A model generated the notes under the pieces. The model had not been told where the DNA came from, searched no databases, and was given only the letters and a program-made list of their open reading frames with translations. Below are positions 1 to 64,000 of a stretch of DNA of 64,000 nt, piece by piece. Position 1 is the stretch's first letter. Each line of letters opens with the position of its first letter. The stretch comes from Alicyclobacillus sp. (lineage in GTDB: Bacteria > Bacillota > Bacilli > Alicyclobacillales > Alicyclobacillaceae): assembly GCA_023511295.1 (NCBI GenBank), contig JAIMBT010000007.1, forward strand, positions 1 through 64,000, given 5' to 3'. The translations under genes were made by a program, and so were the position numbers.

Positions 1-540
1 ACCCGAGCCGCGACCAACAAGGGACTCGCGTTCCGCTATCCCACGGACCAACCCCCGATTTCGAGCCGAACAGAGGGCTGGGCACACCAACAGCGGAACG
101 CGAGTCCCTTAACGCCACCGGGATCGGGCCTCCGGTGCAAAATAGAGGAACGGCAGTCCGCTACCGGGGCCGGCTAACCGGCGACGCCCGGCGAGACACT
201 GCGCCGGGCCCTCGACAGGCCCACCCCGACGCCAACAAGGGAACGCAGTTCCGCTGTCCGCCTCCGCAGCACCCGAGCCGCGACCAACAAGGGACTCGCG
301 TTCCGCAATCCCACGGACCAACCCCCGATTTCGAGCCGAACCGAGGGGTGGGCACGCCAACAGCGGAACGCGAGTCCCTTAACGCCGCCGAGATCGGGCC
401 TCCGGTGCAAAACAGAGGAACGGCAGTCCGCTATCGGGGCCGACAAAAGCCGACAAGAGCCATCAACACCGCCAAACCAGCAAGGACCATCCCGCAGACC
501 CACCCCAGCTCCAACAAGGGAACGCGGTGTTCGTCCAGCA
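1..540. repeat. Cluster of short dyad repeats, duplicated 270-base unit
   Basis: At least eight related elements lie here. Direct copies sit near 15-43, 138-167, 233-259, 285-313, 409-438 and 511-535; inverted copies sit at 92-109 and 362-379. The recurring core is CAACAAGGGAACGCAGTTCC or a variant of it, followed by GCT. The arm at 21-37 is the exact reverse complement of 92-108 (17 of 17). Bases 1-171 recur as 271-441 with few changes, so a block of about 270 bases has been duplicated. No convincing gene is present. The block lies downstream of trmD, where rplS usually follows. Function unknown. Confidence 0.85.
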
Positions 541-574
541 CGAATCGACCCGCCGACCCATACGATGATGGTGT

Positions 575-627
575 GCCCTCTGAGGCGGCGATACGGGATA
601 CAGGGCACAGCGGTCGCCTCAGAGGGC
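575..627. repeat. 13-bp perfect inverted repeat downstream of trmD
   Basis: GCCCTCTGAGGCG at 575-587 is the exact reverse complement of 615-627, with a 27-base loop. It lies about 60 bases past the trmD stop on the minus strand. There is no U-tract on either strand, so it is not a standard intrinsic terminator. It may stabilise the 3' end of the message or be a protein site. The remainder of 541-686 shows nothing else. Confidence 0.6.
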
Positions 628-686
628 GATCCAATGTCTCTTCCACACCACCGCCGCGCGAGCCTCGAGTGCCGCATGGCGTGTCG

Positions 687-1481
687 TCAGGTTTCACTCT
701 TCTTGCGCCAGGCGGGTGCTTCCAGGACGTCGATTCCGTCCAGATGTCCGGCTTCAAATTCCGAAAGCCACCGCCGGTCATCGGCCGAGAGCGAGGCGTG
801 CTGCAGAAGGTCCGGCCTCCGCACCCACGTTCGATAGAGGGCGTGCCGACGCCTCCACCGCGCCACTTCTGCGTGATTTCCGGACAACAGTACGGGCGGC
901 ACATCGAGACCGCGAAACGATGCGGGCCGCGTGAACTGCGGGTACTCGAGCAGTCCATCGGTAAACGAGTCGTCTTCGGGCGAGGCTGTGTTGCCAAGTA
1001 CCCCCGGCACCAAACGCGTCACCGCGTCCATCACGGCCATCGCCGGAATCTCGCCGCCGGTCAATACAAAGTCCCCCAGGGAGACTTCCTTCAGATGGAG
1101 CCCCCGGAGGATACGTTCGTCGAAGCCCTCGTAATGTCCGCATACGAGGACAATCCGCCGGAGCTTCGACCACGCCTGTGCCAGTTCTTGTGTGAATGGC
1201 TCACCTTGCGGTGTCAGCGCAACGCGGACCTCCAAATCCGGTCCGAGATCTGGCGGCAGCGAGGACATGGCATCGAACAGCGGTTGAGGCTTCAGGACGA
1301 GCCCGGGGCCCCCGCCGAACGGTGCGTCGTCGACGGTCCGATGTTTGTCCAGTGCAAAATCCCGAAAGTTGACGAACCGAAATTGTACCAATCCCGCATC
1401 TTGCGCCCGCTTCAAAATACTTTCGCCGAGGACACCCTCGAACATCGACTCGAACAGGGTCACGACGACAATCTCCAACAT
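687..1481 (-). CDS. trmD: tRNA (guanine-N1)-methyltransferase TrmD
   Basis: This enzyme methylates G37 of tRNAs next to the anticodon using S-adenosylmethionine, which prevents +1 frameshifting. The 264-residue product carries the SPOUT trefoil-knot signatures: DDAPFGGGPG for substrate binding, and a later GDFVLTGGEIPAM segment with the downstream MDAVTR acidic residue. The start ATG follows GGAGG by 11 bases and lies immediately before the rimM stop; an in-frame GTG 36 bases upstream lacks a site. It is the last gene of the rnc-to-trmD cluster. rplS, its usual follower, is absent from the remaining 686 bases. Family assignment is firm. Confidence 0.97.
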   Translation of the reverse strand: MLEIVVVTLFESMFEGVLGESILKRAQDAGLVQFRFVNFRDFALDKHRTVDDAPFGGGPGLVLKPQPLFDAMSSLPPDLGPDLEVRVALTPQGEPFTQELAQAWSKLRRIVLVCGHYEGFDERILRGLHLKEVSLGDFVLTGGEIPAMAVMDAVTRLVPGVLGNTASPEDDSFTDGLLEYPQFTRPASFRGLDVPPVLLSGNHAEVARWRRRHALYRTWVRRPDLLQHASLSADDRRWLSEFEAGHLDGIDVLEAPAWRKKSET

Positions 1482-1482
1482 G

Positions 1483-2070
1483 TCAGGTTGAACCTCCGCC
1501 AGCGTCGGAATCTCCACCAGACCCCGGCTTGTTCGCCTCGAGTTCGTCCTCCTTCAGCAGACCGGGCAGCAGGTGAACCGTCATCACACCCGTCTCGAGA
1601 GACACGTCGAGAACGCAGTCGGCGATGGCGGGGATGAGAACCTCGTCTGCTTGCAGCGGTCCCCGCACCACGTACACATCGTTCGCGCCGGGCTGCAACA
1701 CGTCCGTGAGAACGCCGACTTCGCGTCCGTCATCCGCCACCACCCGCAGTCCAACCAACTGGTGGATGTAGTATGTATACGCTGGCAGTGGCATCAGGTC
1801 CGCTTCGGCCACACACAGTTCGACGCCGCGCCATTTCTCCACCATGTCAATCCGATCATAGCCGGAAAACGCGACCAACCAGAATTGTTTGTGCCGCCGA
1901 GCGGTCTGAACCGTCAACCAGCCATCCTCGCCGACGGCCGGACGGGTTCGCAGTCGCTGGCCGCGACGAAAGCGGCGTTCTGGGAAATCGGTCTTCGAAA
2001 TCACCCGGACTTCGCCCCGCAGACCATGGGTGCCGACGATAACCCCCACGGTGAACAGTTCCTCTGTCAA
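1483..2070 (-). CDS. rimM: Ribosome maturation factor RimM
   Basis: RimM binds S19 and assists late maturation of the 30S head. The 195-residue product has the N-terminal RimM beta-barrel (VGVIVGTHGLRGEVRV near residue 8) and a C-terminal PRC-barrel domain containing VGLRVVADDGREVG. It starts with TTG, with GAGGTGA correctly placed upstream. The reading frame ends within two bases of the trmD start, so the two are probably translationally coupled. The C-terminus carries a Gly/Ser/Asp-rich tail of about 15 residues beyond the usual family length. Order ylqD-rimM-trmD is as in Bacillus. Confidence 0.95.
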   Translation of the reverse strand: MTEELFTVGVIVGTHGLRGEVRVISKTDFPERRFRRGQRLRTRPAVGEDGWLTVQTARRHKQFWLVAFSGYDRIDMVEKWRGVELCVAEADLMPLPAYTYYIHQLVGLRVVADDGREVGVLTDVLQPGANDVYVVRGPLQADEVLIPAIADCVLDVSLETGVMTVHLLPGLLKEDELEANKPGSGGDSDAGGGST

Positions 2071-2286
2071 TCCGACTCACCTCGCTTCAAGCGTCCTCAA
2101 ACGACGCCCCTGGTCAGGAAAGGTATGAGACCCATCGTTCCATGCTGCGTCCATCGGTCCATATAAAGAAGTCCGGCCTGCATCGCGGCCGAACCCTAGA
2201 CCTGATTCATGTCGTCGCCCGCGTACGGTCATCGCACGGCAGAGCGGTCCCTGGTCCGCAGCGCACTACAACTGTGGCCGTGCGGC

Positions 2287-2745
2287 TCACTCCAAGCGGA
2301 GCGTACCTCCCGCCTCTGCTCCGAGCGAAGCAATGGTCTGTCCGCGCTGGCGGATTTCCTGAACCACACCGTCCTTGACGATGATCTCGGAGCCCATCAG
2401 GATTTTGCTCCAATCGTCGCCGACGTTGACTTCCACCGCCGTCTCGACGGTCATGTTCTGCAACTCTGTGCCGAGTTCCAATTGCTGAATCTGCTGAATC
2501 TGTTGAATCAGCTGTTCGCGCTGCTGCAGGCGTTTGGCGCGTTCCTGTTCCAACTGCTGGCGGATTTGCTGGGCCACCTGCCCGCCCTGGGCCATCGCCT
2601 GCTCCATCGCTTGCTTCCCCTGTTGCTCCAACTGCTCGAGCTCAATCATCAGCTGTTCGACCTGACGGCGTTGCTCCTGGATTATCTGTTGCTTCGTCTG
2701 TTCGGTCAACACCGTTTTGACGACCACCGGTTGACGTATCTGCAC
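2287..2745 (-). CDS. ylqD: YlqD family protein
   Basis: A 152-residue protein of unknown biochemical role, conserved at this position between khpA and rimM in Bacilli. The N-terminus (QIRQPVVVKTVLTEQTK) and the C-terminal block (VEVNVGDDWSKIL, IIVKDGVVQEIR) match YlqD. The middle, about residues 20-95, is an unusually Gln/Glu-rich coiled coil. The GTG start at 2745 has GGGGG eight bases upstream and aligns with the family start; another GTG nine bases earlier overlaps that site. The 216 bases between this gene and rimM hold no recognisable gene or terminator. Confidence 0.88.
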   Translation of the reverse strand: MQIRQPVVVKTVLTEQTKQQIIQEQRRQVEQLMIELEQLEQQGKQAMEQAMAQGGQVAQQIRQQLEQERAKRLQQREQLIQQIQQIQQLELGTELQNMTVETAVEVNVGDDWSKILMGSEIIVKDGVVQEIRQRGQTIASLGAEAGGTLRLE

Positions 2746-2816
2746 CCTGTGCACCCCCTTCAGAAACCCTGGACTCCAAACCAGTCCGCGGCGGCATCCC
2801 CACCGCCGCGGACGGA

Positions 2817-3047
2817 TTAGGAGTCGATGTCCACCACCACATGCTGCTTTTCTCGGTAGGCCCGCGCACTCACGATGTTGCGAATGGATTTGGCAATCCG
2901 ACCCTGTCTGCCAATAACCTTCCCGACGTCCGATGGGTGCACAGAAATCCGATACGCGAGGGTATCGCCTCGCTGTTCTTCGGTTACGGACACCTGGTCA
3001 GGATGTTCGACCAGCGACCGGGCGAGAAACTCCACCAGATCTTTCAT
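2817..3047 (-). CDS. khpA: KH-domain RNA-binding protein KhpA
   Basis: KhpA is a small single-KH protein that in other Gram-positives pairs with KhpB/Jag and influences cell elongation and RNA handling. The 76-residue product shows the KH fold core with its GxxG loop (VIGRQGRIAKSIR) and the C-terminal VVDIDS strand. ATG at 3047 aligns with the family start (MKDLVEFLARSLV). The gene lies between rpsP and ylqD, the standard Bacillus arrangement. It was formerly called YlqC. Confidence 0.95.
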   Translation of the reverse strand: MKDLVEFLARSLVEHPDQVSVTEEQRGDTLAYRISVHPSDVGKVIGRQGRIAKSIRNIVSARAYREKQHVVVDIDS

Positions 3048-3098
3048 TCGGCCATCCCCCTGTGCCGCGGCGCCTCTAACCAGCACCGCACCTGCGGA

Positions 3099-3371
3099 TT
3101 ACTTCTGCAGCTTCGATTCGTGGAACTTCTTCAGGATTCCTGCCTGGTGAAACAGGTTCCGTACTGTATCGCTCGGCTGTGCGCCGTTGTGCAGCCAGGC
3201 GAGGGCGCGCTCCTCGTCGATGTTGATCTTGGCTGGATCAGTCAGCGGATTGTAGATACCAATCTCTTCGACAAACCGGCCATCTCGCGGCGAGCGGGAT
3301 TCTGCGACCACCAGTCGGTAGAACGGAGCTTTCTTTGCACCCATCCGCTTCAAACGAATCTTCACTGCCAT
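3099..3371 (-). CDS. rpsP: 30S ribosomal protein S16
   Basis: A structural component of the 30S subunit needed for early assembly. The 90-residue product begins [19 protein letters not shown] and contains [15 protein letters not shown], both diagnostic of S16. The ATG at 3371 was chosen over an in-frame start 18 bases upstream because it matches the family N-terminus and follows a GGAGG-type site. The gene follows ffh, separated by 129 bases containing an 8-bp hairpin. Confidence 0.98.
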
Positions 3372-3444
3372 GTTTTCATTCCTCCTCATGATTGCGCAGG
3401 AAGGCTTGGCCCCTGCGTTCTCCTTCCCTCTTCCGCCCGATCTC

Positions 3445-3467
3445 GCCGGATGTCCCTTCCATCCGGC
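3445..3467 (-). other. Hairpin between ffh and rpsP
   Basis: GCCGGATG at 3445-3452 pairs perfectly with CATCCGGC at 3460-3467 around a 7-base loop. No U-tract follows on the minus strand, so it is more likely a processing or stability element separating ffh from the highly expressed rpsP than a full terminator. Inference only. Confidence 0.4.
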
Positions 3468-3500
3468 CTGAATGGACAGCGCGTACCAACAGAGAAAAAG

Positions 3501-4964
3501 TCACTTGCGCTTCTTTTTGCGGTGATGCCTCGGTTTCGCAGGCCCAAGTGCCCCTTGCAGCGCGTCCAGTCCCGCGTCCGCGGGGGCCCCCATCCCTGCG
3601 AGCGAGGACAAATCGCCCATGCCCTTCAGGGCCTTCAGCGCCCCGCGCTTTCCGAGTTTCTTTCCGAGCCCCGAGAAGCGCTTCATCATCTGCTGCACCT
3701 GTTCGAACTGGTTCAGCACTTGGTTGACTTCGCGGACTGTGACGCCGGCGCCCATCGCGACGCGGCGGCGGCGGCTGGCGTTCATGACGGAAGGGTCGGA
3801 CCGTTCCTGTTTGGTCATCGACGAGATGACGGCGTCGATGCGCTGCAGCCGCTTCTCGTCCACCTGCAAGTTGTCCAATCCCTTCAGCTTGTTCGCACCG
3901 GGCAGCATCTTCAGCACCTGGTCAAGCGGTCCAAGCCTGCGGACCTGCGCCAGCTGATCTCGGAAGTCATCCAGAGTAAACTGGGCCGAGCGGAGTTTCT
4001 GCTCCATCTCTCGGGCCTTCTCCAGGTCCACGGCCTCCTGTGCCCGCTCAATCAAGCTGAGCACATCACCCATTCCCAGGATGCGTGACGATAGCCGGTC
4101 CGGGTGGAACACTTCCAGCGCCTCAATCTTCTCCCCGAGGCCGACAAACTTGATGGGCTTGCCTGTCACAGCCCGGACGGTGAGCGCAGCACCCCCGCGC
4201 GTATCGCCATCCAGCTTTGTCAGAATGACACCGGTGATGGGCAGCGCACCCGCGAAGGCTTCCGCCACATGGACGGCATCTTGGCCCGTCATCGCATCGA
4301 CCACGAGCAACATCTCGTCCGCAGGTACCGCCTGGTGAATGCGGCGGAGCTCGTCCATCAGCGGTTCGTCTACATGAAGCCGACCCGCCGTGTCGATGAT
4401 CATCACATCACTGCCCTGCCGGCGCGCTTCCTGGAGTCCCGCCTGAACAATCTCCACGGGGTCCACGTCCGTCCCGAGTTGAAACACCGGGATGTCAATC
4501 TGGGCACCGAGGACCCGCAACTGTTCAATCGCAGCCGGCCGGTAGATATCGGCAGCGACCAACAGCGGCCGGTGTTGGTGCTTGCGGAACGACAGCGCCA
4601 GCTTCGCTGCGGCGGTGGTCTTCCCTGCGCCCTGCAGGCCGACGAGCATCACCACAGTCGGCGGCTTGGCCGCCATGTTCACGCGTTCCTCGGCGCCACC
4701 CATCAGGGCCGTCAGTTCTTCGTGGACAATCTTGACGACCTGCTGGCCAGGTGTCAGACTTTTCTGTACGTCTTCCCCAACCGCTCGTTCGCGAACCTTG
4801 TCCACAAACTGCTTGACAACCTTGACGTTCACATCCGCGGCGAGCAACGCCAGCCGCACTTCCCGCATCGCTTCCTGCACGTCCGCCTCGGTCAGTTTGC
4901 CCTTTGCTCGCAACTTCCCCAAGGCTTTCTGCAGGTTGTGCGACAGCCCTTCCAGCACGGTCAT
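3501..4964 (-). CDS. ffh: Signal recognition particle protein Ffh (SRP54)
   Basis: This GTPase binds SRP RNA and signal sequences and delivers ribosomes to FtsY at the membrane. The 487-residue product has the N domain (1-90), the G domain with P-loop GLQGAGKTT, DTAGR and TKLDGD, and the methionine-containing M domain with the RNA-contact motif SRRRRVAMGAG. The C-terminus ends in a basic tail (RHHRKKKRK). The ylxM stop overlaps the ffh ATG by four bases, the classic ylxM-ffh coupling. Confidence 0.98.
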   Translation of the reverse strand: MTVLEGLSHNLQKALGKLRAKGKLTEADVQEAMREVRLALLAADVNVKVVKQFVDKVRERAVGEDVQKSLTPGQQVVKIVHEELTALMGGAEERVNMAAKPPTVVMLVGLQGAGKTTAAAKLALSFRKHQHRPLLVAADIYRPAAIEQLRVLGAQIDIPVFQLGTDVDPVEIVQAGLQEARRQGSDVMIIDTAGRLHVDEPLMDELRRIHQAVPADEMLLVVDAMTGQDAVHVAEAFAGALPITGVILTKLDGDTRGGAALTVRAVTGKPIKFVGLGEKIEALEVFHPDRLSSRILGMGDVLSLIERAQEAVDLEKAREMEQKLRSAQFTLDDFRDQLAQVRRLGPLDQVLKMLPGANKLKGLDNLQVDEKRLQRIDAVISSMTKQERSDPSVMNASRRRRVAMGAGVTVREVNQVLNQFEQVQQMMKRFSGLGKKLGKRGALKALKGMGDLSSLAGMGAPADAGLDALQGALGPAKPRHHRKKKRK

Positions 4965-5368
4965 TCCTCCTTCGAGGCCCTGTGCAGAGCCGTCTCACCT
5001 AAGCTCACGAGCAGCGCAGCGAGGACAGACTCCAGTCGGTCCCGCTCCTCAACGGGCATCGACGGGCCAATCTCGTCCCATACAGCCAGCAGGTCCACAA
5101 CCGCGGCGTGCGTTTTGCGGCCGCTCTCCAGCAGGTGGAGGGTCGCTTCGTAGTGCTCCAACTGCTCCGTCGCACGGCGCAGATGGTCGTGCACCGCCTG
5201 CCGGCTGACCTGCAGGTGGGATGCCACCTCCGCGAGAGACCAGTCGTCAAGGTAGTACAACTCCACCATCTCGCGCTGCCGAGCCGTGAGTAAGGCACCG
5301 TACAGGTCGTACAGATCCCCGATACGCGTGACCTGCTCTATCATATGGGCATCCGATTCCACTGTCAA
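4961..5368 (-). CDS. ylxM: YlxM/p13-like helix-turn-helix protein
   Basis: YlxM is a small HTH protein encoded with SRP components; in streptococci it modulates SRP assembly or GTPase activity. The 135-residue product contains LTARQREMVELYYLDDWSL and the recognition-helix region SRQAVHDHLRR. The TTG at 5368 has AAGGAG six bases upstream, which decides the start; ATG at 5344 is an alternative. It lies between ftsY and ffh, as in Bacillus, and overlaps ffh by four bases. Confidence 0.93.
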   Translation of the reverse strand: MTVESDAHMIEQVTRIGDLYDLYGALLTARQREMVELYYLDDWSLAEVASHLQVSRQAVHDHLRRATEQLEHYEATLHLLESGRKTHAAVVDLLAVWDEIGPSMPVEERDRLESVLAALLVSLGETALHRASKEE

Positions 5369-5450
5369 GTGCAACTCCTTTACACCGCTCACCGCTTCAA
5401 GTCATTCCGGGCCGTATCCAACCCAGACACCGGTGCTGATGGGCCGGGCA

Positions 5451-6398
5451 TCAGGACCCTGGCTGACAAATGGCGCTCGCGAACGCCGTTGCCGAGAACG
5501 GCTCCATGTCGTCCAATTGTTCGCCGAGTCCAACCCATTTGACTGGAATCCCGTACTCACGGACAATCGGCAGGATGACGCCGCCCTTCGCCGTACCGTC
5601 CAGCTTCGTCACCACCAAGCCGCTGACATTCGCCACGTCGAGAAACGCCTTGGCCTGCAGGATGGCGTTCTGCCCCGTCGTCCCATCGACGACCAACAAC
5701 GTCTCATGCGGTGCACCCGGAAGCTCCCGGGCAATCACCTTGTAGACCTTCCCCAGTTCTGCCATCAGGTGCGCCTTGTTGTGCAGGCGGCCCGCCGTGT
5801 CGCAGAGAATCAGATCAATGCCGCGGGCCTTTGCCGCCGCAATCGCGTCGTAAACCACCGCTGCAGGGTCCGCACCCTGCGCGTGGCGGATGACGTCGCA
5901 CCCCGCCCGCCGCCCCCACTCTTGCAACTGCTCAATCGCCGCCGCGCGGAACGTGTCACCCGCCGCCAACAGCACGGACCGTCCTTCCGCCCGATAGCGC
6001 GCAGCCAGTTTGCCAATGGAGGTTGTCTTACCGACGCCGTTGACCCCGACGAACAGAAACAACGTTGGTCCCGAATCCGCGAAGTGCATGTCCGGCCGGT
6101 TGTCCGCCAGGGCCTCCTCCATCGCCTGTTGGAGCAAACCCGGCAGTGCTTCCGCTTCAGTGGCTCGTGCCGCTCGGGCCAGACGTCGCACCTCCTGTAC
6201 CAGCCACACGGCTGTATCGAACCCAACGTCTGCCGCCAACAACACCTCTTCCAACTCTTCATACAGCGCTTCGTCGAGTTTCCGGCCTTGGAACAAGCTC
6301 GTCAGTCTACCAAACACGGCTTCGCGGCTCTTGGCCAGCCCGCGCTTAAACCGATCCAACAGTCCCAACTTGTCGACCCCACTTTCGCATCCGCGCAT
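5451..6398 (-). CDS. ftsY: SRP receptor FtsY
   Basis: FtsY is the membrane-associated GTPase receptor that releases nascent chains from Ffh to SecYEG. The 315-residue product consists of a short N-terminal helix (LLDRFKRGLAKSREAVFGRL), the N domain, and the G domain with GVNGVGKTTSIGKLA, DTAGRLHNKAHLM and TKLDGTAKGG. It lacks the long acidic A domain of E. coli FtsY, as is normal in Firmicutes. It starts nine bases after the smc stop and belongs to the rnc-smc-ftsY operon. Confidence 0.97.
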   Translation of the reverse strand: MRGCESGVDKLGLLDRFKRGLAKSREAVFGRLTSLFQGRKLDEALYEELEEVLLAADVGFDTAVWLVQEVRRLARAARATEAEALPGLLQQAMEEALADNRPDMHFADSGPTLFLFVGVNGVGKTTSIGKLAARYRAEGRSVLLAAGDTFRAAAIEQLQEWGRRAGCDVIRHAQGADPAAVVYDAIAAAKARGIDLILCDTAGRLHNKAHLMAELGKVYKVIARELPGAPHETLLVVDGTTGQNAILQAKAFLDVANVSGLVVTKLDGTAKGGVILPIVREYGIPVKWVGLGEQLDDMEPFSATAFASAICQPGS

Positions 6399-6407
6399 CC
6401 GACCGCC

Positions 6408-9400
6408 CTATCCGGCGGATTCGTGATCAAACTCTGCTTCCTCCAACCGAACGCCAATCAGCGAGGAGATACCGGACTCCTGCATGGTCACGCCGTACAA
6501 CACGTCGGCTTCTTCCATCGTCGCGCGCCGGTGCGTGACCACGATGAACTGCGTGTCGTGTGAGAAGGCGCGCAGCTGCCCTGCGAAGCGCCCGACATTC
6601 GCTTCGTCAAGTGCGGCTTCCACTTCGTCCAACACGCAGAATGGCACCGGCCGGACCTTGAGGATGGCGAACAGCAACGCCATGGCCGTGAGGGCACGCT
6701 CACCGCCCGACAGCAGATTCAAGTTCTGCAACTTCTTCCCTGGCGGCTGCGCAATCACCTCAATCCCCGTGTTCAACACGTCCGCCGGTTCGGTGAGCGT
6801 TAAATCCGCCCGCCCGCCGCCGAACAGTTGGCGAAATGACGCTTGAAATGCGACTCGAATCTGTTCGAAGGCTTCCGCAAACCGCTTCGCCATCTCGTCG
6901 TCGAGTTCGGCGATGACCGCCGTCAAACGGTCCTTCGCCTCGCGCAGGTCGTCTCGCTCGCGCGTCAGGAACGCCAAGCGTTCGGACAGTCGCTGCCACT
7001 CCTCCACTGCGCCGAGGTGCACGTCGCCCATCGCCGAGATCTCGCGGCGCAGCTGGTCTGCTCGTTGACGGGCCAGAGCCGGATCGACCGTCAACGCGTG
7101 GTGCGTACGCGCCCACTCGTAGGTCATGTGATGTGCTTCCCCCATGCGTTGGAGCGCATGGTCCAACTCCACGTCCGCGCGCTCCACCTGCAACTCCACG
7201 CGATGCACCTGTTCGTCTGCGGCCGTGAGTTGCTGCTGGCGTTCGCGCACTTCCCGCTCACTCTGCAGAACCCCCGACTCCAGCTCTTGCAGGAGGTGTC
7301 GAACCGTTCCGGTCTCCGCCTCGAGCTCTGCCAGGCGATTGGACACCTCGCTCAGTCGTTGCTCCGTCTCCATCCGCTCGGTTTGTGTCTGGACCCGCTG
7401 TTCCCGCAGCGCAACCAGTTCTCGCTGCAGTTGCGCACGCCGTTCCGAGACCCGTCCTGTGCGCTCCTGCATCTCCACACGTTGCTGTTCCACCGAAGCG
7501 CACTCCTGTTCCAGTTTCGCCAGGTCCACCTGCAGGGCCGTGAGCACCGACTGATGGGCTGCAGCATGCTCCTCCCGGTCCTGCAACTGCGCTCGGCACC
7601 GGCTGAGTGCCGCCCCCACTCGCTCAATCTCCGCTGTCGTCTCCTGCACGGCGGCTTCCGCCGCTTGCTTCTGTTCCATCCAGGCGGACCGGCCATCCGC
7701 CAACTCCGCCAATGACCAGTCCGCTGCCTGGATTCGGTCCTGAGCGTGCTCCCACCGGGTCTTGGCGTCGTTCCACTCGGACTGCAGCCGGTGTACCGTC
7801 TCCTGCAGTTCGTCACGCCGGGCCACCCGTTCCCGCTGCTGCGCCTCCGTCTGCTGCAGTTGCTCGCGAAGTTCGCGCTGCTGTGACAAAACGCGATTTC
7901 GTTCCTCAAGCTTTCTCCGGATGCTCTCCTCCACTTCCTCCAATTCACGCGACCGGCCCAATAACCCCGGCCCCTTGCGTTGGAAACTGCCACCGGTCAT
8001 CGCGCCACCCGGGCTCACCACGTCGCCCTCCAAGCTGACAATCCGGACGCGATAACCGAGTGCACGAGCAATTTCACCTGCGTGGACCAGGGTGTCCGCC
8101 ACCACGACGTTGCCGAGCAAGTGTTCCGCCACGGGCCGAAACTCCGCCTCCGTCGCGACCAGCTCACTGGCCAGCCCCAAAAAGCCGGTGACGCGAGCCG
8201 CCCGCTCTCGCTCTGGGCCGGATAACAATCGGCTGCGCAACACGGAGAGTGGCAGGAATGTCGCACGGCCAGCATGCCGCTGCTTGAGCACGTCAATCGC
8301 CGCTCGAGCATCCGCCTCCTCCGCCACCACGATGTTCTGCAGCGCACCGCCCAGTGCCGTTTCGACCGCCAGTTCGAACCGCTTGTCCACCCGAAACAGC
8401 CCAGCCACCGCGCCGTGGATTCCCTGCAGTCTGCCTTTGTCCGCAAGCTGCAGGACTGTTTTCGTACCGAGCGCATACCCGTCGTATCCCGCCTGCAGTT
8501 CGGTCAACAGTTCACGCCGCGACCGCAGAGATGCGATGTCTGCGTCCAATCGGTGAAGCTGTGCCGCGCACCCGGCCTCCGCGGTCGCCAACCTGTGCTG
8601 GGTCTCCGCACCCGCGTCCAGTTGGCGGACCGTCTCGCCAACCGCGGCTCGCTGTTCCTCGAGTTGCATCGCCTTCTCGGCACAAACCGACTCCCACCGG
8701 TCTGCCTCCTGCCGCAACTGCTCCCGCTCCGCCTCTGCCCGCGCCCGCCGAGCCTCGTCTGACCGGACGCGCTCCTCGGCCGCCTTCGCGTCGTTGCGGT
8801 GGCCGGCCAACTGCTGGTGTAAGTCGATGTACACCTCGTTGAGTCGGGCAATCTCTTCTTCCAACCGAGCTTTCACAGCTGGATTCACAGCGTCGCTCGC
8901 CGCTTCCAACTCGGCGGCTTTCACCTCGCGCATAGCCACCAGTTCCTGCAACCGATTCGACAGGGAGGCAGCGCGCGCCGCGAGTTCAGCGGATTCCCCT
9001 GCCAGACTCGTCTCCTGCGCCGTCTGTTCTGCCAACCGTTCCTCGGTGTAGGTGAGCCGCTCCTGCAGAAGGTCTAACCGGCCTTGCAAGGCCTGGCGCA
9101 ACTCGACGGCGTCGACGTACTGCGCCTGGATGGCAGACGATGCACTTCGTTGCGTCTCCAACTGTGCACGTTTCGCGTCGAGGTTCGCTTCCGCAGCCGC
9201 AAACTCCAGGCGGCGCTCCTCCCGCCGCGCTGCAACCTCCGCCAGCGCCTCCTGCGCCTGCTTCCAGCGCTCGGTGAGCGTCTCAATCTCCACCACAAGC
9301 AGTCCAATGTCGAGCAGCCGGTGCTCCTCGGTCAGTGCCTGGAACCGCGCCGCCCGCTCGGCTTCGCGCTCCAGAGGCCCTGCTTGCTGCGTCAACTCGT

Positions 9401-9986
9401 CGAGGATGTCATCCACACGCAAGAGGTTCTGTTCCGTCTCCTCCAGGCGGCGCTCCGCTTCTTTACGTCGAAACTTAAACTTGACAATCCCGGCCGCGTC
9501 TTCGAAGGCGCCCCGCCGATCTTCCGGCCGGGTCGACAGCATCTCCTCAATCTTGCCTTGGCCCACAATCGAGTACGCCTCGCGGCCGAGCCCGGAGTCC
9601 ATGAACAACTCCGACACGTCCTTGAGTCGGCACGTCTGTTGGTTGATGAGGTACTCGCTGTCGCCCGACCGGTACACGCGCCGCGTCACCGTGACCTCAT
9701 CGAAGGGGACAGGCAGATGACCGTCGCTGTTGTCGAGGGTGAGGGAGACCTCGCAGAAGTTTACGGGTTTTCGCGACTCGCTGCCGGCAAAGATGATGTC
9801 TTCCATCTTCGCCCCGCGCAGGGTCCGCGCGCTCTGCTCGCCGAGAACCCAGCGAATCGCGTCGGATATGTTGCTCTTGCCACTCCCGTTCGGCCCCACG
9901 ACCGCGGTGATGCCGGGTGCAAAGTCGATGCTGGTCTTTTCGGCGAACGACTTAAATCCCGTGATCTCGATCCGCTTCAGGAACAT
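6408..9986 (-). CDS. smc: Chromosome segregation ATPase SMC
   Basis: SMC forms the condensin complex with ScpA/ScpB that compacts and resolves sister chromosomes. The 1192-residue product has the N-terminal ATPase half with Walker A GPNGSGKSN, long coiled coils, a flexible hinge (about residues 515-620, with HGAVAGLF), and the C-terminal half with the signature LLSGGERALTAMALLFA and Walker B FCVLDEVEAALDE. ATG at 9986 follows GGAGGGAGAAGCG. Its first 35 bases overlap the end of rnc. Length is normal for the family. Confidence 0.98.
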   Translation of the reverse strand: MFLKRIEITGFKSFAEKTSIDFAPGITAVVGPNGSGKSNISDAIRWVLGEQSARTLRGAKMEDIIFAGSESRKPVNFCEVSLTLDNSDGHLPVPFDEVTVTRRVYRSGDSEYLINQQTCRLKDVSELFMDSGLGREAYSIVGQGKIEEMLSTRPEDRRGAFEDAAGIVKFKFRRKEAERRLEETEQNLLRVDDILDELTQQAGPLEREAERAARFQALTEEHRLLDIGLLVVEIETLTERWKQAQEALAEVAARREERRLEFAAAEANLDAKRAQLETQRSASSAIQAQYVDAVELRQALQGRLDLLQERLTYTEERLAEQTAQETSLAGESAELAARAASLSNRLQELVAMREVKAAELEAASDAVNPAVKARLEEEIARLNEVYIDLHQQLAGHRNDAKAAEERVRSDEARRARAEAEREQLRQEADRWESVCAEKAMQLEEQRAAVGETVRQLDAGAETQHRLATAEAGCAAQLHRLDADIASLRSRRELLTELQAGYDGYALGTKTVLQLADKGRLQGIHGAVAGLFRVDKRFELAVETALGGALQNIVVAEEADARAAIDVLKQRHAGRATFLPLSVLRSRLLSGPERERAARVTGFLGLASELVATEAEFRPVAEHLLGNVVVADTLVHAGEIARALGYRVRIVSLEGDVVSPGGAMTGGSFQRKGPGLLGRSRELEEVEESIRRKLEERNRVLSQQRELREQLQQTEAQQRERVARRDELQETVHRLQSEWNDAKTRWEHAQDRIQAADWSLAELADGRSAWMEQKQAAEAAVQETTAEIERVGAALSRCRAQLQDREEHAAAHQSVLTALQVDLAKLEQECASVEQQRVEMQERTGRVSERRAQLQRELVALREQRVQTQTERMETEQRLSEVSNRLAELEAETGTVRHLLQELESGVLQSEREVRERQQQLTAADEQVHRVELQVERADVELDHALQRMGEAHHMTYEWARTHHALTVDPALARQRADQLRREISAMGDVHLGAVEEWQRLSERLAFLTRERDDLREAKDRLTAVIAELDDEMAKRFAEAFEQIRVAFQASFRQLFGGGRADLTLTEPADVLNTGIEVIAQPPGKKLQNLNLLSGGERALTAMALLFAILKVRPVPFCVLDEVEAALDEANVGRFAGQLRAFSHDTQFIVVTHRRATMEEADVLYGVTMQESGISSLIGVRLEEAEFDHESAG

Positions 9987-10740
9987 CGCTTCTCCCTCCG
10001 CTCGCTGCCTCCTCGACCCGGGCCGCTGTCCCAGCCCCTGCCGGCGTCGCCGTGCAGGCCGTGAGCTTCGCCAACGCTTCTCGCGCAGCCTGCTGTTCCG
10101 CTTCTTTCTTCGACCGCCCTGAGCCACGGCCCATGGCCTGCTCGCCAATCCGAACCTCGACCACAAATTCCTTTGCGTGTGCCGGGCCCCGCTCTTCAAT
10201 GATGGTGTACCGCAAGGAACGCCCGTCGTGCTGCTGGACCCACTCCTGCAAAGCCGTCTTATGATCTGGCACGTTCGCGTATTCGTCGAGGTACGGAAAC
10301 ATGTGGCGATGCAGAAACTGGCGCACAGCGTCCAAGCCTTGGTCGAGATACAGCGCCCCAATAAACGCTTCGAATACATCGGCGAGCAGTGCCGCCCGGT
10401 GCCTCCCACCCGACCGCTCTTCGCCCCGTCCCAGCCGAATCAGTTGGTCAAACTGGAGGTCCCGAGCAAACCGCACCAGCGCCGGTTCGCAAACGATGGC
10501 GGCACGCATACGCGTCAACTCGCCCTCTGGGAGGTTTGGGCGCGTACGGTAGAGGAACTCACTGACGACCAGTTCCAAGACCGCGTCGCCGAGGAATTCC
10601 AAGCGTTCATTGTCTTCCACGGAAGGACGCCGGTGTTCGTTTCTGTAAGACGCATGGGTAAAAGCCTGCCGGAGTAAAGATTCAGAGCGAAAACGGATGC
10701 CCAGTCCGTCCCGCACCAGGTCCCATCTCGAAGCGGCCAC
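9952..10740 (-). CDS. rnc: Ribonuclease III
   Basis: RNase III cleaves double-stranded RNA, including rRNA precursors and structured mRNA. The 262-residue product has the endonuclease domain with signature NERLEFLGDAVLELVVSE and the second acidic cluster LADVFEAFIGALY, then a dsRNA-binding domain (KTALQEWVQQ to the GRSKKEAEQQAAREAL helix). GTG at 10740 has GGGAG eight bases upstream; ATG at 10755 is possible but badly spaced. A C-terminal tail of about 30 residues, absent from Bacillus, produces the overlap with smc. The fatty-acid operon upstream is separated by a terminator. Confidence 0.95.
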   Translation of the reverse strand: MAASRWDLVRDGLGIRFRSESLLRQAFTHASYRNEHRRPSVEDNERLEFLGDAVLELVVSEFLYRTRPNLPEGELTRMRAAIVCEPALVRFARDLQFDQLIRLGRGEERSGGRHRAALLADVFEAFIGALYLDQGLDAVRQFLHRHMFPYLDEYANVPDHKTALQEWVQQHDGRSLRYTIIEERGPAHAKEFVVEVRIGEQAMGRGSGRSKKEAEQQAAREALAKLTACTATPAGAGTAARVEEAASGGRSDVPEADRDHGI

Positions 10741-10774
10741 TGAATGCACTCCCATCCTTCCTGCGGTTGTCGGA

Positions 10775-10802
10775 GTGAAAACGCCCCCGGTTGAACGGGG
10801 GC
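10775..10802 (-). terminator. Intrinsic terminator of the fapR-fabF operon
   Basis: On the minus strand a 7-bp GC stem (arms 10783-10789 and 10796-10802) is followed by GTTTTC. It lies about 90 bases past the fabF stop and just upstream of rnc, so it insulates the fatty-acid operon from the rnc-smc operon. Confidence 0.7.
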
Positions 10803-10893
10803 ACCGACAGCCGATATCCGAGCCGAACCTCACCAACGGTCCATGTAGCCACCGGGCCAACCCGCAACGTGCCGTGAGCGGCTCGGGTGAAGA

Positions 10894-12141
10894 TCACTCC
10901 TCACCCGAGTATTTCCGAAACGCAACGACCGCATTATGGCCGCCAAATCCGAACGAATTGGACAGTGCAATGTCAACCTCAGCGCGGCGAGCCTGATTTG
11001 GAACATAGTCGAGGTCACAATCCGGGTCGGGCGTCTCGTAGTTGATGGTCGGAGGCAGGAGGCCCTTGCAGATGGTGAGCACGGTCGCAACCCCTTCCAC
11101 GCCACCGGCCGCACCGAGGGTATGTCCAAGCATCGACTTGTTGGAACTGACGGCCAGCCGATACGCGTGCTCTCCAAACACACGCTTGATGGCAAGCGTC
11201 TCCTGCTTGTCCCCGATGTCCGTCGATGTGCCGTGTGCGTTGATGTAATCGACGTCCTCCGGGTGGATTCCCGCGTCTTCAATCGCTTGCCGCATCGCCT
11301 GGGCCGCGCCTGCGCCCTCCGGCTCCGGTGCGGTGATGTGGTACGCGTCGGCAGACATCCCGTAGCCGATGACCTCCGCGTAGATGCGCGCGCCACGAGC
11401 CGTTGCGTGCTCCAGCGACTCCAAAATCATGACGCCAGCGCCTTCGGCCATAACGAAACCATCCCGGTCTCGGTCGAATGGGCGGCTGGCCCGTTCGGGC
11501 TCCTCGTTGCGCGTGGACAGTGCTTTCGCGTTACTGAATCCTGCCAATGCGAGGTCGGTAATCGCGGCCTCTGCGCCACCGGCAATCATACAGTCCGCTG
11601 CGCCTCGCTGGATGATCTTAAACGCGTCTCCGATGGCGTGGGACCCGGTGGCACAAGCCGTCACGGGCGTCGCGTTGGGCCCCTTCGCCCCGAACATGAT
11701 GGAGATTTGACCGGACGCGATGTTCGCAATCATCATCGGAACCACGAACGGACTCACCCGCTTCGGTCCCCGTTCCAAGAGAATGCGGTAGTTCTCCAGC
11801 AATGTGTGGATACCGCCGATACCTGACCCAATCAGCACGCCGACGCGCTCCGCGTTCTCAGGTGTGATCTGCAAACCCGCGTCCGCAAGCGCCTGGCTGG
11901 CCGCACCAATCGCAAACTGAGCAAACTTGTCCAGTCGGCGAATCTCCTTCTTATCAATGTACTGCTCTGGCTCGAAGTCTCGGACGACACCGCCAATCTT
12001 CACGGGATAATCTGTCGTATCCAGCTCGTCAATCAGAGAAATCCCGGATTTCCCGGCCGTCAGGTTGTCCCAGAAGGTTGAAACCGTACTGCCAAGCGGG
12101 GTCACCACGCCGAGACCTGTCACCACAACACGCCGACTCAC
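10894..12141 (-). CDS. fabF: 3-oxoacyl-[ACP] synthase II (FabF)
   Basis: FabF performs the elongating Claisen condensation of malonyl-ACP with acyl-ACP in FASII. The 415-residue thiolase-fold protein shows the active-site Cys ([10 protein letters not shown]), the first His ([12 protein letters not shown]) and the second His with conserved Lys ([16 protein letters not shown]). GTG at 12141 has AGGTGA five bases upstream and aligns with family starts; a GTG nine bases earlier overlaps that site. It is the last gene of the fapR operon. Confidence 0.97.
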
Positions 12142-12233
12142 ACGAATCACCTCGATTCACGAGACCCACATAACAGAAAGCCCCGGCAGGTGCGCGGGAC
12201 CCCGTTGTATTCATAGACATGGTACATCCAGCA

Positions 12234-12467
12234 TTACTGGTGTTGGTCGATGTATGTAACGACATCGCCAACCGTCTTAATCTTCTCTGCATCCTCGTCC
12301 GAGATCTCCATATCGAACTCGTCTTCCAACTCCATGATGAGTTCGACAACATCCAACGAGTCCGCTCCGAGGTCATCCTTGAACGTTGCGGCGGGCGTCA
12401 CCTTGTCTTCGTCCACACCCAAGCGATCAACGATGATTGTCTTGACGCGATTCAGTGTATCGGACAC
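12234..12467 (-). CDS. acpP: Acyl carrier protein
   Basis: A 77-residue acidic helical carrier for growing acyl chains. The phosphopantetheine attachment site is Ser37 in [14 protein letters not shown] start with a very strong AGGAGGTGAAACT site, consistent with high expression. It lies between fabG and fabF with short gaps (50 and 92 bases) as in the E. coli order. No other function is plausible. Confidence 0.98.
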
Positions 12468-12517
12468 AGTTTCACCTCCTTCGCAGCGTAGTCTCTGCCA
12501 GTCGGCGCGTCACGGTG

Positions 12518-13255
<738 letters not shown>

Positions 13256-13267
13256 GCAACGTCCTCC

Positions 13268-14200
13268 TCAACCGACAGACAGGGTTTCTCGCAATGAAGC
13301 CAAGTCTTCCACATGGAGCGTTTGGACGCTGCGGTCGACCTTGCGCACCAGACCTGACAACACGGTGCCGGGTCCAAACTCGATGAACGTGTCTGCCCCC
13401 ATCTCGAGCATGGCGCGAACATCCGCCTCCCAGAGTACCGGCCGGTACAGCTGCTGCTCCAAGACTTGTTGAATGTCCGCGGCCACGGTCCTCGGCTTGG
13501 CATCTACATTCGCCACAACCGGCACAGTTCCTTCTCCCCACGCGACCGCACGCAGCGCCTGTGCGAGTTTTCCAGCCGCCGGCTGCATCAACCGACAGTG
13601 AAATGGGCCGCTTACGTCGAGCGGAATCACCCGGCGAGCCCCGGCTTCCTTCGCCAAGACACCCGCTCGTTCGACCGCTTCCTTGGTGCCTGAGATGGCG
13701 ATTTGACCCGGGCAGTTGACGTTCGCCAGTTCGACCACGCCCCCCTCGCTCGACGCCTGCTCGCACACCGCGCGAAGCGCGTCCGCATCGAGGCCAATCA
13801 CTGCGGCCATCGCGCCTTGTCCGGCGGGGACCGCCTCGTCCATGAATCGACCGCGCTGGTGAACCAGCCGGACTCCATCGGTGAGCGACAGCACGCCGGC
13901 AGCAACCAAGGCGCTGTACTCTCCGAGACTGTGCCCCGCGCAGACAATGGCGGGTGGGCCACCTTCCGCCTCGTACACCCGGTACGCGGCCAGGCTCGTA
14001 ACGAGCAGTGCGGGTTGCGTATAGTACGTCAAGCGCAGCTGGTCTTCCGGACCCTCCGCGATGAGGGTGGAAAGGGAAAACCCGAGCGCTTCATCCGCTT
14101 CTTCAAAAACGGCGCGCGCTACGGCGAAGTTCGCCTGTAGCTCCGTGCCCATCCCCACATACTGTGCACCTTGCCCTGGGAATAAGAATGCCCGTTTCAC
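13268..14200 (-). CDS. fabD: Malonyl CoA-acyl carrier protein transacylase
   Basis: FabD transfers malonyl from CoA to ACP. The 310-residue product carries the nucleophile motif GHSLGEYSALVA, the FPGQGAQYVGMG N-terminal motif, and the catalytic His in the SGPFHCRLM loop. GTG at 14200 preceded by GGAGGTGG is preferred over an in-frame start 48 bases upstream, because it gives the standard KRAFLFPGQG beginning. Position fabH-fabD-fabG matches both E. coli and Bacillus-type clusters. Confidence 0.97.
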   Translation of the reverse strand: MKRAFLFPGQGAQYVGMGTELQANFAVARAVFEEADEALGFSLSTLIAEGPEDQLRLTYYTQPALLVTSLAAYRVYEAEGGPPAIVCAGHSLGEYSALVAAGVLSLTDGVRLVHQRGRFMDEAVPAGQGAMAAVIGLDADALRAVCEQASSEGGVVELANVNCPGQIAISGTKEAVERAGVLAKEAGARRVIPLDVSGPFHCRLMQPAAGKLAQALRAVAWGEGTVPVVANVDAKPRTVAADIQQVLEQQLYRPVLWEADVRAMLEMGADTFIEFGPGTVLSGLVRKVDRSVQTLHVEDLASLRETLSVG

Positions 14201-14284
14201 AATCCACCTCCGACTCTGTGTGGCTGTGCCCACCCAGTCATTCCACACCTGCGGCGCAACTCCTGCCTGGAAACGAAGGGCGAT

Positions 14285-15271
14285 TTAGAGGCGTACCGCC
14301 GCGGCCCCCCAAGTCAGCCCACCACCGAAGCCAACCATCACCACCCGGTCGCCCGGACCCACACGTCCCCCGCGAACCGCTTCGTCGAGCGCAATCGGGA
14401 TGGACGAGGCGGAGGTGTTGCCGTACTTGTCAATCGTCACCGCCACCTTTTCAGCTGGCAGGTCGAACCGCTTGCGCGCCGCTTCGATGATGCGGATATT
14501 CGCCTGGTGCGGCACCAACAGGTCGATGTCGTCGCGTCCCCAACCAGCGGTGGCGAGGACGCGCTCGGCCGAAGCCGCCATCGCCTTGACCGCGAACTTG
14601 AAGGTCTCTTGACCCTCCATCTTCAAGAAGTGCATGCGCCCGCCCACCGAATGTTCCGACGCGGGCTGACGGCTGCCTCCCGCCGGGAGGTACAGGTAAT
14701 GGCCGCCACTGCCGTCAGACCCGAGATCAAACGCCTGAAATCCGTGATCCGCTGGCACCTCGCCAACCACGACCGCCCCCGCGCCGTCGCCGAACAGAAC
14801 GCACGTCTTGCGGTCTGTGTAATCCGTGATGCGAGACAGCAGGTCCGCGGCCACGACGAGCACGCGTCGGCACTGGCCGGACTCCACAAATGCGGCTGCG
14901 GCTGAAACCGCGTACAGAAAACCGGTACAGGCAGCGGAGAGGTCCATCGCCCCCGCGCGTTTTGCGCCGATGCGGTCCTGCACCAACGACGCAGTGGACG
15001 GAAACATCATATCCGGCGTAACGGTCGCGCAGAGGATCAGATCTAAGTCTGCCGGGTCCACGGCGGCACGCTCCAGCGCCCGCTGTCCCGCCAACAACGC
15101 GTAGTCCGAAGTCGCTTCCTCCGGCTTCGCGACGCGTCGTTCGCGGATGCCTGTCCGGGTGACAATCCACTCGTCGGACGTATCCACCATGCGTTCAAAG
15201 TCCGCGTTGGTGAGAACTTGGTCAGGCAACGCAGAGCCGGTTCCCAAGATCCCAGCTTTCCAATTCGCCAT
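14285..15271 (-). CDS. fabH: 3-oxoacyl-[ACP] synthase III (FabH)
   Basis: FabH starts fatty-acid chains by condensing acyl-CoA primers with malonyl-ACP; in Gram-positives its primer preference sets branched or omega-terminal chains. The 328-residue product has the triad Cys (LSAACTGFLYA), His (VPHQANIRI) and Asn (YGNTSASS), plus the C-terminal VGFGGGLTWGA. ATG start after GAGAGGAG. In Alicyclobacillus an enzyme of this type could prime omega-cyclic acids, but the sequence alone does not show the primer used. Confidence 0.97.
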   Translation of the reverse strand: MANWKAGILGTGSALPDQVLTNADFERMVDTSDEWIVTRTGIRERRVAKPEEATSDYALLAGQRALERAAVDPADLDLILCATVTPDMMFPSTASLVQDRIGAKRAGAMDLSAACTGFLYAVSAAAAFVESGQCRRVLVVAADLLSRITDYTDRKTCVLFGDGAGAVVVGEVPADHGFQAFDLGSDGSGGHYLYLPAGGSRQPASEHSVGGRMHFLKMEGQETFKFAVKAMAASAERVLATAGWGRDDIDLLVPHQANIRIIEAARKRFDLPAEKVAVTIDKYGNTSASSIPIALDEAVRGGRVGPGDRVVMVGFGGGLTWGAAAVRL

Positions 15272-15386
15272 CCTGCAACTCCTCTCGGTGCACGCTGGCA
15301 GCTCAATCGCCAGTCCGTCGTCGGTCGGCGAGGCAAACCCCCGCCCGATGCCACGGCCACGAACCGCACAACGGCGCGGGGGCGGC

Positions 15387-16391
15387 CTATGGTTGTAAGT
15401 TATGCTGGTTCTCGGCTAGGTCCGTGCGGATTTTCGACAGCAGGTCTTGCTCCGCAAACTTCACCGCTCGTGCAATCGCGGTCACCCACGCTCGTTCATT
15501 GCTGCTCCCGTGGGCCTTGATGCATCCGCCCGCCACGCCTAGAAACGGCGCCCCCCCATATTCTGCATAGTCGAACCGATTTCGAAACCCGCGAAGTCCA
15601 GACTTCACCATCCCGGCAGCCAGCTTCGCCGCCAGGTTCGCCGTAAACAGCTGCTTCAGCTCCCGGAAGATTCCGAGGCCGACGCCCTCGACAAGTTTCA
15701 ACATCACGTTGCCGACGAATCCGTCGCAGACCGCGACGTCAATTCCACCGTCGAGGACGTCCCGAGCCTCGACGTTGCCGACGAACCGGAACCGCGCCTG
15801 TTCAAACAGTGGAAAGGTCTCCTTCGTCAAGGCGTTTCCTTTCGTCGATTCCGTCCCGACGTTGACGAGGCCAACGCGCGGCTCCGGGACACCCAGCACG
15901 TATTTCGAGTACGCGACGCCCATATAGGCGTATTGCACCAAGTTGTGCGGATGGGCGTCCATCGTGGCGCCGGCATCCAACAGCAAGACGCCGGTGCCGT
16001 CAAACGTCGGGAGCACGGGTGCGAGCGCCGGCCGGTCAATCCCTTCCAGCCGGCCGAGGATGAGTAGGCTGCTCGCGACGAGGGCGCCTGTGTTGCCGGC
16101 AGACATCATCACGTCGGCCGTGCCATCGCGCACCATCTGCACGGCGAGTGCCAGGGAGGCGTCCGGCTTCCTGCGGACGGCGCGCACCGGTTCGTCGTCG
16201 CTCGCAATCACGGCATCGGTATGGCGAATCTCGACGTTCGCCGGCAAAACCGGCGCGGTGGCGCGAATGTCGGCTTCGCGCCCAATCAGCACGAACGACA
16301 CGTCCTTCCGCTCTTGTGCACTATGTACCGCTGCCAGAACCGGCACCCGCGGTGCCAGGTCTCCACCCATCACGTCGATGGCGATCCTCAT
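15387..16391 (-). CDS. plsX: Phosphate acyltransferase PlsX
   Basis: PlsX converts acyl-ACP to acyl-phosphate, the donor for PlsY at the first step of phospholipid synthesis. The 334-residue product begins MRIAIDVMGGDLAP and contains SAGNTGALVASS and CDGFVGNVMLKLVEG, all typical. Its ATG overlaps the fapR stop by four bases, so regulator and enzyme are translationally coupled, as in Bacillus. Confidence 0.97.
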   Translation of the reverse strand: MRIAIDVMGGDLAPRVPVLAAVHSAQERKDVSFVLIGREADIRATAPVLPANVEIRHTDAVIASDDEPVRAVRRKPDASLALAVQMVRDGTADVMMSAGNTGALVASSLLILGRLEGIDRPALAPVLPTFDGTGVLLLDAGATMDAHPHNLVQYAYMGVAYSKYVLGVPEPRVGLVNVGTESTKGNALTKETFPLFEQARFRFVGNVEARDVLDGGIDVAVCDGFVGNVMLKLVEGVGLGIFRELKQLFTANLAAKLAAGMVKSGLRGFRNRFDYAEYGGAPFLGVAGGCIKAHGSSNERAWVTAIARAVKFAEQDLLSKIRTDLAENQHNLQP

Positions 16392-16960
16392 GCTCTCACC
16401 TCGCGGTCGGCGGCATCGTCCCGTACGGCGACCCAGATGGTGCCGTCGACGACCACCTCACCTTGCGATACCGTCTGCACGCGGACCTTGGTCACGCCCG
16501 CACGCCGCATCAAGACGTCCGCGCGGCCAATCAACGTTTCGCCGAGCCGCACCGATCTGTGAAAGCGCAGTTCGGTCTTGGCGGTCAGCACCACGTCCGC
16601 GTCCATCACCGCCACCGCGAGGGAGTTGACCTGGCCGAACAGGACATGCCCGCGCACGATCCCGTTGCGGGAAAACACGTGTGCCGGCGTGATCTCCAAC
16701 CGAGAAGTCGCGTATCGATTCAGTTGCAGTTCCGTGATCTCCCCGAGGACTTCCTCACGTTCGAGGGAGCGGACACGGTCGTGGTGCCCCGTGGCCATCA
16801 GGCGAATCCGCTCCCGCGCCTCGGGAATCTGCAAAGCAGCCCGGTCCAGCCGAATGGTCGGCACGCTCACCCGAAACCGTTCTGCCAACTGTTCGTCTGT
16901 AGCGAACGGATTGTCCAGCAAATAGGCAACCAACGCCGTTCGGCGTTCCGATTTTTTCAG
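16388..16960 (-). CDS. fapR: Malonyl-CoA-responsive transcription repressor FapR
   Basis: FapR represses fatty-acid and phospholipid genes and is released by malonyl-CoA/ACP. The 190-residue product has an N-terminal DeoR-type HTH (ATDEQLAERFRVSVPTIRLDR) and a C-terminal hot-dog effector domain (HVFSRNGIVRGHVLFGQVNSLAVAV). The best start is CTG at 16960: GGGAG sits five bases upstream and the position aligns with Bacillus FapR. A GTG at 17038 would overlap the promoter's -10 region. A candidate FapR operator overlaps its own promoter, implying autoregulation of the whole operon. Confidence 0.94.
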   Translation of the reverse strand: MKKSERRTALVAYLLDNPFATDEQLAERFRVSVPTIRLDRAALQIPEARERIRLMATGHHDRVRSLEREEVLGEITELQLNRYATSRLEITPAHVFSRNGIVRGHVLFGQVNSLAVAVMDADVVLTAKTELRFHRSVRLGETLIGRADVLMRRAGVTKVRVQTVSQGEVVVDGTIWVAVRDDAADREVRA

Positions 16961-17028
16961 ACTTTCTCCCCCCTCAGCACGCGCCCCGCAGACCCGCGCT
17001 GCATGGAGGCGCAGGCTCCCGTCACCCC

Positions 17029-17058
17029 ATCTTAACACCTGGTCACAAACTGGAACAA
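17029..17058 (-). promoter_or_regulatory. fapR operon promoter with candidate FapR operator
   Basis: On the minus strand, TTGTTC (17053-17058), an 18-base spacer and TAAGAT (17029-17034) form a sigma-A-like promoter. The 17 bases at 17032-17048, TTAACACCTGGTCACAA on the plus strand, match the FapR operator type (TTAGTACCTGNTACTAA) at the TTA, ACCTG and terminal AA positions and are partly palindromic. The site covers spacer and -10, where repressor binding would block RNA polymerase. Sequence match is seen; binding is inferred. Confidence 0.65.
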
Positions 17059-17088
17059 GGCGGAGTTGAGCCTCGGGGCTGAGCCGAA

Positions 17089-17117
17089 AAACAAAGAGCC
17101 GGCAGTTCCGGCTCTTT
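17089..17117 (-). terminator. rpmF intrinsic terminator
   Basis: A perfect 10-bp stem, AAAGAGCCGG at 17093-17102 with its complement at 17108-17117, is followed on the minus strand by TTTGTTTTT. It ends the yceD-rpmF transcript just before the fapR promoter. Confidence 0.88.
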
Positions 17118-17164
17118 CCACGGCGCTTTGGCGTTCGCGTTCACACTCGCTCCACACGGTAGGC

Positions 17165-17341
17165 TTACTTCACGTTCAGTACCGTGCGGCCCTTGTAAGA
17201 ACCGCAATTCTTGCACACGCGGTGGGCGAGTTTGTACTCACCGCACTGGGGGCACTCAATCATACCCGGCAACTGCAGCTTGAAATGCGTGCGCCGCAGG
17301 CGTTTGCGAGTCTTGGATGTTCTATGCTGTGGAACGGCCAT
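17165..17341 (-). CDS. rpmF: 50S ribosomal protein L32
   Basis: A 58-residue zinc-type L32 beginning [17 protein letters not shown], with two CxxC pairs (ECPQCGEYK and [10 protein letters not shown]) forming a zinc ribbon. ATG at 17341 was chosen over an in-frame start 72 bases upstream because it gives the universal N-terminus. It follows yceD, its usual partner, and is ended by a strong terminator. Confidence 0.98.
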
Positions 17342-17437
17342 CGTGACACCCCCTTTACGCGGTTGCCGAAACCGAACAAGCGACCACAACGGCCCACCTC
17401 GGTTCCCATGCACTGTACGACATGACCGTTCATCATC

Positions 17438-17944
17438 TTACTCTGAATCGGTATCAGAAAGCAAGTCAGAGAGAATCGCAAGTCGCGGATCAACCCGGGA
17501 CTCCGAGCAGTTGCAGGCTGCGCGGTTGCGGTTGATGCCGCAGTGCGGGCACAGGCCTTGGCACGACGGTTGGCAGACCGGAAAGAACTCCAACTCCAAG
17601 TTGACGGCCTCAGCGACGTACGGATCTAAGTCGGCAATCCCTCCGGCCGCGTAATGCACCGCTTCGTCCGCCGCGCCTTCGTCCAAGGTGAACACTTCCG
17701 CAAACGGCACCCGCGGCGCTCGGACGAACGATTCCAGGCAGCGGGAACACCGGTAGACGACCGTAAAGTCGAGGTTCCCGTCGACGGTGAACTGCTTTCC
17801 TTCCCGGGCAGCCACCACGTCGACGTTCACGGGAGACAACGCCTCCACTTGACTCAGCGATTCAACGACACCCGTGACCTGCACTTCGTCCTGACAGGCG
17901 ATGGCGTCGAGGCCGGGGCCGAGCGCTCGCAGATCAATCTCCAT
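17438..17944 (-). CDS. yceD: YceD (DUF177) family protein
   Basis: DUF177 proteins are encoded with rpmF across bacteria and are implicated in 23S rRNA accumulation; the mechanism is unsettled. The 168-residue product has the conserved CSRCLE motif near residue 73 and a cysteine-rich C-terminal patch (CQPSCQGLCPHCG) suggestive of metal binding. ATG at 17944 has GGGGTGG six bases upstream. It is driven by a consensus promoter. Confidence 0.92.
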   Translation of the reverse strand: MEIDLRALGPGLDAIACQDEVQVTGVVESLSQVEALSPVNVDVVAAREGKQFTVDGNLDFTVVYRCSRCLESFVRAPRVPFAEVFTLDEGAADEAVHYAAGGIADLDPYVAEAVNLELEFFPVCQPSCQGLCPHCGINRNRAACNCSESRVDPRLAILSDLLSDTDSE

Positions 17945-17974
17945 GGCAAACCACCCCTCAGGCAAACATGACTG

Positions 17975-18002
17975 AGTATAGCATGGCCCACCGCGCTGTC
18001 AA
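17975..18002 (-). promoter_or_regulatory. Consensus promoter of yceD-rpmF
   Basis: A perfect TTGACA (17997-18002) and TATACT (17975-17980) are separated by 16 bases on the minus strand. TGC directly before the -10 gives an extended -10. This is one of the strongest promoters in the window and fits a ribosomal-protein transcript. Confidence 0.85.
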
Positions 18003-18032
18003 TCCATCCACGCGGCCGTCTCCAACGCCGGG

Positions 18033-18824
18033 TCAACGGTCGCTCGCGGCGGCACCATCTTGCTGCAACAGCGACTGGATATCGGGCATGGCCGCAAGAG
18101 CCGCCTGGTAGCCGATGTCAATCGCCTCGCCTGCACGGTGGAACTGAGAAGAACCGATGTCGGAGAGGTCCGGTTGGATGCAGACGTCCGCAGCTTGAAT
18201 GCGTTCTTCCATGAACGGCTCTTGCATGGCGTCCAGGGACATGGAGACGACGTCGAGCATCGTCTCCGGCAAGGTACGCTTGTGCGTCGCCGTGACGTCC
18301 ACAGCAATCACCACCGAGGCCCCCAATTGCTTGGCAGCGGCAATGGGGACCCGCTCCATCACGCCTCCGTCCACAAACACGCCATCGTCGCGGACCAGCG
18401 GGACGAACACGCCGGGGATGGAGATGCTGGCGCGCACCGCGTCCGCAATCGATCCGCTCGTGAACGTGACCAGCCGACGGGACACCAGCTCCGTGGCAAC
18501 GACCGCGAAGGGAATCTGCGCCTCCGCGAACGTAGCGTTCCGAGTCAGCAAGGCGACCAGGTCCCGCACCTTCCGCCCCGCGACCAGCCCCACGCGGGGC
18601 ACCGTCACGTCCACCCAATGGCGCCACGTCAACGTGCGCGCCAGGCGCTCCATAAACGAAGGCTGCATCCCCGTCACGTAGAAGGCCCCCACCAAGCTGC
18701 CCATGCTGGACCCGCTGACGACGTGAACGGGGATGCCGTTTTCGGCCAGCGCCTTGAGCACGCCGACGTGGGCAAATCCCTTGGCTCCGCCAGATCCCAG
18801 GGCTAGGCCAATCCGCGTCGCCAC
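18033..18824 (-). CDS. ylbK: Patatin-like phospholipase (YlbK/RssA family)
   Basis: A predicted serine lipid acyl hydrolase of 263 residues. The oxyanion loop GSGGAKGFAHVG is near residue 10, the nucleophile elbow is GSSMGSLVGA, and the catalytic Asp lies in DGGVMERVP. The substrate is unknown. GTG start with AAGGAGGTCACTGACC. It follows coaD by two bases, reproducing the rsmD-coaD-ylbK-yceD-rpmF order of B. subtilis but without ylbJ, ylbL and ylbM. Confidence 0.9.
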   Translation of the reverse strand: MATRIGLALGSGGAKGFAHVGVLKALAENGIPVHVVSGSSMGSLVGAFYVTGMQPSFMERLARTLTWRHWVDVTVPRVGLVAGRKVRDLVALLTRNATFAEAQIPFAVVATELVSRRLVTFTSGSIADAVRASISIPGVFVPLVRDDGVFVDGGVMERVPIAAAKQLGASVVIAVDVTATHKRTLPETMLDVVSMSLDAMQEPFMEERIQAADVCIQPDLSDIGSSQFHRAGEAIDIGYQAALAAMPDIQSLLQQDGAAASDR

Positions 18825-18826
18825 GG

Positions 18827-19324
18827 TCAGTGACCTCCTTCCGTCGCCGCCGCAAACCGCTTCGCGAGTGCAGCGGCGACGTTTGGTGGGACCAACCCGG
18901 AGACGTCGCCGCCGAACTTCGCAATCTGACGAACCAGCGTGCTGCTGATGTCCGCACTGTGGACGTCCGTCGCAAAGAACACGGTCGTGACCTCCGGATT
19001 CAACCGCGCGTTCATCTGTGCCATCGGGAGTTCCGAAGCCACGTCCTGGGTGCCGCGAATACCGCGCACCACCGCGTCAGCCTGCACGCGCCGAGCATAA
19101 TCGGCCAGCAAACCGGTGAACGAATCCACCCGGACGCCGGGGACGTCCGCCAGTGCCTCCGCAGCGAGCGCGACGCGCTCTGCGACAGAGAAGAGCGGTT
19201 GCTTCTCGGGATTGTGCAACACAGCCACCGTCACCTCGTCGAACAGCCGCACCGCCTTCTGCACGATATCGAGGTGACCGTTGGTCAACGGGTCAAAGCT
19301 GCCTGGATACACCGCGCGTTTCAT
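18827..19324 (-). CDS. coaD: Phosphopantetheine adenylyltransferase
   Basis: CoaD makes dephospho-CoA from 4'-phosphopantetheine and ATP. The 165-residue nucleotidyltransferase has the T/HxGH-type motif in YPGSFDPLTNGHLDIV and the ISSTLVR motif near the C-terminus. ATG at 19324 lies inside the end of rsmD (32-base overlap). With coaBC at 42790 this window holds two steps of CoA synthesis, the source of the ACP prosthetic group. Confidence 0.97.
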   Translation of the reverse strand: MKRAVYPGSFDPLTNGHLDIVQKAVRLFDEVTVAVLHNPEKQPLFSVAERVALAAEALADVPGVRVDSFTGLLADYARRVQADAVVRGIRGTQDVASELPMAQMNARLNPEVTTVFFATDVHSADISSTLVRQIAKFGGDVSGLVPPNVAAALAKRFAAATEGGH

Positions 19325-19910
19325 CGTCCACATCCCCCTCTGCACTGGCCCGTGCGTCGTGATACAAGGTGAGGCTGATATCCCCGTAACTGCGCGTTTT
19401 CCACTGCGCCAAGGGGCCAATCTCAGCGGGCAGTTCGACCGTCCGCGGGTGCTCACACACCACGCCGTGCACCGCCGCCAGCTCCGCCTGCGCAATCGCC
19501 GCCAGAACATCCGGCCACAGGCCGCGGGCATACGGCGGATCGACAAACACCCAACCAATCCACGATGAGCGATCTCGTGCCGCCCGGAGGGCGCGCTGCC
19601 AACCGACGCGCCAATCGGCGACAACGGTCTCCGCCCGGTCGGTTCCCCGGCAGCGCCGGAGGTTTTCGGCGACCAACCGCATGCTGCGCGGGCTCTGATC
19701 CACAAACACAGCCCAGTCGGATCCCCGGCTCAGCGCTTCAATCCCGAGCGCTCCTGACCCGGCAAACAGATCCACCGCACCCCCACCTGACCAACGCGGG
19801 CCCATCAGGTTGAACATTGACTCCTTTACGCGGTCCGTGGTAGGTCTCGCTTCCCGACCCACCGGGCCGGCCAGGTGCAAGCCGCGCCACTCCCCAGCAA
19901 TCACGCGCAT
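19293..19910 (-). CDS. rsmD: 16S rRNA (guanine966-N2)-methyltransferase RsmD
   Basis: RsmD methylates G966 of 16S rRNA during 30S maturation. The 205-residue Rossmann methyltransferase starts MRVIAGEWRG, has the SAM-binding DLFAGSGALGIEALSRG and the catalytic DPPY motif (WVFVDPPYARG). ATG at 19910 follows AGGAG. An extended -10 sequence (TGCTACAGT on the minus strand near 20000-20010) may be its promoter, but this is weak. Confidence 0.95.
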   Translation of the reverse strand: MRVIAGEWRGLHLAGPVGREARPTTDRVKESMFNLMGPRWSGGGAVDLFAGSGALGIEALSRGSDWAVFVDQSPRSMRLVAENLRRCRGTDRAETVVADWRVGWQRALRAARDRSSWIGWVFVDPPYARGLWPDVLAAIAQAELAAVHGVVCEHPRTVELPAEIGPLAQWKTRSYGDISLTLYHDARASAEGDVDDETRGVSRQL

Positions 19911-20069
19911 CCACGCCACACTCCTCGGTCCGCTCCCAGGCAACAGCCGCGCGTGGCCACACCCTGCGTGCGAGCGGCCGACTGGTGAACCACACGCTGT
20001 AACTGTAGCACACGCCATCGGCAGCATTCCCGCATCCAGGAAAATTCATGTTCACCATCCACTCGCAGG

Positions 20070-20394
20070 TATAATCCCCCGCTTCAGCGGTTACGCTGAT
20101 AGCAACAACGGCGGAAGCTGTTGTAGGCAACCGCTGGAAGCCTTCGTTCCCCAGAAGCGCTTCCTCCGGTTTCTCCTCTCCCAGAATCGTTTCCCTGTGG
20201 TCGGCAGACGCCTGCAGGGAAACAGCAGAACCCACGCGTACCCGGGCGTGGGTTTTCTGCGCTGTGGGCCTGTGAGCACAGACCCCACGCCCGACGTGGG
20301 CCAGCACATAAAAGAGCACGCAAAAATTTTACACTTCTGCAGAAACATCCGCGTCCAACACCCCCAATCCATAGTATACTTCTGAAAACAGAAC
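20070..20394 (+). ncRNA. Candidate structured leader or small RNA with terminator
   Basis: This 498-base gap between rsmD and the CBS gene is dense in hairpins. TATAAT occurs at 20070-20075 without a good -35. Then a bulged stem (20081-20092 with 20129-20141) encloses an 8-bp stem with a GGAA tetraloop (20105-20124); an 8-bp stem follows (20190-20197 with 20215-20222). A 9-bp stem with an interrupted T-tract (20229-20254, TTTTCTGC) looks like a terminator, and a CCCACG/CGTGGG hairpin lies at 20284-20300. A second -10-like TATACT lies at 20375-20380. It matches no riboswitch I recognise. Strand is inferred. Confidence 0.4.
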
Positions 20395-20408
20395 TGGAGG
20401 TGAACGTT

Positions 20409-21041
20409 GTGTTTATCCGCAACGCATTGACCGCAGCCGACAAGTTAACCATTGTCCGCGCTTCTGACACAGTCGGCAAGGTACTCGACGCGATGGGAAC
20501 ACACTTGAGTCTTCCATGTTTAGACGAGAACGGGTACTTCCTCGGTATGGTCAGCAAGCGTACCGTGTTTGACGCGTTCGTCGAGCGAGCAGCGTCCGGC
20601 AGCGACTTCGCATCCTTTCTGGAGGAATCCGTGACGCCGTGCGTCGATACCGCGGTCCCCACGCTGACGCTGGACAGCCCATTTGAGGCGACCCTCGACA
20701 TCATCATCCGCTACCCGTTCGCACCGATTGTTCAGGATGGAAAGTTGGTCGGCATCGTGAAGCGCGGCGATGTCAACCGCGCGCTCAGCGTGGCGTTCGC
20801 CACCAACATGAAGACGCAACGGTTGCTCATCGGGATGGCGGAGATTGAAGGCGCACTGCAGCGGCTCTTTACCATCACGCACCGCTTGGGCGTGAACGTC
20901 GTCTCCGCGGTCACGTTCGACGCCCGCGTGGACGCCCTCAACCGTCGGCTGTTGCTGAAAGTGACACCGACACCGCACTTTCAAGAACTGTGCAGCCAGC
21001 TCGAACAGGCGGGATACTCCCTACTGTCTGTAGAAGGCTAA
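20409..21041 (+). CDS. CBS-pair and ACT-like domain protein (AcuB-like)
   Basis: A 210-residue cytoplasmic protein with two CBS motifs (about residues 10-60 with YFLGMVSKRTVFDAFV, and 75-130 with PIVQDGKLVGIVKRGDVNRAL), followed by an ACT-like C-terminal domain. This architecture matches AcuB-type proteins, which are thought to sense adenine nucleotides or other small ligands. GTG at 20409 follows GGAGG by eight bases. No DNA-binding or catalytic domain is visible. It precedes an amidase gene by 23 bases and is preceded by the hairpin-rich leader. The specific role is unknown. Confidence 0.8.
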   Translation: MFIRNALTAADKLTIVRASDTVGKVLDAMGTHLSLPCLDENGYFLGMVSKRTVFDAFVERAASGSDFASFLEESVTPCVDTAVPTLTLDSPFEATLDIIIRYPFAPIVQDGKLVGIVKRGDVNRALSVAFATNMKTQRLLIGMAEIEGALQRLFTITHRLGVNVVSAVTFDARVDALNRRLLLKVTPTPHFQELCSQLEQAGYSLLSVEG

Positions 21042-21064
21042 CGTCTGGGAAGGAGTCGTCGCGA

Positions 21065-22513
21065 GTGACACCGCACCACTGGAGCATCGCACAGACGCGC
21101 CGAGCGCTGATGGCTCGGGAGCTGTCAGCGGTCGAGCTCGTCACCTGGTACCTTCAACGCATTCGCCAAACGCAAGCAACTCTCGGCGCTTTCATCTGGG
21201 TTGACGAGGAAGGCGCCGTCCAGCAAGCGCAATCCATCGACGCGTCCATCGCTCGCGGCTCTTCCCTTCCTCCCCTGGCTGGTATCCCGCTCGCAGTCAA
21301 AGACCTGTTCGACATTGCGGGTATGCCGAGTACCTACGGGGGACGCCATTTCGTCCATCACCGGCCCGCGGCGACGGCCACTGCCGTCGCTCGGCTCGTG
21401 CAGGCAGGCGCGATTGTCATCGGCAAAGCGAACCTCCACGAGTACGCGTTTGGCACGAGCGGAGAGAACCCACACTTTGGAAACGCCCACAATCCCTGGA
21501 ACCGGCACAAGATCACCGGCGGATCGAGCAGCGGAACAGCGGCAGCCATTGTCGCCGGCTTGGCCGTTGCCGGACTCGGCACAGACACCGGTGGCAGCAT
21601 TCGCATCCCGGCGTCTCTGACGGGACACGTCGGATTCAAGCCTACGTACGGACTGGTCAGCAAGTACGGCGTGTTCCCGCTCGCCCCCTCGCTCGACCAC
21701 GTGGGCCCGATGGCCAAGTCGGTCGCCGACGCGGCTCTGTTGCTTCACGTGATGGCGGGGTATGATCCCCTGGACCCCGCGTCCATCCGGACGCCTTGCC
21801 GAACGCTTAACCTGCCGGATGGCGACGCTGCCCGTCCCGGTCGTGCATCCGCGGACCCGAGCCGCCCCTTGCGCGGATGGCGGCTCGGCCTCCCGCGCCA
21901 ATTCTTCTTCGAACGGTGCCACAACAGCGTACTCCACGTCGTTCAATCGGTTCTGCAGGAACTGGAGCGAGCCGGAGTGGAGATGGTGGAGGTCGACATT
22001 CCGGGCGTGCAGGACGTACCCGCACTACAGAATGCGTTGCTCACCGCAGAGGCTGCCGATGTCCATCGACATCGGATGGACCAGCTGGATGAGTTCGGCG
22101 AGGACGTGCGGCAGCGCTTGGAGTCCGCGGCGGGGATTCCAGGCGCGGACGTGGTGCGGGCCTACGCCTTTCAGCGGAAATTTCGGGCCGCCGCGACGCG
22201 GGTGTTCGAAACAGAGCGGATTGACGCCGTCGTGACCCCAACCACCGCCCTCGCCGCAACGGATATCGGGCAATCAAAGACCCACATCCGGGCCATCGAG
22301 GTCCCGGTCCGGAGCCATCTGACCCGGTACACCAATCCGTGGAACTTCAGCGGTCTACCGGCCATCTCCATCCCATGCGGGCACACACAGGACGACCTGC
22401 CCGTCGGCCTCCAGCTCGTCGGCGCACCTTTCGCTGACGCCAAGCTGCTGAAGATGGCATCTCAGATGGAGGCCCACATCGGCTGGAACCCGATTGCGCC
22501 TCTCTACCGGTGA
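21065..22513 (+). CDS. Amidase signature family enzyme (GatA-like)
   Basis: A 482-residue amidase signature hydrolase. The catalytic Lys is in LAVKDLFDIAG, the Ser in GGSSSGTAAAIVAG, and the nucleophile Ser in GTDTGGSIRIPAS. Sequence is GatA-like, but no gatC or gatB is adjacent. A free-standing amidase acting on small amides is therefore as likely as the tRNA amidotransferase subunit. GTG at 21065 has AAGGAG nine bases upstream. Probably co-transcribed with the CBS/ACT gene; convergent with gtrA. Confidence 0.85.
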   Translation: MTPHHWSIAQTRRALMARELSAVELVTWYLQRIRQTQATLGAFIWVDEEGAVQQAQSIDASIARGSSLPPLAGIPLAVKDLFDIAGMPSTYGGRHFVHHRPAATATAVARLVQAGAIVIGKANLHEYAFGTSGENPHFGNAHNPWNRHKITGGSSSGTAAAIVAGLAVAGLGTDTGGSIRIPASLTGHVGFKPTYGLVSKYGVFPLAPSLDHVGPMAKSVADAALLLHVMAGYDPLDPASIRTPCRTLNLPDGDAARPGRASADPSRPLRGWRLGLPRQFFFERCHNSVLHVVQSVLQELERAGVEMVEVDIPGVQDVPALQNALLTAEAADVHRHRMDQLDEFGEDVRQRLESAAGIPGADVVRAYAFQRKFRAAATRVFETERIDAVVTPTTALAATDIGQSKTHIRAIEVPVRSHLTRYTNPWNFSGLPAISIPCGHTQDDLPVGLQLVGAPFADAKLLKMASQMEAHIGWNPIAPLYR

Positions 22514-22545
22514 GAGTGTCGTCCCCATCCAAAAACGTGTGCAAA

Positions 22546-22584
22546 GTGGCCTGTCGCCGTCTGGAATAACCGGTGACAGGCCAC
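22546..22584. terminator. Bidirectional hairpin between amidase and gtrA
   Basis: A 13-bp stem (22546-22558 with 22572-22584, one mismatch) lies between convergent genes. On the minus strand it is followed by a loose T-rich stretch (TTTGCACACGTTTTT), so it may end transcription mainly in the other direction or both ways. Confidence 0.6.
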
Positions 22585-22607
22585 CTCGCGTTCCGACGTT
22601 GGATACT

Positions 22608-23063
22608 CTAGGGCCGAGTCCCTCGAAACACCAGGAATCGCAGGAGGAGATAACTAATACTGGAGGAGACCAACATCGCAAGTGCTTTGGATACGTTGCT
22701 GCTGACAAACAGTGGAACATCGCGCGAGAACACGAGATAGGGCGCGCAGACGGCGAGAATCACGTCGTTCAACACCACGTTCAAGACGGCTTGCAGGAAA
22801 AACAGGCCGCGTTCCCGGGCGCTGCCCGTTGTACGGTCGGAAAACGTCCAGCGTCGGTTCAAGATGTAGCTGTTCAGGATGGCGCACGACACAGCGATGG
22901 TGTTGTCGACCGTCAACATCAGTGCGGAGTGGTCCGGAATCAGCAGCAGCAGGGCGTTGAGCACGGTCAGATCAACGACTGCGTTGGCGCCGCCGACGAG
23001 AAGAAACTTGGTATAGCGCTTGACGGTCCTCACGCCGACCAACACCCAGGGCCCAGACTGCAA
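22608..23063 (-). CDS. gtrA: GtrA family membrane protein
   Basis: GtrA proteins are small four-helix membrane proteins linked to flipping or transfer of lipid-linked sugars. The 151-residue product has four hydrophobic spans, FLLVGGANAVVDLTVLNALL near the N-terminus and LNSYILNRRWTF, a GtrA hallmark. TTG at 23063 follows AAGGAGG. It lies 12 bases after the sqdX-like gene, so it is the third gene of the sulfolipid operon. A role in presenting the sugar lipid across the membrane is inference. Confidence 0.85.
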   Translation of the reverse strand: MQSGPWVLVGVRTVKRYTKFLLVGGANAVVDLTVLNALLLLIPDHSALMLTVDNTIAVSCAILNSYILNRRWTFSDRTTGSARERGLFFLQAVLNVVLNDVILAVCAPYLVFSRDVPLFVSSNVSKALAMLVSSSISYLLLRFLVFRGTRP

Positions 23064-23075
23064 CCCACTGCCTCC

Positions 23076-24233
23076 TTAGCTGCGGCCATGGTGAACCGCG
23101 TGTTGAATCCCGACGGGGCTCGTGAGCAACCGCTGGTAATGTCCCAACAGCTGTTGGCTGGGACCCACCCAATCCAGTGTATCCGCAATCTCCCGCCCCC
23201 GTGCCTGAATCTGATGCCGGGTCTCGTCGTCAAACAGCAGCCGACGCGCGGTCCGTTCGATATCGCTGGGATTGGTCGGATCAAACATCAACCCAGCGCG
23301 GCCGTCCTCCAAGACTTCACGGGTCGGGCCACTCGCCGCCGCCATAATCGGCAGGCCGGCCGCCATCGCTTCGAACAGCACCAAGCCGAGGGTCTCTGTG
23401 GTCGAGGGAAACACGAAGCCGTCCGCGGACGCGTACGCTGTCGCCAGCTCCGTCCCGTGCAGGTAGCCTGTAAAGGTCACCCGCTTCCCTGCGAACACGC
23501 GCTCGAGTGCTTGGCGGTGCGGTCCGTCCCCGACCACTGCCAGATGAACCCGCGGATCTGCATCAAGCACGGCCTCGAGCCGTTCGATGCCCTTTTCTGC
23601 CGCCACGCGGCCGACGTACAGCAGGACCCTCGCATCTTCGTCTGCGGTTCCTCCGAGCAAGCGCTGACGCATCGCCGCGTCGGCCGTAGCGGATGCGTAG
23701 AGATGGACGTCGACCCCTCGCTCCCAGAGCCCAACCGAGAGAAACCCATGTTGCTCCAGCTCCTGCGCCATCGCGCGCGAGGTGGCCAGGTTGATCTGCG
23801 CCTGATTGTGCAGGGTCCGGAAGTACCACCACAGCGCTGGTTCCAGCCAATTGAGGCCATAGTGCCTAGCATAAGCCGGAACATTCGTATGAAAGGAGGC
23901 GATGAGCGGAATCTGCCAACGCCGCGCGTAGTAAATTCCGCCCAAACCGAGAAATGCAGGGTTCAGGACGTGAATCAGATCTGGCTGAAATGAAGCCAGC
24001 TCCCGCCCAATCAACCGCCGCGGAAAGGCGAAGTTCTTCTCTTTGTACAGGAAAAACCGGAACGACGGCACACCGACCACCTTCGCGGACGCGTATGTAT
24101 CCGGCCCGCCCGCCGGGGCCACCACGAGAACCTCGTGCCCTTCCTGCGCAAGGTATTTGAGCGTTGCGCACAGCCGGGTTATGATTCCGTCCGTCCCAGG
24201 CAAGAACGTCTCCGTAAACATCGCAATCCGCAT
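23076..24233 (-). CDS. sqdX: GT4 glycosyltransferase, SqdX-like sulfoquinovosyltransferase
   Basis: Proposed to transfer sulfoquinovose from UDP-sulfoquinovose to diacylglycerol, forming SQDG. The 385-residue GT-B enzyme starts MRIAMFTETFLPGTDGIITR and contains PDLIHVLNPAFLGLGGIYYA, ASFHTNVPAYARHYGLNWLE and WERGVDVHLY, closely resembling cyanobacterial SqdX. The C-terminal donor half has the GT4 motif PSTTETLGLVLFEAMAAGLP. It starts nine bases after sqdB, which strengthens the assignment. A related glucosyltransferase role cannot be excluded. Confidence 0.85.
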   Translation of the reverse strand: MRIAMFTETFLPGTDGIITRLCATLKYLAQEGHEVLVVAPAGGPDTYASAKVVGVPSFRFFLYKEKNFAFPRRLIGRELASFQPDLIHVLNPAFLGLGGIYYARRWQIPLIASFHTNVPAYARHYGLNWLEPALWWYFRTLHNQAQINLATSRAMAQELEQHGFLSVGLWERGVDVHLYASATADAAMRQRLLGGTADEDARVLLYVGRVAAEKGIERLEAVLDADPRVHLAVVGDGPHRQALERVFAGKRVTFTGYLHGTELATAYASADGFVFPSTTETLGLVLFEAMAAGLPIMAAASGPTREVLEDGRAGLMFDPTNPSDIERTARRLLFDDETRHQIQARGREIADTLDWVGPSQQLLGHYQRLLTSPVGIQHAVHHGRS

Positions 24234-24242
24234 GGTTCTGAA

Positions 24243-25406
<1,164 letters not shown>

Positions 25407-25483
25407 TCATTGTTCTTGCTACCACTTCACAGGCTTTTCGAAAGGAATGGTAGGCCGTCGTGCGGACCTTTCGCTCCTCAAGT

Positions 25484-25529
25484 GGGTAACAGATAACCCA
25501 TATTACAAGTCTACGTCTACACTGTACAA
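25484..25529 (-). promoter_or_regulatory. sqdB promoter with adjacent dyad
   Basis: On the minus strand TTGTAC (25524-25529), an 18-base spacer and TAATAT (25500-25505) form a plausible promoter about 110 bases before sqdB. Immediately downstream, at the expected transcription start, is the partial palindrome GGGTAACAGATAACCC (25484-25499), a possible operator. No known regulator is recognised. Confidence 0.5.
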
Positions 25530-25574
25530 GTTTTACGGACACGGGGCAAGCGACAACTTCCCTCCGCGACTGCA

Positions 25575-25602
25575 ACAAAAAGGGACCGCACAGCGGTCCC
25601 CC
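25575..25602 (-). terminator. Intrinsic terminator after psd and the 36-codon frame
   Basis: On the minus strand GGGACCGC and GCGGTCCC form an 8-bp stem with a TGT loop, followed by TTTTTG. It lies about 20 bases beyond the small reading frame at 25622-25732 and ends the yloU-fakA-recG-psd transcript. Confidence 0.92.
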
Positions 25603-25621
25603 AGCGTACTTTTGGTTTTAA

Positions 25622-25732
25622 TTACCAGGGTCCGTGCAGGTCCCCCATGTCCATTGCACTCTTGATCATGCCCTCCCAGTACCAGCGCAAACCCCTTCTG
25701 CACCAGCGAGCCACCGTTCGAATCGGGCGCAT
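25622..25732 (-). CDS. Hypothetical 36-residue basic, Trp-rich peptide
   Basis: A short frame not related to any family I know. It begins MRPIRTVARWCRRGLRWYWE, continues with a Met-containing stretch and ends in GDLHGPW before TAA. GAGGTG sits six bases before the ATG, and an intrinsic terminator follows the stop by about 20 bases, so it looks like the final cistron after psd (gap 54 bases). The first 25 residues would form a cationic amphipathic helix rich in Arg and Trp, suggesting membrane association. Existence as a translated gene is inferred. Confidence 0.5.
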   Translation of the reverse strand: MRPIRTVARWCRRGLRWYWEGMIKSAMDMGDLHGPW

Positions 25733-25786
25733 GGTCATCACCTCGGTAACAAGGTGCCCCACACGCAGAAAAGGTATACCTGCCGG

Positions 25787-26653
25787 TTACCGTTTTCCCT
25801 CGCGTCCCAACCGCGTGGCAGGCGTGAACGGAAGCGACGCGACGCATTGGCCCATCCGAACGGGGTCTCCTTCAGCAACTTGAAACTGCAGCGGCCATCC
25901 GGGCGGAAAGAGGCAAATAACCGTCGACCCGAAGGCGAAGTAACCCAGTTCTTCGCCGCGGCGCACCGGGATGGATACCCTGTCCGACTGAATGCCACCC
26001 GCTCGTCGCCGAAACGGGTTCTGCGGCGCTGGCCCGAAGGCCGTCCGAATGCTCCCGACAATCGTCGCACCGACCAACACGAGGGCGCAGAGTCCGAAGG
26101 GCGTATTCAGCTCGATGACCAGTCGTTCGTTCTTGGCAAACAAACCGCGGACACTCGATACCCCCGCCGCATTCACCGGGTACAGTGTGCCTGGCACGTA
26201 CGTCCAGCGGGTCACCGTCCCGTCAAGCGGCGCGTGCACCCGGTGGTAGTCGCGCGGACTCAAGTACAAGGTCAGGTAATGGCCGCCCCGGAACCATGCA
26301 GCGCAGTCATCCTGCACGACCAACTCGGACAGTCTGTACAGGCGGCCTTTGGCCTGAACCATGGTTTCCTCCTCGAGCCGTCCACAGCAACTGGCTCTGC
26401 CGTCGACGGGACTGGCGACACCGCAGCTCGCCACCACTCGGGCGCCCGGGCGCAGTCGACGCGAGAAAAATTCCGCCCAACTCCGGTACGCTGGAAGCGG
26501 CAGTTCCGCCTCGTCTACGTCAATGCCGTAGTGGCGGACAAACCAAGGAATCAACGCGCGGCTCTGCGGCGTCGCTGCCAACATGCCGACCGCTGCCGTC
26601 ACCAGACGTTTTGGCAGCAGTCGGACCCACAGTCCATCCCAGGCACGCCTCAT
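25787..26653 (-). CDS. psd: Phosphatidylserine decarboxylase
   Basis: Psd makes phosphatidylethanolamine from phosphatidylserine; it self-cleaves to form a pyruvoyl group. The 288-residue proenzyme has the Asp-His-Ser elements: SPVDG, YHRVHAP and the cleavage motif as FGST, near residue 250, instead of the commoner LGST. ATG after GAGGTGGACT. It follows recG by 23 bases, an unusual location compared with Bacillus, and is followed by a possible small gene and a terminator. No pssA is in view. Confidence 0.93.
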   Translation of the reverse strand: MRRAWDGLWVRLLPKRLVTAAVGMLAATPQSRALIPWFVRHYGIDVDEAELPLPAYRSWAEFFSRRLRPGARVVASCGVASPVDGRASCCGRLEEETMVQAKGRLYRLSELVVQDDCAAWFRGGHYLTLYLSPRDYHRVHAPLDGTVTRWTYVPGTLYPVNAAGVSSVRGLFAKNERLVIELNTPFGLCALVLVGATIVGSIRTAFGPAPQNPFRRRAGGIQSDRVSIPVRRGEELGYFAFGSTVICLFPPGWPLQFQVAEGDPVRMGQCVASLPFTPATRLGREGKR

Positions 26654-26676
26654 AGTCCACCTCAGTACACAGCCGC

Positions 26677-28740
26677 CTACACCGACGGCGGTGTCTCGAT
26701 ATCCTCAAGTAGCTGCCGGAGCGCCGCATACTTCGGGAGTAGCCAGAAGTCCGGATCTGCGACCAGTCTTGCGGCTTCGTCCCGAGCGACCTCCATGACC
26801 CGGAGGTCCGTCGTCAAATCGCCAACCGAAAACTCCGGGAGCCCGCTCTGGCGAACCCCCAGGAACTCGCCCGGCCCGCGCAGTTCAAGATCCCGCTCGG
26901 CAATGTAAAAACCGTCCTCCGACGCCGTCAAGGTCCGCAGACGCTCACCGCTCACGCCTTGCCGGGCATCCGACATCAGCACGCAGCAGCTCTCATAGGC
27001 GCCGCGACCCACGCGGCCCCGAAGCTGGTGCAACTGCGCGAGGCCAAATCGCTCGGCACCATAAATGACCATCAGCGTGGCATTCAGCACGTCGATGCCG
27101 ACCTCAATGACGGTCGTACTCACCAACACCGCAATCTCGCCAGCGGCGAAGGACCGCATGACGGCGTCCTTCTCCTGCCCGGGCATGCGCCCGTGCAGAA
27201 GACCGACGGAAAACCCGGCAAACGCGTCCCGCATGCGCGCTTCCAACTCGACGGCGGACGGTGCTCCCGTCGCACGGTCTCCCTCTCCCTCTCCTTCTTC
27301 AATCAGCGGGGCGACGACGTAAACCTGCCGGCCTGCCGCCAACACCTGCCGCGCGCGAAGGATGACCTTTGGCTCCTCCGAATACCCACAGATGACCGTC
27401 CGAATCGGCTTGCGCCCAGGCGGGCGTTCGTCGAGGACGGAGACGTCGAGATCCCCATAGAGGGCGAGCGCCAGTGTACGCGGAATCGGCGTGGCCGACA
27501 GCATCAGAACGTGCGCCCACCGCCCTTTGTCGCGCAACGCGTTGCGCTGCGACACGCCGAAGCGGTGTTGTTCGTCCGTCATCACCAACTCCAGTCTGGC
27601 GAAGCGGACGTCCGCCGTCAACAGCGCGTGTGTCCCAATCACCAGGTCCACGGATCCCGCGGCGAGGCGCCCCAAGATGGCCGCCCGTTCCTTCGCTGGC
27701 GTCCGTCCGGTGAGCAGCTCCACGCGCACGCCGAGCGTTTGTAACCGCCGGTGCGCTTCCCGGTGGTGTTGCTCCGCGAGGATCTCAGTCGGCGCCATGA
27801 ACGCGGTCTGCCCTCCCGCACGGGTCACAGCGTAGGCCGCCCACAGCGCGACCCACGTTTTCCCGGACCCGACGTCCCCTTGCAAGAGGCGCACCATCGG
27901 GCGGTCCCCGACCAGGTCGCTTGTGGTCTCTCGACACGCGCGCAACTGCGCATTCGTCAGCGGGAAGGGCAGCGAGGCGGTGAAGGTTTCGAACGCATCT
28001 TCCGGAACGGCCAGTTTCGGCCGCTGTTCACTGTGCGCCCGGCGTGCCCGTAGAGCCTGTAGCTGTAGTTGGAACAGGAAGAACTCCTCAAACGCCAGCC
28101 GCCGGTGCGCCTGTCGACGGTCTTCATCGCCGAGCGGCCGATGCATGGCGGCGACGGCGCGTCGATGCGACCACAGGCGGTACTTGTCCACCAATTCTCG
28201 CGGTAGGCGCTCGGACAACGCATGACCGTATCGAGCGAGTGCCTTGTCGATGATCTGTTGAATCTGGCTGGTCGACAACCCTTTCGTGCTTCGGTAAACC
28301 GGCACGAACGCCGCACCCTCGGCTCCGCCGAATTCTGTGTGGGAGACGACCAGGGTCCGACGGTCCGGATCATACCGGCCCGTGACGCGCAGCACGCGAC
28401 CGTCTCCGAGCCGTCCCCGCAGGTAGTGTTGGTTGAACCACATCGCGGTGACGAGGTGCCGATGGTCCACCCGCACCCGCGCTCGCAGGACCGACTTGCG
28501 CCCCCGCCAGCGCAGCTCAGGCGCGCCTTCGACGGTCGCCAGAACCGTCACCTGCGCTGGCTCGGTGACAGTTTCCAACGGGCGCGGACGCCGGTCCTCA
28601 AACCGGACTGGAAAGTAGTGCAGGAGGTCATCGACCGTGTAGATATCGAGTTCGGCCAGCAACCCCTGCTTCACGTGGCCGACGCCTGGGACCAAGGTCA
28701 CGGGAACCTGTTCCAGGTGCTCCGACGGTACCCCGTTCAA
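26677..28740 (-). CDS. recG: ATP-dependent DNA helicase RecG
   Basis: RecG remodels stalled replication forks and branched recombination intermediates. The 687-residue product has the N-terminal wedge/OB domain, Walker A GDVGSGKTWVAL, the Walker B box TDEQHRFGVSQR, motif III SATPIPRTLAL, and C-terminal QLRGRVGRG followed by the TRG-like region. TTG at 28740 with GGGAGGG seven bases upstream was chosen; it aligns with the family start. In the transcript it follows fakA; sdaAB/sdaAA, which separate them in B. subtilis, are missing. Confidence 0.96.
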   Translation of the reverse strand: MNGVPSEHLEQVPVTLVPGVGHVKQGLLAELDIYTVDDLLHYFPVRFEDRRPRPLETVTEPAQVTVLATVEGAPELRWRGRKSVLRARVRVDHRHLVTAMWFNQHYLRGRLGDGRVLRVTGRYDPDRRTLVVSHTEFGGAEGAAFVPVYRSTKGLSTSQIQQIIDKALARYGHALSERLPRELVDKYRLWSHRRAVAAMHRPLGDEDRRQAHRRLAFEEFFLFQLQLQALRARRAHSEQRPKLAVPEDAFETFTASLPFPLTNAQLRACRETTSDLVGDRPMVRLLQGDVGSGKTWVALWAAYAVTRAGGQTAFMAPTEILAEQHHREAHRRLQTLGVRVELLTGRTPAKERAAILGRLAAGSVDLVIGTHALLTADVRFARLELVMTDEQHRFGVSQRNALRDKGRWAHVLMLSATPIPRTLALALYGDLDVSVLDERPPGRKPIRTVICGYSEEPKVILRARQVLAAGRQVYVVAPLIEEGEGEGDRATGAPSAVELEARMRDAFAGFSVGLLHGRMPGQEKDAVMRSFAAGEIAVLVSTTVIEVGIDVLNATLMVIYGAERFGLAQLHQLRGRVGRGAYESCCVLMSDARQGVSGERLRTLTASEDGFYIAERDLELRGPGEFLGVRQSGLPEFSVGDLTTDLRVMEVARDEAARLVADPDFWLLPKYAALRQLLEDIETPPSV

Positions 28741-28821
28741 GCCACAGCCCTCCCGACTTCTCGATACACGCGCACAGTGCGACGGCCCCACTGATGCCAC
28801 CGCGAGCGTGCCTACTCGGGT

Positions 28822-30564
28822 TCACTCCAGCGACAGGAGGTAGTCGTAAATCGGTTGTCCACCGAAGCGCAACTCCACCGACAAACCCGGGTACTGCTCG
28901 ACCAACCGTTCCATCTCCAGCAATTCGTCTCGGCTCACGTCGTCGCCGTAGAGCGCGGTCAGCAGTTCCGCTTCGGGAAACCACATTGCGCGAAGCGCCG
29001 CCGCAACCGCTTCCAACCGCGTGTCGCACGCGGCGCGCAGATCCCCGCCAGCGAACGCCAGGTACTGGCCTGTGCGCACCGCCACGTCTTGGTACACGGT
29101 GTCGCGCGTCGCTCGCACGACAGAGCCAGAGACCGTAGCCGCCACGGCGCGCTCGAGGGCAACCCGATTCGCATCGGCGGTTCGATCCGGTCGAAAGGCA
29201 ACCGCCGCTGCCATACCCTGCAAGATGTCGGCTGTCTTCACCAAGTTGGCGCTGCCACCGAACACCGTTACCGCCTGCTCGGCGGCCATCCAGACATTCT
29301 TGTTGTTCGGCAGCAACACGACCTCCGTCGCTCCGGTCTCCGCCGCGACGGACCGCATCGCCTGCACCAATTCCTCTGTACTCGGGTTCATTGTCTGTCC
29401 ACCGCTCACCACGCGGTGTGCGCCGAGGCTCTGAAACGTCTCCTCGATGCCCTTCCCTACCGCGACGGCGACCAGCGCACACACCGGCGTCGTCGATTCG
29501 TTGTCTCCACGCGGACCGGCCGGCGATTGTGCAGCGGCCGACGCAGGTGAGGAACTGGCGGTCCCCGCATCGCCAATCGAATGGGATGTGCCGTGGATGG
29601 CCGTAAACTGCTCCGTCATGTTCTCGACCTTAATCTTCACCAGCGGACCGTACGTCAGGGCGTCTTCCAAGACTCGGCCGGGCCGGACCGTGTGCACATG
29701 AACCTTAACCAGGTTCCCAGCGCGAACCACCAACAAGGAGTCCCCGTACTGTGCGAGCCGTTCGCGCAACGCGCTTTCCGCTTCCGTCTGCTCCCCCGGC
29801 ACGCGAATCAACACTTCCGTACAATAGCCGAACTCCGATTCCGCTGGCGCGTGGGCATGGGCGTCCAGCTGTGCCAGTTGGGTAGAGGACAGGACACGGG
29901 CGCCGTGGTCATCCTTCGCCGCCTCGTCCAATGTCTCCGCTGCATCGCCGCGCAGCCACGATAGCCACCCCGCCAGTAACGTGACGAATCCCTGTCCCCC
30001 CGAATCGACCACCCCGGCCTGCCGCAGCACCGGCAACTGAGCGGGCGTGTTGTCGAGTGCGGCCTGTGCCGCTTCCACAACACCCGCGAGCCACTCCGCC
30101 AAAGCCTGTCCAGGTTTCGCGCGCTTGCGGCCAGCCATCGCCGCTTCCCGTGCCACCGTCAAAATGGTGCCCTCGACCGGCTTCGAGACGGCTTGGTAGG
30201 CAATCGTCACGCCTTCCTGCAAGGCGTTCGCAAACAATACGGCATCCAGCTCCCGCCGCGCCGGACAAGTTCGGGAGAAGCCGCGAAGCAACTGCGACAG
30301 AATGACGCCGGAATTGCCGCGTGCGCCCATCAGCAGGCCTTCGGCGAGTGCTCTCGCCGCAGACTTGACGTCCACGTGCGGTTCGGCATCCATTTGTTGC
30401 AGGCCTGCGCCCAGAGAGAGCGCCATGTTCGTCCCCGTATCCCCATCCGGTACCGGAAACACGTTGAGCGCGTTGATGCTCGGCACTGCACGGCTGAGCA
30501 ATGCGTGGCCAGCCCTCATCATGTCGGAAAACTGCCGCGCATCCAGCGAGACGTGAGCAGACAT
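28822..30564 (-). CDS. fakA: Fatty acid kinase catalytic subunit FakA (YloV, DAK2 family)
   Basis: Phosphorylates fatty acids held by FakB/DegV proteins; the product feeds PlsX/PlsY. The 580-residue product has the N-terminal DhaL domain with the metal/ATP-binding FPVPDGDTGTNMALSL and GARGNSGVILSQLLRGF, a middle domain, and a C-terminal DegV-like domain. A Ser/Ala/Pro-rich linker lies near residues 330-350. Strong AAAGGAGG site. It is co-transcribed with yloU. The FakB partner is not in the window. Confidence 0.92.
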   Translation of the reverse strand: MSAHVSLDARQFSDMMRAGHALLSRAVPSINALNVFPVPDGDTGTNMALSLGAGLQQMDAEPHVDVKSAARALAEGLLMGARGNSGVILSQLLRGFSRTCPARRELDAVLFANALQEGVTIAYQAVSKPVEGTILTVAREAAMAGRKRAKPGQALAEWLAGVVEAAQAALDNTPAQLPVLRQAGVVDSGGQGFVTLLAGWLSWLRGDAAETLDEAAKDDHGARVLSSTQLAQLDAHAHAPAESEFGYCTEVLIRVPGEQTEAESALRERLAQYGDSLLVVRAGNLVKVHVHTVRPGRVLEDALTYGPLVKIKVENMTEQFTAIHGTSHSIGDAGTASSSPASAAAQSPAGPRGDNESTTPVCALVAVAVGKGIEETFQSLGAHRVVSGGQTMNPSTEELVQAMRSVAAETGATEVVLLPNNKNVWMAAEQAVTVFGGSANLVKTADILQGMAAAVAFRPDRTADANRVALERAVAATVSGSVVRATRDTVYQDVAVRTGQYLAFAGGDLRAACDTRLEAVAAALRAMWFPEAELLTALYGDDVSRDELLEMERLVEQYPGLSVELRFGGQPIYDYLLSLE

Positions 30565-30632
30565 GCCCTGCCTCCTTTATCATCAATCCATGCTGTCACA
30601 GGCACGTGTCCCAGCCTCGACGCCAGAACGGG

Positions 30633-30998
30633 TCACGGATGATCTGTCACCCGGACGCCTTGCACGAAGATGTTCACCCTTTGGACTTCAATCCCGGTCG
30701 ACGTGGCCAGCACGTAGCGAACTTTGTCGCGGACGTTCTGCGCAACCTCATAGATGTTCGTTCCGTAACTCACGATGATGTACAAATCCACCACAACTTC
30801 GTCGTCGCTGATGTGAACCTCCACGCCGCGCCCGGGGTTCTCCCGACCGAGCAACTCCTGCAGGCTGTCCTTCACCTGCTTGCGCGAGGCCATCCCGACC
30901 AGGCCGTAACAGTCCATGGCGGCAAAGCCGCAAATCGTCGATATGACCTCTTCGTCTATGACCACATGGCCTAATGGCGTGTCCAACGTCTTCGGCAT
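30633..30998 (-). CDS. yloU: Asp23/Gls24 family envelope stress protein (YloU)
   Basis: A 121-residue Asp23-like protein; family members are abundant, membrane-proximal and linked to cell-wall stress. Motifs: TPLGHVVIDEEVISTICGFA, EVHISDDEVVVDLYIIVSYG and VNIFVQGVRV. ATG at 30998 follows AGGGGGTG. Placement between rpmB (divergent) and fakA is standard. A possible promoter on the minus strand has TATAGT at 31036-31041 with a weak -35. Confidence 0.93.
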   Translation of the reverse strand: MPKTLDTPLGHVVIDEEVISTICGFAAMDCYGLVGMASRKQVKDSLQELLGRENPGRGVEVHISDDEVVVDLYIIVSYGTNIYEVAQNVRDKVRYVLATSTGIEVQRVNIFVQGVRVTDHP

Positions 30999-31115
30999 CC
31001 GGGCACCCCCTGCATGGCTGCGTTCTACCAATAGTACTATACCATCGGAATCCGCCAAAATCAGCCTTCCTACGCCGGGTTGCGGCGGGCCGGGAACCGA
31101 TGCCACCCCCACGAG

Positions 31116-31145
31116 TTGCGCAGTTGGGCGGGGGCATGGTAAACT
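31116..31145 (+). promoter_or_regulatory. rpmB promoter candidate
   Basis: TTGCGC (31116-31121) and TAAACT (31140-31145) with an 18-base spacer, about 70 bases before rpmB. The only reasonable sigma-A match on the plus strand in this divergent gap. Confidence 0.5.
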
Positions 31146-31217
31146 AGACGGGTCAGCCTTCTCCAGCCGACGACCACCATCGGGAACGGCGGAGGGCACA
31201 GAAGGGGGTGCGGCGAA

Positions 31218-31409
31218 ATGGCAAAGCGCTGTGATGTGTGCGGAAAACAGCCGCAAACCGGCAACCTTGTGAGCCACGCTGAAAACAAGACGCGGCGCCG
31301 TTGGCTTCCGAACCTACAGCCAGTGCGCGTGAACGTGAACGGAACGGTCAAGCGTCTGCGCGTGTGCACCCGGTGTTTGAAAGCGGGCAAGGTCCAACGG
31401 GCTGTCTGA
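31218..31409 (+). CDS. rpmB: 50S ribosomal protein L28
   Basis: A 63-residue zinc-type L28 beginning [21 protein letters not shown]; the CxxC pairs CDVC and CTRC bind zinc. The [17 protein letters not shown] segment is diagnostic. Good site (GGGGGTG) nine bases upstream. Divergent from yloU, and followed by its own terminator, as in Bacillus. Confidence 0.98.
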
Positions 31410-31445
31410 CCAGGGCTTCCGGCCCGCAATGCGTCGAATCCATTG

Positions 31446-31480
31446 AAAAAGAGCACCCGGTTGACCGAGGTGCTTTTTTC
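31446..31480 (+). terminator. rpmB intrinsic terminator
   Basis: CACCCGGT/ACCGAGGTG forms a hairpin with one bulge, flanked by A5 on the left and T6 (31474-31479) on the right. It can work on both strands, ending rpmB on plus and the spoVM transcript on minus. Confidence 0.9.
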
Positions 31481-31698
31481 GTGTTTGGGAGGTATGCGGC
31501 GGCGCATGCCCACACCAGCCTGCCAGTCGGCGACAACCACAAGCTCGCCGGGCGGCGGCAAAGGCATGCGCCCAGCCCTCGTTCCGGATGGTTTTGCAAA
31601 TGGTCGGGCAATCCGGGCGGCGCTTCCCAGGCGCGTGCACCGTGCGGAAGCTGCAATGCACGCCGCCAGACGTCTCCGCTCACCGCACAGACGCGGGT

Positions 31699-31779
31699 TC
31701 AGTCCTTGGCAAACACACCGATGCATGCCTTGACAATCCCACCGAGAAACTTTGGCAATTTGATGGTATAGAATTTCAA
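31699..31779 (-). CDS. spoVM: Stage V sporulation protein M (SpoVM)
   Basis: A 26-residue amphipathic peptide that recognises the positively curved forespore membrane and anchors SpoIVA at the start of spore-coat assembly. The predicted product begins KFYTIKLPKFLGGIVKA after the initiator and ends VFAKD, nearly identical to B. subtilis SpoVM over the first 17 residues, including Pro9. It uses a TTG start, with GGGAGGG nine bases upstream. It lies between rpe and rpmB; thiN, present there in B. subtilis, is absent. It shows the organism forms endospores. Confidence 0.95.
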   Translation of the reverse strand: MKFYTIKLPKFLGGIVKACIGVFAKD

Positions 31780-31900
31780 TCACGGTCCCTCCCTGTAGGT
31801 GAACGCAATCCGCCATTGCCTTCTCCATGCGCCTGAACGGTATCTATATATATTCCTACAGCCTTGGGCCGTGAATCATTCCACAGATTTCGACCGAACC

Positions 31901-32569
31901 TCACACGGTGCGCGAAGCCCTCTGCCGCAAGCGCTCAACCGCAGCCTCGACGCGCTCCGCGCCAAAGATCGACGACCCGCCGACGAACACGTCTGCTCCT
32001 GCACGCGCCAACTCGCCAATGGTGTCCTCGTTCACCCCGCCGTCCACTTCGACGTGGGTAGGCGCTCCGCCGACACCGTCCAACCACGCCCGCAGGTCCC
32101 GGACCTTCTCCGTCATCTCGGGCAGAAAGGCTTGGCCACCGAAGCCGGGGTTCACCGTCATGACCAACACCAAGTCCACGAGATGGTGCACATACCGAAT
32201 ATCCCGCCACCCCGTCGCAGGGTTCAACGCCACACCTGCCGGCAACCCCAGGTCCCGTATCAGGCTGATGGCGCGGTGGAGGTGTGGGGTCGCCTCCACG
32301 TGAACTGTGATGCGGCTCGCGCCCGCCCTCGCAAAGGACTCAACCCACTGTTCGGGCCGTTCCACCATGAGGTGAACGTCCAAGACACAGTTGAAGCGGC
32401 GCCGCAGCGCGGACACAATGCTTGGGCCCATGGAGAGGTTGGGCACGAAATGGCCGTCCATGACGTCGACGTGAATCCAGTCGGCACCCGCTTGCAGGAC
32501 CTCTTCCACGTCGTGGGCGAGTTGGCCAAAGTCTGCAGCCAGGATGGATGCAGCGAGGATGGGTTTCAA
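31901..32569 (-). CDS. rpe: Ribulose-phosphate 3-epimerase
   Basis: Interconverts ribulose-5-phosphate and xylulose-5-phosphate in the pentose phosphate pathway. The 222-residue TIM barrel shows IHVDVMDGHFVPN, DVHLMVERP, MTVNPGFGGQAF and EVDGGVN with the catalytic Asp pair and metal-binding His residues. TTG start; its first bases overlap the rsgA stop and GGAGGTG lies eight bases upstream. Last housekeeping gene before spoVM. Confidence 0.97.
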   Translation of the reverse strand: MKPILAASILAADFGQLAHDVEEVLQAGADWIHVDVMDGHFVPNLSMGPSIVSALRRRFNCVLDVHLMVERPEQWVESFARAGASRITVHVEATPHLHRAISLIRDLGLPAGVALNPATGWRDIRYVHHLVDLVLVMTVNPGFGGQAFLPEMTEKVRDLRAWLDGVGGAPTHVEVDGGVNEDTIGELARAGADVFVGGSSIFGAERVEAAVERLRQRASRTV

Positions 32570-33441
32570 TACCGCGACACCTCCCGACGGCGAATCTCTT
32601 GGTAGAGCAAGCGGTAGCTATCGTAGCGGGAAGCAGCCAGGCGGCCATCCACCGCCGCCTGCTTCACGGCGCACGCGTCTTCCTCGATATGGAGACAACC
32701 GCGGTACGCGCACGCGGGATCGAATGCGCCGAATTCCGGGAAGTATCGACGCAGGTCGGTGGAGTCGACCTCCACCTGCAGTTGACTGAACCCGGCAGCG
32801 TCCGCGATGAACGTACCGGGGGCGACCTGGAACAACTCCGTGTGACGCGTGGTATGGCGGCCTCGCCCAATCTTCTCGCTCACTTCGCCCATTCGCAGGC
32901 CGAGTTCCGGCGCAAACGCGTTCCCGAGGGAGGACTTCCCGGCGCCGGACGGTCCAACGAACACCGCCACGTGGCCCGAGACCGCCGCCTTCACGGCGTC
33001 CACTCCGCGTCCCGTTCGGACGGACACCGGAATGATCTCGATACCGGCTTGGCGGTAGGGATGGCACGTCTCGTCCACCACCGCGTCGTCGACGAGGTCA
33101 CACTTCGTCAGCGCAATCGTCTGCAGGACCCCGGCAGCCGCCGTCGCCACCAGCGCCTTGTCCAACAGGTAGCGCTGAAAATCCGGCTGTGCAATCGAAA
33201 ACACGAGCACAGCCATGGTGACGTTGGCGACGGGCGGCCGCGTCAACTCAGACACACGTGGCAGTACGTCTTCGACGACCCCTTCTCCCGCCCCCGTCTC
33301 GCGGTACGCCACGCGGTCACCCACCAAGATCTTCAGACCGCGCTTGCGCAGTAGTCCGCGGGCGCGGCAGGTGATCTGCACCTCGCCGTCCGCAACGTCG
33401 TAGAATCCGGCCAAAACCCGAACCACCACGCCGGTTGGCAT
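32566..33441 (-). CDS. rsgA: Ribosome small subunit-dependent GTPase A (RsgA)
   Basis: A circularly permuted GTPase that checks the 30S decoding centre late in assembly. The 291-residue product has an N-terminal OB fold, then G motifs in permuted order: TKCD (G4), GPSGAGKSSLGNAF (G1), and DAAGF (G3), plus the C-terminal zinc site CAYRGCLHIEEDAC. Start ATG 19 bases after prkC. The prkC-rsgA-rpe order is conserved in Bacilli. Confidence 0.97.
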   Translation of the reverse strand: MPTGVVVRVLAGFYDVADGEVQITCRARGLLRKRGLKILVGDRVAYRETGAGEGVVEDVLPRVSELTRPPVANVTMAVLVFSIAQPDFQRYLLDKALVATAAAGVLQTIALTKCDLVDDAVVDETCHPYRQAGIEIIPVSVRTGRGVDAVKAAVSGHVAVFVGPSGAGKSSLGNAFAPELGLRMGEVSEKIGRGRHTTRHTELFQVAPGTFIADAAGFSQLQVEVDSTDLRRYFPEFGAFDPACAYRGCLHIEEDACAVKQAAVDGRLAASRYDSYRLLYQEIRRREVSRY

Positions 33442-33460
33442 GGATGCTCACCCCGTTTTG

Positions 33461-35479
33461 TCAGTTGCTGTAGGGAACCGGGTAGTTCTGCTCGAGCTGT
33501 CCATCTTCGTACACCAACACCTGTCCTGGCTGGTCTGGAGTGACGACCAACGTCACGGCCCACGAGGTGGTGCCGTGAATCACCTGGTCCACGGCGACGG
33601 CACGCGTGCTTTCAGCGTCCGACTTGAAGATCTGCACGTGGATCCGCTTGCCATCTGGATCGTTCACCTGGACTTCAATCGTCTTCGGTTCACTGTCTCC
33701 CATGGCCGTCCCTTGGCCCGTCGTGTTCGACGACCCGCCGGCGGCCGGTCCGGTTCCCGAGCCGGTAGTGTTGTTCGCCGCACCGCCCGGCACACCGCCG
33801 CCTTCTCCGCTGTTGTTCGCGACCCACAGGCCGATGGGCGTCCCCGCGGGCACACGGTCACCGGCTACGTACGGAGCCGTCTTGTACACCGTTTGGTCCG
33901 GAGCCGGGTACGGCCCGTAGGTGACCTGTCCCTCGACCAAGTTCGCCTGTTTGAGCGCCGCCACCGCCTGGTCAAGGGTCAACCCGACCAACGTCGGCAC
34001 GGTGACCATCTGGCCCTGACTCACCTGCAAGGTGATCTGCGTCGTCGGGGTCAGCGGCGTTCCCGGCGCCGGGTCGGTCTGCACCACCTCACCTGCCGGC
34101 AGGCTGCTGTTCGTCACCGGCTGCTCTGTCACCTGGGACTTCACGTCCACACCGAGGTTCTGCAGGGTCTGAACTGCCTCCGTGACCGGCACGTCGGTGA
34201 GGTTTGGCATCAAGTTCTGCTGGGGCCCTTTACTGACCCACAGCGTGATGGTGCGACCCGGTTTGACCTCTGTCGGCCCTTCCGGACTCTGGTCGTACAC
34301 CGTCCCCGCCGGTTTGCTGTTCACCGCCTGCTTCTCCACGATGTCGTTGAAGCCGGCATTGTGCAATTTCGCGACCGCCGTCTGAACCGTCTCCCCGGTG
34401 ACGTTCGGCAGTTGCAGGTTCGGTGTCTGAATGGAGTCCATCACAATGTAGTACGCAGCGGCCGCACCGACACCAATCACGACCAGGGTCACGCCAGTCC
34501 AGACCAGCGGCATCCACCAGCGCCGCTTCTTGCGCGGCCCATCCCCACCGCTCTTCCCGGAGCCCGACTCCTCGACGGCGCGTAGCCCTCCCACCGCGGG
34601 TATGGCAATCGTCTCATCGAGCGGCTGCCGTGGTTTCATATACTTCGGGACGTCTGGATGGAGCAGCGCCGTTTGCAGGTCCGCCTTCAGCGCGGCCATA
34701 TCCGGGTAGCGATCTGCCGGAGACTTGGCCAGACAACGCAGGATGATGTTCTCCACACTCTGCGGAATGCGCGGATTCCACTCCCGCGGGTCGACGAAGT
34801 CGTCACGCAGGTGTTTCAGCGCGATACTGACCGGCGAATCGCCGGAAAACGGCAGCCGCTTCGTCAACATCTCGTACATGACAACCCCGAGCGAATAGAT
34901 GTCGCTCTTGGCGTCCGTCGCAGCCCCCCGGGCTTGCTCCGGCGAAAAGTAGTGAACCGAACCGAGAACTGGGTCCTCGGGGTGGTGGGTGATGGTGTTC
35001 CCCGTAATGGCTCGCGCGATCCCGAAATCCGTGACCTTGACTTGGCCGCTCGACGTCAACAGGATGTTGTGCGGCTTGATGTCGCGGTGCACGATGTGTC
35101 GCGTGTGCGCCTGTTCCAACGCATCGCAGATCTGTTCCGTGATGGCGACCGCCTCGTCGACCGGCAGCGGCCCGCGCTCGCGGATGACATCCTTTAACGT
35201 GGGCCCATCCACGTACTCCATCACAATATAGTACTCGTTGTGCTCCGTGACACCCACATCGTACAAGTTGACGATGTTGGGGTGAGAGAGACTCGCGGCC
35301 GATTGAGCCTCTCGGCGGAAGCGACGGATGAATTCCTCATCGCCCGCAAACTGAGAGCGGAGCATCTTCACCGCCACCTGCCGACCCAACATCGTGTCGA
35401 CGGCCCGATACACCACCGCCATGCCGCCGCCGCCAATCTGTTCCTGGAGATCATACCGTCCGCCCAAGAGGTGCGTCAT
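33461..35479 (-). CDS. prkC: Serine/threonine protein kinase PrkC with PASTA repeats
   Basis: A membrane kinase sensing muropeptides/lipid II; it controls cell-wall homeostasis and spore germination. The 672-residue product has a cytoplasmic kinase domain (GGGGMAVVYRA, VAVKML, HRDIKPHNILL, DFGIAR), a juxtamembrane linker, one membrane helix (near residues 325-350) and three PASTA repeats (LPNVTGETVQTAV, MPNLTDVPVTEAV, VPTLVGLTLDQAV). A Gly/Asn/Thr-rich linker and a C-terminal beta domain follow. Its ATG overlaps the prpC stop by four bases. Confidence 0.97.
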   Translation of the reverse strand: MTHLLGGRYDLQEQIGGGGMAVVYRAVDTMLGRQVAVKMLRSQFAGDEEFIRRFRREAQSAASLSHPNIVNLYDVGVTEHNEYYIVMEYVDGPTLKDVIRERGPLPVDEAVAITEQICDALEQAHTRHIVHRDIKPHNILLTSSGQVKVTDFGIARAITGNTITHHPEDPVLGSVHYFSPEQARGAATDAKSDIYSLGVVMYEMLTKRLPFSGDSPVSIALKHLRDDFVDPREWNPRIPQSVENIILRCLAKSPADRYPDMAALKADLQTALLHPDVPKYMKPRQPLDETIAIPAVGGLRAVEESGSGKSGGDGPRKKRRWWMPLVWTGVTLVVIGVGAAAAYYIVMDSIQTPNLQLPNVTGETVQTAVAKLHNAGFNDIVEKQAVNSKPAGTVYDQSPEGPTEVKPGRTITLWVSKGPQQNLMPNLTDVPVTEAVQTLQNLGVDVKSQVTEQPVTNSSLPAGEVVQTDPAPGTPLTPTTQITLQVSQGQMVTVPTLVGLTLDQAVAALKQANLVEGQVTYGPYPAPDQTVYKTAPYVAGDRVPAGTPIGLWVANNSGEGGGVPGGAANNTTGSGTGPAAGGSSNTTGQGTAMGDSEPKTIEVQVNDPDGKRIHVQIFKSDAESTRAVAVDQVIHGTTSWAVTLVVTPDQPGQVLVYEDGQLEQNYPVPYSN

Positions 35480-36255
35480 GAACCACTGATCTCCTTTCCG
35501 CAAGCCGCCAGCACGAGCGTAATGTTGTCCTGCCCGCCGCGTTCAAGCGCGAGACCGAGCAGAAGATCCGCCGCTTCGCCCAGGACCTCCTCCGTCCATC
35601 CCCGCTGCGACTGAGCGATGGAGCCGAGGTGGGCCTCCAACTCGCGTGTGGGGACGAGGTTGGTGAGGCCGTCCGTGCACAGCAGCAACAGGTCGTCCGT
35701 CCACCAAGCGATGCGCTCGACGTCCGGCTCACTGACGGGAGCGGTTCCCAGTGAGCGCGTGACGATGTTTCTCTGTGGGTGGTGCTCGGCCTCCGCTTCC
35801 GTAATCTGCCCCCGGCGCACCAGTTCGGCGACCAGGGAGTGATCCCGCGTCAACTGTTCCAAGCGGCCATCGTGCAACCGGTAGGCGCGGCTGTCTCCAA
35901 TGTGTGCGAGGAACAGTTGGGATGGGTGCAGCAGCGCCGCAACCAAGGTCGTCCCCATCCCGAGCAGGTCGACGTTCTGTCGGGCGGCTTCCCAGATTTC
36001 CCCATTCGCCCGTTGGACTGCGTGGCGCAGAACCGTCTCCAGATCTACGTCCGCTGGGTCCGCCTGTTGAAGGTTCTCCAGGATGTCCTCGGAAACCGCT
36101 GATGCGGCCATTCGACTGGCCACTTCACCCGCAGACGCCCCACCCATCCCATCTGCGACGACCAACAAGGTCCACGGGCGATACTCGTGAACCGCATAAC
36201 TGTCTTCATTCATTGGACGCACGAGGCCAATGTGTGATCTGGCGGCATACAGCAC
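35476..36255 (-). CDS. prpC: PP2C-type protein phosphatase PrpC
   Basis: Dephosphorylates PrkC and its targets. The 259-residue PPM phosphatase has the metal-binding residues in VRPMNEDSY, VVADGMGGASAGEVAS and GDSRAYRL, and the C-terminal GGQDNITLVL. GTG at 36255, with GAGGTGG upstream, aligns exactly with Bacillus PrpC (xLxAxxxxGxxRxxNED); longer in-frame starts would add an unrelated basic tail. Coupled to prkC. Confidence 0.96.
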   Translation of the reverse strand: MLYAARSHIGLVRPMNEDSYAVHEYRPWTLLVVADGMGGASAGEVASRMAASAVSEDILENLQQADPADVDLETVLRHAVQRANGEIWEAARQNVDLLGMGTTLVAALLHPSQLFLAHIGDSRAYRLHDGRLEQLTRDHSLVAELVRRGQITEAEAEHHPQRNIVTRSLGTAPVSEPDVERIAWWTDDLLLLCTDGLTNLVPTRELEAHLGSIAQSQRGWTEEVLGEAADLLLGLALERGGQDNITLVLAACGKEISGS

Positions 36256-36322
36256 GGTCTCCACCTCTTCCAACACGTCGTCCTTGCGGCGGTCTGGCGG
36301 TCCTGCCAAACGCACCGAGCGG

Positions 36323-37468
36323 TCAGCCGCGGTTGGCGTGTTCCGCGCGCAACTGTCCGCATGCTGCCGCAATGTCGTGTCCCATCTCCCGGCGAATGGT
36401 CGCGTTCACGCCGAGACGTTTCAACTCGTTCCAAAACGCGTAGATCTGGTCCTTCGCAGTCCGCGTCAGGTTGCGCTCCGGCACGTAGTTCACAGGGATG
36501 AGGTTCACGTGGCAGGGCAGACCTGCCAGCAGCTCCGCAAGTTCGCGCGCCTCCTGCAAACTGTCGTTCTTCCCGCCGACGAGCGCGTATTCGAACGAGA
36601 TGCGCCGGCCCGTCACTCTGTGATAATAATGACAAGCCTCCATCAGTTTGGCAATCGGGTACGCGCGGTTCACCGGCATCATGGACGAGCGCAGCGCGTC
36701 GTTCGGCGCGTGTAGCGAGACCGCGAGCGTGATGGGGCGTCCTTCGTCGGCCAAGCGCACAATCCCCGGGACGAGCCCCACGGTCGAAATGGTGATGTGC
36801 CGTTGTCCGATGTTCAGGCCGTGTTCGTCGCTGATGATGTCGATGAACTTCATCGCCGCGTCGTAGTTGTCCATCGGCTCGCCGGAACCCATCAGCACAA
36901 CGGATGAGACCCGCTGGCTCTGCTCGTCCAACAGGCGCTGGCTAAAGAGCAGCTGCTCGACCATCTCGCCGGCTGTCATCTGGCGGATCATCCCGCCGAG
37001 GGTCGAAGCGCAGAACGTGCAGCCCATCTTGCAGCCCACCTGGGTCGACACGCACACGCTGTTGCCGTAGTCGTGTCGCATCAGCACGGTCTCCACGGTC
37101 ACCGCATCCGGCCACTCCAACAAAAATTTCGTCGTCCCATCCACCTTTGAGACCTGGCGAGTGACTTCTCGCGCCCGCCCGATGGTCAAGGCACTCGCCA
37201 AGGACGCTCGCAGCCCTTTCGACAGGTTGGTCATCTCCTGGAAGGACTGTGCGCGACGCTGGTACAACCACTGAAAGATCTGCCGAGCCCGGTAGGGCGG
37301 TTCGCCGAGATCCTGCAGGTACACTGTGAGTTCTTCGAGGGTAAAGTTGTACACCTGTCGCGAGCCTGCCGGCTCCGCTGCCCGCAACCCTAACCGCCCG
37401 CCCGTTGCGCCTGTCACGCCCGACCGCCACCTTCGCTGTAAGATCTGTCCGCCTGCTCCATCACTCAT
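36323..37468 (-). CDS. rlmN: 23S rRNA (adenine2503-C2)-methyltransferase RlmN
   Basis: A radical-SAM methylase acting on A2503 of 23S rRNA and A37 of some tRNAs. The 381-residue product has the cluster motif CKMGCTFCAST, SSVVLMGSGEPMDNYD, and the C-terminal catalytic Cys in AACGQL. ATG at 37468 overlaps the rsmB end by eight bases; a Gly/Arg-rich extension of about 35 residues precedes the family core (YNFTLEELTVYLQD). A later GTG start is therefore possible. Confidence 0.95.
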   Translation of the reverse strand: MSDGAGGQILQRRWRSGVTGATGGRLGLRAAEPAGSRQVYNFTLEELTVYLQDLGEPPYRARQIFQWLYQRRAQSFQEMTNLSKGLRASLASALTIGRAREVTRQVSKVDGTTKFLLEWPDAVTVETVLMRHDYGNSVCVSTQVGCKMGCTFCASTLGGMIRQMTAGEMVEQLLFSQRLLDEQSQRVSSVVLMGSGEPMDNYDAAMKFIDIISDEHGLNIGQRHITISTVGLVPGIVRLADEGRPITLAVSLHAPNDALRSSMMPVNRAYPIAKLMEACHYYHRVTGRRISFEYALVGGKNDSLQEARELAELLAGLPCHVNLIPVNYVPERNLTRTAKDQIYAFWNELKRLGVNATIRREMGHDIAAACGQLRAEHANRG

Positions 37469-38837
37469 CGGTCCGCCGAATGCGGGCCATATAGAAGCCG
37501 TCTGTGCCGTACCACTCCGGAGTGACGTACACGCCCCACCGGGCCGGTGTGGCAATCCGCTGCGCTGCCACTGGCAAGTCCCTTTCCACCGGTTCCGCTC
37601 GGAATCCCGACCCCACCTCCGTGAGCACTGCCGTCAGCACGTCTTCGTTCTCCTCCGCCAGAACGGAACACGTGGCGTATACCACGCAGCCGCCCGGGCG
37701 GACGAGCCGCAGCGCAGTGACGAGCAAGTCGCGCTGGAGACTCGCCAAGGACGCGAGGTCAGCCTGGGTTCGCCGCCATCGGATTTCCGGACGGCGCCGA
37801 AGCACCCCACTGCCGCTGCACGGCGCGTCCAGCAAAACACCGTCAAAGGCTCCCCGGAACGCGGGACGGCGGTCCAGCGAACGAGCGTCCGCGAGCACCG
37901 TTCGTGGACGGCGCACGCCGAGACGGTCACACGCTGCCCCGAGTGCCGCCAGCTTGTGGGCGTGGATGTCGCAGGCCGTCACATCGATGTCGTCCGCGCC
38001 CCATTCCAGCAGCTGTGTCGTCTTCGTACCCATGCCCGCACACAGGTCGAGCAGCCGCCCGCCGGATTCCGGCCGGAGAAGCGGTGCAATCAGCTGGGAC
38101 GCCTCATCCTGGACCGTGACGAGACCCTCGCGGTAGGGTGCCCAGCGACTGACATCCAGGCCGCGAGGCAACCGGATGGCGAACGGCGCGAGGTCTGACA
38201 CGGTCGCTCCAGCCGCGACGCCCTCGAACCGCCCCGCCAGGCCCGCCACGTCTTCCACCCGCCGGCGATTCGCCCGCACGGCCAACCGTGGACGCTCATT
38301 GCCCGCTTCCAACATCGCTCCCGTTCGGTCGGGGCCCCACCGCGCCGACAGTCTCTGTACGAGCCAATCCGGATACGAATGTCGGATGCCCATGCGCTCG
38401 CCTGCCCCCGCTTGTTCGACGCAATTCGCCAACTGGTCGGCATAGGACTGCGGATGGCGGAGGTACGCGCGCAGCACGCCGTTGACAAAGCCGGCTGCCC
38501 TTGGCTGGCGCTGTTTACACAGGGCGACCGCATCGTCGACGACCGCATAGGCTGGAACGCGCTCGAGGAAAGCCAGCTGATAGACAGACATCTCGAGCAG
38601 ACCGCGCACAAACACGTCGAGCTCGTCCAACCCACGGCGTAGGTAGGGCGCCAGAACCGCCCCGATGCCGCGCCAGTGTTGCAGCGTCCCGTAGACGATC
38701 TCGGTGCACAAAGCGGCGTCCCGCTCGTCGAGGCGCCCTGTGTGGAGTGCGCGGTCCAGCGCGACGTTGCTGTAGCGACCGTGCGCGAACACCTCGTACA
38801 GGACCTGAGCGGCGATTCGGCGGGCGGGCGACGTCAT
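37461..38837 (-). CDS. rsmB: 16S rRNA (cytosine967-C5)-methyltransferase RsmB
   Basis: Methylates C967 of 16S rRNA. The 458-residue protein has an N-terminal NusB-like RNA-binding domain (PARRIAAQVLYEVFAHGRYSN) and a C-terminal SAM domain with LLDLCAGMGTKTTQLLE, the DAPCSGSGVLRRRPEIRW motif and YATCSVLAEENED containing the catalytic Cys residues. ATG overlaps the fmt stop by four bases. The fmt-rsmB-rlmN order is conserved. Confidence 0.96.
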   Translation of the reverse strand: MTSPARRIAAQVLYEVFAHGRYSNVALDRALHTGRLDERDAALCTEIVYGTLQHWRGIGAVLAPYLRRGLDELDVFVRGLLEMSVYQLAFLERVPAYAVVDDAVALCKQRQPRAAGFVNGVLRAYLRHPQSYADQLANCVEQAGAGERMGIRHSYPDWLVQRLSARWGPDRTGAMLEAGNERPRLAVRANRRRVEDVAGLAGRFEGVAAGATVSDLAPFAIRLPRGLDVSRWAPYREGLVTVQDEASQLIAPLLRPESGGRLLDLCAGMGTKTTQLLEWGADDIDVTACDIHAHKLAALGAACDRLGVRRPRTVLADARSLDRRPAFRGAFDGVLLDAPCSGSGVLRRRPEIRWRRTQADLASLASLQRDLLVTALRLVRPGGCVVYATCSVLAEENEDVLTAVLTEVGSGFRAEPVERDLPVAAQRIATPARWGVYVTPEWYGTDGFYMARIRRTDE

Positions 38838-39805
38838 GGCACAATGGCTGGCGCAAACGCCAGCTCCGCCCGCCGTTGCCCGCGCGCCCAATCGCCGGCA
38901 GGCATGCGCCGCCGCCCCGCGGGCTGCACCGAGGAGATGCCGAGCCACCCGTCACCGCACCGGACCCATACGGTGTCGCCGTCGGACGGCCGGATGGCGC
39001 CGGGTTGAGCCACCTCGCTCCGTTTGGCGCCCCCTTCCGACGGCGGCAGGCTCGCCCACACCTTCATATCTTCTCCCTCGAACCGGGTGGTTGCCCCGGG
39101 CCACGGGGAGAGCCCGCGGATGTGGTTGTGAACCTCGAAGGTGCTCCGCGTCCAGTCGATCCACTCGTCGGCGCGGGTGACGCGCTCTGCGTACGTGACT
39201 CCGTCGACCGGTTGTGGCGTCGGTTGCAGAGCGCCGGCAACGTAGACCGGCAGCAGTTCACAGAGCAGTTGCGCGCCCATCCGGGCAAGGTCGTCGTGTA
39301 CGCGGCCGACGTCGTCGTCCGCCGCAATCGGCCGTCGCCGCACGCCGAGGATGGGTCCAGCGTCCAGTTCACGGACCGTCCGCATGATGGTGACGCCCGT
39401 CTCCGCGTCTCCCGCCATGATGGCGCGGTGAATCGGGGCTGCACCGCGCCACCTCGGCAACAGCGACGCGTGCACGTTGAGGCAACCGTAGGGTGCGAGG
39501 TCGAGCAGCCGTTGCGGCAGGATTTGGCCGAACGCCGCCGTCACCAGCACGTCCGGGCGGAACGCGGCGATCTGCTCGAGCGCCTCCGGATGGCGAACCC
39601 GTTCCGGCTGCAGCACAGGAAGGCCCAGTTGCGCCGCTGCCTGCTTGAGGGGGGACGCCATCGGGATCTGCTTGCGACCGACAGGCCGGTCTGGCTGGGT
39701 CACCACGGCGACGACCGCGACACCAGCCGCCGCGTGCAGCGCGTGCAAGGTCGGCACGGCAAAGTCCGGGGTCCCCATCATCACCACGCGGATTGGCTCT
39801 GTCAT
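38834..39805 (-). CDS. fmt: Methionyl-tRNA formyltransferase
   Basis: Formylates initiator Met-tRNA. The 323-residue product has VVMMGTPDFAVPTL at the N-terminus, the folate/formyl catalytic core NVHASLLPRWRGAAPIHRAI with the conserved Asn-His, and a C-terminal OB-like tRNA-binding domain. It overlaps def by four bases and rsmB by four bases, forming a coupled def-fmt-rsmB unit. Confidence 0.97.
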   Translation of the reverse strand: MTEPIRVVMMGTPDFAVPTLHALHAAAGVAVVAVVTQPDRPVGRKQIPMASPLKQAAAQLGLPVLQPERVRHPEALEQIAAFRPDVLVTAAFGQILPQRLLDLAPYGCLNVHASLLPRWRGAAPIHRAIMAGDAETGVTIMRTVRELDAGPILGVRRRPIAADDDVGRVHDDLARMGAQLLCELLPVYVAGALQPTPQPVDGVTYAERVTRADEWIDWTRSTFEVHNHIRGLSPWPGATTRFEGEDMKVWASLPPSEGGAKRSEVAQPGAIRPSDGDTVWVRCGDGWLGISSVQPAGRRRMPAGDWARGQRRAELAFAPAIVP

Positions 39806-40284
39806 CGTGTATCTGACCCTTGGCGGTTTTCGTAGACAATCTCGGACGGCTTCAAGTAGTCCGTGAAGAGGATGCCGTTCAAGTGGTCCACCTCGTGCTG
39901 GATGCAGCGCGCAAACATCCCATCGGCTTCGTACTCCACCGTTTCCTCCTGCCGGTTCCAGGCCCGGAGTTTCACGTGGCTGGCCCGCTCCACGTCGCCG
40001 TGGATGCCGGGCAGCGACAGACAGCCCTCCGGCCCGACCTGAGAGCCGCTCATCTCGACGATTTCCGGGTTGATGAGCTCCACCAGCCCGTCCCCCACGT
40101 CGATGACAATCAATCGTTTTAAGATGCCGATCTGGTTGGCTGCCAAGCCGATCCCCTCGGCGTCGTACATGGTCTGCGCCATGTCGTCCAACAGCTTGTG
40201 CACGGCGGGCGTGACCCGCGGCACGGGCTTGGCAATCTGGCGCAGCACCGGATCATTCCCTTTGCGGATGATTCGAATCGACAT
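39802..40284 (-). CDS. def: Peptide deformylase
   Basis: Removes the N-formyl group from nascent proteins. The 160-residue metalloenzyme shows all three motifs: GIGLAANQIG, EGCLSLPG (metal-binding Cys) and QHEVDHLNG (two metal-binding His and the catalytic Glu). ATG at 40284 after AGAGGAG; a longer in-frame start would add 33 residues unlike the family. Paired with fmt. Confidence 0.97.
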   Translation of the reverse strand: MSIRIIRKGNDPVLRQIAKPVPRVTPAVHKLLDDMAQTMYDAEGIGLAANQIGILKRLIVIDVGDGLVELINPEIVEMSGSQVGPEGCLSLPGIHGDVERASHVKLRAWNRQEETVEYEADGMFARCIQHEVDHLNGILFTDYLKPSEIVYENRQGSDTR

Positions 40285-40312
40285 CCGGCGAACTCCTCTC
40301 ACAGTGATTCCT

Positions 40313-42793
40313 TCAGATGCGGCCAGCCTGTACATCGAGAACGCACTGTCCGGACACGCCGCGCATGCGCTCCGCGACCACATCGTACGCCTCCCGCACG
40401 GCGCGTTGCACGCGCCGCCACTCCTGATACTTTACCACAACCTGATAGCGGTATCGGTTTTCCACTCGGCCAATCGAACTCCGGCACGCCGGCAACACCG
40501 TCGCGTCGCTGGGCTCCAGTCGGCGCCGCAACTCCCGTTCGAAGCGGCGGGCGGCCCCTTCCGCCAAAGCGGCGTCGCTGTGCGTCGCCATCATCACCGC
40601 GAGTTCGCAGAACGGCGGGTACCCGTAGGTCTCCCGAGCCGCTCGCTCGCGGCGATAAAACGCCGCGAAGTCGTGGCGCGCTGCGGCTTGGATGGCGTGG
40701 TGGTCAGGCTGGTACGTCTGAATCACCGTTCGCCCCGGCACATCCGCGCGCCCCGCCCGACCCGCCACCTGCGTCAGCAGGCTGAACGCCCGTTCATTCG
40801 CACGATAGTCGGGTACGGCCAACATCGTGTCGGCGCTGACCACGCCGACAAACGCCACGCGAGGAAAGTCGAGACCCTTGGCCACCATCTGCGTGCCAAT
40901 CAACACATCCGCCTCGCCTGCGCCAAACCGGCGGATGATCTCCTGGTGCGCACCCTTCCGGCTGGTGGTATCGACGTCCATGCGCAGCGTTCGCCAGCCC
41001 GGCTGCAATTGCTGCAGCTGCGCCTCCACCTGCTGCGTGCCGACACCAAACGGCCGCAGCGCGTCCGCGCCGCAGTCCGGGCACACGTCCGGAACCGGCG
41101 CCGTGTGCCCGCAGTAGTGACACAACAGCCAGGTGTCCGACCGGCTGCGGTGAACGGTCAAGGAGATGTCACAGTTCGGACAGTCCGCCCGATACCCGCA
41201 GTTTCGACAAAGGAGAAACGCGGAATACCCGCGGCGGTTGAGAAACAAGATGGCCTGGCGGTTCTCGCCGATGGCGGCCATCAACCCATCGTAGAGCGCG
41301 CGACTGAACAAGCTGCGATTTCCAGCCTTCAGCTCGTCGCGCATATCCACCACCTCGACGGGCGGCAAGGGCTGGCGGTTGACCCGCTCCGGTAACGTGA
41401 CGAGCGTCGCTTCGCCCCGCTCCACCCGGGCCATCTCCGCGAGCGACGGCGTCGCGGACCCCAACACGAGCGCGGCGCCCGCTTGCTCGGCCCGCCACTG
41501 GGCCACTTCTCTCGCGTCATAGAACGGCGTCTCTTCCTGCTTGTACGACGGTTCGTGTGCCTCGTCAATCACCAACAGTCCAAGGGACTGCACGGGCGCG
41601 AACACGGCTGACCGCGCGCCAATCACGACCACCGGGCCGGCTCCCGCCGCCAGCAGCCACGCGTCGCGCCGCTCTCCCGCGGAGAGCGCCGAGTGCAGCA
41701 CCGCGACCCGGTCTCCGAAGCGCTCGGTGAACCGTGCAACCATCTGAGGGGTGAGGGAGATCTCCGGGACCAGGACGATGGCCGAGCGGCCGCCGTCCAG
41801 GCACCGCGCAATCGACTGTAGGTAAACCTCTGTCTTCCCGCTGCCCGTAACGCCGTGCAGCAACACCTGCCCACCGGACGTCAGGCGCTCGGTGATGGAC
41901 GCCACCGCCCGCTGCTGCCAAGGCGTCAGGGTGAGCCCCGGTTCCCGCGACGAGGAGGTCGGCAGGGACGCTGGCCGGCGGAGCTGCACGCGGCGCTCCA
42001 CCTTCACCAGCCCCGCGGCGGTGAGGGCCTTAACTGCTGGGTCCGACGGCCGGAGCCCGTGTTGGGAGAGCTCGAGCCACAGTGTGCCGTCCGCTGGCGT
42101 CCCCTCCGTGCGCAGCTGCTGCAAGACGCTCGCTTGACGCGGAGCCCGATTCCTGCGCGCGACTTCCGCGGCCAAGAGCGCATGGGCCGGTTGCGCCGCG
42201 ACCAAGTAGGCGGCGGTCCGCTCCGACACTCGGTCCCGCACCACCGCGACCGGTTCCACAAGGCCCAGTGCGATGGCCTGTTGCAGGGTCAACCAAGCAC
42301 CGGCTCCGTGCCGGGCCACCAACTGTGCGGTAGACTGTGCGGCAGCCGCGAGCGTGTCCGCCAAGCGCCGTACAGCGTCCGGCACGTCCTTCGCCACAGC
42401 GCGGGACGTCCGGCGGTAGCGTTCCTGCAGGACAATTCGAAACGCACCCGGCAAGGCCGCCTGGATGGCTTCCAGACGCGTACAGACGTACCGCTCCGTC
42501 AACCACTCGGTCAGCGCCAGCAGTTCCGGTGTGAGAACCGGGCGCTCGTCGAGGACCGACGCGACGGGTTTCAAAGGTCGATCCGCTGGTGCCCCCGCAG
42601 CACGCGCCACGCCCACCACGTACCCCAGGCAGTTCTGCCGTCCAAACGGCACCAACACGCGCACGCCCGGTTTGACGTCGTCTGTCAACGCCTCCGGCAC
42701 CGCGTAGTCAAACGGCCGGTCCAGCGCCTTGGTTCGGACGTCCACGACGACCCGCGCGACGGTGGCGCCGCTCGGTCGAGGTGCGGCGTTCAC
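40313..42793 (-). CDS. priA: Primosomal helicase PriA
   Basis: PriA restarts replication at repaired forks. The 826-residue SF2 helicase has the N-terminal DNA-binding domain, Walker A HGVTGSGKTEVYL, the DEAH box (LLVIDEAHEPSYKQEE), SATPS, two zinc-binding cysteine clusters (CRNCGYRADCPNC and CHYCGHTAPVPDVCPDC), and the C-terminal QVAGRAGR motif. GTG start overlapping the coaBC stop (GTGA). The coaBC-priA-def order is conserved. Confidence 0.97.
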   Translation of the reverse strand: MNAAPRPSGATVARVVVDVRTKALDRPFDYAVPEALTDDVKPGVRVLVPFGRQNCLGYVVGVARAAGAPADRPLKPVASVLDERPVLTPELLALTEWLTERYVCTRLEAIQAALPGAFRIVLQERYRRTSRAVAKDVPDAVRRLADTLAAAAQSTAQLVARHGAGAWLTLQQAIALGLVEPVAVVRDRVSERTAAYLVAAQPAHALLAAEVARRNRAPRQASVLQQLRTEGTPADGTLWLELSQHGLRPSDPAVKALTAAGLVKVERRVQLRRPASLPTSSSREPGLTLTPWQQRAVASITERLTSGGQVLLHGVTGSGKTEVYLQSIARCLDGGRSAIVLVPEISLTPQMVARFTERFGDRVAVLHSALSAGERRDAWLLAAGAGPVVVIGARSAVFAPVQSLGLLVIDEAHEPSYKQEETPFYDAREVAQWRAEQAGAALVLGSATPSLAEMARVERGEATLVTLPERVNRQPLPPVEVVDMRDELKAGNRSLFSRALYDGLMAAIGENRQAILFLNRRGYSAFLLCRNCGYRADCPNCDISLTVHRSRSDTWLLCHYCGHTAPVPDVCPDCGADALRPFGVGTQQVEAQLQQLQPGWRTLRMDVDTTSRKGAHQEIIRRFGAGEADVLIGTQMVAKGLDFPRVAFVGVVSADTMLAVPDYRANERAFSLLTQVAGRAGRADVPGRTVIQTYQPDHHAIQAAARHDFAAFYRRERAARETYGYPPFCELAVMMATHSDAALAEGAARRFERELRRRLEPSDATVLPACRSSIGRVENRYRYQVVVKYQEWRRVQRAVREAYDVVAERMRGVSGQCVLDVQAGRI

Positions 42794-43986
42794 GGTCGCC
42801 CCTCGCGCAGCTGTACCACGTAGTCCAGAATCTGTTCGGCGACCTCCTGTTTCGACCCGAGTGGCAGCTCCACCTCGCGGTCTGCGAACACCAGCGTCAC
42901 CCGGTTCGTGTCGCTCTGGAACCCAGCACCCGGTTCGCCAATCCGGTTCGCGACCACCAAGTCCAACCCCTTGCGCTCGAGCTTGCGCTTCGCGTTCTGG
43001 ACGACGTCATCCGTCTCGGCAGCGAAGCCGACCAGTGTTTGCCCCGGCCTCCGGCGTGCGCCGACGGCCGCCAGGATGTCCGGCGTCTGCGCCCACGCTA
43101 CCACGGGCGTTCCGTCCGCCTTCTTCCATTTATGATCCAACCGTACAGCCGGCTTGAAGTCCACAGGTGCGGCCGCGCTGATGAGCACGTCGGCCCGCTC
43201 CATCTCGGCCAGTACGGCCCGCTCCATGTCCTCCGTGCTGCGGACCATCACCCGCATCGCTCCCGGGACCGGTTCCAGGTGCGTCGGTCCACTCACCAGC
43301 ACCACGTCGGCCCCACGCCCCACAGCCGCCGCTGCAATCGCGTACCCCATCTTGCCAGAGGAGGCGTTCGTCACATACCGTACCGGGTCCAGTTCCTCCA
43401 CCGTCGGTCCGGCCGTGACCACAATCCGCAGGCCCGAGAGGTCCGCGCGCGGATGGAGGACCGCCTGTACCACCTCCGCGATGTCTTCCGGTTCCGCCAG
43501 CCGCCCCTTGCCCGTGTAGCCGCAGGCGAGCGGGCCCGTACCGGGATCAACCACAATCACGCCACGCGCACGCAACGTCCGGAGATTGGCCTGAACCGCC
43601 GGGTGCTCGAACATGTGCACGTTCATCGCCGGCGCCAGCACCACCGGCGCGGTGACGGCGAGCGCCGTGGTGGTCACCATGTCGTCGGCAATCCCGCACG
43701 CGAGTTTGCCAATGAGGTTGGCCGTGGCCGGTGCGACGACAAACACATCGGCTCGATCCGCCACGGCGATGTGCGCAATCTCCGCCGCGTTCGGTTCCGC
43801 GAAGGTGTCCACCAACACGGGTTGACGCGTGAGCGACTGGAAGGTGAGCGGCTGGATGAACTCCATCGCGTGCCGCGTCATCAAGACCTGCACGGCACAC
43901 CCAGCTTTCACCAACAAACTACACAGGGTTGCTGCCTTGTAGGCCGCAATCCCACCGCCAACCCCGAGCAACACGTTCTTCTTCAC
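42790..43986 (-). CDS. coaBC: Bifunctional phosphopantothenoylcysteine decarboxylase/synthetase CoaBC
   Basis: Two consecutive CoA biosynthesis steps. The 398-residue protein has the flavin-dependent CoaC half (GVGGGIAAYKAATL, VVAPATANLIGKLACGIADD, PAMNVHMFEHPAV) and the CoaB half (VTAGPTVEELDPVRYVTN, SSGKMGYAIA, ISAAAPVDFKP). GTG at 43986 with GGGAGGGG gives the normal KKNVLLG start; longer in-frame extension has no family match. Confidence 0.97.
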   Translation of the reverse strand: MKKNVLLGVGGGIAAYKAATLCSLLVKAGCAVQVLMTRHAMEFIQPLTFQSLTRQPVLVDTFAEPNAAEIAHIAVADRADVFVVAPATANLIGKLACGIADDMVTTTALAVTAPVVLAPAMNVHMFEHPAVQANLRTLRARGVIVVDPGTGPLACGYTGKGRLAEPEDIAEVVQAVLHPRADLSGLRIVVTAGPTVEELDPVRYVTNASSGKMGYAIAAAAVGRGADVVLVSGPTHLEPVPGAMRVMVRSTEDMERAVLAEMERADVLISAAAPVDFKPAVRLDHKWKKADGTPVVAWAQTPDILAAVGARRRPGQTLVGFAAETDDVVQNAKRKLERKGLDLVVANRIGEPGAGFQSDTNRVTLVFADREVELPLGSKQEVAEQILDYVVQLREGRP

Positions 43987-44059
43987 GTCGACCCCTCCCG
44001 GATGCGGCGACCGCCGTCCGCGACTTTGCGTCTGCGGCCGTCTCGCCAATAAACGACAA

Positions 44060-44113
44060 AAGCAGAACAGCACTCGACACCCGGCTGCGCCGCCGCCGAA
44101 AGCTGTTCTGCTT
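44060..44113 (-). terminator. Hairpin between rpoZ and coaBC
   Basis: A perfect 12-bp inverted repeat (44060-44071 with 44102-44113) encloses a GC-rich 30-base loop and is followed on the minus strand by TTTTGTCGTTT. It resembles an intrinsic terminator, or an attenuator giving reduced read-through from gmk-rpoZ into coaBC-priA. Confidence 0.6.
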
Positions 44114-44126
44114 GCCTCGCAACCCG

Positions 44127-44333
44127 TTACTTGATGCCTTCGCGCGTGCGGAAGTACCGCACCTTCCCCTCGGCAATTTCCCACAGCGCGCGGCTGACGT
44201 TCTTGGTCGCAGAGGAACCAGGTTGGTTCATGTTGCGCTCCTGCAACTTGCGCGCTCGTTTCGACGTCGCGACCACAAGACTGTACTTGCTGTCGACCAG
44301 TTCCATAAGGCGGTCGATGGACGGATACAGCAC
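44127..44333 (-). CDS. rpoZ: DNA-directed RNA polymerase omega subunit
   Basis: Small accessory RNA polymerase subunit assisting beta' folding. The 68-residue product has LYPSIDRLMELVDSKYSLV and ATSKRARKLQE, typical of Firmicute omega. GTG at 44333 after GAGGGATGT aligns with the family start; an ATG six bases upstream is the alternative. Between gmk and coaBC as in Bacillus. Confidence 0.95.
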   Translation of the reverse strand: MLYPSIDRLMELVDSKYSLVVATSKRARKLQERNMNQPGSSATKNVSRALWEIAEGKVRYFRTREGIK

Positions 44334-44421
44334 ACACATCCCTCACATTTTCATTGGAATCGCAATGGTGGTCTGTGCCAAGCCAAGAGCCCACCGTGAA
44401 AGGTCTTCACCGGTGCGCCCG

Positions 44422-45027
44422 CTACCACTCATTCAAAAGGAACAGGTTCCGCTCGACACTGCAGTGCTCCGCCGTGATAACGGCCTCGATTCGGCTGCAC
44501 GCGCGCTCCACCACGTCGTTCACCACGACATAGTCATAGGAGCGCATCATCGCCAGCTCTTCGCGTGCCGCGCCGAAGCGCTGGCGGAACGACTCTGGGG
44601 TCTCCGTACCGCGGCCCCGGATACGAGCTTCCAACTCCGTGGCCGACGGCGGAATGAGGAAGATGAACACCCCGTTGGGGTAGCTCTGCTTCACCTGCAT
44701 GGCCCCCTGGATATCGATCTCGAGGATGACGTCGAGCCCGGCGGCCAGCTTTTCCTCTACGAACGACCGCGGGGTGCCGTAGCAGTTGCCGTACACCTCT
44801 GCCCACTCCAGCAATTCGCCTCTCGCCGCCATCTGGTCGAACTGCTCCCGCGTCTGAAAGAAGTAGTTGACACCGTGCTGTTCGCCGGCGCGCGGAGCGC
44901 GGGTCGTCACGGAAATGGACAGGCACAGGTTCTGCACCCGCTGCATCAGCGCCTTGCACACCGTGCCTTTGCCGGCCCCGGAAGGGCCGCTCAAGACGAA
45001 CAAGATCCCGCGTCTTTGCTCTGCCAT
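44422..45027 (-). CDS. gmk: Guanylate kinase
   Basis: Phosphorylates GMP to GDP. The 201-residue product shows the P-loop [15 protein letters not shown], the GMP-binding [19 protein letters not shown] and [13 protein letters not shown]. Start ATG four bases after the remA stop. Placement remA-gmk-rpoZ is standard. Confidence 0.98.
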
Positions 45028-45031
45028 GCCA

Positions 45032-45298
45032 TCATTCCTCGTCGTCTATCATCTGGTCTTTGGCACTCAGGCGGTGCGCGACGGTCTCGGGCTGTACGGC
45101 GGAGAGAACGACATGATCACTGTCCGTGATGATAACCGCGCGCGTACGCCGACCATAGGTCGCGTCGATGAGCCGCCCGGCCTCGCGCGCCTCCTGCACG
45201 ATGCGCTTGATGGGAGCGGACTCCGGGCTGACGATGGAGACAATCCGGTTTGCCGATACGATGTTGCCAAACCCGATGTTGATCAGTCGGATGGTCAC
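45032..45298 (-). CDS. remA: Extracellular matrix regulator RemA (DUF370)
   Basis: An 88-residue DNA-binding regulator; in B. subtilis RemA activates biofilm matrix operons and osmoprotection genes. The product is nearly identical to Bacillus RemA through [44 protein letters not shown] and [15 protein letters not shown] start after AGGAGGAACCACA. Which genes it controls here is not visible. Confidence 0.96.
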
Positions 45299-45328
45299 TG
45301 TGGTTCCTCCTCGGCTGCCGGCAGCCGA

Positions 45329-46189
45329 TTACTCGATGTTCTGTACCTGTTCGCGCAGCTGCTCGATCACGGTCTTCGCTTCCACTACACCTTTGACAAT
45401 CCCCACATCTCCAGCCTTGGACCCGATGGTGTTGACCTCGCGCAACATCTCCTGAGCGATGAAGTCGAGCCGCCGCCCAATCGGGCTGCCCGCAGCCAAG
45501 GAGGCGTCGAACTCGGCGATGTGACTCTGCAGCCGAACCAGCTCCTCATCGACCGCCGTCCGCTCGCTCCACAGCGCCACCTCTGCCAGCAACCGATCCT
45601 CGCTCACCGCGGCCGCCAATTCCTTCACGCGCTGACGGGCGCGCGTCAACAACTGGTCGTGCACCGCCGGCGCGAGGGCCGCCACGCCTGCCACCACCTC
45701 ACCGAGTTGGGACACCCGAGCGCGCAGGTCCGCGGCCAACCGCGCTCCCTCCCGTTCGCGCATCGCCCGCAGTTGACCGACCGCTTCGGCCGCCACGCTG
45801 CGGACGGGGTCGGCCAACGCGGCGATGTCCACCTCTTCTGCCTCCACACGCACGACGTCAACCTGGTCCAGCCAGCGTGCGCCGTCGAAGCCGCGCCGCC
45901 GAGCTTCCGCCTGCAACTCGACCAGTTGTTCGAGGAGACGCCAATCGACCCGCACGGTCCGCTGCGGAGGAGCGACCGGGTCCACCTGCACGAACACGTC
46001 GCAGTGCCCGCGTGCAACGCCCTCCGCCAGGACGGCCCGGACGACTTCTTCCAGTGCCAGGTATTCCCGGTTCATGCGAATTTGAAACTCCGCAAACCGG
46101 TGGTTGACGCTGCGCACCTCCACCCGGACACGCAGGCCCGCCGCCTCGCACATCGCCTGTCCATACCCTGTCATACTTCGAATCGGCAT
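45329..46189 (-). CDS. yicC: YicC family endoribonuclease
   Basis: YicC/YloC proteins are RNases or RNase adaptors that influence small-RNA and mRNA turnover. The 286-residue product starts MPIRSMTGYGQA, contains EVRSVNHRFAEFQIRM, and ends with the DUF1732-type block GRRLDFIAQEMLREVNTIGSKA. First gene of the long minus-strand operon, 30 bases before remA, and preceded by a clear promoter. Confidence 0.93.
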   Translation of the reverse strand: MPIRSMTGYGQAMCEAAGLRVRVEVRSVNHRFAEFQIRMNREYLALEEVVRAVLAEGVARGHCDVFVQVDPVAPPQRTVRVDWRLLEQLVELQAEARRRGFDGARWLDQVDVVRVEAEEVDIAALADPVRSVAAEAVGQLRAMREREGARLAADLRARVSQLGEVVAGVAALAPAVHDQLLTRARQRVKELAAAVSEDRLLAEVALWSERTAVDEELVRLQSHIAEFDASLAAGSPIGRRLDFIAQEMLREVNTIGSKAGDVGIVKGVVEAKTVIEQLREQVQNIE

Positions 46190-46255
46190 CGTCCTGCCCC
46201 CAAGGGAGACCGCACCAGCGTTCCCCCGCGGCTACGCCGCTTCAAACGTGCCTAT

Positions 46256-46284
46256 ATTCTACTGCCGCACAAGCAAAAGTACAA
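46256..46284 (-). promoter_or_regulatory. Promoter of the yicC-to-rpe operon
   Basis: TTGTAC (46279-46284), a 17-base spacer and TAGAAT (46256-46261) on the minus strand, about 65 bases before yicC. A good sigma-A match. Confidence 0.7.
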
Positions 46285-46345
46285 GTTATCTCCCGCTCTC
46301 TCAGCCTAGGTCACTGGCACGGGCTCATCAGCCGGTTGCGAACGA

Positions 46346-46380
46346 AACGCCCCCCGGCCAGTCCAGCCATGGAGGGCGTT
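46346..46380 (-). terminator. Terminator of the Ca2+-ATPase gene
   Basis: On the minus strand a 10-bp stem (46371-46380 with 46346-46355, one G-T pair) is followed by TTTCGTT, about 60 bases past the ATPase stop. Confidence 0.6.
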
Positions 46381-46438
46381 GCGAGATGCCAATCTTGCAC
46401 CGGGTGTCGAGCAGACCTCAAGGTTCCCTCGGGCGGGG

Positions 46439-49147
46439 CTACCGGACGGCCGCCTTCGTTTTCAGGGCCTTGCGGCCGGCGCGCCGGAGCGACAGCGCAA
46501 ACGTCGGAACGGCCGCAGCCACCACCACAATCAGCCACTCCAACCCGGAGAGCCGGACGGTGCTGAACACGTGCGCAAGCCCGGGGACGTAGATGGTCAA
46601 AAGGAACAGGGCCAACGACGCCGCGACCGCCAGAACCAGCCAGATGTTCTCGAACAGGTTTCGCTTCCAAATCCCTCCTTCGACGCTGCGGCAGTCGAAC
46701 ACGAGGATGAACTGCGCCATCGTCAACGTCGCGTACGCCATCGTCTGGGCCCGCACGAGGTTTTGCGGCTGCGTGCGCAGCGCGTACAAGAACACCGCGA
46801 GGGTGACGATGCCAATGAGGATGCCGCGGCTTAAAATCTTCACAGAGAACCCTTTGGCGAAGATGCCCTCGTTGACGTCCCGCGGCGGGCGGTTCATGAT
46901 GTCGCGCTCCGCCGGGTCAACGCCGAGCGCAATCGCCGGGAGCCCATCGGTGACCAGGTTCACCCATAAGATTTGAATGGGCAGCAGCGGCAACGGCAGG
47001 CCAACCAACATCGCGACGAACATCGTCACGATTTCACCGACGTTGCTGGAGAGCAAGTAGCGGATGAACTTCTTAATGTTGTCGTAGATGCCGCGCCCTT
47101 CCTCGACCGCCGCGACGATGGTGGCGAAGTTGTCGTCGCCGAGAACGAGCGCAGAGGCTTCTTTGGCCACGTCGGTGCCGGACAGACCCATGGCAATCCC
47201 GATGTCCGCCTGCTTGATGGCCGGCGCATCGTTCACGCCATCCCCGGTCATCGCGACAATCTCACCGCGCGACTGCAGCGCCTTCACGATGCGCAGCTTG
47301 TGCTCCGGCGTGACGCGCGCATAGACGTAGATGTCCCGGACCTGGCGCGCCAGTTCCTCGTCGGACATCGCGTCGAGATCGGTCCCCGTGACCACCAGCC
47401 CGTCGGGGGGCAGCATTTCCAGTTGCCGCGCGATGGCGGTCGCTGTGGCCTGGTGGTCGCCCGTAATCATCACCGTCCGAATGCCAGCGGTGTGGCACTT
47501 GTGGATGGCCTCGTAGACCGATTCGCGCGGCGGGTCCATCATCCCGCACAGGCCCACGAACACCAATTGCTGCTCGGGATCTCGCTCCATCTTCACAGCC
47601 TCTACGCTGCGGAACTTCCGATACGCGAAGGCGATGTTGCGCAGCGCCTGCCCCGCCATCGTCTGGTTCGCGGTCAGCACCTGCTTGCGGATGCCGGCGG
47701 ACACCGGCTCTTCTCGGCCCTGCGTGAAGAACTTTGTGGACCGCTCCAGCAGGACGTCGGGCGCACCCTTGGTCAAGAGATAGATGTCCTCCCCCCGCCG
47801 CACGAGCACGGACATCAGTTTCCGGTCGGAATCGAACGGCAGTTCGTCAATCCGCTCGTACACCGCATCCGGGTCGTCAAAGCCTGCCTTCTTCGCCATC
47901 ACGAGCAGCGCGCCTTCGGTCGGATCTCCATCGCAGGCCCACTGTTCGCCGTCTTCGGTCGCGACCAGTTTCATGGTCGCGTTGTTGCAGGTCGCGCCAA
48001 TCTCCACCAGCCAGCGCAGGCTCTCCCGGCGCATCGCCCGGATGGCGCGGTCTTCGAACACGAACTCGCCGGTCGGGTCGTAGCCGCTGCCGGTCACGCG
48101 GTACCACTGCCCCTCGACCCATACGCGCTGCACGGTCATGCGGTTTTGCGTGAGCGTTCCGGTCTTATCCGAGCAGACCACCGTTGCGCAACCCAGCGTC
48201 TCCACGGAAGGCAGTTTGCGGACGATGGCACGGCGCTTGATCATGCGCTGCACCCCGAGCGCCAGGGCAATCGTGACAATGGCCGGGAGCCCTTCCGGAA
48301 TCGCAGCCACTGCCAGGCTGACGCCGGCGAGGAACATCTGGTACAGGGGCTTGCCGTGCAACACCCCCGTGACGACCACCAGCGCGGTGATGGCGAGGGC
48401 CAGCCAGACCAGGACCTTGCCCATCTGGTCGAGTCGCCGTTGCAAGGGAGTCAAGGTGTCCTCCGACTGTTGCATCAAATCGGCAATCTTGCCCATCTCG
48501 GTGCGCATCCCGGTCTCCGTCACGACGACTTCCGCTTTTCCGCGAGTCACCATCGTACCCATGTACACCATGTTCACGCGGTCGCCGAGCGGAGCGGCCG
48601 GATCGACATAGGCCGAGGCCTGCTTGCTGACCGGCACAGACTCGCCGGTCAGGGACGACTCCTCCACGTCGAGCCCCGGGGAGGCTACAATCCGCCCGTC
48701 TGCCGGAACCCGGTCGCCGCCTTCGAGCAGGATGATGTCGCCGGGAACCAACTCTTTTGCCGCGATGGTGACCACCTTTCCATCTCGGCGGACCTTGGCC
48801 ATCGGCGCCGTCAGTTCCTTCAGCGCCGCCAGTGAGCGCTCTGCCCGCACCTCTTGAACGAAGCCGAGCACCCCGTTCAAGATGATGATGGCGATGATGG
48901 TGATGGCGTCGGTGTACTCGCCGAGCAGTCCGGAGATGAGCGTCGCAGCGAGCAGAACCAAGATCATGAAGTCGCGAAACTGATTGAGGAAGATGGTCAA
49001 CAAGGAGACCTTGTCGCCCTCCACCAACTGGTTCCATCCTACCTGGTCTCGCCTTGCCTGCACCTCGGACTCGCTCAACCCAGCTGGCGACGCCTCCAAA
49101 AGCGCCAGGCAGTCTTTGGCCGCTAAAGAATGCCAGTTCTTTTCCAC
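46439..49147 (-). CDS. yloB: P-type calcium-transporting ATPase (YloB-like)
   Basis: A SERCA-like pump exporting Ca2+; B. subtilis YloB supports germination and calcium resistance. The 902-residue product has the actuator motif SLTGESVPV, helix M4 with [11 protein letters not shown] (the calcium-ligand PEGLP), the phosphorylation site [23 protein letters not shown] and [21 protein letters not shown], and about ten membrane spans. GTG at 49147 has GGGG eight bases upstream; ATG at 49171 lacks a site. Divergent from rqcH. Confidence 0.94.
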
Positions 49148-49297
49148 TGAGGCCACCCCTTCGCGTCTCATGTCTCGTAATCCTTATGCTTGTACCGAGC
49201 GAAAGATGTCCAAGCGGGCAGGATGTCCGCGCCCCGAGGTACGGGGCGCCAGCCGGCATCGGCAGGCACCGCACCTCGCGCCGCAGCCGAGTTGCTT

Positions 49298-49326
49298 TTG
49301 ACCCCGTTTCCGCGACCCCTTATACT
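49298..49326 (+). promoter_or_regulatory. rqcH promoter
   Basis: TTGACC (49298-49303) and TATACT (49321-49326) separated by exactly 17 bases, 32 bases upstream of the rqcH ATG. Confidence 0.8.
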
Positions 49327-49357
49327 TCGGTGAAAGAGATTCACGGGAGGAACAGGC

Positions 49358-51136
49358 ATGGACGGGCTTGGGATACGAGTGTTGGCGCAGGAGTGGAACG
49401 CGTGGTTCGCCGGGGCCCGAATCGACAAGGTCCATCAGCCGACCGCGCGCGAGTTGGTCCTCGCGGTCCGTGCACCCGGCCGCAGTGAACGCATCCTGTT
49501 GTCCGCGGACCGCCAGGCACCGCGCGCTCACGGGTTGCGCGGCGGCCGTCCGGCAAACCCGACAGATCCGCCGATGTTTTGCATGTTGGTTCGACGGCGG
49601 ATTGAAGGCGGCCGCATCGTTTCCGTCCAGCAACCCGGTTGGGAACGCGTCTTGCAGATCCACGTCGAGTCGCTGGACGACATCGGAGAGCCTGCCCACT
49701 TCGCACTGGTCCTGGAGATGATGGGCAAGCACAGCAACCTCATCTTCTGTGCGGCAGATCCCCTCGGCACCCCACTGCGCGTGCTCGACGCGGTGGTGCA
49801 CGTCACGGCCGATATGAGTCGGGTGCGGCAGGTCATACCGGGCGTCCCCTACCAGGCGCCGCCGCCGCAGGACAAGGTCACGGTGTCTGCGTTGACCGTG
49901 GGAGAGGTCGCGGACCTCCTCGCGGGCCGTTCCGAGCGGTCGGTTCTGCGGTCGTTTCTCGCCCGGGTCCACGGCGTTGGGCCAGAGTTGATTCGCGAGA
50001 CCGCAGCCCGAGTCGGGTGGGACGCGGCGCCGGAGGTGTGGCTCGCACAGCTTCGGGAACTGTTCAATCCCGCTGCCGCGGGCCACTCCACCCCGACCGT
50101 CGGCGTCAACGAGCTCGGGTATGTTGTCGCTGCGGCACCGTTCCCGCTGACGTTTACGCCACGGGCCGAGACCGCCTCGTCGTTTGACGCGGCGGTCGAG
50201 CAGTTGTACGCCGATGCTGTGCGACGCCTCCAGAACTCGTCCGCCTATCGAGAACTGGACCAAGCGATTGCGGCACAACTGGACCGCCTGCGCGGGAAGC
50301 GTGCGAAGCTGGAGCAGGAACAGGTGGACGAGCGCGAGATCGAGTCTCTACGGATGCAGGGGGACCTCCTCATGGCGTTCCTGCACCAGGTTCAGAAGGG
50401 CCGCCGCTCGGTGACCCTGCCGAACTTCTACGACGGCGACCGTCCCTGCACCATCGCCCTCGATCCCGCACTCAGCCCGACGGAAAACGCCACGCGCTAC
50501 TACAAGCGGGCGAGCAAGCGCAAGCGGGCGCTGCCCGTCGTCGCTGCGGAATTGGAGCGCACCGCGGACGACATCCGGTACCTGGAGAGCGTGCTCGCGA
50601 CGCTGGAACAGGGGGACCCCAGCCTGTATCCGGCGATTCGCAAGGAGTTGGAGCGGCAGGGATTCATCCGGCCGAAGGTACAGGCGCAAGGACGGCGCAA
50701 GGGAGTGACCGCGGAAAAGCGAAACGGGCGCGGCAAAGACGACATTGGGAGACCGGACGAATACCGAAGCAGCGACGGCTGGCGCATTCGAGTTGGGCGC
50801 AACAACCTCCAGAACGACCGATTGACACTGCGCCAGAGCCGGCCGGACGACCTGTGGTTCCACGTCAAAGACGCACCCGGTTCGCACGTCGTGGTGGAAG
50901 TGCCGTCTACACCGGTTCCCGAGACGACGCTGGCGGAGGCGGCCTTGCTCGCCGCGTACTTCAGCAAACTCCGCACAGAAGCCAACGTCCCAGTCGACTA
51001 CACCGCGGTGCGACACGTCTGGAAACCGAACGGCGCCCGGCCCGGACACGTCCTCTACGAGGGCCAGCGGACCGTCTACGCAACGCCGGACAAGGCCTTG
51101 ATGGACGGACTCCTCGCGCGCCGCGTCACGCCGTGA
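49358..51136 (+). CDS. rqcH: Ribosome quality control protein RqcH (NFACT family)
   Basis: RqcH binds 50S subunits carrying stalled peptidyl-tRNA and directs alanine tailing; the family was first known as fibronectin-binding protein A. The 592-residue product has NFACT-N (GIRVLAQEWNAWFAGARIDKVHQ), helix-hairpin-helix and coiled-coil regions (residues about 175-400), and the NFACT-R domain with RVGRNNLQNDRLTLR and DLWFHVKDAPGSHVVV. ATG after GGGAGGAACAGGC. Single-gene plus-strand unit. Confidence 0.95.
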   Translation: MDGLGIRVLAQEWNAWFAGARIDKVHQPTARELVLAVRAPGRSERILLSADRQAPRAHGLRGGRPANPTDPPMFCMLVRRRIEGGRIVSVQQPGWERVLQIHVESLDDIGEPAHFALVLEMMGKHSNLIFCAADPLGTPLRVLDAVVHVTADMSRVRQVIPGVPYQAPPPQDKVTVSALTVGEVADLLAGRSERSVLRSFLARVHGVGPELIRETAARVGWDAAPEVWLAQLRELFNPAAAGHSTPTVGVNELGYVVAAAPFPLTFTPRAETASSFDAAVEQLYADAVRRLQNSSAYRELDQAIAAQLDRLRGKRAKLEQEQVDEREIESLRMQGDLLMAFLHQVQKGRRSVTLPNFYDGDRPCTIALDPALSPTENATRYYKRASKRKRALPVVAAELERTADDIRYLESVLATLEQGDPSLYPAIRKELERQGFIRPKVQAQGRRKGVTAEKRNGRGKDDIGRPDEYRSSDGWRIRVGRNNLQNDRLTLRQSRPDDLWFHVKDAPGSHVVVEVPSTPVPETTLAEAALLAAYFSKLRTEANVPVDYTAVRHVWKPNGARPGHVLYEGQRTVYATPDKALMDGLLARRVTP

Positions 51137-51148
51137 GCGCAGACGGTC

Positions 51149-52711
51149 TCACGGGCCCTCCGCTGACCGATTCGGGCCGCACCAGCCGTCAAACAGGTCC
51201 AACCGATGCCGCTCGGGCAGGTCTGCCCACCCTTCGGACGAGTCGGCTACCTCGCCACCCCAGACGGCGGTGAGCGTAGCGAGACATTCGTCGCGCGCGA
51301 GGTAGCGAAGCAGGTCGACCGCCACGCGCCGCCCCATCGCCTGGACGGACGTCGGCGCGGCGTCCGCCCACCAGCGCGCCCAGCGGGCGATGTCGCGCCG
51401 GGTGGCCGCCTCTGCGAATGCCCGCCACAGCATGAAGTAGCACGCCACCGCCTCTGCTTGCTCTACGCGACCCTCGAAGTTGTTCACCGTCGTCGCGAAA
51501 TCGTCGAACAGTAACAGGCCGGGCAATACCGCAGGCAGCGCGGCCGGATGTGCGCGCAGCGTCGCTTCGCCAATCGTCCGCACGACCTGCCACGTTCGCA
51601 GTGCGAACACCTCTCCGCGTTCGCCGACGGCGCTCGCCTTCGCGGCCATTCGGTACACGCGCAGGACGACGTTCTCCACCTGCAGGATGTGCCCGTCGCT
51701 GAGGAGGCAGCTGAACGTCAGGTGGCGAAACGCGCGGACCACCCACTCTGCCGTCAGCCAGTCGGAGGATTCCACGCACACCGCTCCGAACGCCGCGAGC
51801 GCGTCAAGCGCGGCCGTGACGACCGCGGTCTCCCGCTCCTTGACCGCCACGCCGGCAATCTCGGTCCACTGGTCAATGACGACACGGTACAGGTCCGGCC
51901 AGTCGAGCTGCGCACCGCGTGCACGAGCCCCGGCGAGCACGGGGCGACCTACGCGCATTCTGCCTGTGCCGTCCCCGGCGGCGCGCCGCCAAAGCCCCTC
52001 TTCCGGCAGCGTGTGGGCGATGTCGCGCAGCACCTCGACGCAGCGCATTCCGGTCACCGAATCGCTGAACGACGCCGCCCGCTTGGCGATATCGCAGATC
52101 TGCTCAATGCTGTCGAGCGCCGCACCCAAGCGCCCGCGCTGGCAGGAACGGCGGTACTCGCGCCGGATGAGCTCGATGATGCGTTCCGGCTTGAGCAACT
52201 GAACGACCGCGTACATATACAGGAGCAGGCTGACGAAGCAGATGGCGACCATCACGAGGTCGGAGCTCATCTCCACGTCGAGGCGCGGTGGGAGCGGTTC
52301 GTTCACCGGATCGCGAATCTGCGCCATCAAAAAAAAGCTGTGCATAATCGTCCCGAGATAGAACAAGAATAGAGAGACGTTGTACGGCAGGCGGACGTAG
52401 AAGTCCAACACGCGCGCCGTGTAGTTGCCGGCGGTCATCTGGATGGCCACAAGGATGATAGAGATGCACAGCGCCAAGATGGTGGACAGAGACGATACAA
52501 TCGTATTCAAGTAGTTACGGGCGGTGTCCGTATCACCGGAAAACAGCGCGGGCGGGTGAGCGAACACGAGGGTCAGCACGGCACCCGCAAAGAACAGGTG
52601 GAACAGCCAGGAGGACACGGCCTCCCGCAGGTGCGCCGTCAGCCTGTGCAAGGACGCATCCGTCTCGATCTCCCCCACTCCCACGATGGTGTTGCAACAC
52701 TCTCTTTCCAT
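51149..52711 (-). CDS. DUF2254 membrane protein
   Basis: A 520-residue predicted membrane protein. Four hydrophobic spans occupy roughly the first 180 residues, and RNYLNTIVSSLSTILALCISIILVAI plus the polar loop MTAGNYTARVLDFYV is the DUF2254 hallmark. The remaining 340 residues form a cytoplasmic, helix-rich, Ala/Arg-rich domain. ATG at 52711 has no strong binding site, so the start is uncertain. No substrate is known for the family. It is divergent from the dehydrogenase at 52823 and convergent with rqcH. Confidence 0.8.
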   Translation of the reverse strand: MERECCNTIVGVGEIETDASLHRLTAHLREAVSSWLFHLFFAGAVLTLVFAHPPALFSGDTDTARNYLNTIVSSLSTILALCISIILVAIQMTAGNYTARVLDFYVRLPYNVSLFLFYLGTIMHSFFLMAQIRDPVNEPLPPRLDVEMSSDLVMVAICFVSLLLYMYAVVQLLKPERIIELIRREYRRSCQRGRLGAALDSIEQICDIAKRAASFSDSVTGMRCVEVLRDIAHTLPEEGLWRRAAGDGTGRMRVGRPVLAGARARGAQLDWPDLYRVVIDQWTEIAGVAVKERETAVVTAALDALAAFGAVCVESSDWLTAEWVVRAFRHLTFSCLLSDGHILQVENVVLRVYRMAAKASAVGERGEVFALRTWQVVRTIGEATLRAHPAALPAVLPGLLLFDDFATTVNNFEGRVEQAEAVACYFMLWRAFAEAATRRDIARWARWWADAAPTSVQAMGRRVAVDLLRYLARDECLATLTAVWGGEVADSSEGWADLPERHRLDLFDGWCGPNRSAEGP

Positions 52712-52822
52712 CCTGCCCCGTCTGTTCTATTATGAAACGGGACAGAAGGCTGGTCCGGCGCCCGGCGCACGGGTGCAAACCGAGAACGTGCAGTGCGACT
52801 GCGAGAGGAGCGCTTATTCCAC

Positions 52823-54112
52823 ATGGCCATGAATGTCGGCAAAAGACTGGCTGCTGGCGCAAACACCCCGCCCGCCAGCGAGAACGTGCTCACGAATACA
52901 CAATCCGCGATTCAGGCGGCCCTGTCGCGCCTGGGTTATCCTGATACGGTGTACGAGTTGCTGAAGGAGCCGATGCGGGTGCTGACCGTGCGCATCCCGG
53001 TTCGTATGGACGACGGGCGAACCGAGGTGTTTACCGGCTTTCGGGCCCAACACAACGACTCTGTTGGACCGACCAAGGGCGGGATTCGCTTCCACCCCCA
53101 GGTGTCCCTCGACGAGGTGAAGGCGCTCAGCATCTGGATGAGCATCAAGTGTGGCATCTTTGGACTGCCGTACGGTGGTGCCAAGGGCGGCATCATCTGT
53201 GACCCGCGCACGATGTCCGTGGGCGAACAGGAGCGCCTCGCCCGCGGGTACGTGCGCGCCGTCTCGCAGATTGTGGGTCCGACAAAAGACATCCCAGCGC
53301 CGGACGTCTATACGAACCCCCAGATTATGGCTTGGATGTACGACGAGTACAGCCGGATTCGCGAGTACGACTCGCCGGGGTTCATCACCGGCAAGCCGCT
53401 CGTGCTCGGCGGATCGCAGGGCCGCGAAAAGGCGACGGCCCTCGGCGTGTGCATCGCCATGCGAGAAGCAGCGCAGACATTGGAGAAGCCGCTGCAGGAC
53501 CTGACGGTGATTGTCCAGGGCTTCGGCAACGTTGGCAGCAACGTGGCGGCCATCCTGCACGACATGGGCGTCCGCGTCGTCGGCATCAGCGACGCGAACG
53601 GCGCGCTGTATGACCCCTCCGGGCTGAACATCCCTGACCTGCTCGACAAGCGCGATTCGTTTGGAATGGTGACAACCCACTTCAGCCACGTGATGTCGAA
53701 CGACGAACTCCTGGTGCAGCCGTGCGACGTTCTCGTACCGGCCGCGTTGGAAAACCAGATAACAGAACACAACGCCGCGGAGGTTCAGGCATCCATCGTC
53801 GTTGAGGCCGCCAACGGGCCCACCACCCCGGCCGCCGACGAGATCTTGAACGAACGCGGCGTTCTCGTCGTTCCCGATGTCCTGGCGAACGCCGGCGGCG
53901 TGACGGTGAGTTACTTTGAATGGGTTCAGAACAGCCAAGGTTGGTATTGGACGGAAGCAGAGGTCAACCAGCGGTTGGAACAGATGATGGTGCAATCCGT
54001 CCAAAACATCTTGAAGACCGCTCGGCGCTACCAGGTCAGCACGCGGCTGGCCGCGTACATGGTCGGCATCAAGCCGTTCGCGGAAGCGATGCGCTGGCGC
54101 GGTTGGGTCTAA
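52823..54112 (+). CDS. gudB: Glutamate dehydrogenase (Glu/Leu/Phe/Val dehydrogenase family)
   Basis: Interconverts glutamate and 2-oxoglutarate, usually NAD-dependent in Firmicutes. The 429-residue product has the substrate-binding PTKGGIRFHP, the catalytic Lys region PYGGAKGGI, the Rossmann motif VQGFGNVGSNVA and the C-terminal AAYMVGIKPFAEAM. ATG at 52823 is 12 bases from GAGGAG. Paralogous leucine dehydrogenases are shorter (about 365 residues), favouring glutamate. The promoter region overlaps that of the DUF2254 gene; TATTAT lies near 52729. Confidence 0.92.
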   Translation: MAMNVGKRLAAGANTPPASENVLTNTQSAIQAALSRLGYPDTVYELLKEPMRVLTVRIPVRMDDGRTEVFTGFRAQHNDSVGPTKGGIRFHPQVSLDEVKALSIWMSIKCGIFGLPYGGAKGGIICDPRTMSVGEQERLARGYVRAVSQIVGPTKDIPAPDVYTNPQIMAWMYDEYSRIREYDSPGFITGKPLVLGGSQGREKATALGVCIAMREAAQTLEKPLQDLTVIVQGFGNVGSNVAAILHDMGVRVVGISDANGALYDPSGLNIPDLLDKRDSFGMVTTHFSHVMSNDELLVQPCDVLVPAALENQITEHNAAEVQASIVVEAANGPTTPAADEILNERGVLVVPDVLANAGGVTVSYFEWVQNSQGWYWTEAEVNQRLEQMMVQSVQNILKTARRYQVSTRLAAYMVGIKPFAEAMRWRGWV

Positions 54113-54128
54113 TTTCGGCGCGGCCGCA

Positions 54129-54170
54129 GACCTTCGCGCTGGCTTCGAGTGACGTTGCCAGCGCGAGGTC
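54129..54170 (+). terminator. Stable hairpin after the dehydrogenase gene
   Basis: A 14-bp stem with one bulged T (GACCT-CGCGCTGGC pairing with GCCAGCGCGAGGTC) begins 17 bases past the gudB stop. There is no U-tract, so termination may be partial. The following 160 bases up to the Rieske gene hold no clear gene; TAAACT at 54248-54253 may be its -10. Confidence 0.5.
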
Positions 54171-54330
54171 GACCTGGCCGTTCCGGACGCTCGATACGCC
54201 AGAATCACAGGCCTTTCAAAATCAACATGAATTATCTTTCTATCCATGATAAACTGAAAGTGGCTTGCTTTGGCTCGACCGCTCACATCTCTATCATCTG
54301 TCCAAGATCGGCAGCAAGGAGGGAGACCGA

Positions 54331-54951
54331 ATGGAATGGAAGGACGGGGCACAGGCTCAAGGCACGCCGGGTTCACCTATCGCCGACGAACCAAAGGGGC
54401 TGACGCGCCGCCAGTTTTTGACGTATGTACTCGGTGGGACCGGGGCGTTCATGGGTACGCTGGTCGCAGCACCCTTGGTCATCAGCGCGTTTGACCCGCT
54501 GCATCGCGGCGCAGCCGGCTCGTGGTCGAAAACCGATTGGAAGCCGTCGGACTTCAACGACCAGTATCCCATCCACAAGACGTTCCAGCAGCATATCGAC
54601 GACGCCTGGAACTCCCAGGATAAAGGCAATGACGTCTACGTCATCAAGTACCAAAAGAAGTTGATGATTATGTCGCACACGTGCACGCACCTGGGGTGCC
54701 ACGTGAACGGGTCGGACCAACCGCAGCCAAAGTTCTTTTCGCCGGACGTCGGAAAGAACGTGTGGTTCTTCTGCCCGTGCCACGGCAGCCACTACAATCA
54801 ATATGGCGTGAACACACCGTCTTCACCGGCGCCGCGGCCGCTCGACTTGTATTACTACCGGATTGAGAGCGACGGAACCATCTCGGTGGGCAGCAATTTT
54901 CAAAGATATGATTATAACTGGGACGTCAATCCAAATCCAACGGTCGAGTAA
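54331..54951 (+). CDS. qcrA: Rieske iron-sulfur protein (QcrA-like)
   Basis: A membrane-anchored [2Fe-2S] protein acting in quinol:cytochrome c reductase or related electron transfer. The 206-residue product has a twin-arginine motif (TRRQFLTYVLGG, Arg26-Arg27) and a hydrophobic anchor at 31-50. The cluster ligands are C118-T-H120-L-G-C123 and C148-P-C150-H151, in CTHLGC and CPCHGS. Strong AAGGAGGGAG site. No cytochrome b (qcrB) or c (qcrC) gene follows, so it is a stand-alone copy, or its partners lie elsewhere. Confidence 0.9.
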   Translation: MEWKDGAQAQGTPGSPIADEPKGLTRRQFLTYVLGGTGAFMGTLVAAPLVISAFDPLHRGAAGSWSKTDWKPSDFNDQYPIHKTFQQHIDDAWNSQDKGNDVYVIKYQKKLMIMSHTCTHLGCHVNGSDQPQPKFFSPDVGKNVWFFCPCHGSHYNQYGVNTPSSPAPRPLDLYYYRIESDGTISVGSNFQRYDYNWDVNPNPTVE

Positions 54952-55022
54952 GCGCCGTCATTTTACCGGCTGGAGCGGGCCGGCAACCGACCGAGACGCC
55001 ATACATATCGAGGCGTAGCCAG

Positions 55023-55067
55023 CCCCGGAAGCCCCCGGTCCGACGTTCATCTGGGGGTCTTCCGGGG
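55023..55067. terminator. Hairpin between convergent qcrA and pyrE
   Basis: CCCCGGAAG at 55023-55031 pairs with 55059-55067, extended by CCCC/GGGG. It lies midway between two convergent stops. No U-tract, but the symmetric position suggests a bidirectional transcription end. Confidence 0.5.
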
Positions 55068-55145
55068 AGACCAAGTCCGCCTGGCGGCGCCAAAAGCCCC
55101 CCGCTGCTTGTCCACACGTGAATTCCGCAACGTGGCGCTCCCGAC

Positions 55146-55808
55146 CTACCGCTTGCCGTAGGCATCGGGTTGCTCGCGCCAAGCCTGCAACACGCGCAAA
55201 TCTTCCGCTCGGATGCGCTCGCTCACGAGCGCGGCATCCACCAGTTCGTCAAACCCGACCAACCGCAGGACGGGGACGTTTGCCGCACGCGCCTTCTCCC
55301 GAAACAACTCAAAGTCGTAGGAGTAGATGCCGAGGGTCGCTGCCACGTACATCTGCTCTTCTCGCAAAGCCGATACCGCCTCCAACGCCGACCGGCCGGT
55401 TGAGAACGTGTCCTCCAGCAAGACCGTGCGCAGACCGGGGCCTGAGCACCCTTCGACGCGGCGCTGTTTCCCGTGCGCTTTCGCGCTGCTGCGCACGTAC
55501 GCCATCGGCAAGCGGAGCGCGCGCGCCAGGGCGGCCGCGTGGGGAATTCCGGCGGTGCTCGTGCCCGCAATCACGTCCATTGTGCCACCCACCGCGTCCA
55601 GCGCAGCGACCATCCCTTCCACCGCGAGATTCCACACGTCGGGGTGTGCGAGCACGACGCGCATATCGCAGTATATGGGAGACAGCCATCCAGACGACCA
55701 CGTAAATGGCGCCTCGGGCCGGAACTCCACGGCTCCAATCTCGAGAATCGCGCGTGCGAGCTCCCCGGCTCGCGGCCACGTCCACGACGGTTCAGTTTGA
55801 TCTGCCAT
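55146..55808 (-). CDS. pyrE: Orotate phosphoribosyltransferase
   Basis: Converts orotate and PRPP to orotidine monophosphate. The 220-residue type I PRTase contains TSTAGIPHAAALA, MAYVRSSAKAHGKQ with the catalytic Lys, and the PRPP loop VLLEDTFSTGRSAL. ATG at 55808 after AAGGAGGAG, overlapping the pyrF end by 17 bases. Last gene of the pyr operon. Confidence 0.95.
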   Translation of the reverse strand: MADQTEPSWTWPRAGELARAILEIGAVEFRPEAPFTWSSGWLSPIYCDMRVVLAHPDVWNLAVEGMVAALDAVGGTMDVIAGTSTAGIPHAAALARALRLPMAYVRSSAKAHGKQRRVEGCSGPGLRTVLLEDTFSTGRSALEAVSALREEQMYVAATLGIYSYDFELFREKARAANVPVLRLVGFDELVDAALVSERIRAEDLRVLQAWREQPDAYGKR

Positions 55809-56616
55809 TGTCCACTCCTCCTTCGCCGTGCGCTGAATGTACCCCTTCCATCGCAGCGAGCAGTTCGTCCCAGATCCCTGCAATGGCCTGTAGCGGTTGC
55901 GCCGCCTGTGTCACGGCGCGGCCCAGCACCAGATGCGTTGCGCCCGCACGCATGGCTTCCCCTGGCGTGCGGCTCCGTCGCTGGTCGTGGGCCTGTGCGC
56001 CGAGCGGGCGCGTCCCTGGGACCACCACGGAGAACGATGGCCCGCACGCCGCTCGGACCGCGTGGATGTCCAGTGCAGACGCCACCACGCCGTCTAAATC
56101 GCACCGTTGACACAACTGAGCGAGGCGGACCGCTGTGTCCAAGGTCGATCCGGTGATTCCCACCGCCCGCAAATCAGAATCGCCAAGGCTGGTGAGGACG
56201 GTCACGCCAATCAGCTTCACCCCATTGCTCGTCGCCCGCACCGCTTCCGACGCTGCTCGGAGCATCGCCTCACCGCCTGTGGCATGTACGTTCACAAGTT
56301 CAATCGGTTCCCGACAGATGACAGACAGCGCGCGCGCCACGGTGGTTGGGATGTCATGTAGTTTCACGTCCAGAAAGATCCGCTTACCGTCCGCCGCCAA
56401 ACGGCGGACGGCGTCCCAGCCCGCCGCATGAAACAGTTCCAAGCCGACCTTGTAGCCGTCCACCGCCGGGCCCAACGCGTCCACCAACGACGCCGCCGCG
56501 TCCCAATCCGCCACGTCCAACGCCACGTAGGTTCGCGCCCGAACGGCGTCATAGCGCGCTTCGCCAAGTTGCGTGCGAAGTGCCTCGGCCGTCTCGGCTG
56601 TCCAGTTCCCGGTCAC
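55792..56616 (-). CDS. pyrF: Orotidine 5'-phosphate decarboxylase
   Basis: Produces UMP. The 274-residue TIM barrel has the catalytic Asp/Lys array [28 protein letters not shown], and the phosphate-binding VVPGTRP and [12 protein letters not shown]. It uses a GTG start overlapping the carB stop (GTGA). Compared with Bacillus it has about 25 extra residues at both the N- and C-terminus. The proper start could therefore lie further in, though no better ribosome binding site is seen. Confidence 0.95.
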
Positions 56617-59600
56617 TGGTCACCGCTCCTTTGCACTGGCGCGGCTGCTTGACTCCGGCCGAGCGGGATGGTTGCGAACCGGATGGTGGAGAGCACCTCG
56701 AGCATGGATTTCGCCGTATCCAGCGACGTCAGGCAAGGCACCCCGTGCTCGACCGCCGTCCGGCGGATGCGAAACCCGTCGCGCTCCGGGGTCCTGCCCT
56801 TCGTCAGGGTGTTGATGACCAGGTGGATCTTGCCGTCCCGGATGTCGTCGGCGAGGTTCGGTGTCCCCTGCGCCAACTTGTTCACCACCTGCGCCTCGAC
56901 GCCGTGCGTGCGCAGGTAGCGAGCGGTCCCCTCCGTGGCTACGAGGCGAAAGCCGAGCTCGCGGAACCCCCGCAGAATCGGCAGCGCCTCGTCCTTATCC
57001 TTATCCGCGACCGTCGCGAGGAGCGTACCGTACGCTGGGATGGACATCCCGGAGGCGAGCAGCCCCTTGTACAGCGCCTTGGCGTACGTCGACTCGGTGC
57101 CCATGACTTCGCCCGTGGACTTCATCTCTGGCCCCAGTGTGATGTCCACCCGGCGCAGCTTGGCGAACGAGAAGACCGGGACCTTCACGGACGTGAACGG
57201 GGACTCCGAGACGAGGCCTGTTTGCCACCCCGCATCCGCCAGACGCTGGCCGAGCACCGCCTGCATGGCGAGGGCGACCATCGGCACGCCGGTGACCTTG
57301 GAGAGGAACGGCACCGTCCGCGACGAGCGCGGATTGACCTCGATGACGTACGGCTTGTCGCCCTGCACGACAAACTGGATGTTGACCAAGCCTTTGACGC
57401 GCAGACCCTGTGCAATCCGCACCGTGTGCTCGACCAACCGCTGTTTGACCGCGTCGGACAACGACTGGGGCGGGTAGACGGCGATGGAGTCGCCGGAGTG
57501 GACCCCGGCACGTTCAATGTGCTCCATGATGCCGGGTATCACCACCGTCTCCCCGTCGCTCACGGCGTCGACTTCAACCTCGGTCCCCATCACGTAGCGG
57601 TCAATCAAGATGGGATGGCTGCGCGAGGCCGTGTGGGCTTCTTCCATGTACATCCGCAGTTCGTCGTCCGAGTACACAATCTGCATCGCGCGCCCGCCCA
57701 GTACATAGGAAGGCCGAACCAACAGCGGGTAGCCCAGTTGCTGGGCAGCGCGAAGCGCTCCATCGAGCGAAGTGACGGACGTGCCCTCTGGCCGCGGAAT
57801 ACCGAGCCCCGCGAGCAGGGCGTCAAACTTCTCGCGGTCTTCGGCCGCGTCGATGTCCTCGAGCGCCGTGCCAAGGATGGGGATGCCGGCCTTCGCGAGC
57901 GGTTCCGCCAGGTTGATGGCGGTCTGCCCGCCAAACTGGACAATCACGCCTTCCGGGCGTTCCCGCCAAATCACGTGCAGGACGTCCTCCACCGCCAGCG
58001 GTTCGAAGTACAGTCGGTCCGAGGTGTTAAAGTCTGTGGAGACGGTCTCCGGGTTGTTGTTGATGATGACGGCCTCGTAGCCGGCACGCCGGATGGCCCA
58101 GACCGCATGCACGGAACAGTAGTCGAACTCGATGCCTTGGCCGATGCGGATGGGGCCGGAGCCGAGGACGACAATCTTGCGGCCGTCGGTGGACTCCACC
58201 TCGTCCTCCTCGTCGTAGCTGCTGTAGTAGTACGGTGTCGCCGCGGCGAACTCGCCCGCACACGTATCCACCATCTTGTACACCGGCCAGATACGGTGAC
58301 GACGGCGCGCATCCGCCACCACATCCGGTGCGACTTCAAACCATCGGCCAATCTCGGCATCCGTGAAGCCGAGCCGCTTGAGCCGCCGCAGCGCGTCCGG
58401 GCACTGGTCCGCGAACTCGGCGAAGGTCGTCGTGCGGGCTGTTTCTTGCATCGACCGCTCCGTGCGCACCAACCCCTGTAACCGATGTAGGAACCAGCGG
58501 TCGACGCGGCTCTGGTCGTGCACCTCATCGACCGTCATCCCGCGCCGAAACGCTTCGGCGATGACCCAGAGCCGTTCGTCGTCCGGCTCCGCCAAGCGGC
58601 GACGCAAATCTGCGTCCGTCCAACCCGCCGCCTTCGACGTCCAGAGTGAGTCAATCCCGATTTCAAGCGACCGGATGGCTTTCTGTAGCGAGGCCTCGAA
58701 CGTCCGTCCGATGGCCATCACCTCACCCGTCGCCTTCATCTGCGTCCCGAGTTTGCGGTTCGCGCTCTGAAATTTGTCGAACGGCCAGCGCGGAATCTTG
58801 GTGACCACGTAATCCAAGGCCGGTTCGAAGGCAGCGTACGTCTCCTGCGTCACCGGATTGCGGATCTCGTCGAGTCGGTAGCCGACGGCGATCTTCGCAG
58901 CCACCCGCGCAATCGGGTATCCGGTGGCTTTCGATGCCAGCGCGCTCGAGCGGCTGACGCGAGGGTTGACTTCAATCACGTAGTACTGGGAGCTGTGCGG
59001 ATCTAAGGCGAACTGCACATTGCAGCCACCCTCAATCTCGAGGGCGCGGATGATCTTCAAGCTCGCGCTGCGCAGCATCTGGTAGTCCGCGTCAGACAGC
59101 GTCTGGCTCGGCGCCACCACGATGCTGTCTCCAGTGTGGACACCGACCGGATCGATGTTCTCCATGTTGCAGACGACGATGCAGTTGTCCGCGCCATCGC
59201 GCAATACCTCGTACTCAATCTCCTTGTATCCCGCAATGCTGCGTTCGACCAAGATCTGGTGAATCGGAGAGAGGCGCAACCCCAGCTCGACAATCTCCTC
59301 GTACTCGTCCCAGTCAGCGGCGATGCCGCCGCCCGTGCCGCCGAGGGTGTACGCAGGGCGGATGATGATAGGGAAGCCGATGCGCTCCGCGAACGCTCGT
59401 GCACCTTCCATGTCCGTGACAATCTCGCTGTCCGGCACAGGTTGCCCGAGTCGCGCCATCAGGGCGCGAAACCGCTCGCGGTCCTCGGCTTCCCGGATGC
59501 TCGAAAGCTGCGTTCCGAGCAGCGCGACCCCCTGTTCCTCCAGCACGCCCATCTCCGCCAGCTGCACGGCCATGTTGAGGCCAGTCTGGCCGCCGAGGGT

Positions 59601-59864
59601 GGGCAACAGGCCATCCGGGCGTTCTTTTCGAATGATCTCCGCGACGAACTCAGGAGTCAGCGGTTCGACGTAGACCTTGTCGGCCATCTCGAGGTCCGTC
59701 ATGATGGTCGCCGGGTTGGAGTTGACGAGCACCACCTCGAACCCTTCCTCGCGCAGTGCTTGGCACGCCTGCGTCCCTGCATAGTCGAACTCAGCCGCCT
59801 GGCCAATCACAATCGGGCCGCTGCCAATCACCAAGATCTTTTTCAACTCCGCACGCTTAGGCAT
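56613..59864 (-). CDS. carB: Carbamoyl-phosphate synthase large subunit
   Basis: Makes carbamoyl phosphate from ammonia, bicarbonate and two ATP. The 1083-residue protein has two homologous halves, each with an ATP-grasp domain ([19 protein letters not shown] and [18 protein letters not shown] mark their beginnings), and a C-terminal allosteric MGS-like domain ([19 protein letters not shown]). ATG at 59864 overlaps carA by eight bases. Length and order are standard. Confidence 0.98.
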
Positions 59865-60960
59865 GCGCGACCCAACTCCCTTCCCGCACTTCATCCATCA
59901 TCTGCATGAACGCGTCGAACAGCCCATCTGAGTCGTCCGGGCCCGGCCTGGCCTCCGGGTGGTACTGTACGCAGAACGCCGGATACCGCCGGTGCGCCAT
60001 GCCTTCCACCGTCCCGTCGTTCTGGTTGACGTGGGTGAGGACGAGGTCCGTGCCGGCGAGCGAGAGCGGATCAACCACGTACCCGTGGTTCTGTGAGGTG
60101 ATGGAGATCTGGCCCGTTCGCAGGTCCTTCACGGGGTGGTTGGCGCCGCGGTGGCCGAACCGCATCTTCTGCGTCCGGGCCCCACACGCGAGTGCCATCA
60201 ACTGGTGGCCGAGGCAGATGCCAAACACGGGCACCCGGCCCAGCAGTGCGCGAACCGTTTGCACAGCGTAGGGCGCGTCCTCGGGATCTCCGGGGCCGTT
60301 GCTGAGCATCACCCCGTCTGGCTTCCAGGCGAGAATCTCCTGCGCAGTCGTCCGCGCCGGGACGACAATCACGTCGCAGCGGCGCGCCAATAACGAACGC
60401 ACGACGCCCGACTTCATGCCGAAGTCCATCGCCACCACTCGGCGGCCCCCGCCGGGACAGCGATACACGTTCTGCGTCGTGACGTGGTCAATCTGGTCTG
60501 TCGGGAACGGCGCCGCCAGGCGCGATTGCAGGACCTCGACCGGCGTGTCCAGCGTGGTCAGTACCCCGCGCATCGTCCCATGACTTCGGATGTGTTTCGT
60601 CAGGCGGCGCGTGTCGACCTCCGAGATGCCGAGGATGCCGTGTTGCAAGAGGTAGGCCTCCAGCGTCCCCATGCTGCGGAAGTGACTCGGCACCTCGCTG
60701 AATTCGCGGACGACGAAGCCGCGCACGTGCGGCTTGCCAGACTCCACATCATCCACGTTGACACCGTAGTTGCCAATCAGCGGGTAGGTCATTGTGACAA
60801 TCTGGCCGTAGTAGGACGGGTCGGTGAGGACCTCCTGGTAACCCGTCATGCCGGTGTTGAACACCACTTCGCCGAAGGACTCCCCGCTTGCACCGAACGC
60901 GCGCCCTTCAAACACGACACCGTCTTCCAACACCAATCTCGCACTCCGCGGCTCGCTCAT
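59857..60960 (-). CDS. carA: Carbamoyl-phosphate synthase small subunit
   Basis: Glutaminase subunit supplying ammonia to CarB. The 367-residue product has the N-terminal domain ([30 protein letters not shown]) and the class I glutamine amidotransferase domain with nucleophile [13 protein letters not shown] and the His/Glu pair in [14 protein letters not shown] at 60960 overlaps the pyrC stop by four bases. Confidence 0.98.
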
Positions 60961-62252
60961 GGGCGCCCGCCCTCCTCTCTGTCGCATAAGACAATGCGTC
61001 CCCCCACCATCGTCAGTACCGGCCAACCTGTCACCGGCCAGCCGGCAAACGGCGTGTTTCGACCCTTGGAGTAAAACCGTGCCGGGTCAATCGGGCGCTC
61101 CCGCTCCAATTGCACAGCCGTGATGTCCGCGGGTCCGCCCACTCGAATCACGCCCCCGGACAGGCCGAAGGCGGCGGCCGGCCGCGTGCTCATGCGCTGG
61201 ACGAGCTGCGGGAACGTGAGCAGACCCGGTACCACCAGGTGGGTGTACAGCAGGGGAAAGATGGTTTCGATGCCCACCATGCCAAAGGGCGCGGCCGCAA
61301 GGCCGGCGGCCTTTTCCTCCGAGCTGTGCGGCGCGTGGTCTGTCGCCGCCATGTCCAGGGTCCCGTCGAGAAACCCCTCTAAGCAGGCTTGTCGATCTGC
61401 CTCCGACCGCAGCGGTGGATTCACCTTGTAGACGGCGTCGTCGCCATCGATTGCGTCTTCCGAGAGCAGCAGGTGGTGCGGCGTCACCTCCGCTGTGACA
61501 CGCACCCCGCGCGCCTTCGCCCAGCGAATCAAGGCGACCGCGGGCTCGACGCTGACGTGACAGATGTGCAGCCGCGCGCCCGTCTGTTCCGCGAGCAGGA
61601 TGTCGCGGGCAATCATCGCAGACTCCGATTCGCCCGGCTGGGGTTCCACGCCCAGCCGCCGGGCGGCAGGTGGGTTCAATACGCCGGTACGGGCCAGCGT
61701 CTCGTCCTCGGCGTGGATGGCAATGGGCAGGTCGAGGGCGGCTGCACGGAGCATCGCCTCTCGCATCAGCCCGCCGTCCTGAACGCCTTTGCCGTCGTCC
61801 GACAAGGCGATGGCACCAGCCTCCCGGAGTGCCGCGAAATCGGTCAGGCTGCGGCCCTGTTGCCCGCGTGTGATGCACCCCATCGGCCAAACGCGGGTTC
61901 GGCCCGAGGCAGCGGCCTGACGGCGAACCCATTCCACGTGTTCGGCTTCGTCGAGCGGGGGGTTGGTGTTCGGCATACAGGCAATCTGGCTGAACCCACC
62001 GGCGGCGGCCGCCGCCGTCCCGGTCGCAATCGTCTCCTTGTGCTCGAATCCGGGCTCCCGCAGGTGGACGTGCACGTCGATGAAGCCAGGGAGCAGGACG
62101 GCTCCACGCACGTCGTGCTGTTCGTCCGCTTCCGGAAGTTCCCGGCCGATAGCGAGGACCGTCCCAGCGTCCGCGTCGACCAGCACGTCCACCGCTGTCA
62201 GGCTGCCGTCCACCAGGTCGAGCAGGCGGCCCCCCACCAGTTTCCGTCTCAT
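60957..62252 (-). CDS. pyrC: Dihydroorotase
   Basis: Cyclises carbamoyl aspartate. The 431-residue amidohydrolase has the metal site DVHVHLREPGFEHKE, MPNTNPPLD, HICHVSV, VTPHHLLL and TDHAPHSSEEK. This is the type I, Bacillus-like enzyme. ATG overlaps the pyrB stop by four bases (ATGA). Confidence 0.97.
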   Translation of the reverse strand: MRRKLVGGRLLDLVDGSLTAVDVLVDADAGTVLAIGRELPEADEQHDVRGAVLLPGFIDVHVHLREPGFEHKETIATGTAAAAAGGFSQIACMPNTNPPLDEAEHVEWVRRQAAASGRTRVWPMGCITRGQQGRSLTDFAALREAGAIALSDDGKGVQDGGLMREAMLRAAALDLPIAIHAEDETLARTGVLNPPAARRLGVEPQPGESESAMIARDILLAEQTGARLHICHVSVEPAVALIRWAKARGVRVTAEVTPHHLLLSEDAIDGDDAVYKVNPPLRSEADRQACLEGFLDGTLDMAATDHAPHSSEEKAAGLAAAPFGMVGIETIFPLLYTHLVVPGLLTFPQLVQRMSTRPAAAFGLSGGVIRVGGPADITAVQLERERPIDPARFYSKGRNTPFAGWPVTGWPVLTMVGGRIVLCDREEGGRP

Positions 62253-63238
62253 ACCATCCCGCCTTCCCCAAACGTCTCCGTGAGCATTCGATCCAACACC
62301 GCCATGCGCAGGAACAAGCCGTTTTCGACCTGCCGAAAATAGGCAGCTCGAGGGTCCGTGTCAATCGCCGGATCAAGCTCGTCCACACGCGGCAGCGGAT
62401 GCAAAATTCGCGCGTGCGCCGGCAACTGTGCCAGCTCCGCCGGGCCAATCCGCACGGGACCTGCGGTCGGGCGCTGGTCCGCGGGCAAGCGTTCCGCCTG
62501 CACCCGGGTCTGGTACACGACATCCGCATCCGCCAGCGCCTCGGTGAGCGAATCGGCGGCCCAGAGGGTGATGCCGGCCGCCCGCACCTCCCGAACCAAC
62601 GTCTCCGGCAATTCCAGACCCGCGGGCGCCAGCATGCAGACCTCCACACCCCGAAACTTGGTCAGCAGGCGCACCAGGGAGTGAACCGTCCGCCCGTAGC
62701 GGAGGTCTCCGAACAGGCTCACCCGCAGTCCATCTACATGCCCGAACTCGCGCTGGAGTGTGTAGACGTCGAGCAGGGCCTGCGTCGGGTGCTCTCCTGA
62801 CCCCGTGCCGGCACTGACCACAGGCACGCGGCTGCAGGCAGCCGCCGCTTCAAGGGCGTCGTCTTCGTGGTGCCGGACGACGAGCAGGTCCACGTAGCTG
62901 CTCACCACCCGAAGCGTGTCGGACAGGCGCTCGCCCTTTTTTGCAGAGGAGTGCTCGCGTGCGTTCTCCGCTCCGACGACGTGCAGGCCGAGCCGGAGGG
63001 CAGCAGCTTCAAAGGACATCCGCGTCCGCGTGCTCGGCTCGTAGAACAGACTCCCCATCACCGCGCCGCGCCACCGTTGAGCGGTCTCCGCCCGCGGCGC
63101 GTGTCGGAGCGCTTCGGCTTGTTCAAATAAGGTCTCGACGTGCGCGCGCGTCAAGCGGTCGGCGCTCACCAGATGGCGTGGGAACGGAGCCGTCGTGACT
63201 GGCGTGGAAGCGGCCCATTCAGTGGACAATCCAGACAC
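62249..63238 (-). CDS. pyrB: Aspartate carbamoyltransferase
   Basis: Condenses carbamoyl phosphate with aspartate. The 329-residue catalytic chain has the carbamoyl-phosphate motif YEPSTRTRMSFEAAA, GEHPTQALLDVYT, and the aspartate-binding HPLPRVDELDPAID. GTG at 63238 with GGAG six bases upstream was chosen; it overlaps the pyrR end by 20 bases. A longer in-frame start adds 38 residues without family support. No regulatory pyrI is present. pyrP, usual between pyrR and pyrB, is absent. Confidence 0.95.
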   Translation of the reverse strand: MSGLSTEWAASTPVTTAPFPRHLVSADRLTRAHVETLFEQAEALRHAPRAETAQRWRGAVMGSLFYEPSTRTRMSFEAAALRLGLHVVGAENAREHSSAKKGERLSDTLRVVSSYVDLLVVRHHEDDALEAAAACSRVPVVSAGTGSGEHPTQALLDVYTLQREFGHVDGLRVSLFGDLRYGRTVHSLVRLLTKFRGVEVCMLAPAGLELPETLVREVRAAGITLWAADSLTEALADADVVYQTRVQAERLPADQRPTAGPVRIGPAELAQLPAHARILHPLPRVDELDPAIDTDPRAAYFRQVENGLFLRMAVLDRMLTETFGEGGMV

Positions 63239-63740
63239 CGTCCTCTCCGTCCCTTTCCGTGAAATGTACCGAGATTGACTCGTCACGTGCAGTCGGCACG
63301 TTCTTGCCGACGAAATCGGCGCGAATCGGCAGTTCGCGGTGTCCGCGGTCAATCAGCGCCGCCAACTGGACGTTGCGGGCTCTCCCCGTCGAGAGCAGGG
63401 CGTCCAATGCGGCGCGGACGGTACGCCCGGTGTACAGCACGTCGTCGACCAAGACCACGCGCTTGTCGACGATGTCGAGGCCGGGTACCGGGTCCCGCGT
63501 GGGGGTTCCGGCCACATCGTCCCGGTAGGGCCGAGCGTCGAGGTGAAACACGGACACCGCGCCCCCTTCAATCTCTCGCAGCCGTCGTGCAAGGCGGTCT
63601 GCCAGCACAGCGCCCCGCGTCAAGATGCCGACGACGACCACGTCGTCGAGCCCCTTGTTGCGCTCGAGTACCTCGTGGGCCATCCGCGTCACCGACCGGC
63701 GCATGGCTGTGTCGTCCATGATCTGCGTCTTTCGATCCAC
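63219..63740 (-). CDS. pyrR: Pyrimidine operon attenuator / uracil phosphoribosyltransferase PyrR
   Basis: UMP-dependent RNA-binding regulator that promotes termination in the pyr leader; also has weak UPRTase activity. The 173-residue product matches Bacillus PyrR through the PRPP motif VLVDDVLYTGRTVRAALDAL and LIDRGHRELPIRADFVGKNVPT. GTG start after GGAAGGG. First gene of the operon, placed after a leader with a matching PyrR site. Confidence 0.97.
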   Translation of the reverse strand: MDRKTQIMDDTAMRRSVTRMAHEVLERNKGLDDVVVVGILTRGAVLADRLARRLREIEGGAVSVFHLDARPYRDDVAGTPTRDPVPGLDIVDKRVVLVDDVLYTGRTVRAALDALLSTGRARNVQLAALIDRGHRELPIRADFVGKNVPTARDESISVHFTERDGEDGVWIVH

Positions 63741-63798
63741 GTTTCCCTTCCTCTCCCGGGTTCATGTGAGTCCCCAAAAGCGGTGTTGGAATCCGCAC

Positions 63799-63837
63799 AA
63801 AAAAGCGCGGCGCCTCCGGGACGGAAGCAGCCGCGCT
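63799..63837 (-). terminator. PyrR-controlled attenuator terminator
   Basis: An 8-bp GC stem, AGCGCGGC (63830-63837) with GCCGCGCT (63804-63811), followed on the minus strand by TTTTTT. It lies between the PyrR site and pyrR, the position of the pyr attenuator. Confidence 0.9.
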
Positions 63838-63889
63838 GCAGGCAGCCCCGCTCCACAGGGCCGCCTGTTTCGTATGCCGACTCCTTACC

Positions 63890-63903
63890 AATCTCACGGG
63901 ACT
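63890..63903 (-). promoter_or_regulatory. PyrR-binding anti-antiterminator loop
   Basis: On the minus strand AGTCCCGTGAGATT fits the PyrR consensus ARUCCNGNGAGRYU at every position. ACCA and TGGT flank it as a short stem. With UMP-bound PyrR this hairpin would favour the downstream terminator. Confidence 0.88.
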
Positions 63904-63956
63904 GGTTTAAAGGCAGTGCAAGTTGTTGCGCCCGCAGGCGCCGAACCTTCTCTGCA

Positions 63957-63985
63957 ACACTAACAGGTTTCGGTCAGCCGGTCAA
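63957..63985 (-). promoter_or_regulatory. pyr operon promoter
   Basis: TTGACC (63980-63985), a 17-base spacer and TAGTGT (63957-63962) on the minus strand. Transcription would start near 63950, giving a leader of about 210 bases that contains the PyrR loop and attenuator. Confidence 0.7.
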
Positions 63986-64000
63986 GAGTGGGTAGTCCAG

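Follow-up and report, generated by a model that had tools for sequence, protein, structure and literature searches.

The left end of the window, as the whole stretch of 64,000 nucleotides analysed here is called, carries an array of short palindromes. These are predicted to be binding sites of a protein that unites a nuclease with a winged helix (nuclease-wHTH) and to have spread as small non-autonomous passengers, a reading that we consider probable. The architecture of the arrays, their helical phase, the lack of covariation between the palindrome arms, the proximity of the gene, the match between winged helix and palindrome and the conservation of the arms were all established by computation.

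The array at the window start and its genomic family

The window constitutes the first 64 kb of contig C36 in a genome of 42 contigs and 3.43 Mb, placed in the same family as Alicyclobacillus ferrooxydans TC-34, and since it begins at the start of that contig the array is cut by the assembly. The preliminary description of this DNA had recorded eight related elements in 540 bases. These are eight 21-bp palindromes within window 18–535 (Table 1), seven of them clear (0–3 mismatches to the consensus) and one, at 515, decayed (5 mismatches). The direct repeat recorded at 1–171 and 271–441 has the reported spacing of 270 bp but its true extent is 1–177 and 271–447, with 94% identity, while the 17-bp inverted arms at 21–37 and 92–108 are exact as described but reach 19 bp (19–37 and 92–110). 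An assembly duplicate was rejected because the blocks are not identical (6% difference) and because the 270-bp unit recurs in diverged form, with 78–96% identity, at or near five other contig ends, as the 270-bp quartet arrays of contigs C11, C23, C26, C34 and C2 (loci L009–L013). A motif unique to this locus and a second block copied by the assembly had been named as the findings that would speak against the preliminary description, and neither was observed. On contig C2 the array in the 270-bp form lies upstream of the 5′ end of a 16S rRNA gene, which would explain an assembly break there, and rrn-linked arrays probably break the assembly of this genome.

Table 1 Palindromes and neighbouring features of the window, with palindromes adjoining nuclease-wHTH genes in other loci
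Feature	Window position	Strand	Spacing	Basis
Palindrome P2, quartet cut by contig start (CAAGGGACTCGCGTTCCGCTA)	18..38			sequence
Palindrome P3 (CAGCGGAACGCGAGTCCCTTA), inverted copy of P2	91..111		73 bp on	sequence
Palindrome P4 (TAGAGGAACGGCAGTCCGCTA)	143..163		52 bp on	sequence
Palindrome P1 of complete quartet (CAAGGGAACGCAGTTCCGCTG)	236..256		93 bp on	sequence
Palindrome P2 of complete quartet	288..308		52 bp on	sequence
Palindrome P3 of complete quartet (inverted copy of P2)	361..381		73 bp on	sequence
Palindrome P4 of complete quartet	413..433		52 bp on	sequence
Decayed palindrome, 5 mismatches; possibly P1 of next, lost quartet	515..535			sequence
Complete quartet	236..433		52-73-52 bp (5-7-5 helical turns)	same architecture in other genera
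Two tandem 270-bp units; repeated parts 1–177 and 271–447	1..447			sequence
Open reading frame whose end adjoins the array (presumably trmD)	687..1517	-		ORF
Gene-adjacent palindrome TAAGCGGCC..GGCCGCTTA			51-62-51
Gene-adjacent palindrome TAAGGCGG..CCGGCTTA			52, both gene sides, inverted
Gene-adjacent palindrome TAGCGCAC..GTGCGCTA			63
Gene-adjacent palindrome TAGGTGTCA..TGACACCTA			41
Gene-adjacent palindrome TAACGGCAC..GTGCCGTTA			52-42-41

The open reading frame next to the array is one that we take to be trmD, as in the preliminary description. The array had been placed where rplS normally follows trmD; rplS of this genome lies inside another contig (C1:111550–111876), so that trmD is not directly followed by rplS here. 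Within 1.5 kb of rplS there is no palindrome array and only one lone palindrome match with three mismatches. A perfect 13-bp inverted repeat with a 27-nt loop (window 575–627) lies in the gap from the array to the trmD end and is perhaps the trmD terminator.

The genome-wide search for the core motif, proposed in the preliminary description, returned 93 exact sites of ARSGGAACNNNGTTCCSYT in the window genome and none of the reversed-pattern control. Both orientations were matched, the core with up to three mismatches giving 37 forward and 25 reverse matches (control 0), and a much looser pattern with one mismatch gave 183 and 192 matches against 13 and 11 in the control. Among the matches listed, palindrome sites occupy at least 26 places, spread over 14 contigs. 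At most of those read there is an array in which spacings of 52 and 73 bp alternate, forming a 125-bp unit, and the spacers between palindromes vary from place to place. Chance palindromes were rejected on the reversed controls, which were 0 in most searches; the control matches seen were one in genome G015 (in the TAAGCGGCC search), single ones in 5 of 104 Gordonibacillus-family genomes and the 13 and 11 of the loose own-genome pattern.

Quartet architecture and arm conservation in other genomes

The exact site is present in 6 of 101 genomes, the window genome included, with 93 copies in the latter, 94 in A. ferrooxydans and 10, 3, 1 and 1 in the others. A slightly wider pattern detected 301 sites in A. 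ferrooxydans, 166 in Gordonibacillus kamchatkensis and 2–58 in five Paenibacillus/Cohnella genomes, with controls of 0. At least one palindrome site occurs in 29 of the 104 genomes of the Gordonibacillus family, a database grouping that takes in several Paenibacillus species. The distribution is thus patchy, the exact GGAAC site being absent from 95 of 101 genomes and the wider pattern from 75 of the 104.

A two-palindrome proximity scan of named genomes retrieved, among the matches listed, loci of Paenibacillus, Cohnella and Gordonibacillus, most of which hold quartets with spacings of 50–52, then 60–63 or 71–73, then 50–52 bp. The resulting 51-62/73-51 bp arrangement corresponds to 5-6/7-5 helical turns. 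Quartets were found in 18 of the 20 Gordonibacillus loci read (L124 and L159 being one place), and the quartet listing comprises 36 rows, in which L082 (two rows) is a 25-bp tandem repeat, L159 duplicates the place of L124 and L076 is weak. A. ferrooxydans, C. luojiensis and Cohnella CFH 77786 display runs at 51–52 bp instead of quartets. The Gordonibacillus spacers are mostly unlike between copies, although several retain faint homology, and one outer spacer of most Gordonibacillus quartets (L069, L095, L100, L153–L163) carries a doubled ATTTCCC, ~11 bp apart. Judged by faint homology and doubled ATTTCCC together, the Gordonibacillus copies appear to descend from a single element that dispersed long ago. 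The doubled ATTTCCC, which might mark a bend or serve as a second protein site, is also found in P. hemerocallicola L141.

Since the 51-bp unit of A. ferrooxydans equals 17 codons, its arrays (L042, L074, L145) give long open frames that encode a 17-residue peptide over and over, and such frames may lead to false protein annotations. Clusters of GGAAC palindromes that differ in flanks and spacing were met in Viridilinea (L060, L061, L109, L136), Saprospiraceae (L041, L126), Curtobacterium (L053, L057, L140; for example 49 bp apart with mirrored TGTCCGGAAC flanks) and Streptomyces (L045, L102; for example triplets at 27–33 bp). These and other such GGAAC clusters, among the matches listed, were left out of the family.

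Pairing between the two arms is at or near the shuffled level, and in some cases below it, in the own-genome, Gordonibacillus and Paenibacillus/Cohnella sets. The Watson-Crick fraction is 0.37 against 0.53 shuffled for −8/+8 in Gordonibacillus (75 of 75 palindromes unique) and 0.23 against 0.41 for −7/+7 in the window genome (98 of 157 unique). A. ferrooxydans is an exception, with pairs above the shuffled level at −7/+7 (0.68 vs 0.45), −2/+2 (0.93 vs 0.81) and −1/+1 (0.93 vs 0.86; 40 of 117 unique). The three centre bases of the palindrome are free in most sets. Selection for hairpins was rejected because arm covariation is missing in three of the four sets, A. ferrooxydans partly excepted, and arms of this kind fit the half-sites of a dimeric protein. 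The orthologous quartet of P. mesophilus and P. hemerocallicola, which lies in an operon that we take to be pyruvate-dehydrogenase-like (pdh-like), has identical bases at 70 of 72 arm positions, compared with 69 of 102 in the spacers and 7 of 12 in the centres. The arms are kept while the spacers diverged, which argues that selection acts on the half-sites.

The intergenic position, also put forward for checking in the preliminary description, is biased. Arrays lie behind genes, between 34 tandem, 13 convergent and 1 divergent gene pairs (n = 48). Among 100 gaps of 150 bp or more that hold no array, by comparison, 27 separate divergent genes (Fisher 1e-4). Gene calls for these counts were made with an in-house codon-bias caller; L159 and L164 were left out, 17 arrays were flanked by a called gene on one side only, and 3 shared bases with a call. 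Among the genes beside arrays are presumably trmD, lysS-like and pdh-like ones. Rfam covariance models gave no match at the gathering score in eight array loci, and the only match in window 1–2500 was to mir-4436, at 30.7 bits against a gathering score of 74, which was taken as chance. An Rfam RNA family was thus rejected for the eight loci and for this part of the window.

A nuclease–winged-helix protein as candidate partner

Reading frames of at least 80 residues around the arrays were compared among loci, array-derived frames being set aside. A nuclease-wHTH protein of ~220 residues recurs near arrays in five loci of four genomes. Among the best 25 gene groups, a transporter-permease-like group is also near arrays in five loci and other groups in 2–4, and the nuclease-wHTH group was chosen for follow-up over the equally frequent transporter-permease-like one. 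The gene is located 55 bp from the array in C. lubricantis, between two quartets, 1.8 kb from the array in C. luojiensis, with a lone palindrome ~45 bp behind the gene, and 4.4 kb from the array in P. mesophilus. The window genome encodes two copies, the only ones found, 19 bp and ~2.2 kb from family arrays; the earlier remark that no gene or transposase is apparent holds inside 1–540. All 6 genomes with GGAAC sites (own included) contain the protein, compared with 19 of 95 without such sites (hypergeometric ~1.4e-4, worked out by hand), and another array was found in only some of those 19. The protein is also encoded by 83 of the 104 Gordonibacillus-family genomes, often as many diverged copies. 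One distant match was found among plasmids and none among phages.

The protein was modelled with a pLDDT of 90.9, or 92.8 for the nuclease domain alone. I-Bth0305I is a homing endonuclease of the EDxHD class, and Vsr is an endonuclease. The nearest solved fold of the nuclease domain is NGO0050 (Z 10.3), and it superposes on the I-Bth0305I catalytic domain (3r3p) with Z 10.2 over 93 aligned residues at 2.4 Å and on Vsr (1cw0) with Z 8.3 over 101 aligned residues at 2.7 Å. The C-terminal domain is a MarR/ArsR-like winged helix (Z 11.0, 73 aligned). Foldseek returned nothing below E 1e-3 for the whole model (best listed 1.0e-3) and no match at E ≤1e-3 for the nuclease domain. Among 57 sequences D69, E82 and R104 are invariant and D84 and H89 nearly so, suggesting from sequence that the predicted nuclease residues D69, E82, D84 and H89 are kept. 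The own-genome copy L024, 219 residues long, scores 22.3 bits against DUF559 (cut-off 20.6) and 31.1 bits against MTES_1575 (cut-off 38.2), and 36 and 39 of the 57 members match these two families at E 0.01. For the own copy NCBIfam returned no match, and across all 57 it returned only three stray ones, each to a single member. In the best 25 of 29 Pfam families matched by the 57 cognate proteins Y1_Tnp is absent, the MTES_1575/DUF559 nuclease and the wHTH being seen.

If each paralogue reads its own palindrome, the genes should adjoin phased arrays of other palindromes, also in genomes without GGAAC. Phased arrays were detected beside the gene in 9 of 50 short loci (three of them GGAAC) against 0 of 50 shuffled, and in 13 of 40 12-kb loci (one GGAAC) against 0 of 40 shuffled, the two sets overlapping in that L195–L214 are the same genes as part of L215–L254; examples are given in Table 1. 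A more sensitive scan located arrays in 18 of 75 gene-touching segments compared with 1 of 215 distant ones, and 13 of the 18 are in genomes without an exact GGAAC site. Chains in helical phase occur in 31 of 142 near segments and those half a turn off in 3 of 142, the corresponding numbers for far segments being 8 and 2 of 298. When no period was assumed, the spacings revealed a best period of 10.5–10.7 bp (R 0.81, n = 29, 0 of 2000 null draws). These 29 spacings come from the unbiased scan, mostly from other palindrome families, and include L234 and L242, perhaps plain tandem repeats; the chains of L234, L242 and part of L252 may be of that kind. Gene-adjacent arrays are mostly 3′ of the gene (23 vs 8). 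Of 75 loci, 29 have an array at most 900 bp from the gene, and in three of them the gene has arrays on either side; no array was detected within this distance in the other 46. The arrays of L212 flank the gene on both sides and are inverted. Eight closely similar Paenibacillus-type orthologues (L170, L172–L178), each the sole match in its genome, have no array detected within 900 bp, and this clade is perhaps a domesticated copy.

The palindrome sequence follows the winged helix of its neighbour. With up to 2 mismatches allowed, G039 contains 302 copies of the palindrome adjacent to its gene (control 0). There are 16 copies in G020, the genome of protein L215, which clusters with the G039 protein L222 (support 100/96), compared with 0, 0, 0, 1 and 2 copies in five other genomes; one of these five, G015, holds no TAAGCGGCC site, though its protein L216 groups with L215 and L222. 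Palindrome similarity correlates with whole-protein identity over 32 labelled pairs of gene and palindrome (Mantel r 0.28, 8/5000) and over the 19 pairs without GGAAC (r 0.30, 9/5000). The nuclease domain shares the ancestry of the winged helix and therefore serves as a control for relatedness: the correlation is 0.446 for the winged helix (0/3000) and 0.156 for the nuclease domain (186/3000), with partial correlations of 0.43 for the winged helix given the nuclease and −0.10 for the nuclease given the winged helix. For these comparisons L239 was dropped (two families), the label of L252 was replaced by the family from the 12-kb scan, and L024, L019, L036 and L039, left unlabelled by the 900-bp scan, were given the GGAAC palindromes of their loci by hand.

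Proposed mechanism, rival explanations and known systems

We propose that the palindrome would be a pair of double-stranded DNA half-sites bound by a dimer of the cognate nuclease-wHTH protein, the winged helix reading the arms and leaving the three centre bases free. The spacings between neighbours, ~41, 52, 62, 73, 94, 104 and 114 bp, correspond to whole helical turns, and dimers would therefore lie on one face of the DNA and be able to pack into one complex, typically of four dimers on one quartet. Each paralogue would have its own palindrome sequence, often stored in an array just behind the gene, with dozens to hundreds of palindrome copies per genome behind other genes. We infer physical binding, catalysis and dissemination: the nuclease may nick or cut DNA within the complex, and repair may copy quartets into new intergenic places and expand them in tandem. 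The palindromes would then be small passengers unable to move on their own, the role proposed for REPs in relation to RAYT transposases, and the window array would be one passenger in an expanded form, a form also seen beside an rRNA gene. An active nuclease with hundreds of chromosomal sites would need some restraint. The preliminary description had offered three readings, of which protein-binding sites are now strongly supported and dispersal as small elements somewhat, while the results speak against transcribed hairpins.

The same binding partners might instead serve the host by organising the chromosome or transcript ends, as a boundary or supercoil anchor, with the nuclease incidental or used for repair and the copies made by ordinary duplication. 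Such a role would agree with arms that stay conserved after insertion, with arrays that avoid divergent promoters (1 of 48 vs 27 of 100 gaps ≥150 bp), and with a large array adjoining a 16S rRNA gene and others beside what are presumably trmD, lysS-like and pdh-like genes. It is nevertheless unlikely in view of the very patchy distribution, with 95 of 101 genomes lacking the exact GGAAC site and 75 of 104 in the Gordonibacillus family without sites, the differences in palindromes among genomes and the retention of the nuclease residues. The palindromes could also belong to another DNA-binding protein, the nuclease-wHTH gene being a mere neighbour or a passenger preferring such places. The 46 of 75 loci with a gene but without a detected array point in this direction, as do the other gene groups that recur near arrays, one of them in equally many loci. 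We hold this to be decidedly improbable, given the contrast between near and far segments (18 of 75 vs 1 of 215), a palindrome sequence that tracks the winged helix of the neighbour and not its nuclease domain, and the genome-wide family predicted in G039 by the gene-adjacent palindrome.

Transcribed hairpins acting as mRNA stabilisers, terminators or structured RNA are a very remote alternative. Each palindrome can fold, the arrays lie behind genes and A. ferrooxydans displays partial covariation, but covariation is missing elsewhere, as the −8/+8 and −7/+7 pairs given above illustrate, a spacing in 10.5-bp turns would not be needed by RNA and Rfam gave no match at the gathering score in the loci scanned. 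Scarcely credible, finally, is the reading that these are usual REPs mobilised by a Y1 tyrosine transposase (RAYT). The likeness is one of palindromic, extragenic, multi-copy sequences with a dedicated, co-varying gene alongside, as in the available excerpt of Nunvar 2010 (PMC2817692), and it is countered by the identity of the associated protein, a DUF559/Vsr-like nuclease with a wHTH, by the lack of a GTAG-type tag and by the lack of arm covariation in three of the four sets.

Compared with known systems, the proposed dispersal of palindromes by a nuclease-wHTH protein has its closest likeness in REP/BIME/REPIN and RAYT. The excerpts available of PMC2817692 and PMC3116915 describe short extragenic palindromes that occur behind genes in many copies genome-wide, a dedicated gene accompanied by palindromes of its own, several paralogues each with its own palindrome, and co-variation of enzyme and palindrome. 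The present family shares the many extragenic palindromes, and the other features probably have counterparts in it. In contrast, the enzyme here is a Vsr-like nuclease with a MarR-like wHTH and not a Y1/HUH transposase (57 cognate proteins), the palindromes have no GTAG/CGTC-type head but YAR/YTR-type ends on both sides (positions −12 to −7 and +7 to +12), and compensatory stem changes are missing in three of four sets. Moreover, the spacing is locked to the DNA turn with the quartet as a common unit, for which the excerpts of PMC2817692 and PMC3116915 offer no counterpart. With an unrelated enzyme and without tagged head and stem compensation, the system would thus work like REP/RAYT and is not a member of it. 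The N-terminal fold and the conserved acidic and His residues resemble I-Bth0305I (3r3p) and Vsr (1cw0), but here a wHTH is joined to the nuclease, and the protein is linked with phased palindrome arrays. Likewise, 36 and 39 of 57 members match Pfam DUF559 and REase_MTES_1575 at E 0.01, while those Pfam names give no function, wHTH or palindromes. R.DpnI also joins an N-terminal catalytic domain to a C-terminal winged helix, both of which read DNA, although its target is Dam-methylated GATC, according to the part of PMC4117772 available. The preliminary remark that no known repeat family is apparent agrees with the Rfam result in the loci scanned and with the open-licence PMC literature, in which no description of such a system was found. 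The excerpts of the RepRanger paper PMC12306157 and of PMC3733652 contain no Paenibacillus or Alicyclobacillus passage.

The chances seem to us evenly balanced that these palindromes and proteins constitute a new class of genome-scale DNA system in Bacilli. In it a self-spreading homing-nuclease/winged-helix protein with private, evolvable palindromes would seed helically phased multi-site complexes behind many genes, paralogues and genera running mutually blind parallel versions, as a convergent counterpart of REP/RAYT that arose from an unrelated enzyme and acts on double-stranded DNA. A family of intergenic repeats that had lacked an explanation now has a protein partner that can be tested, and a likely target emerges for a widespread family of orphan proteins (weak Pfam DUF559/MTES_1575). 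With some eighteen palindrome types, the pairings of winged helix and palindrome found in nature provide a data set for a protein-DNA recognition code, and the helical phase seen at dozens of loci offers a model of how several dimers assemble on one DNA face in bacteria. Should the nuclease spread its own sites, it would represent a second, independent origin of REP-like genome colonisation.

Among features comparable with MITEs, P2 and P3 are inverted in the window and the L212 arrays are inverted around the gene. The pdh-like slot was compared between genomes on one strand, with 11 of 30 loci unmeasured, and holds a quartet in two genomes, 34–74 bp between the flanking matches in 14 others, and 130–402 bp in three more slots, where no array was detected; the comparison resolved neither a target-site duplication nor a precise empty site. 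The patchy distribution and this slot speak for movement of the quartets. Of two of the unmeasured loci, G120 has a 62-51 chain in its slot and G117 none, and a clear array was seen in none of 11 further pdh slots. The 402-bp Gordonibacillus slot (L274 ~1930–2330) contains several TGTACA-containing inverted repeats, in which the scan resolved no phased array. The P. hemerocallicola quartet (L256 ~1955–2240) has two extra palindromes at 51-bp steps relative to the P. mesophilus orthologue, and this is tandem growth between two species.
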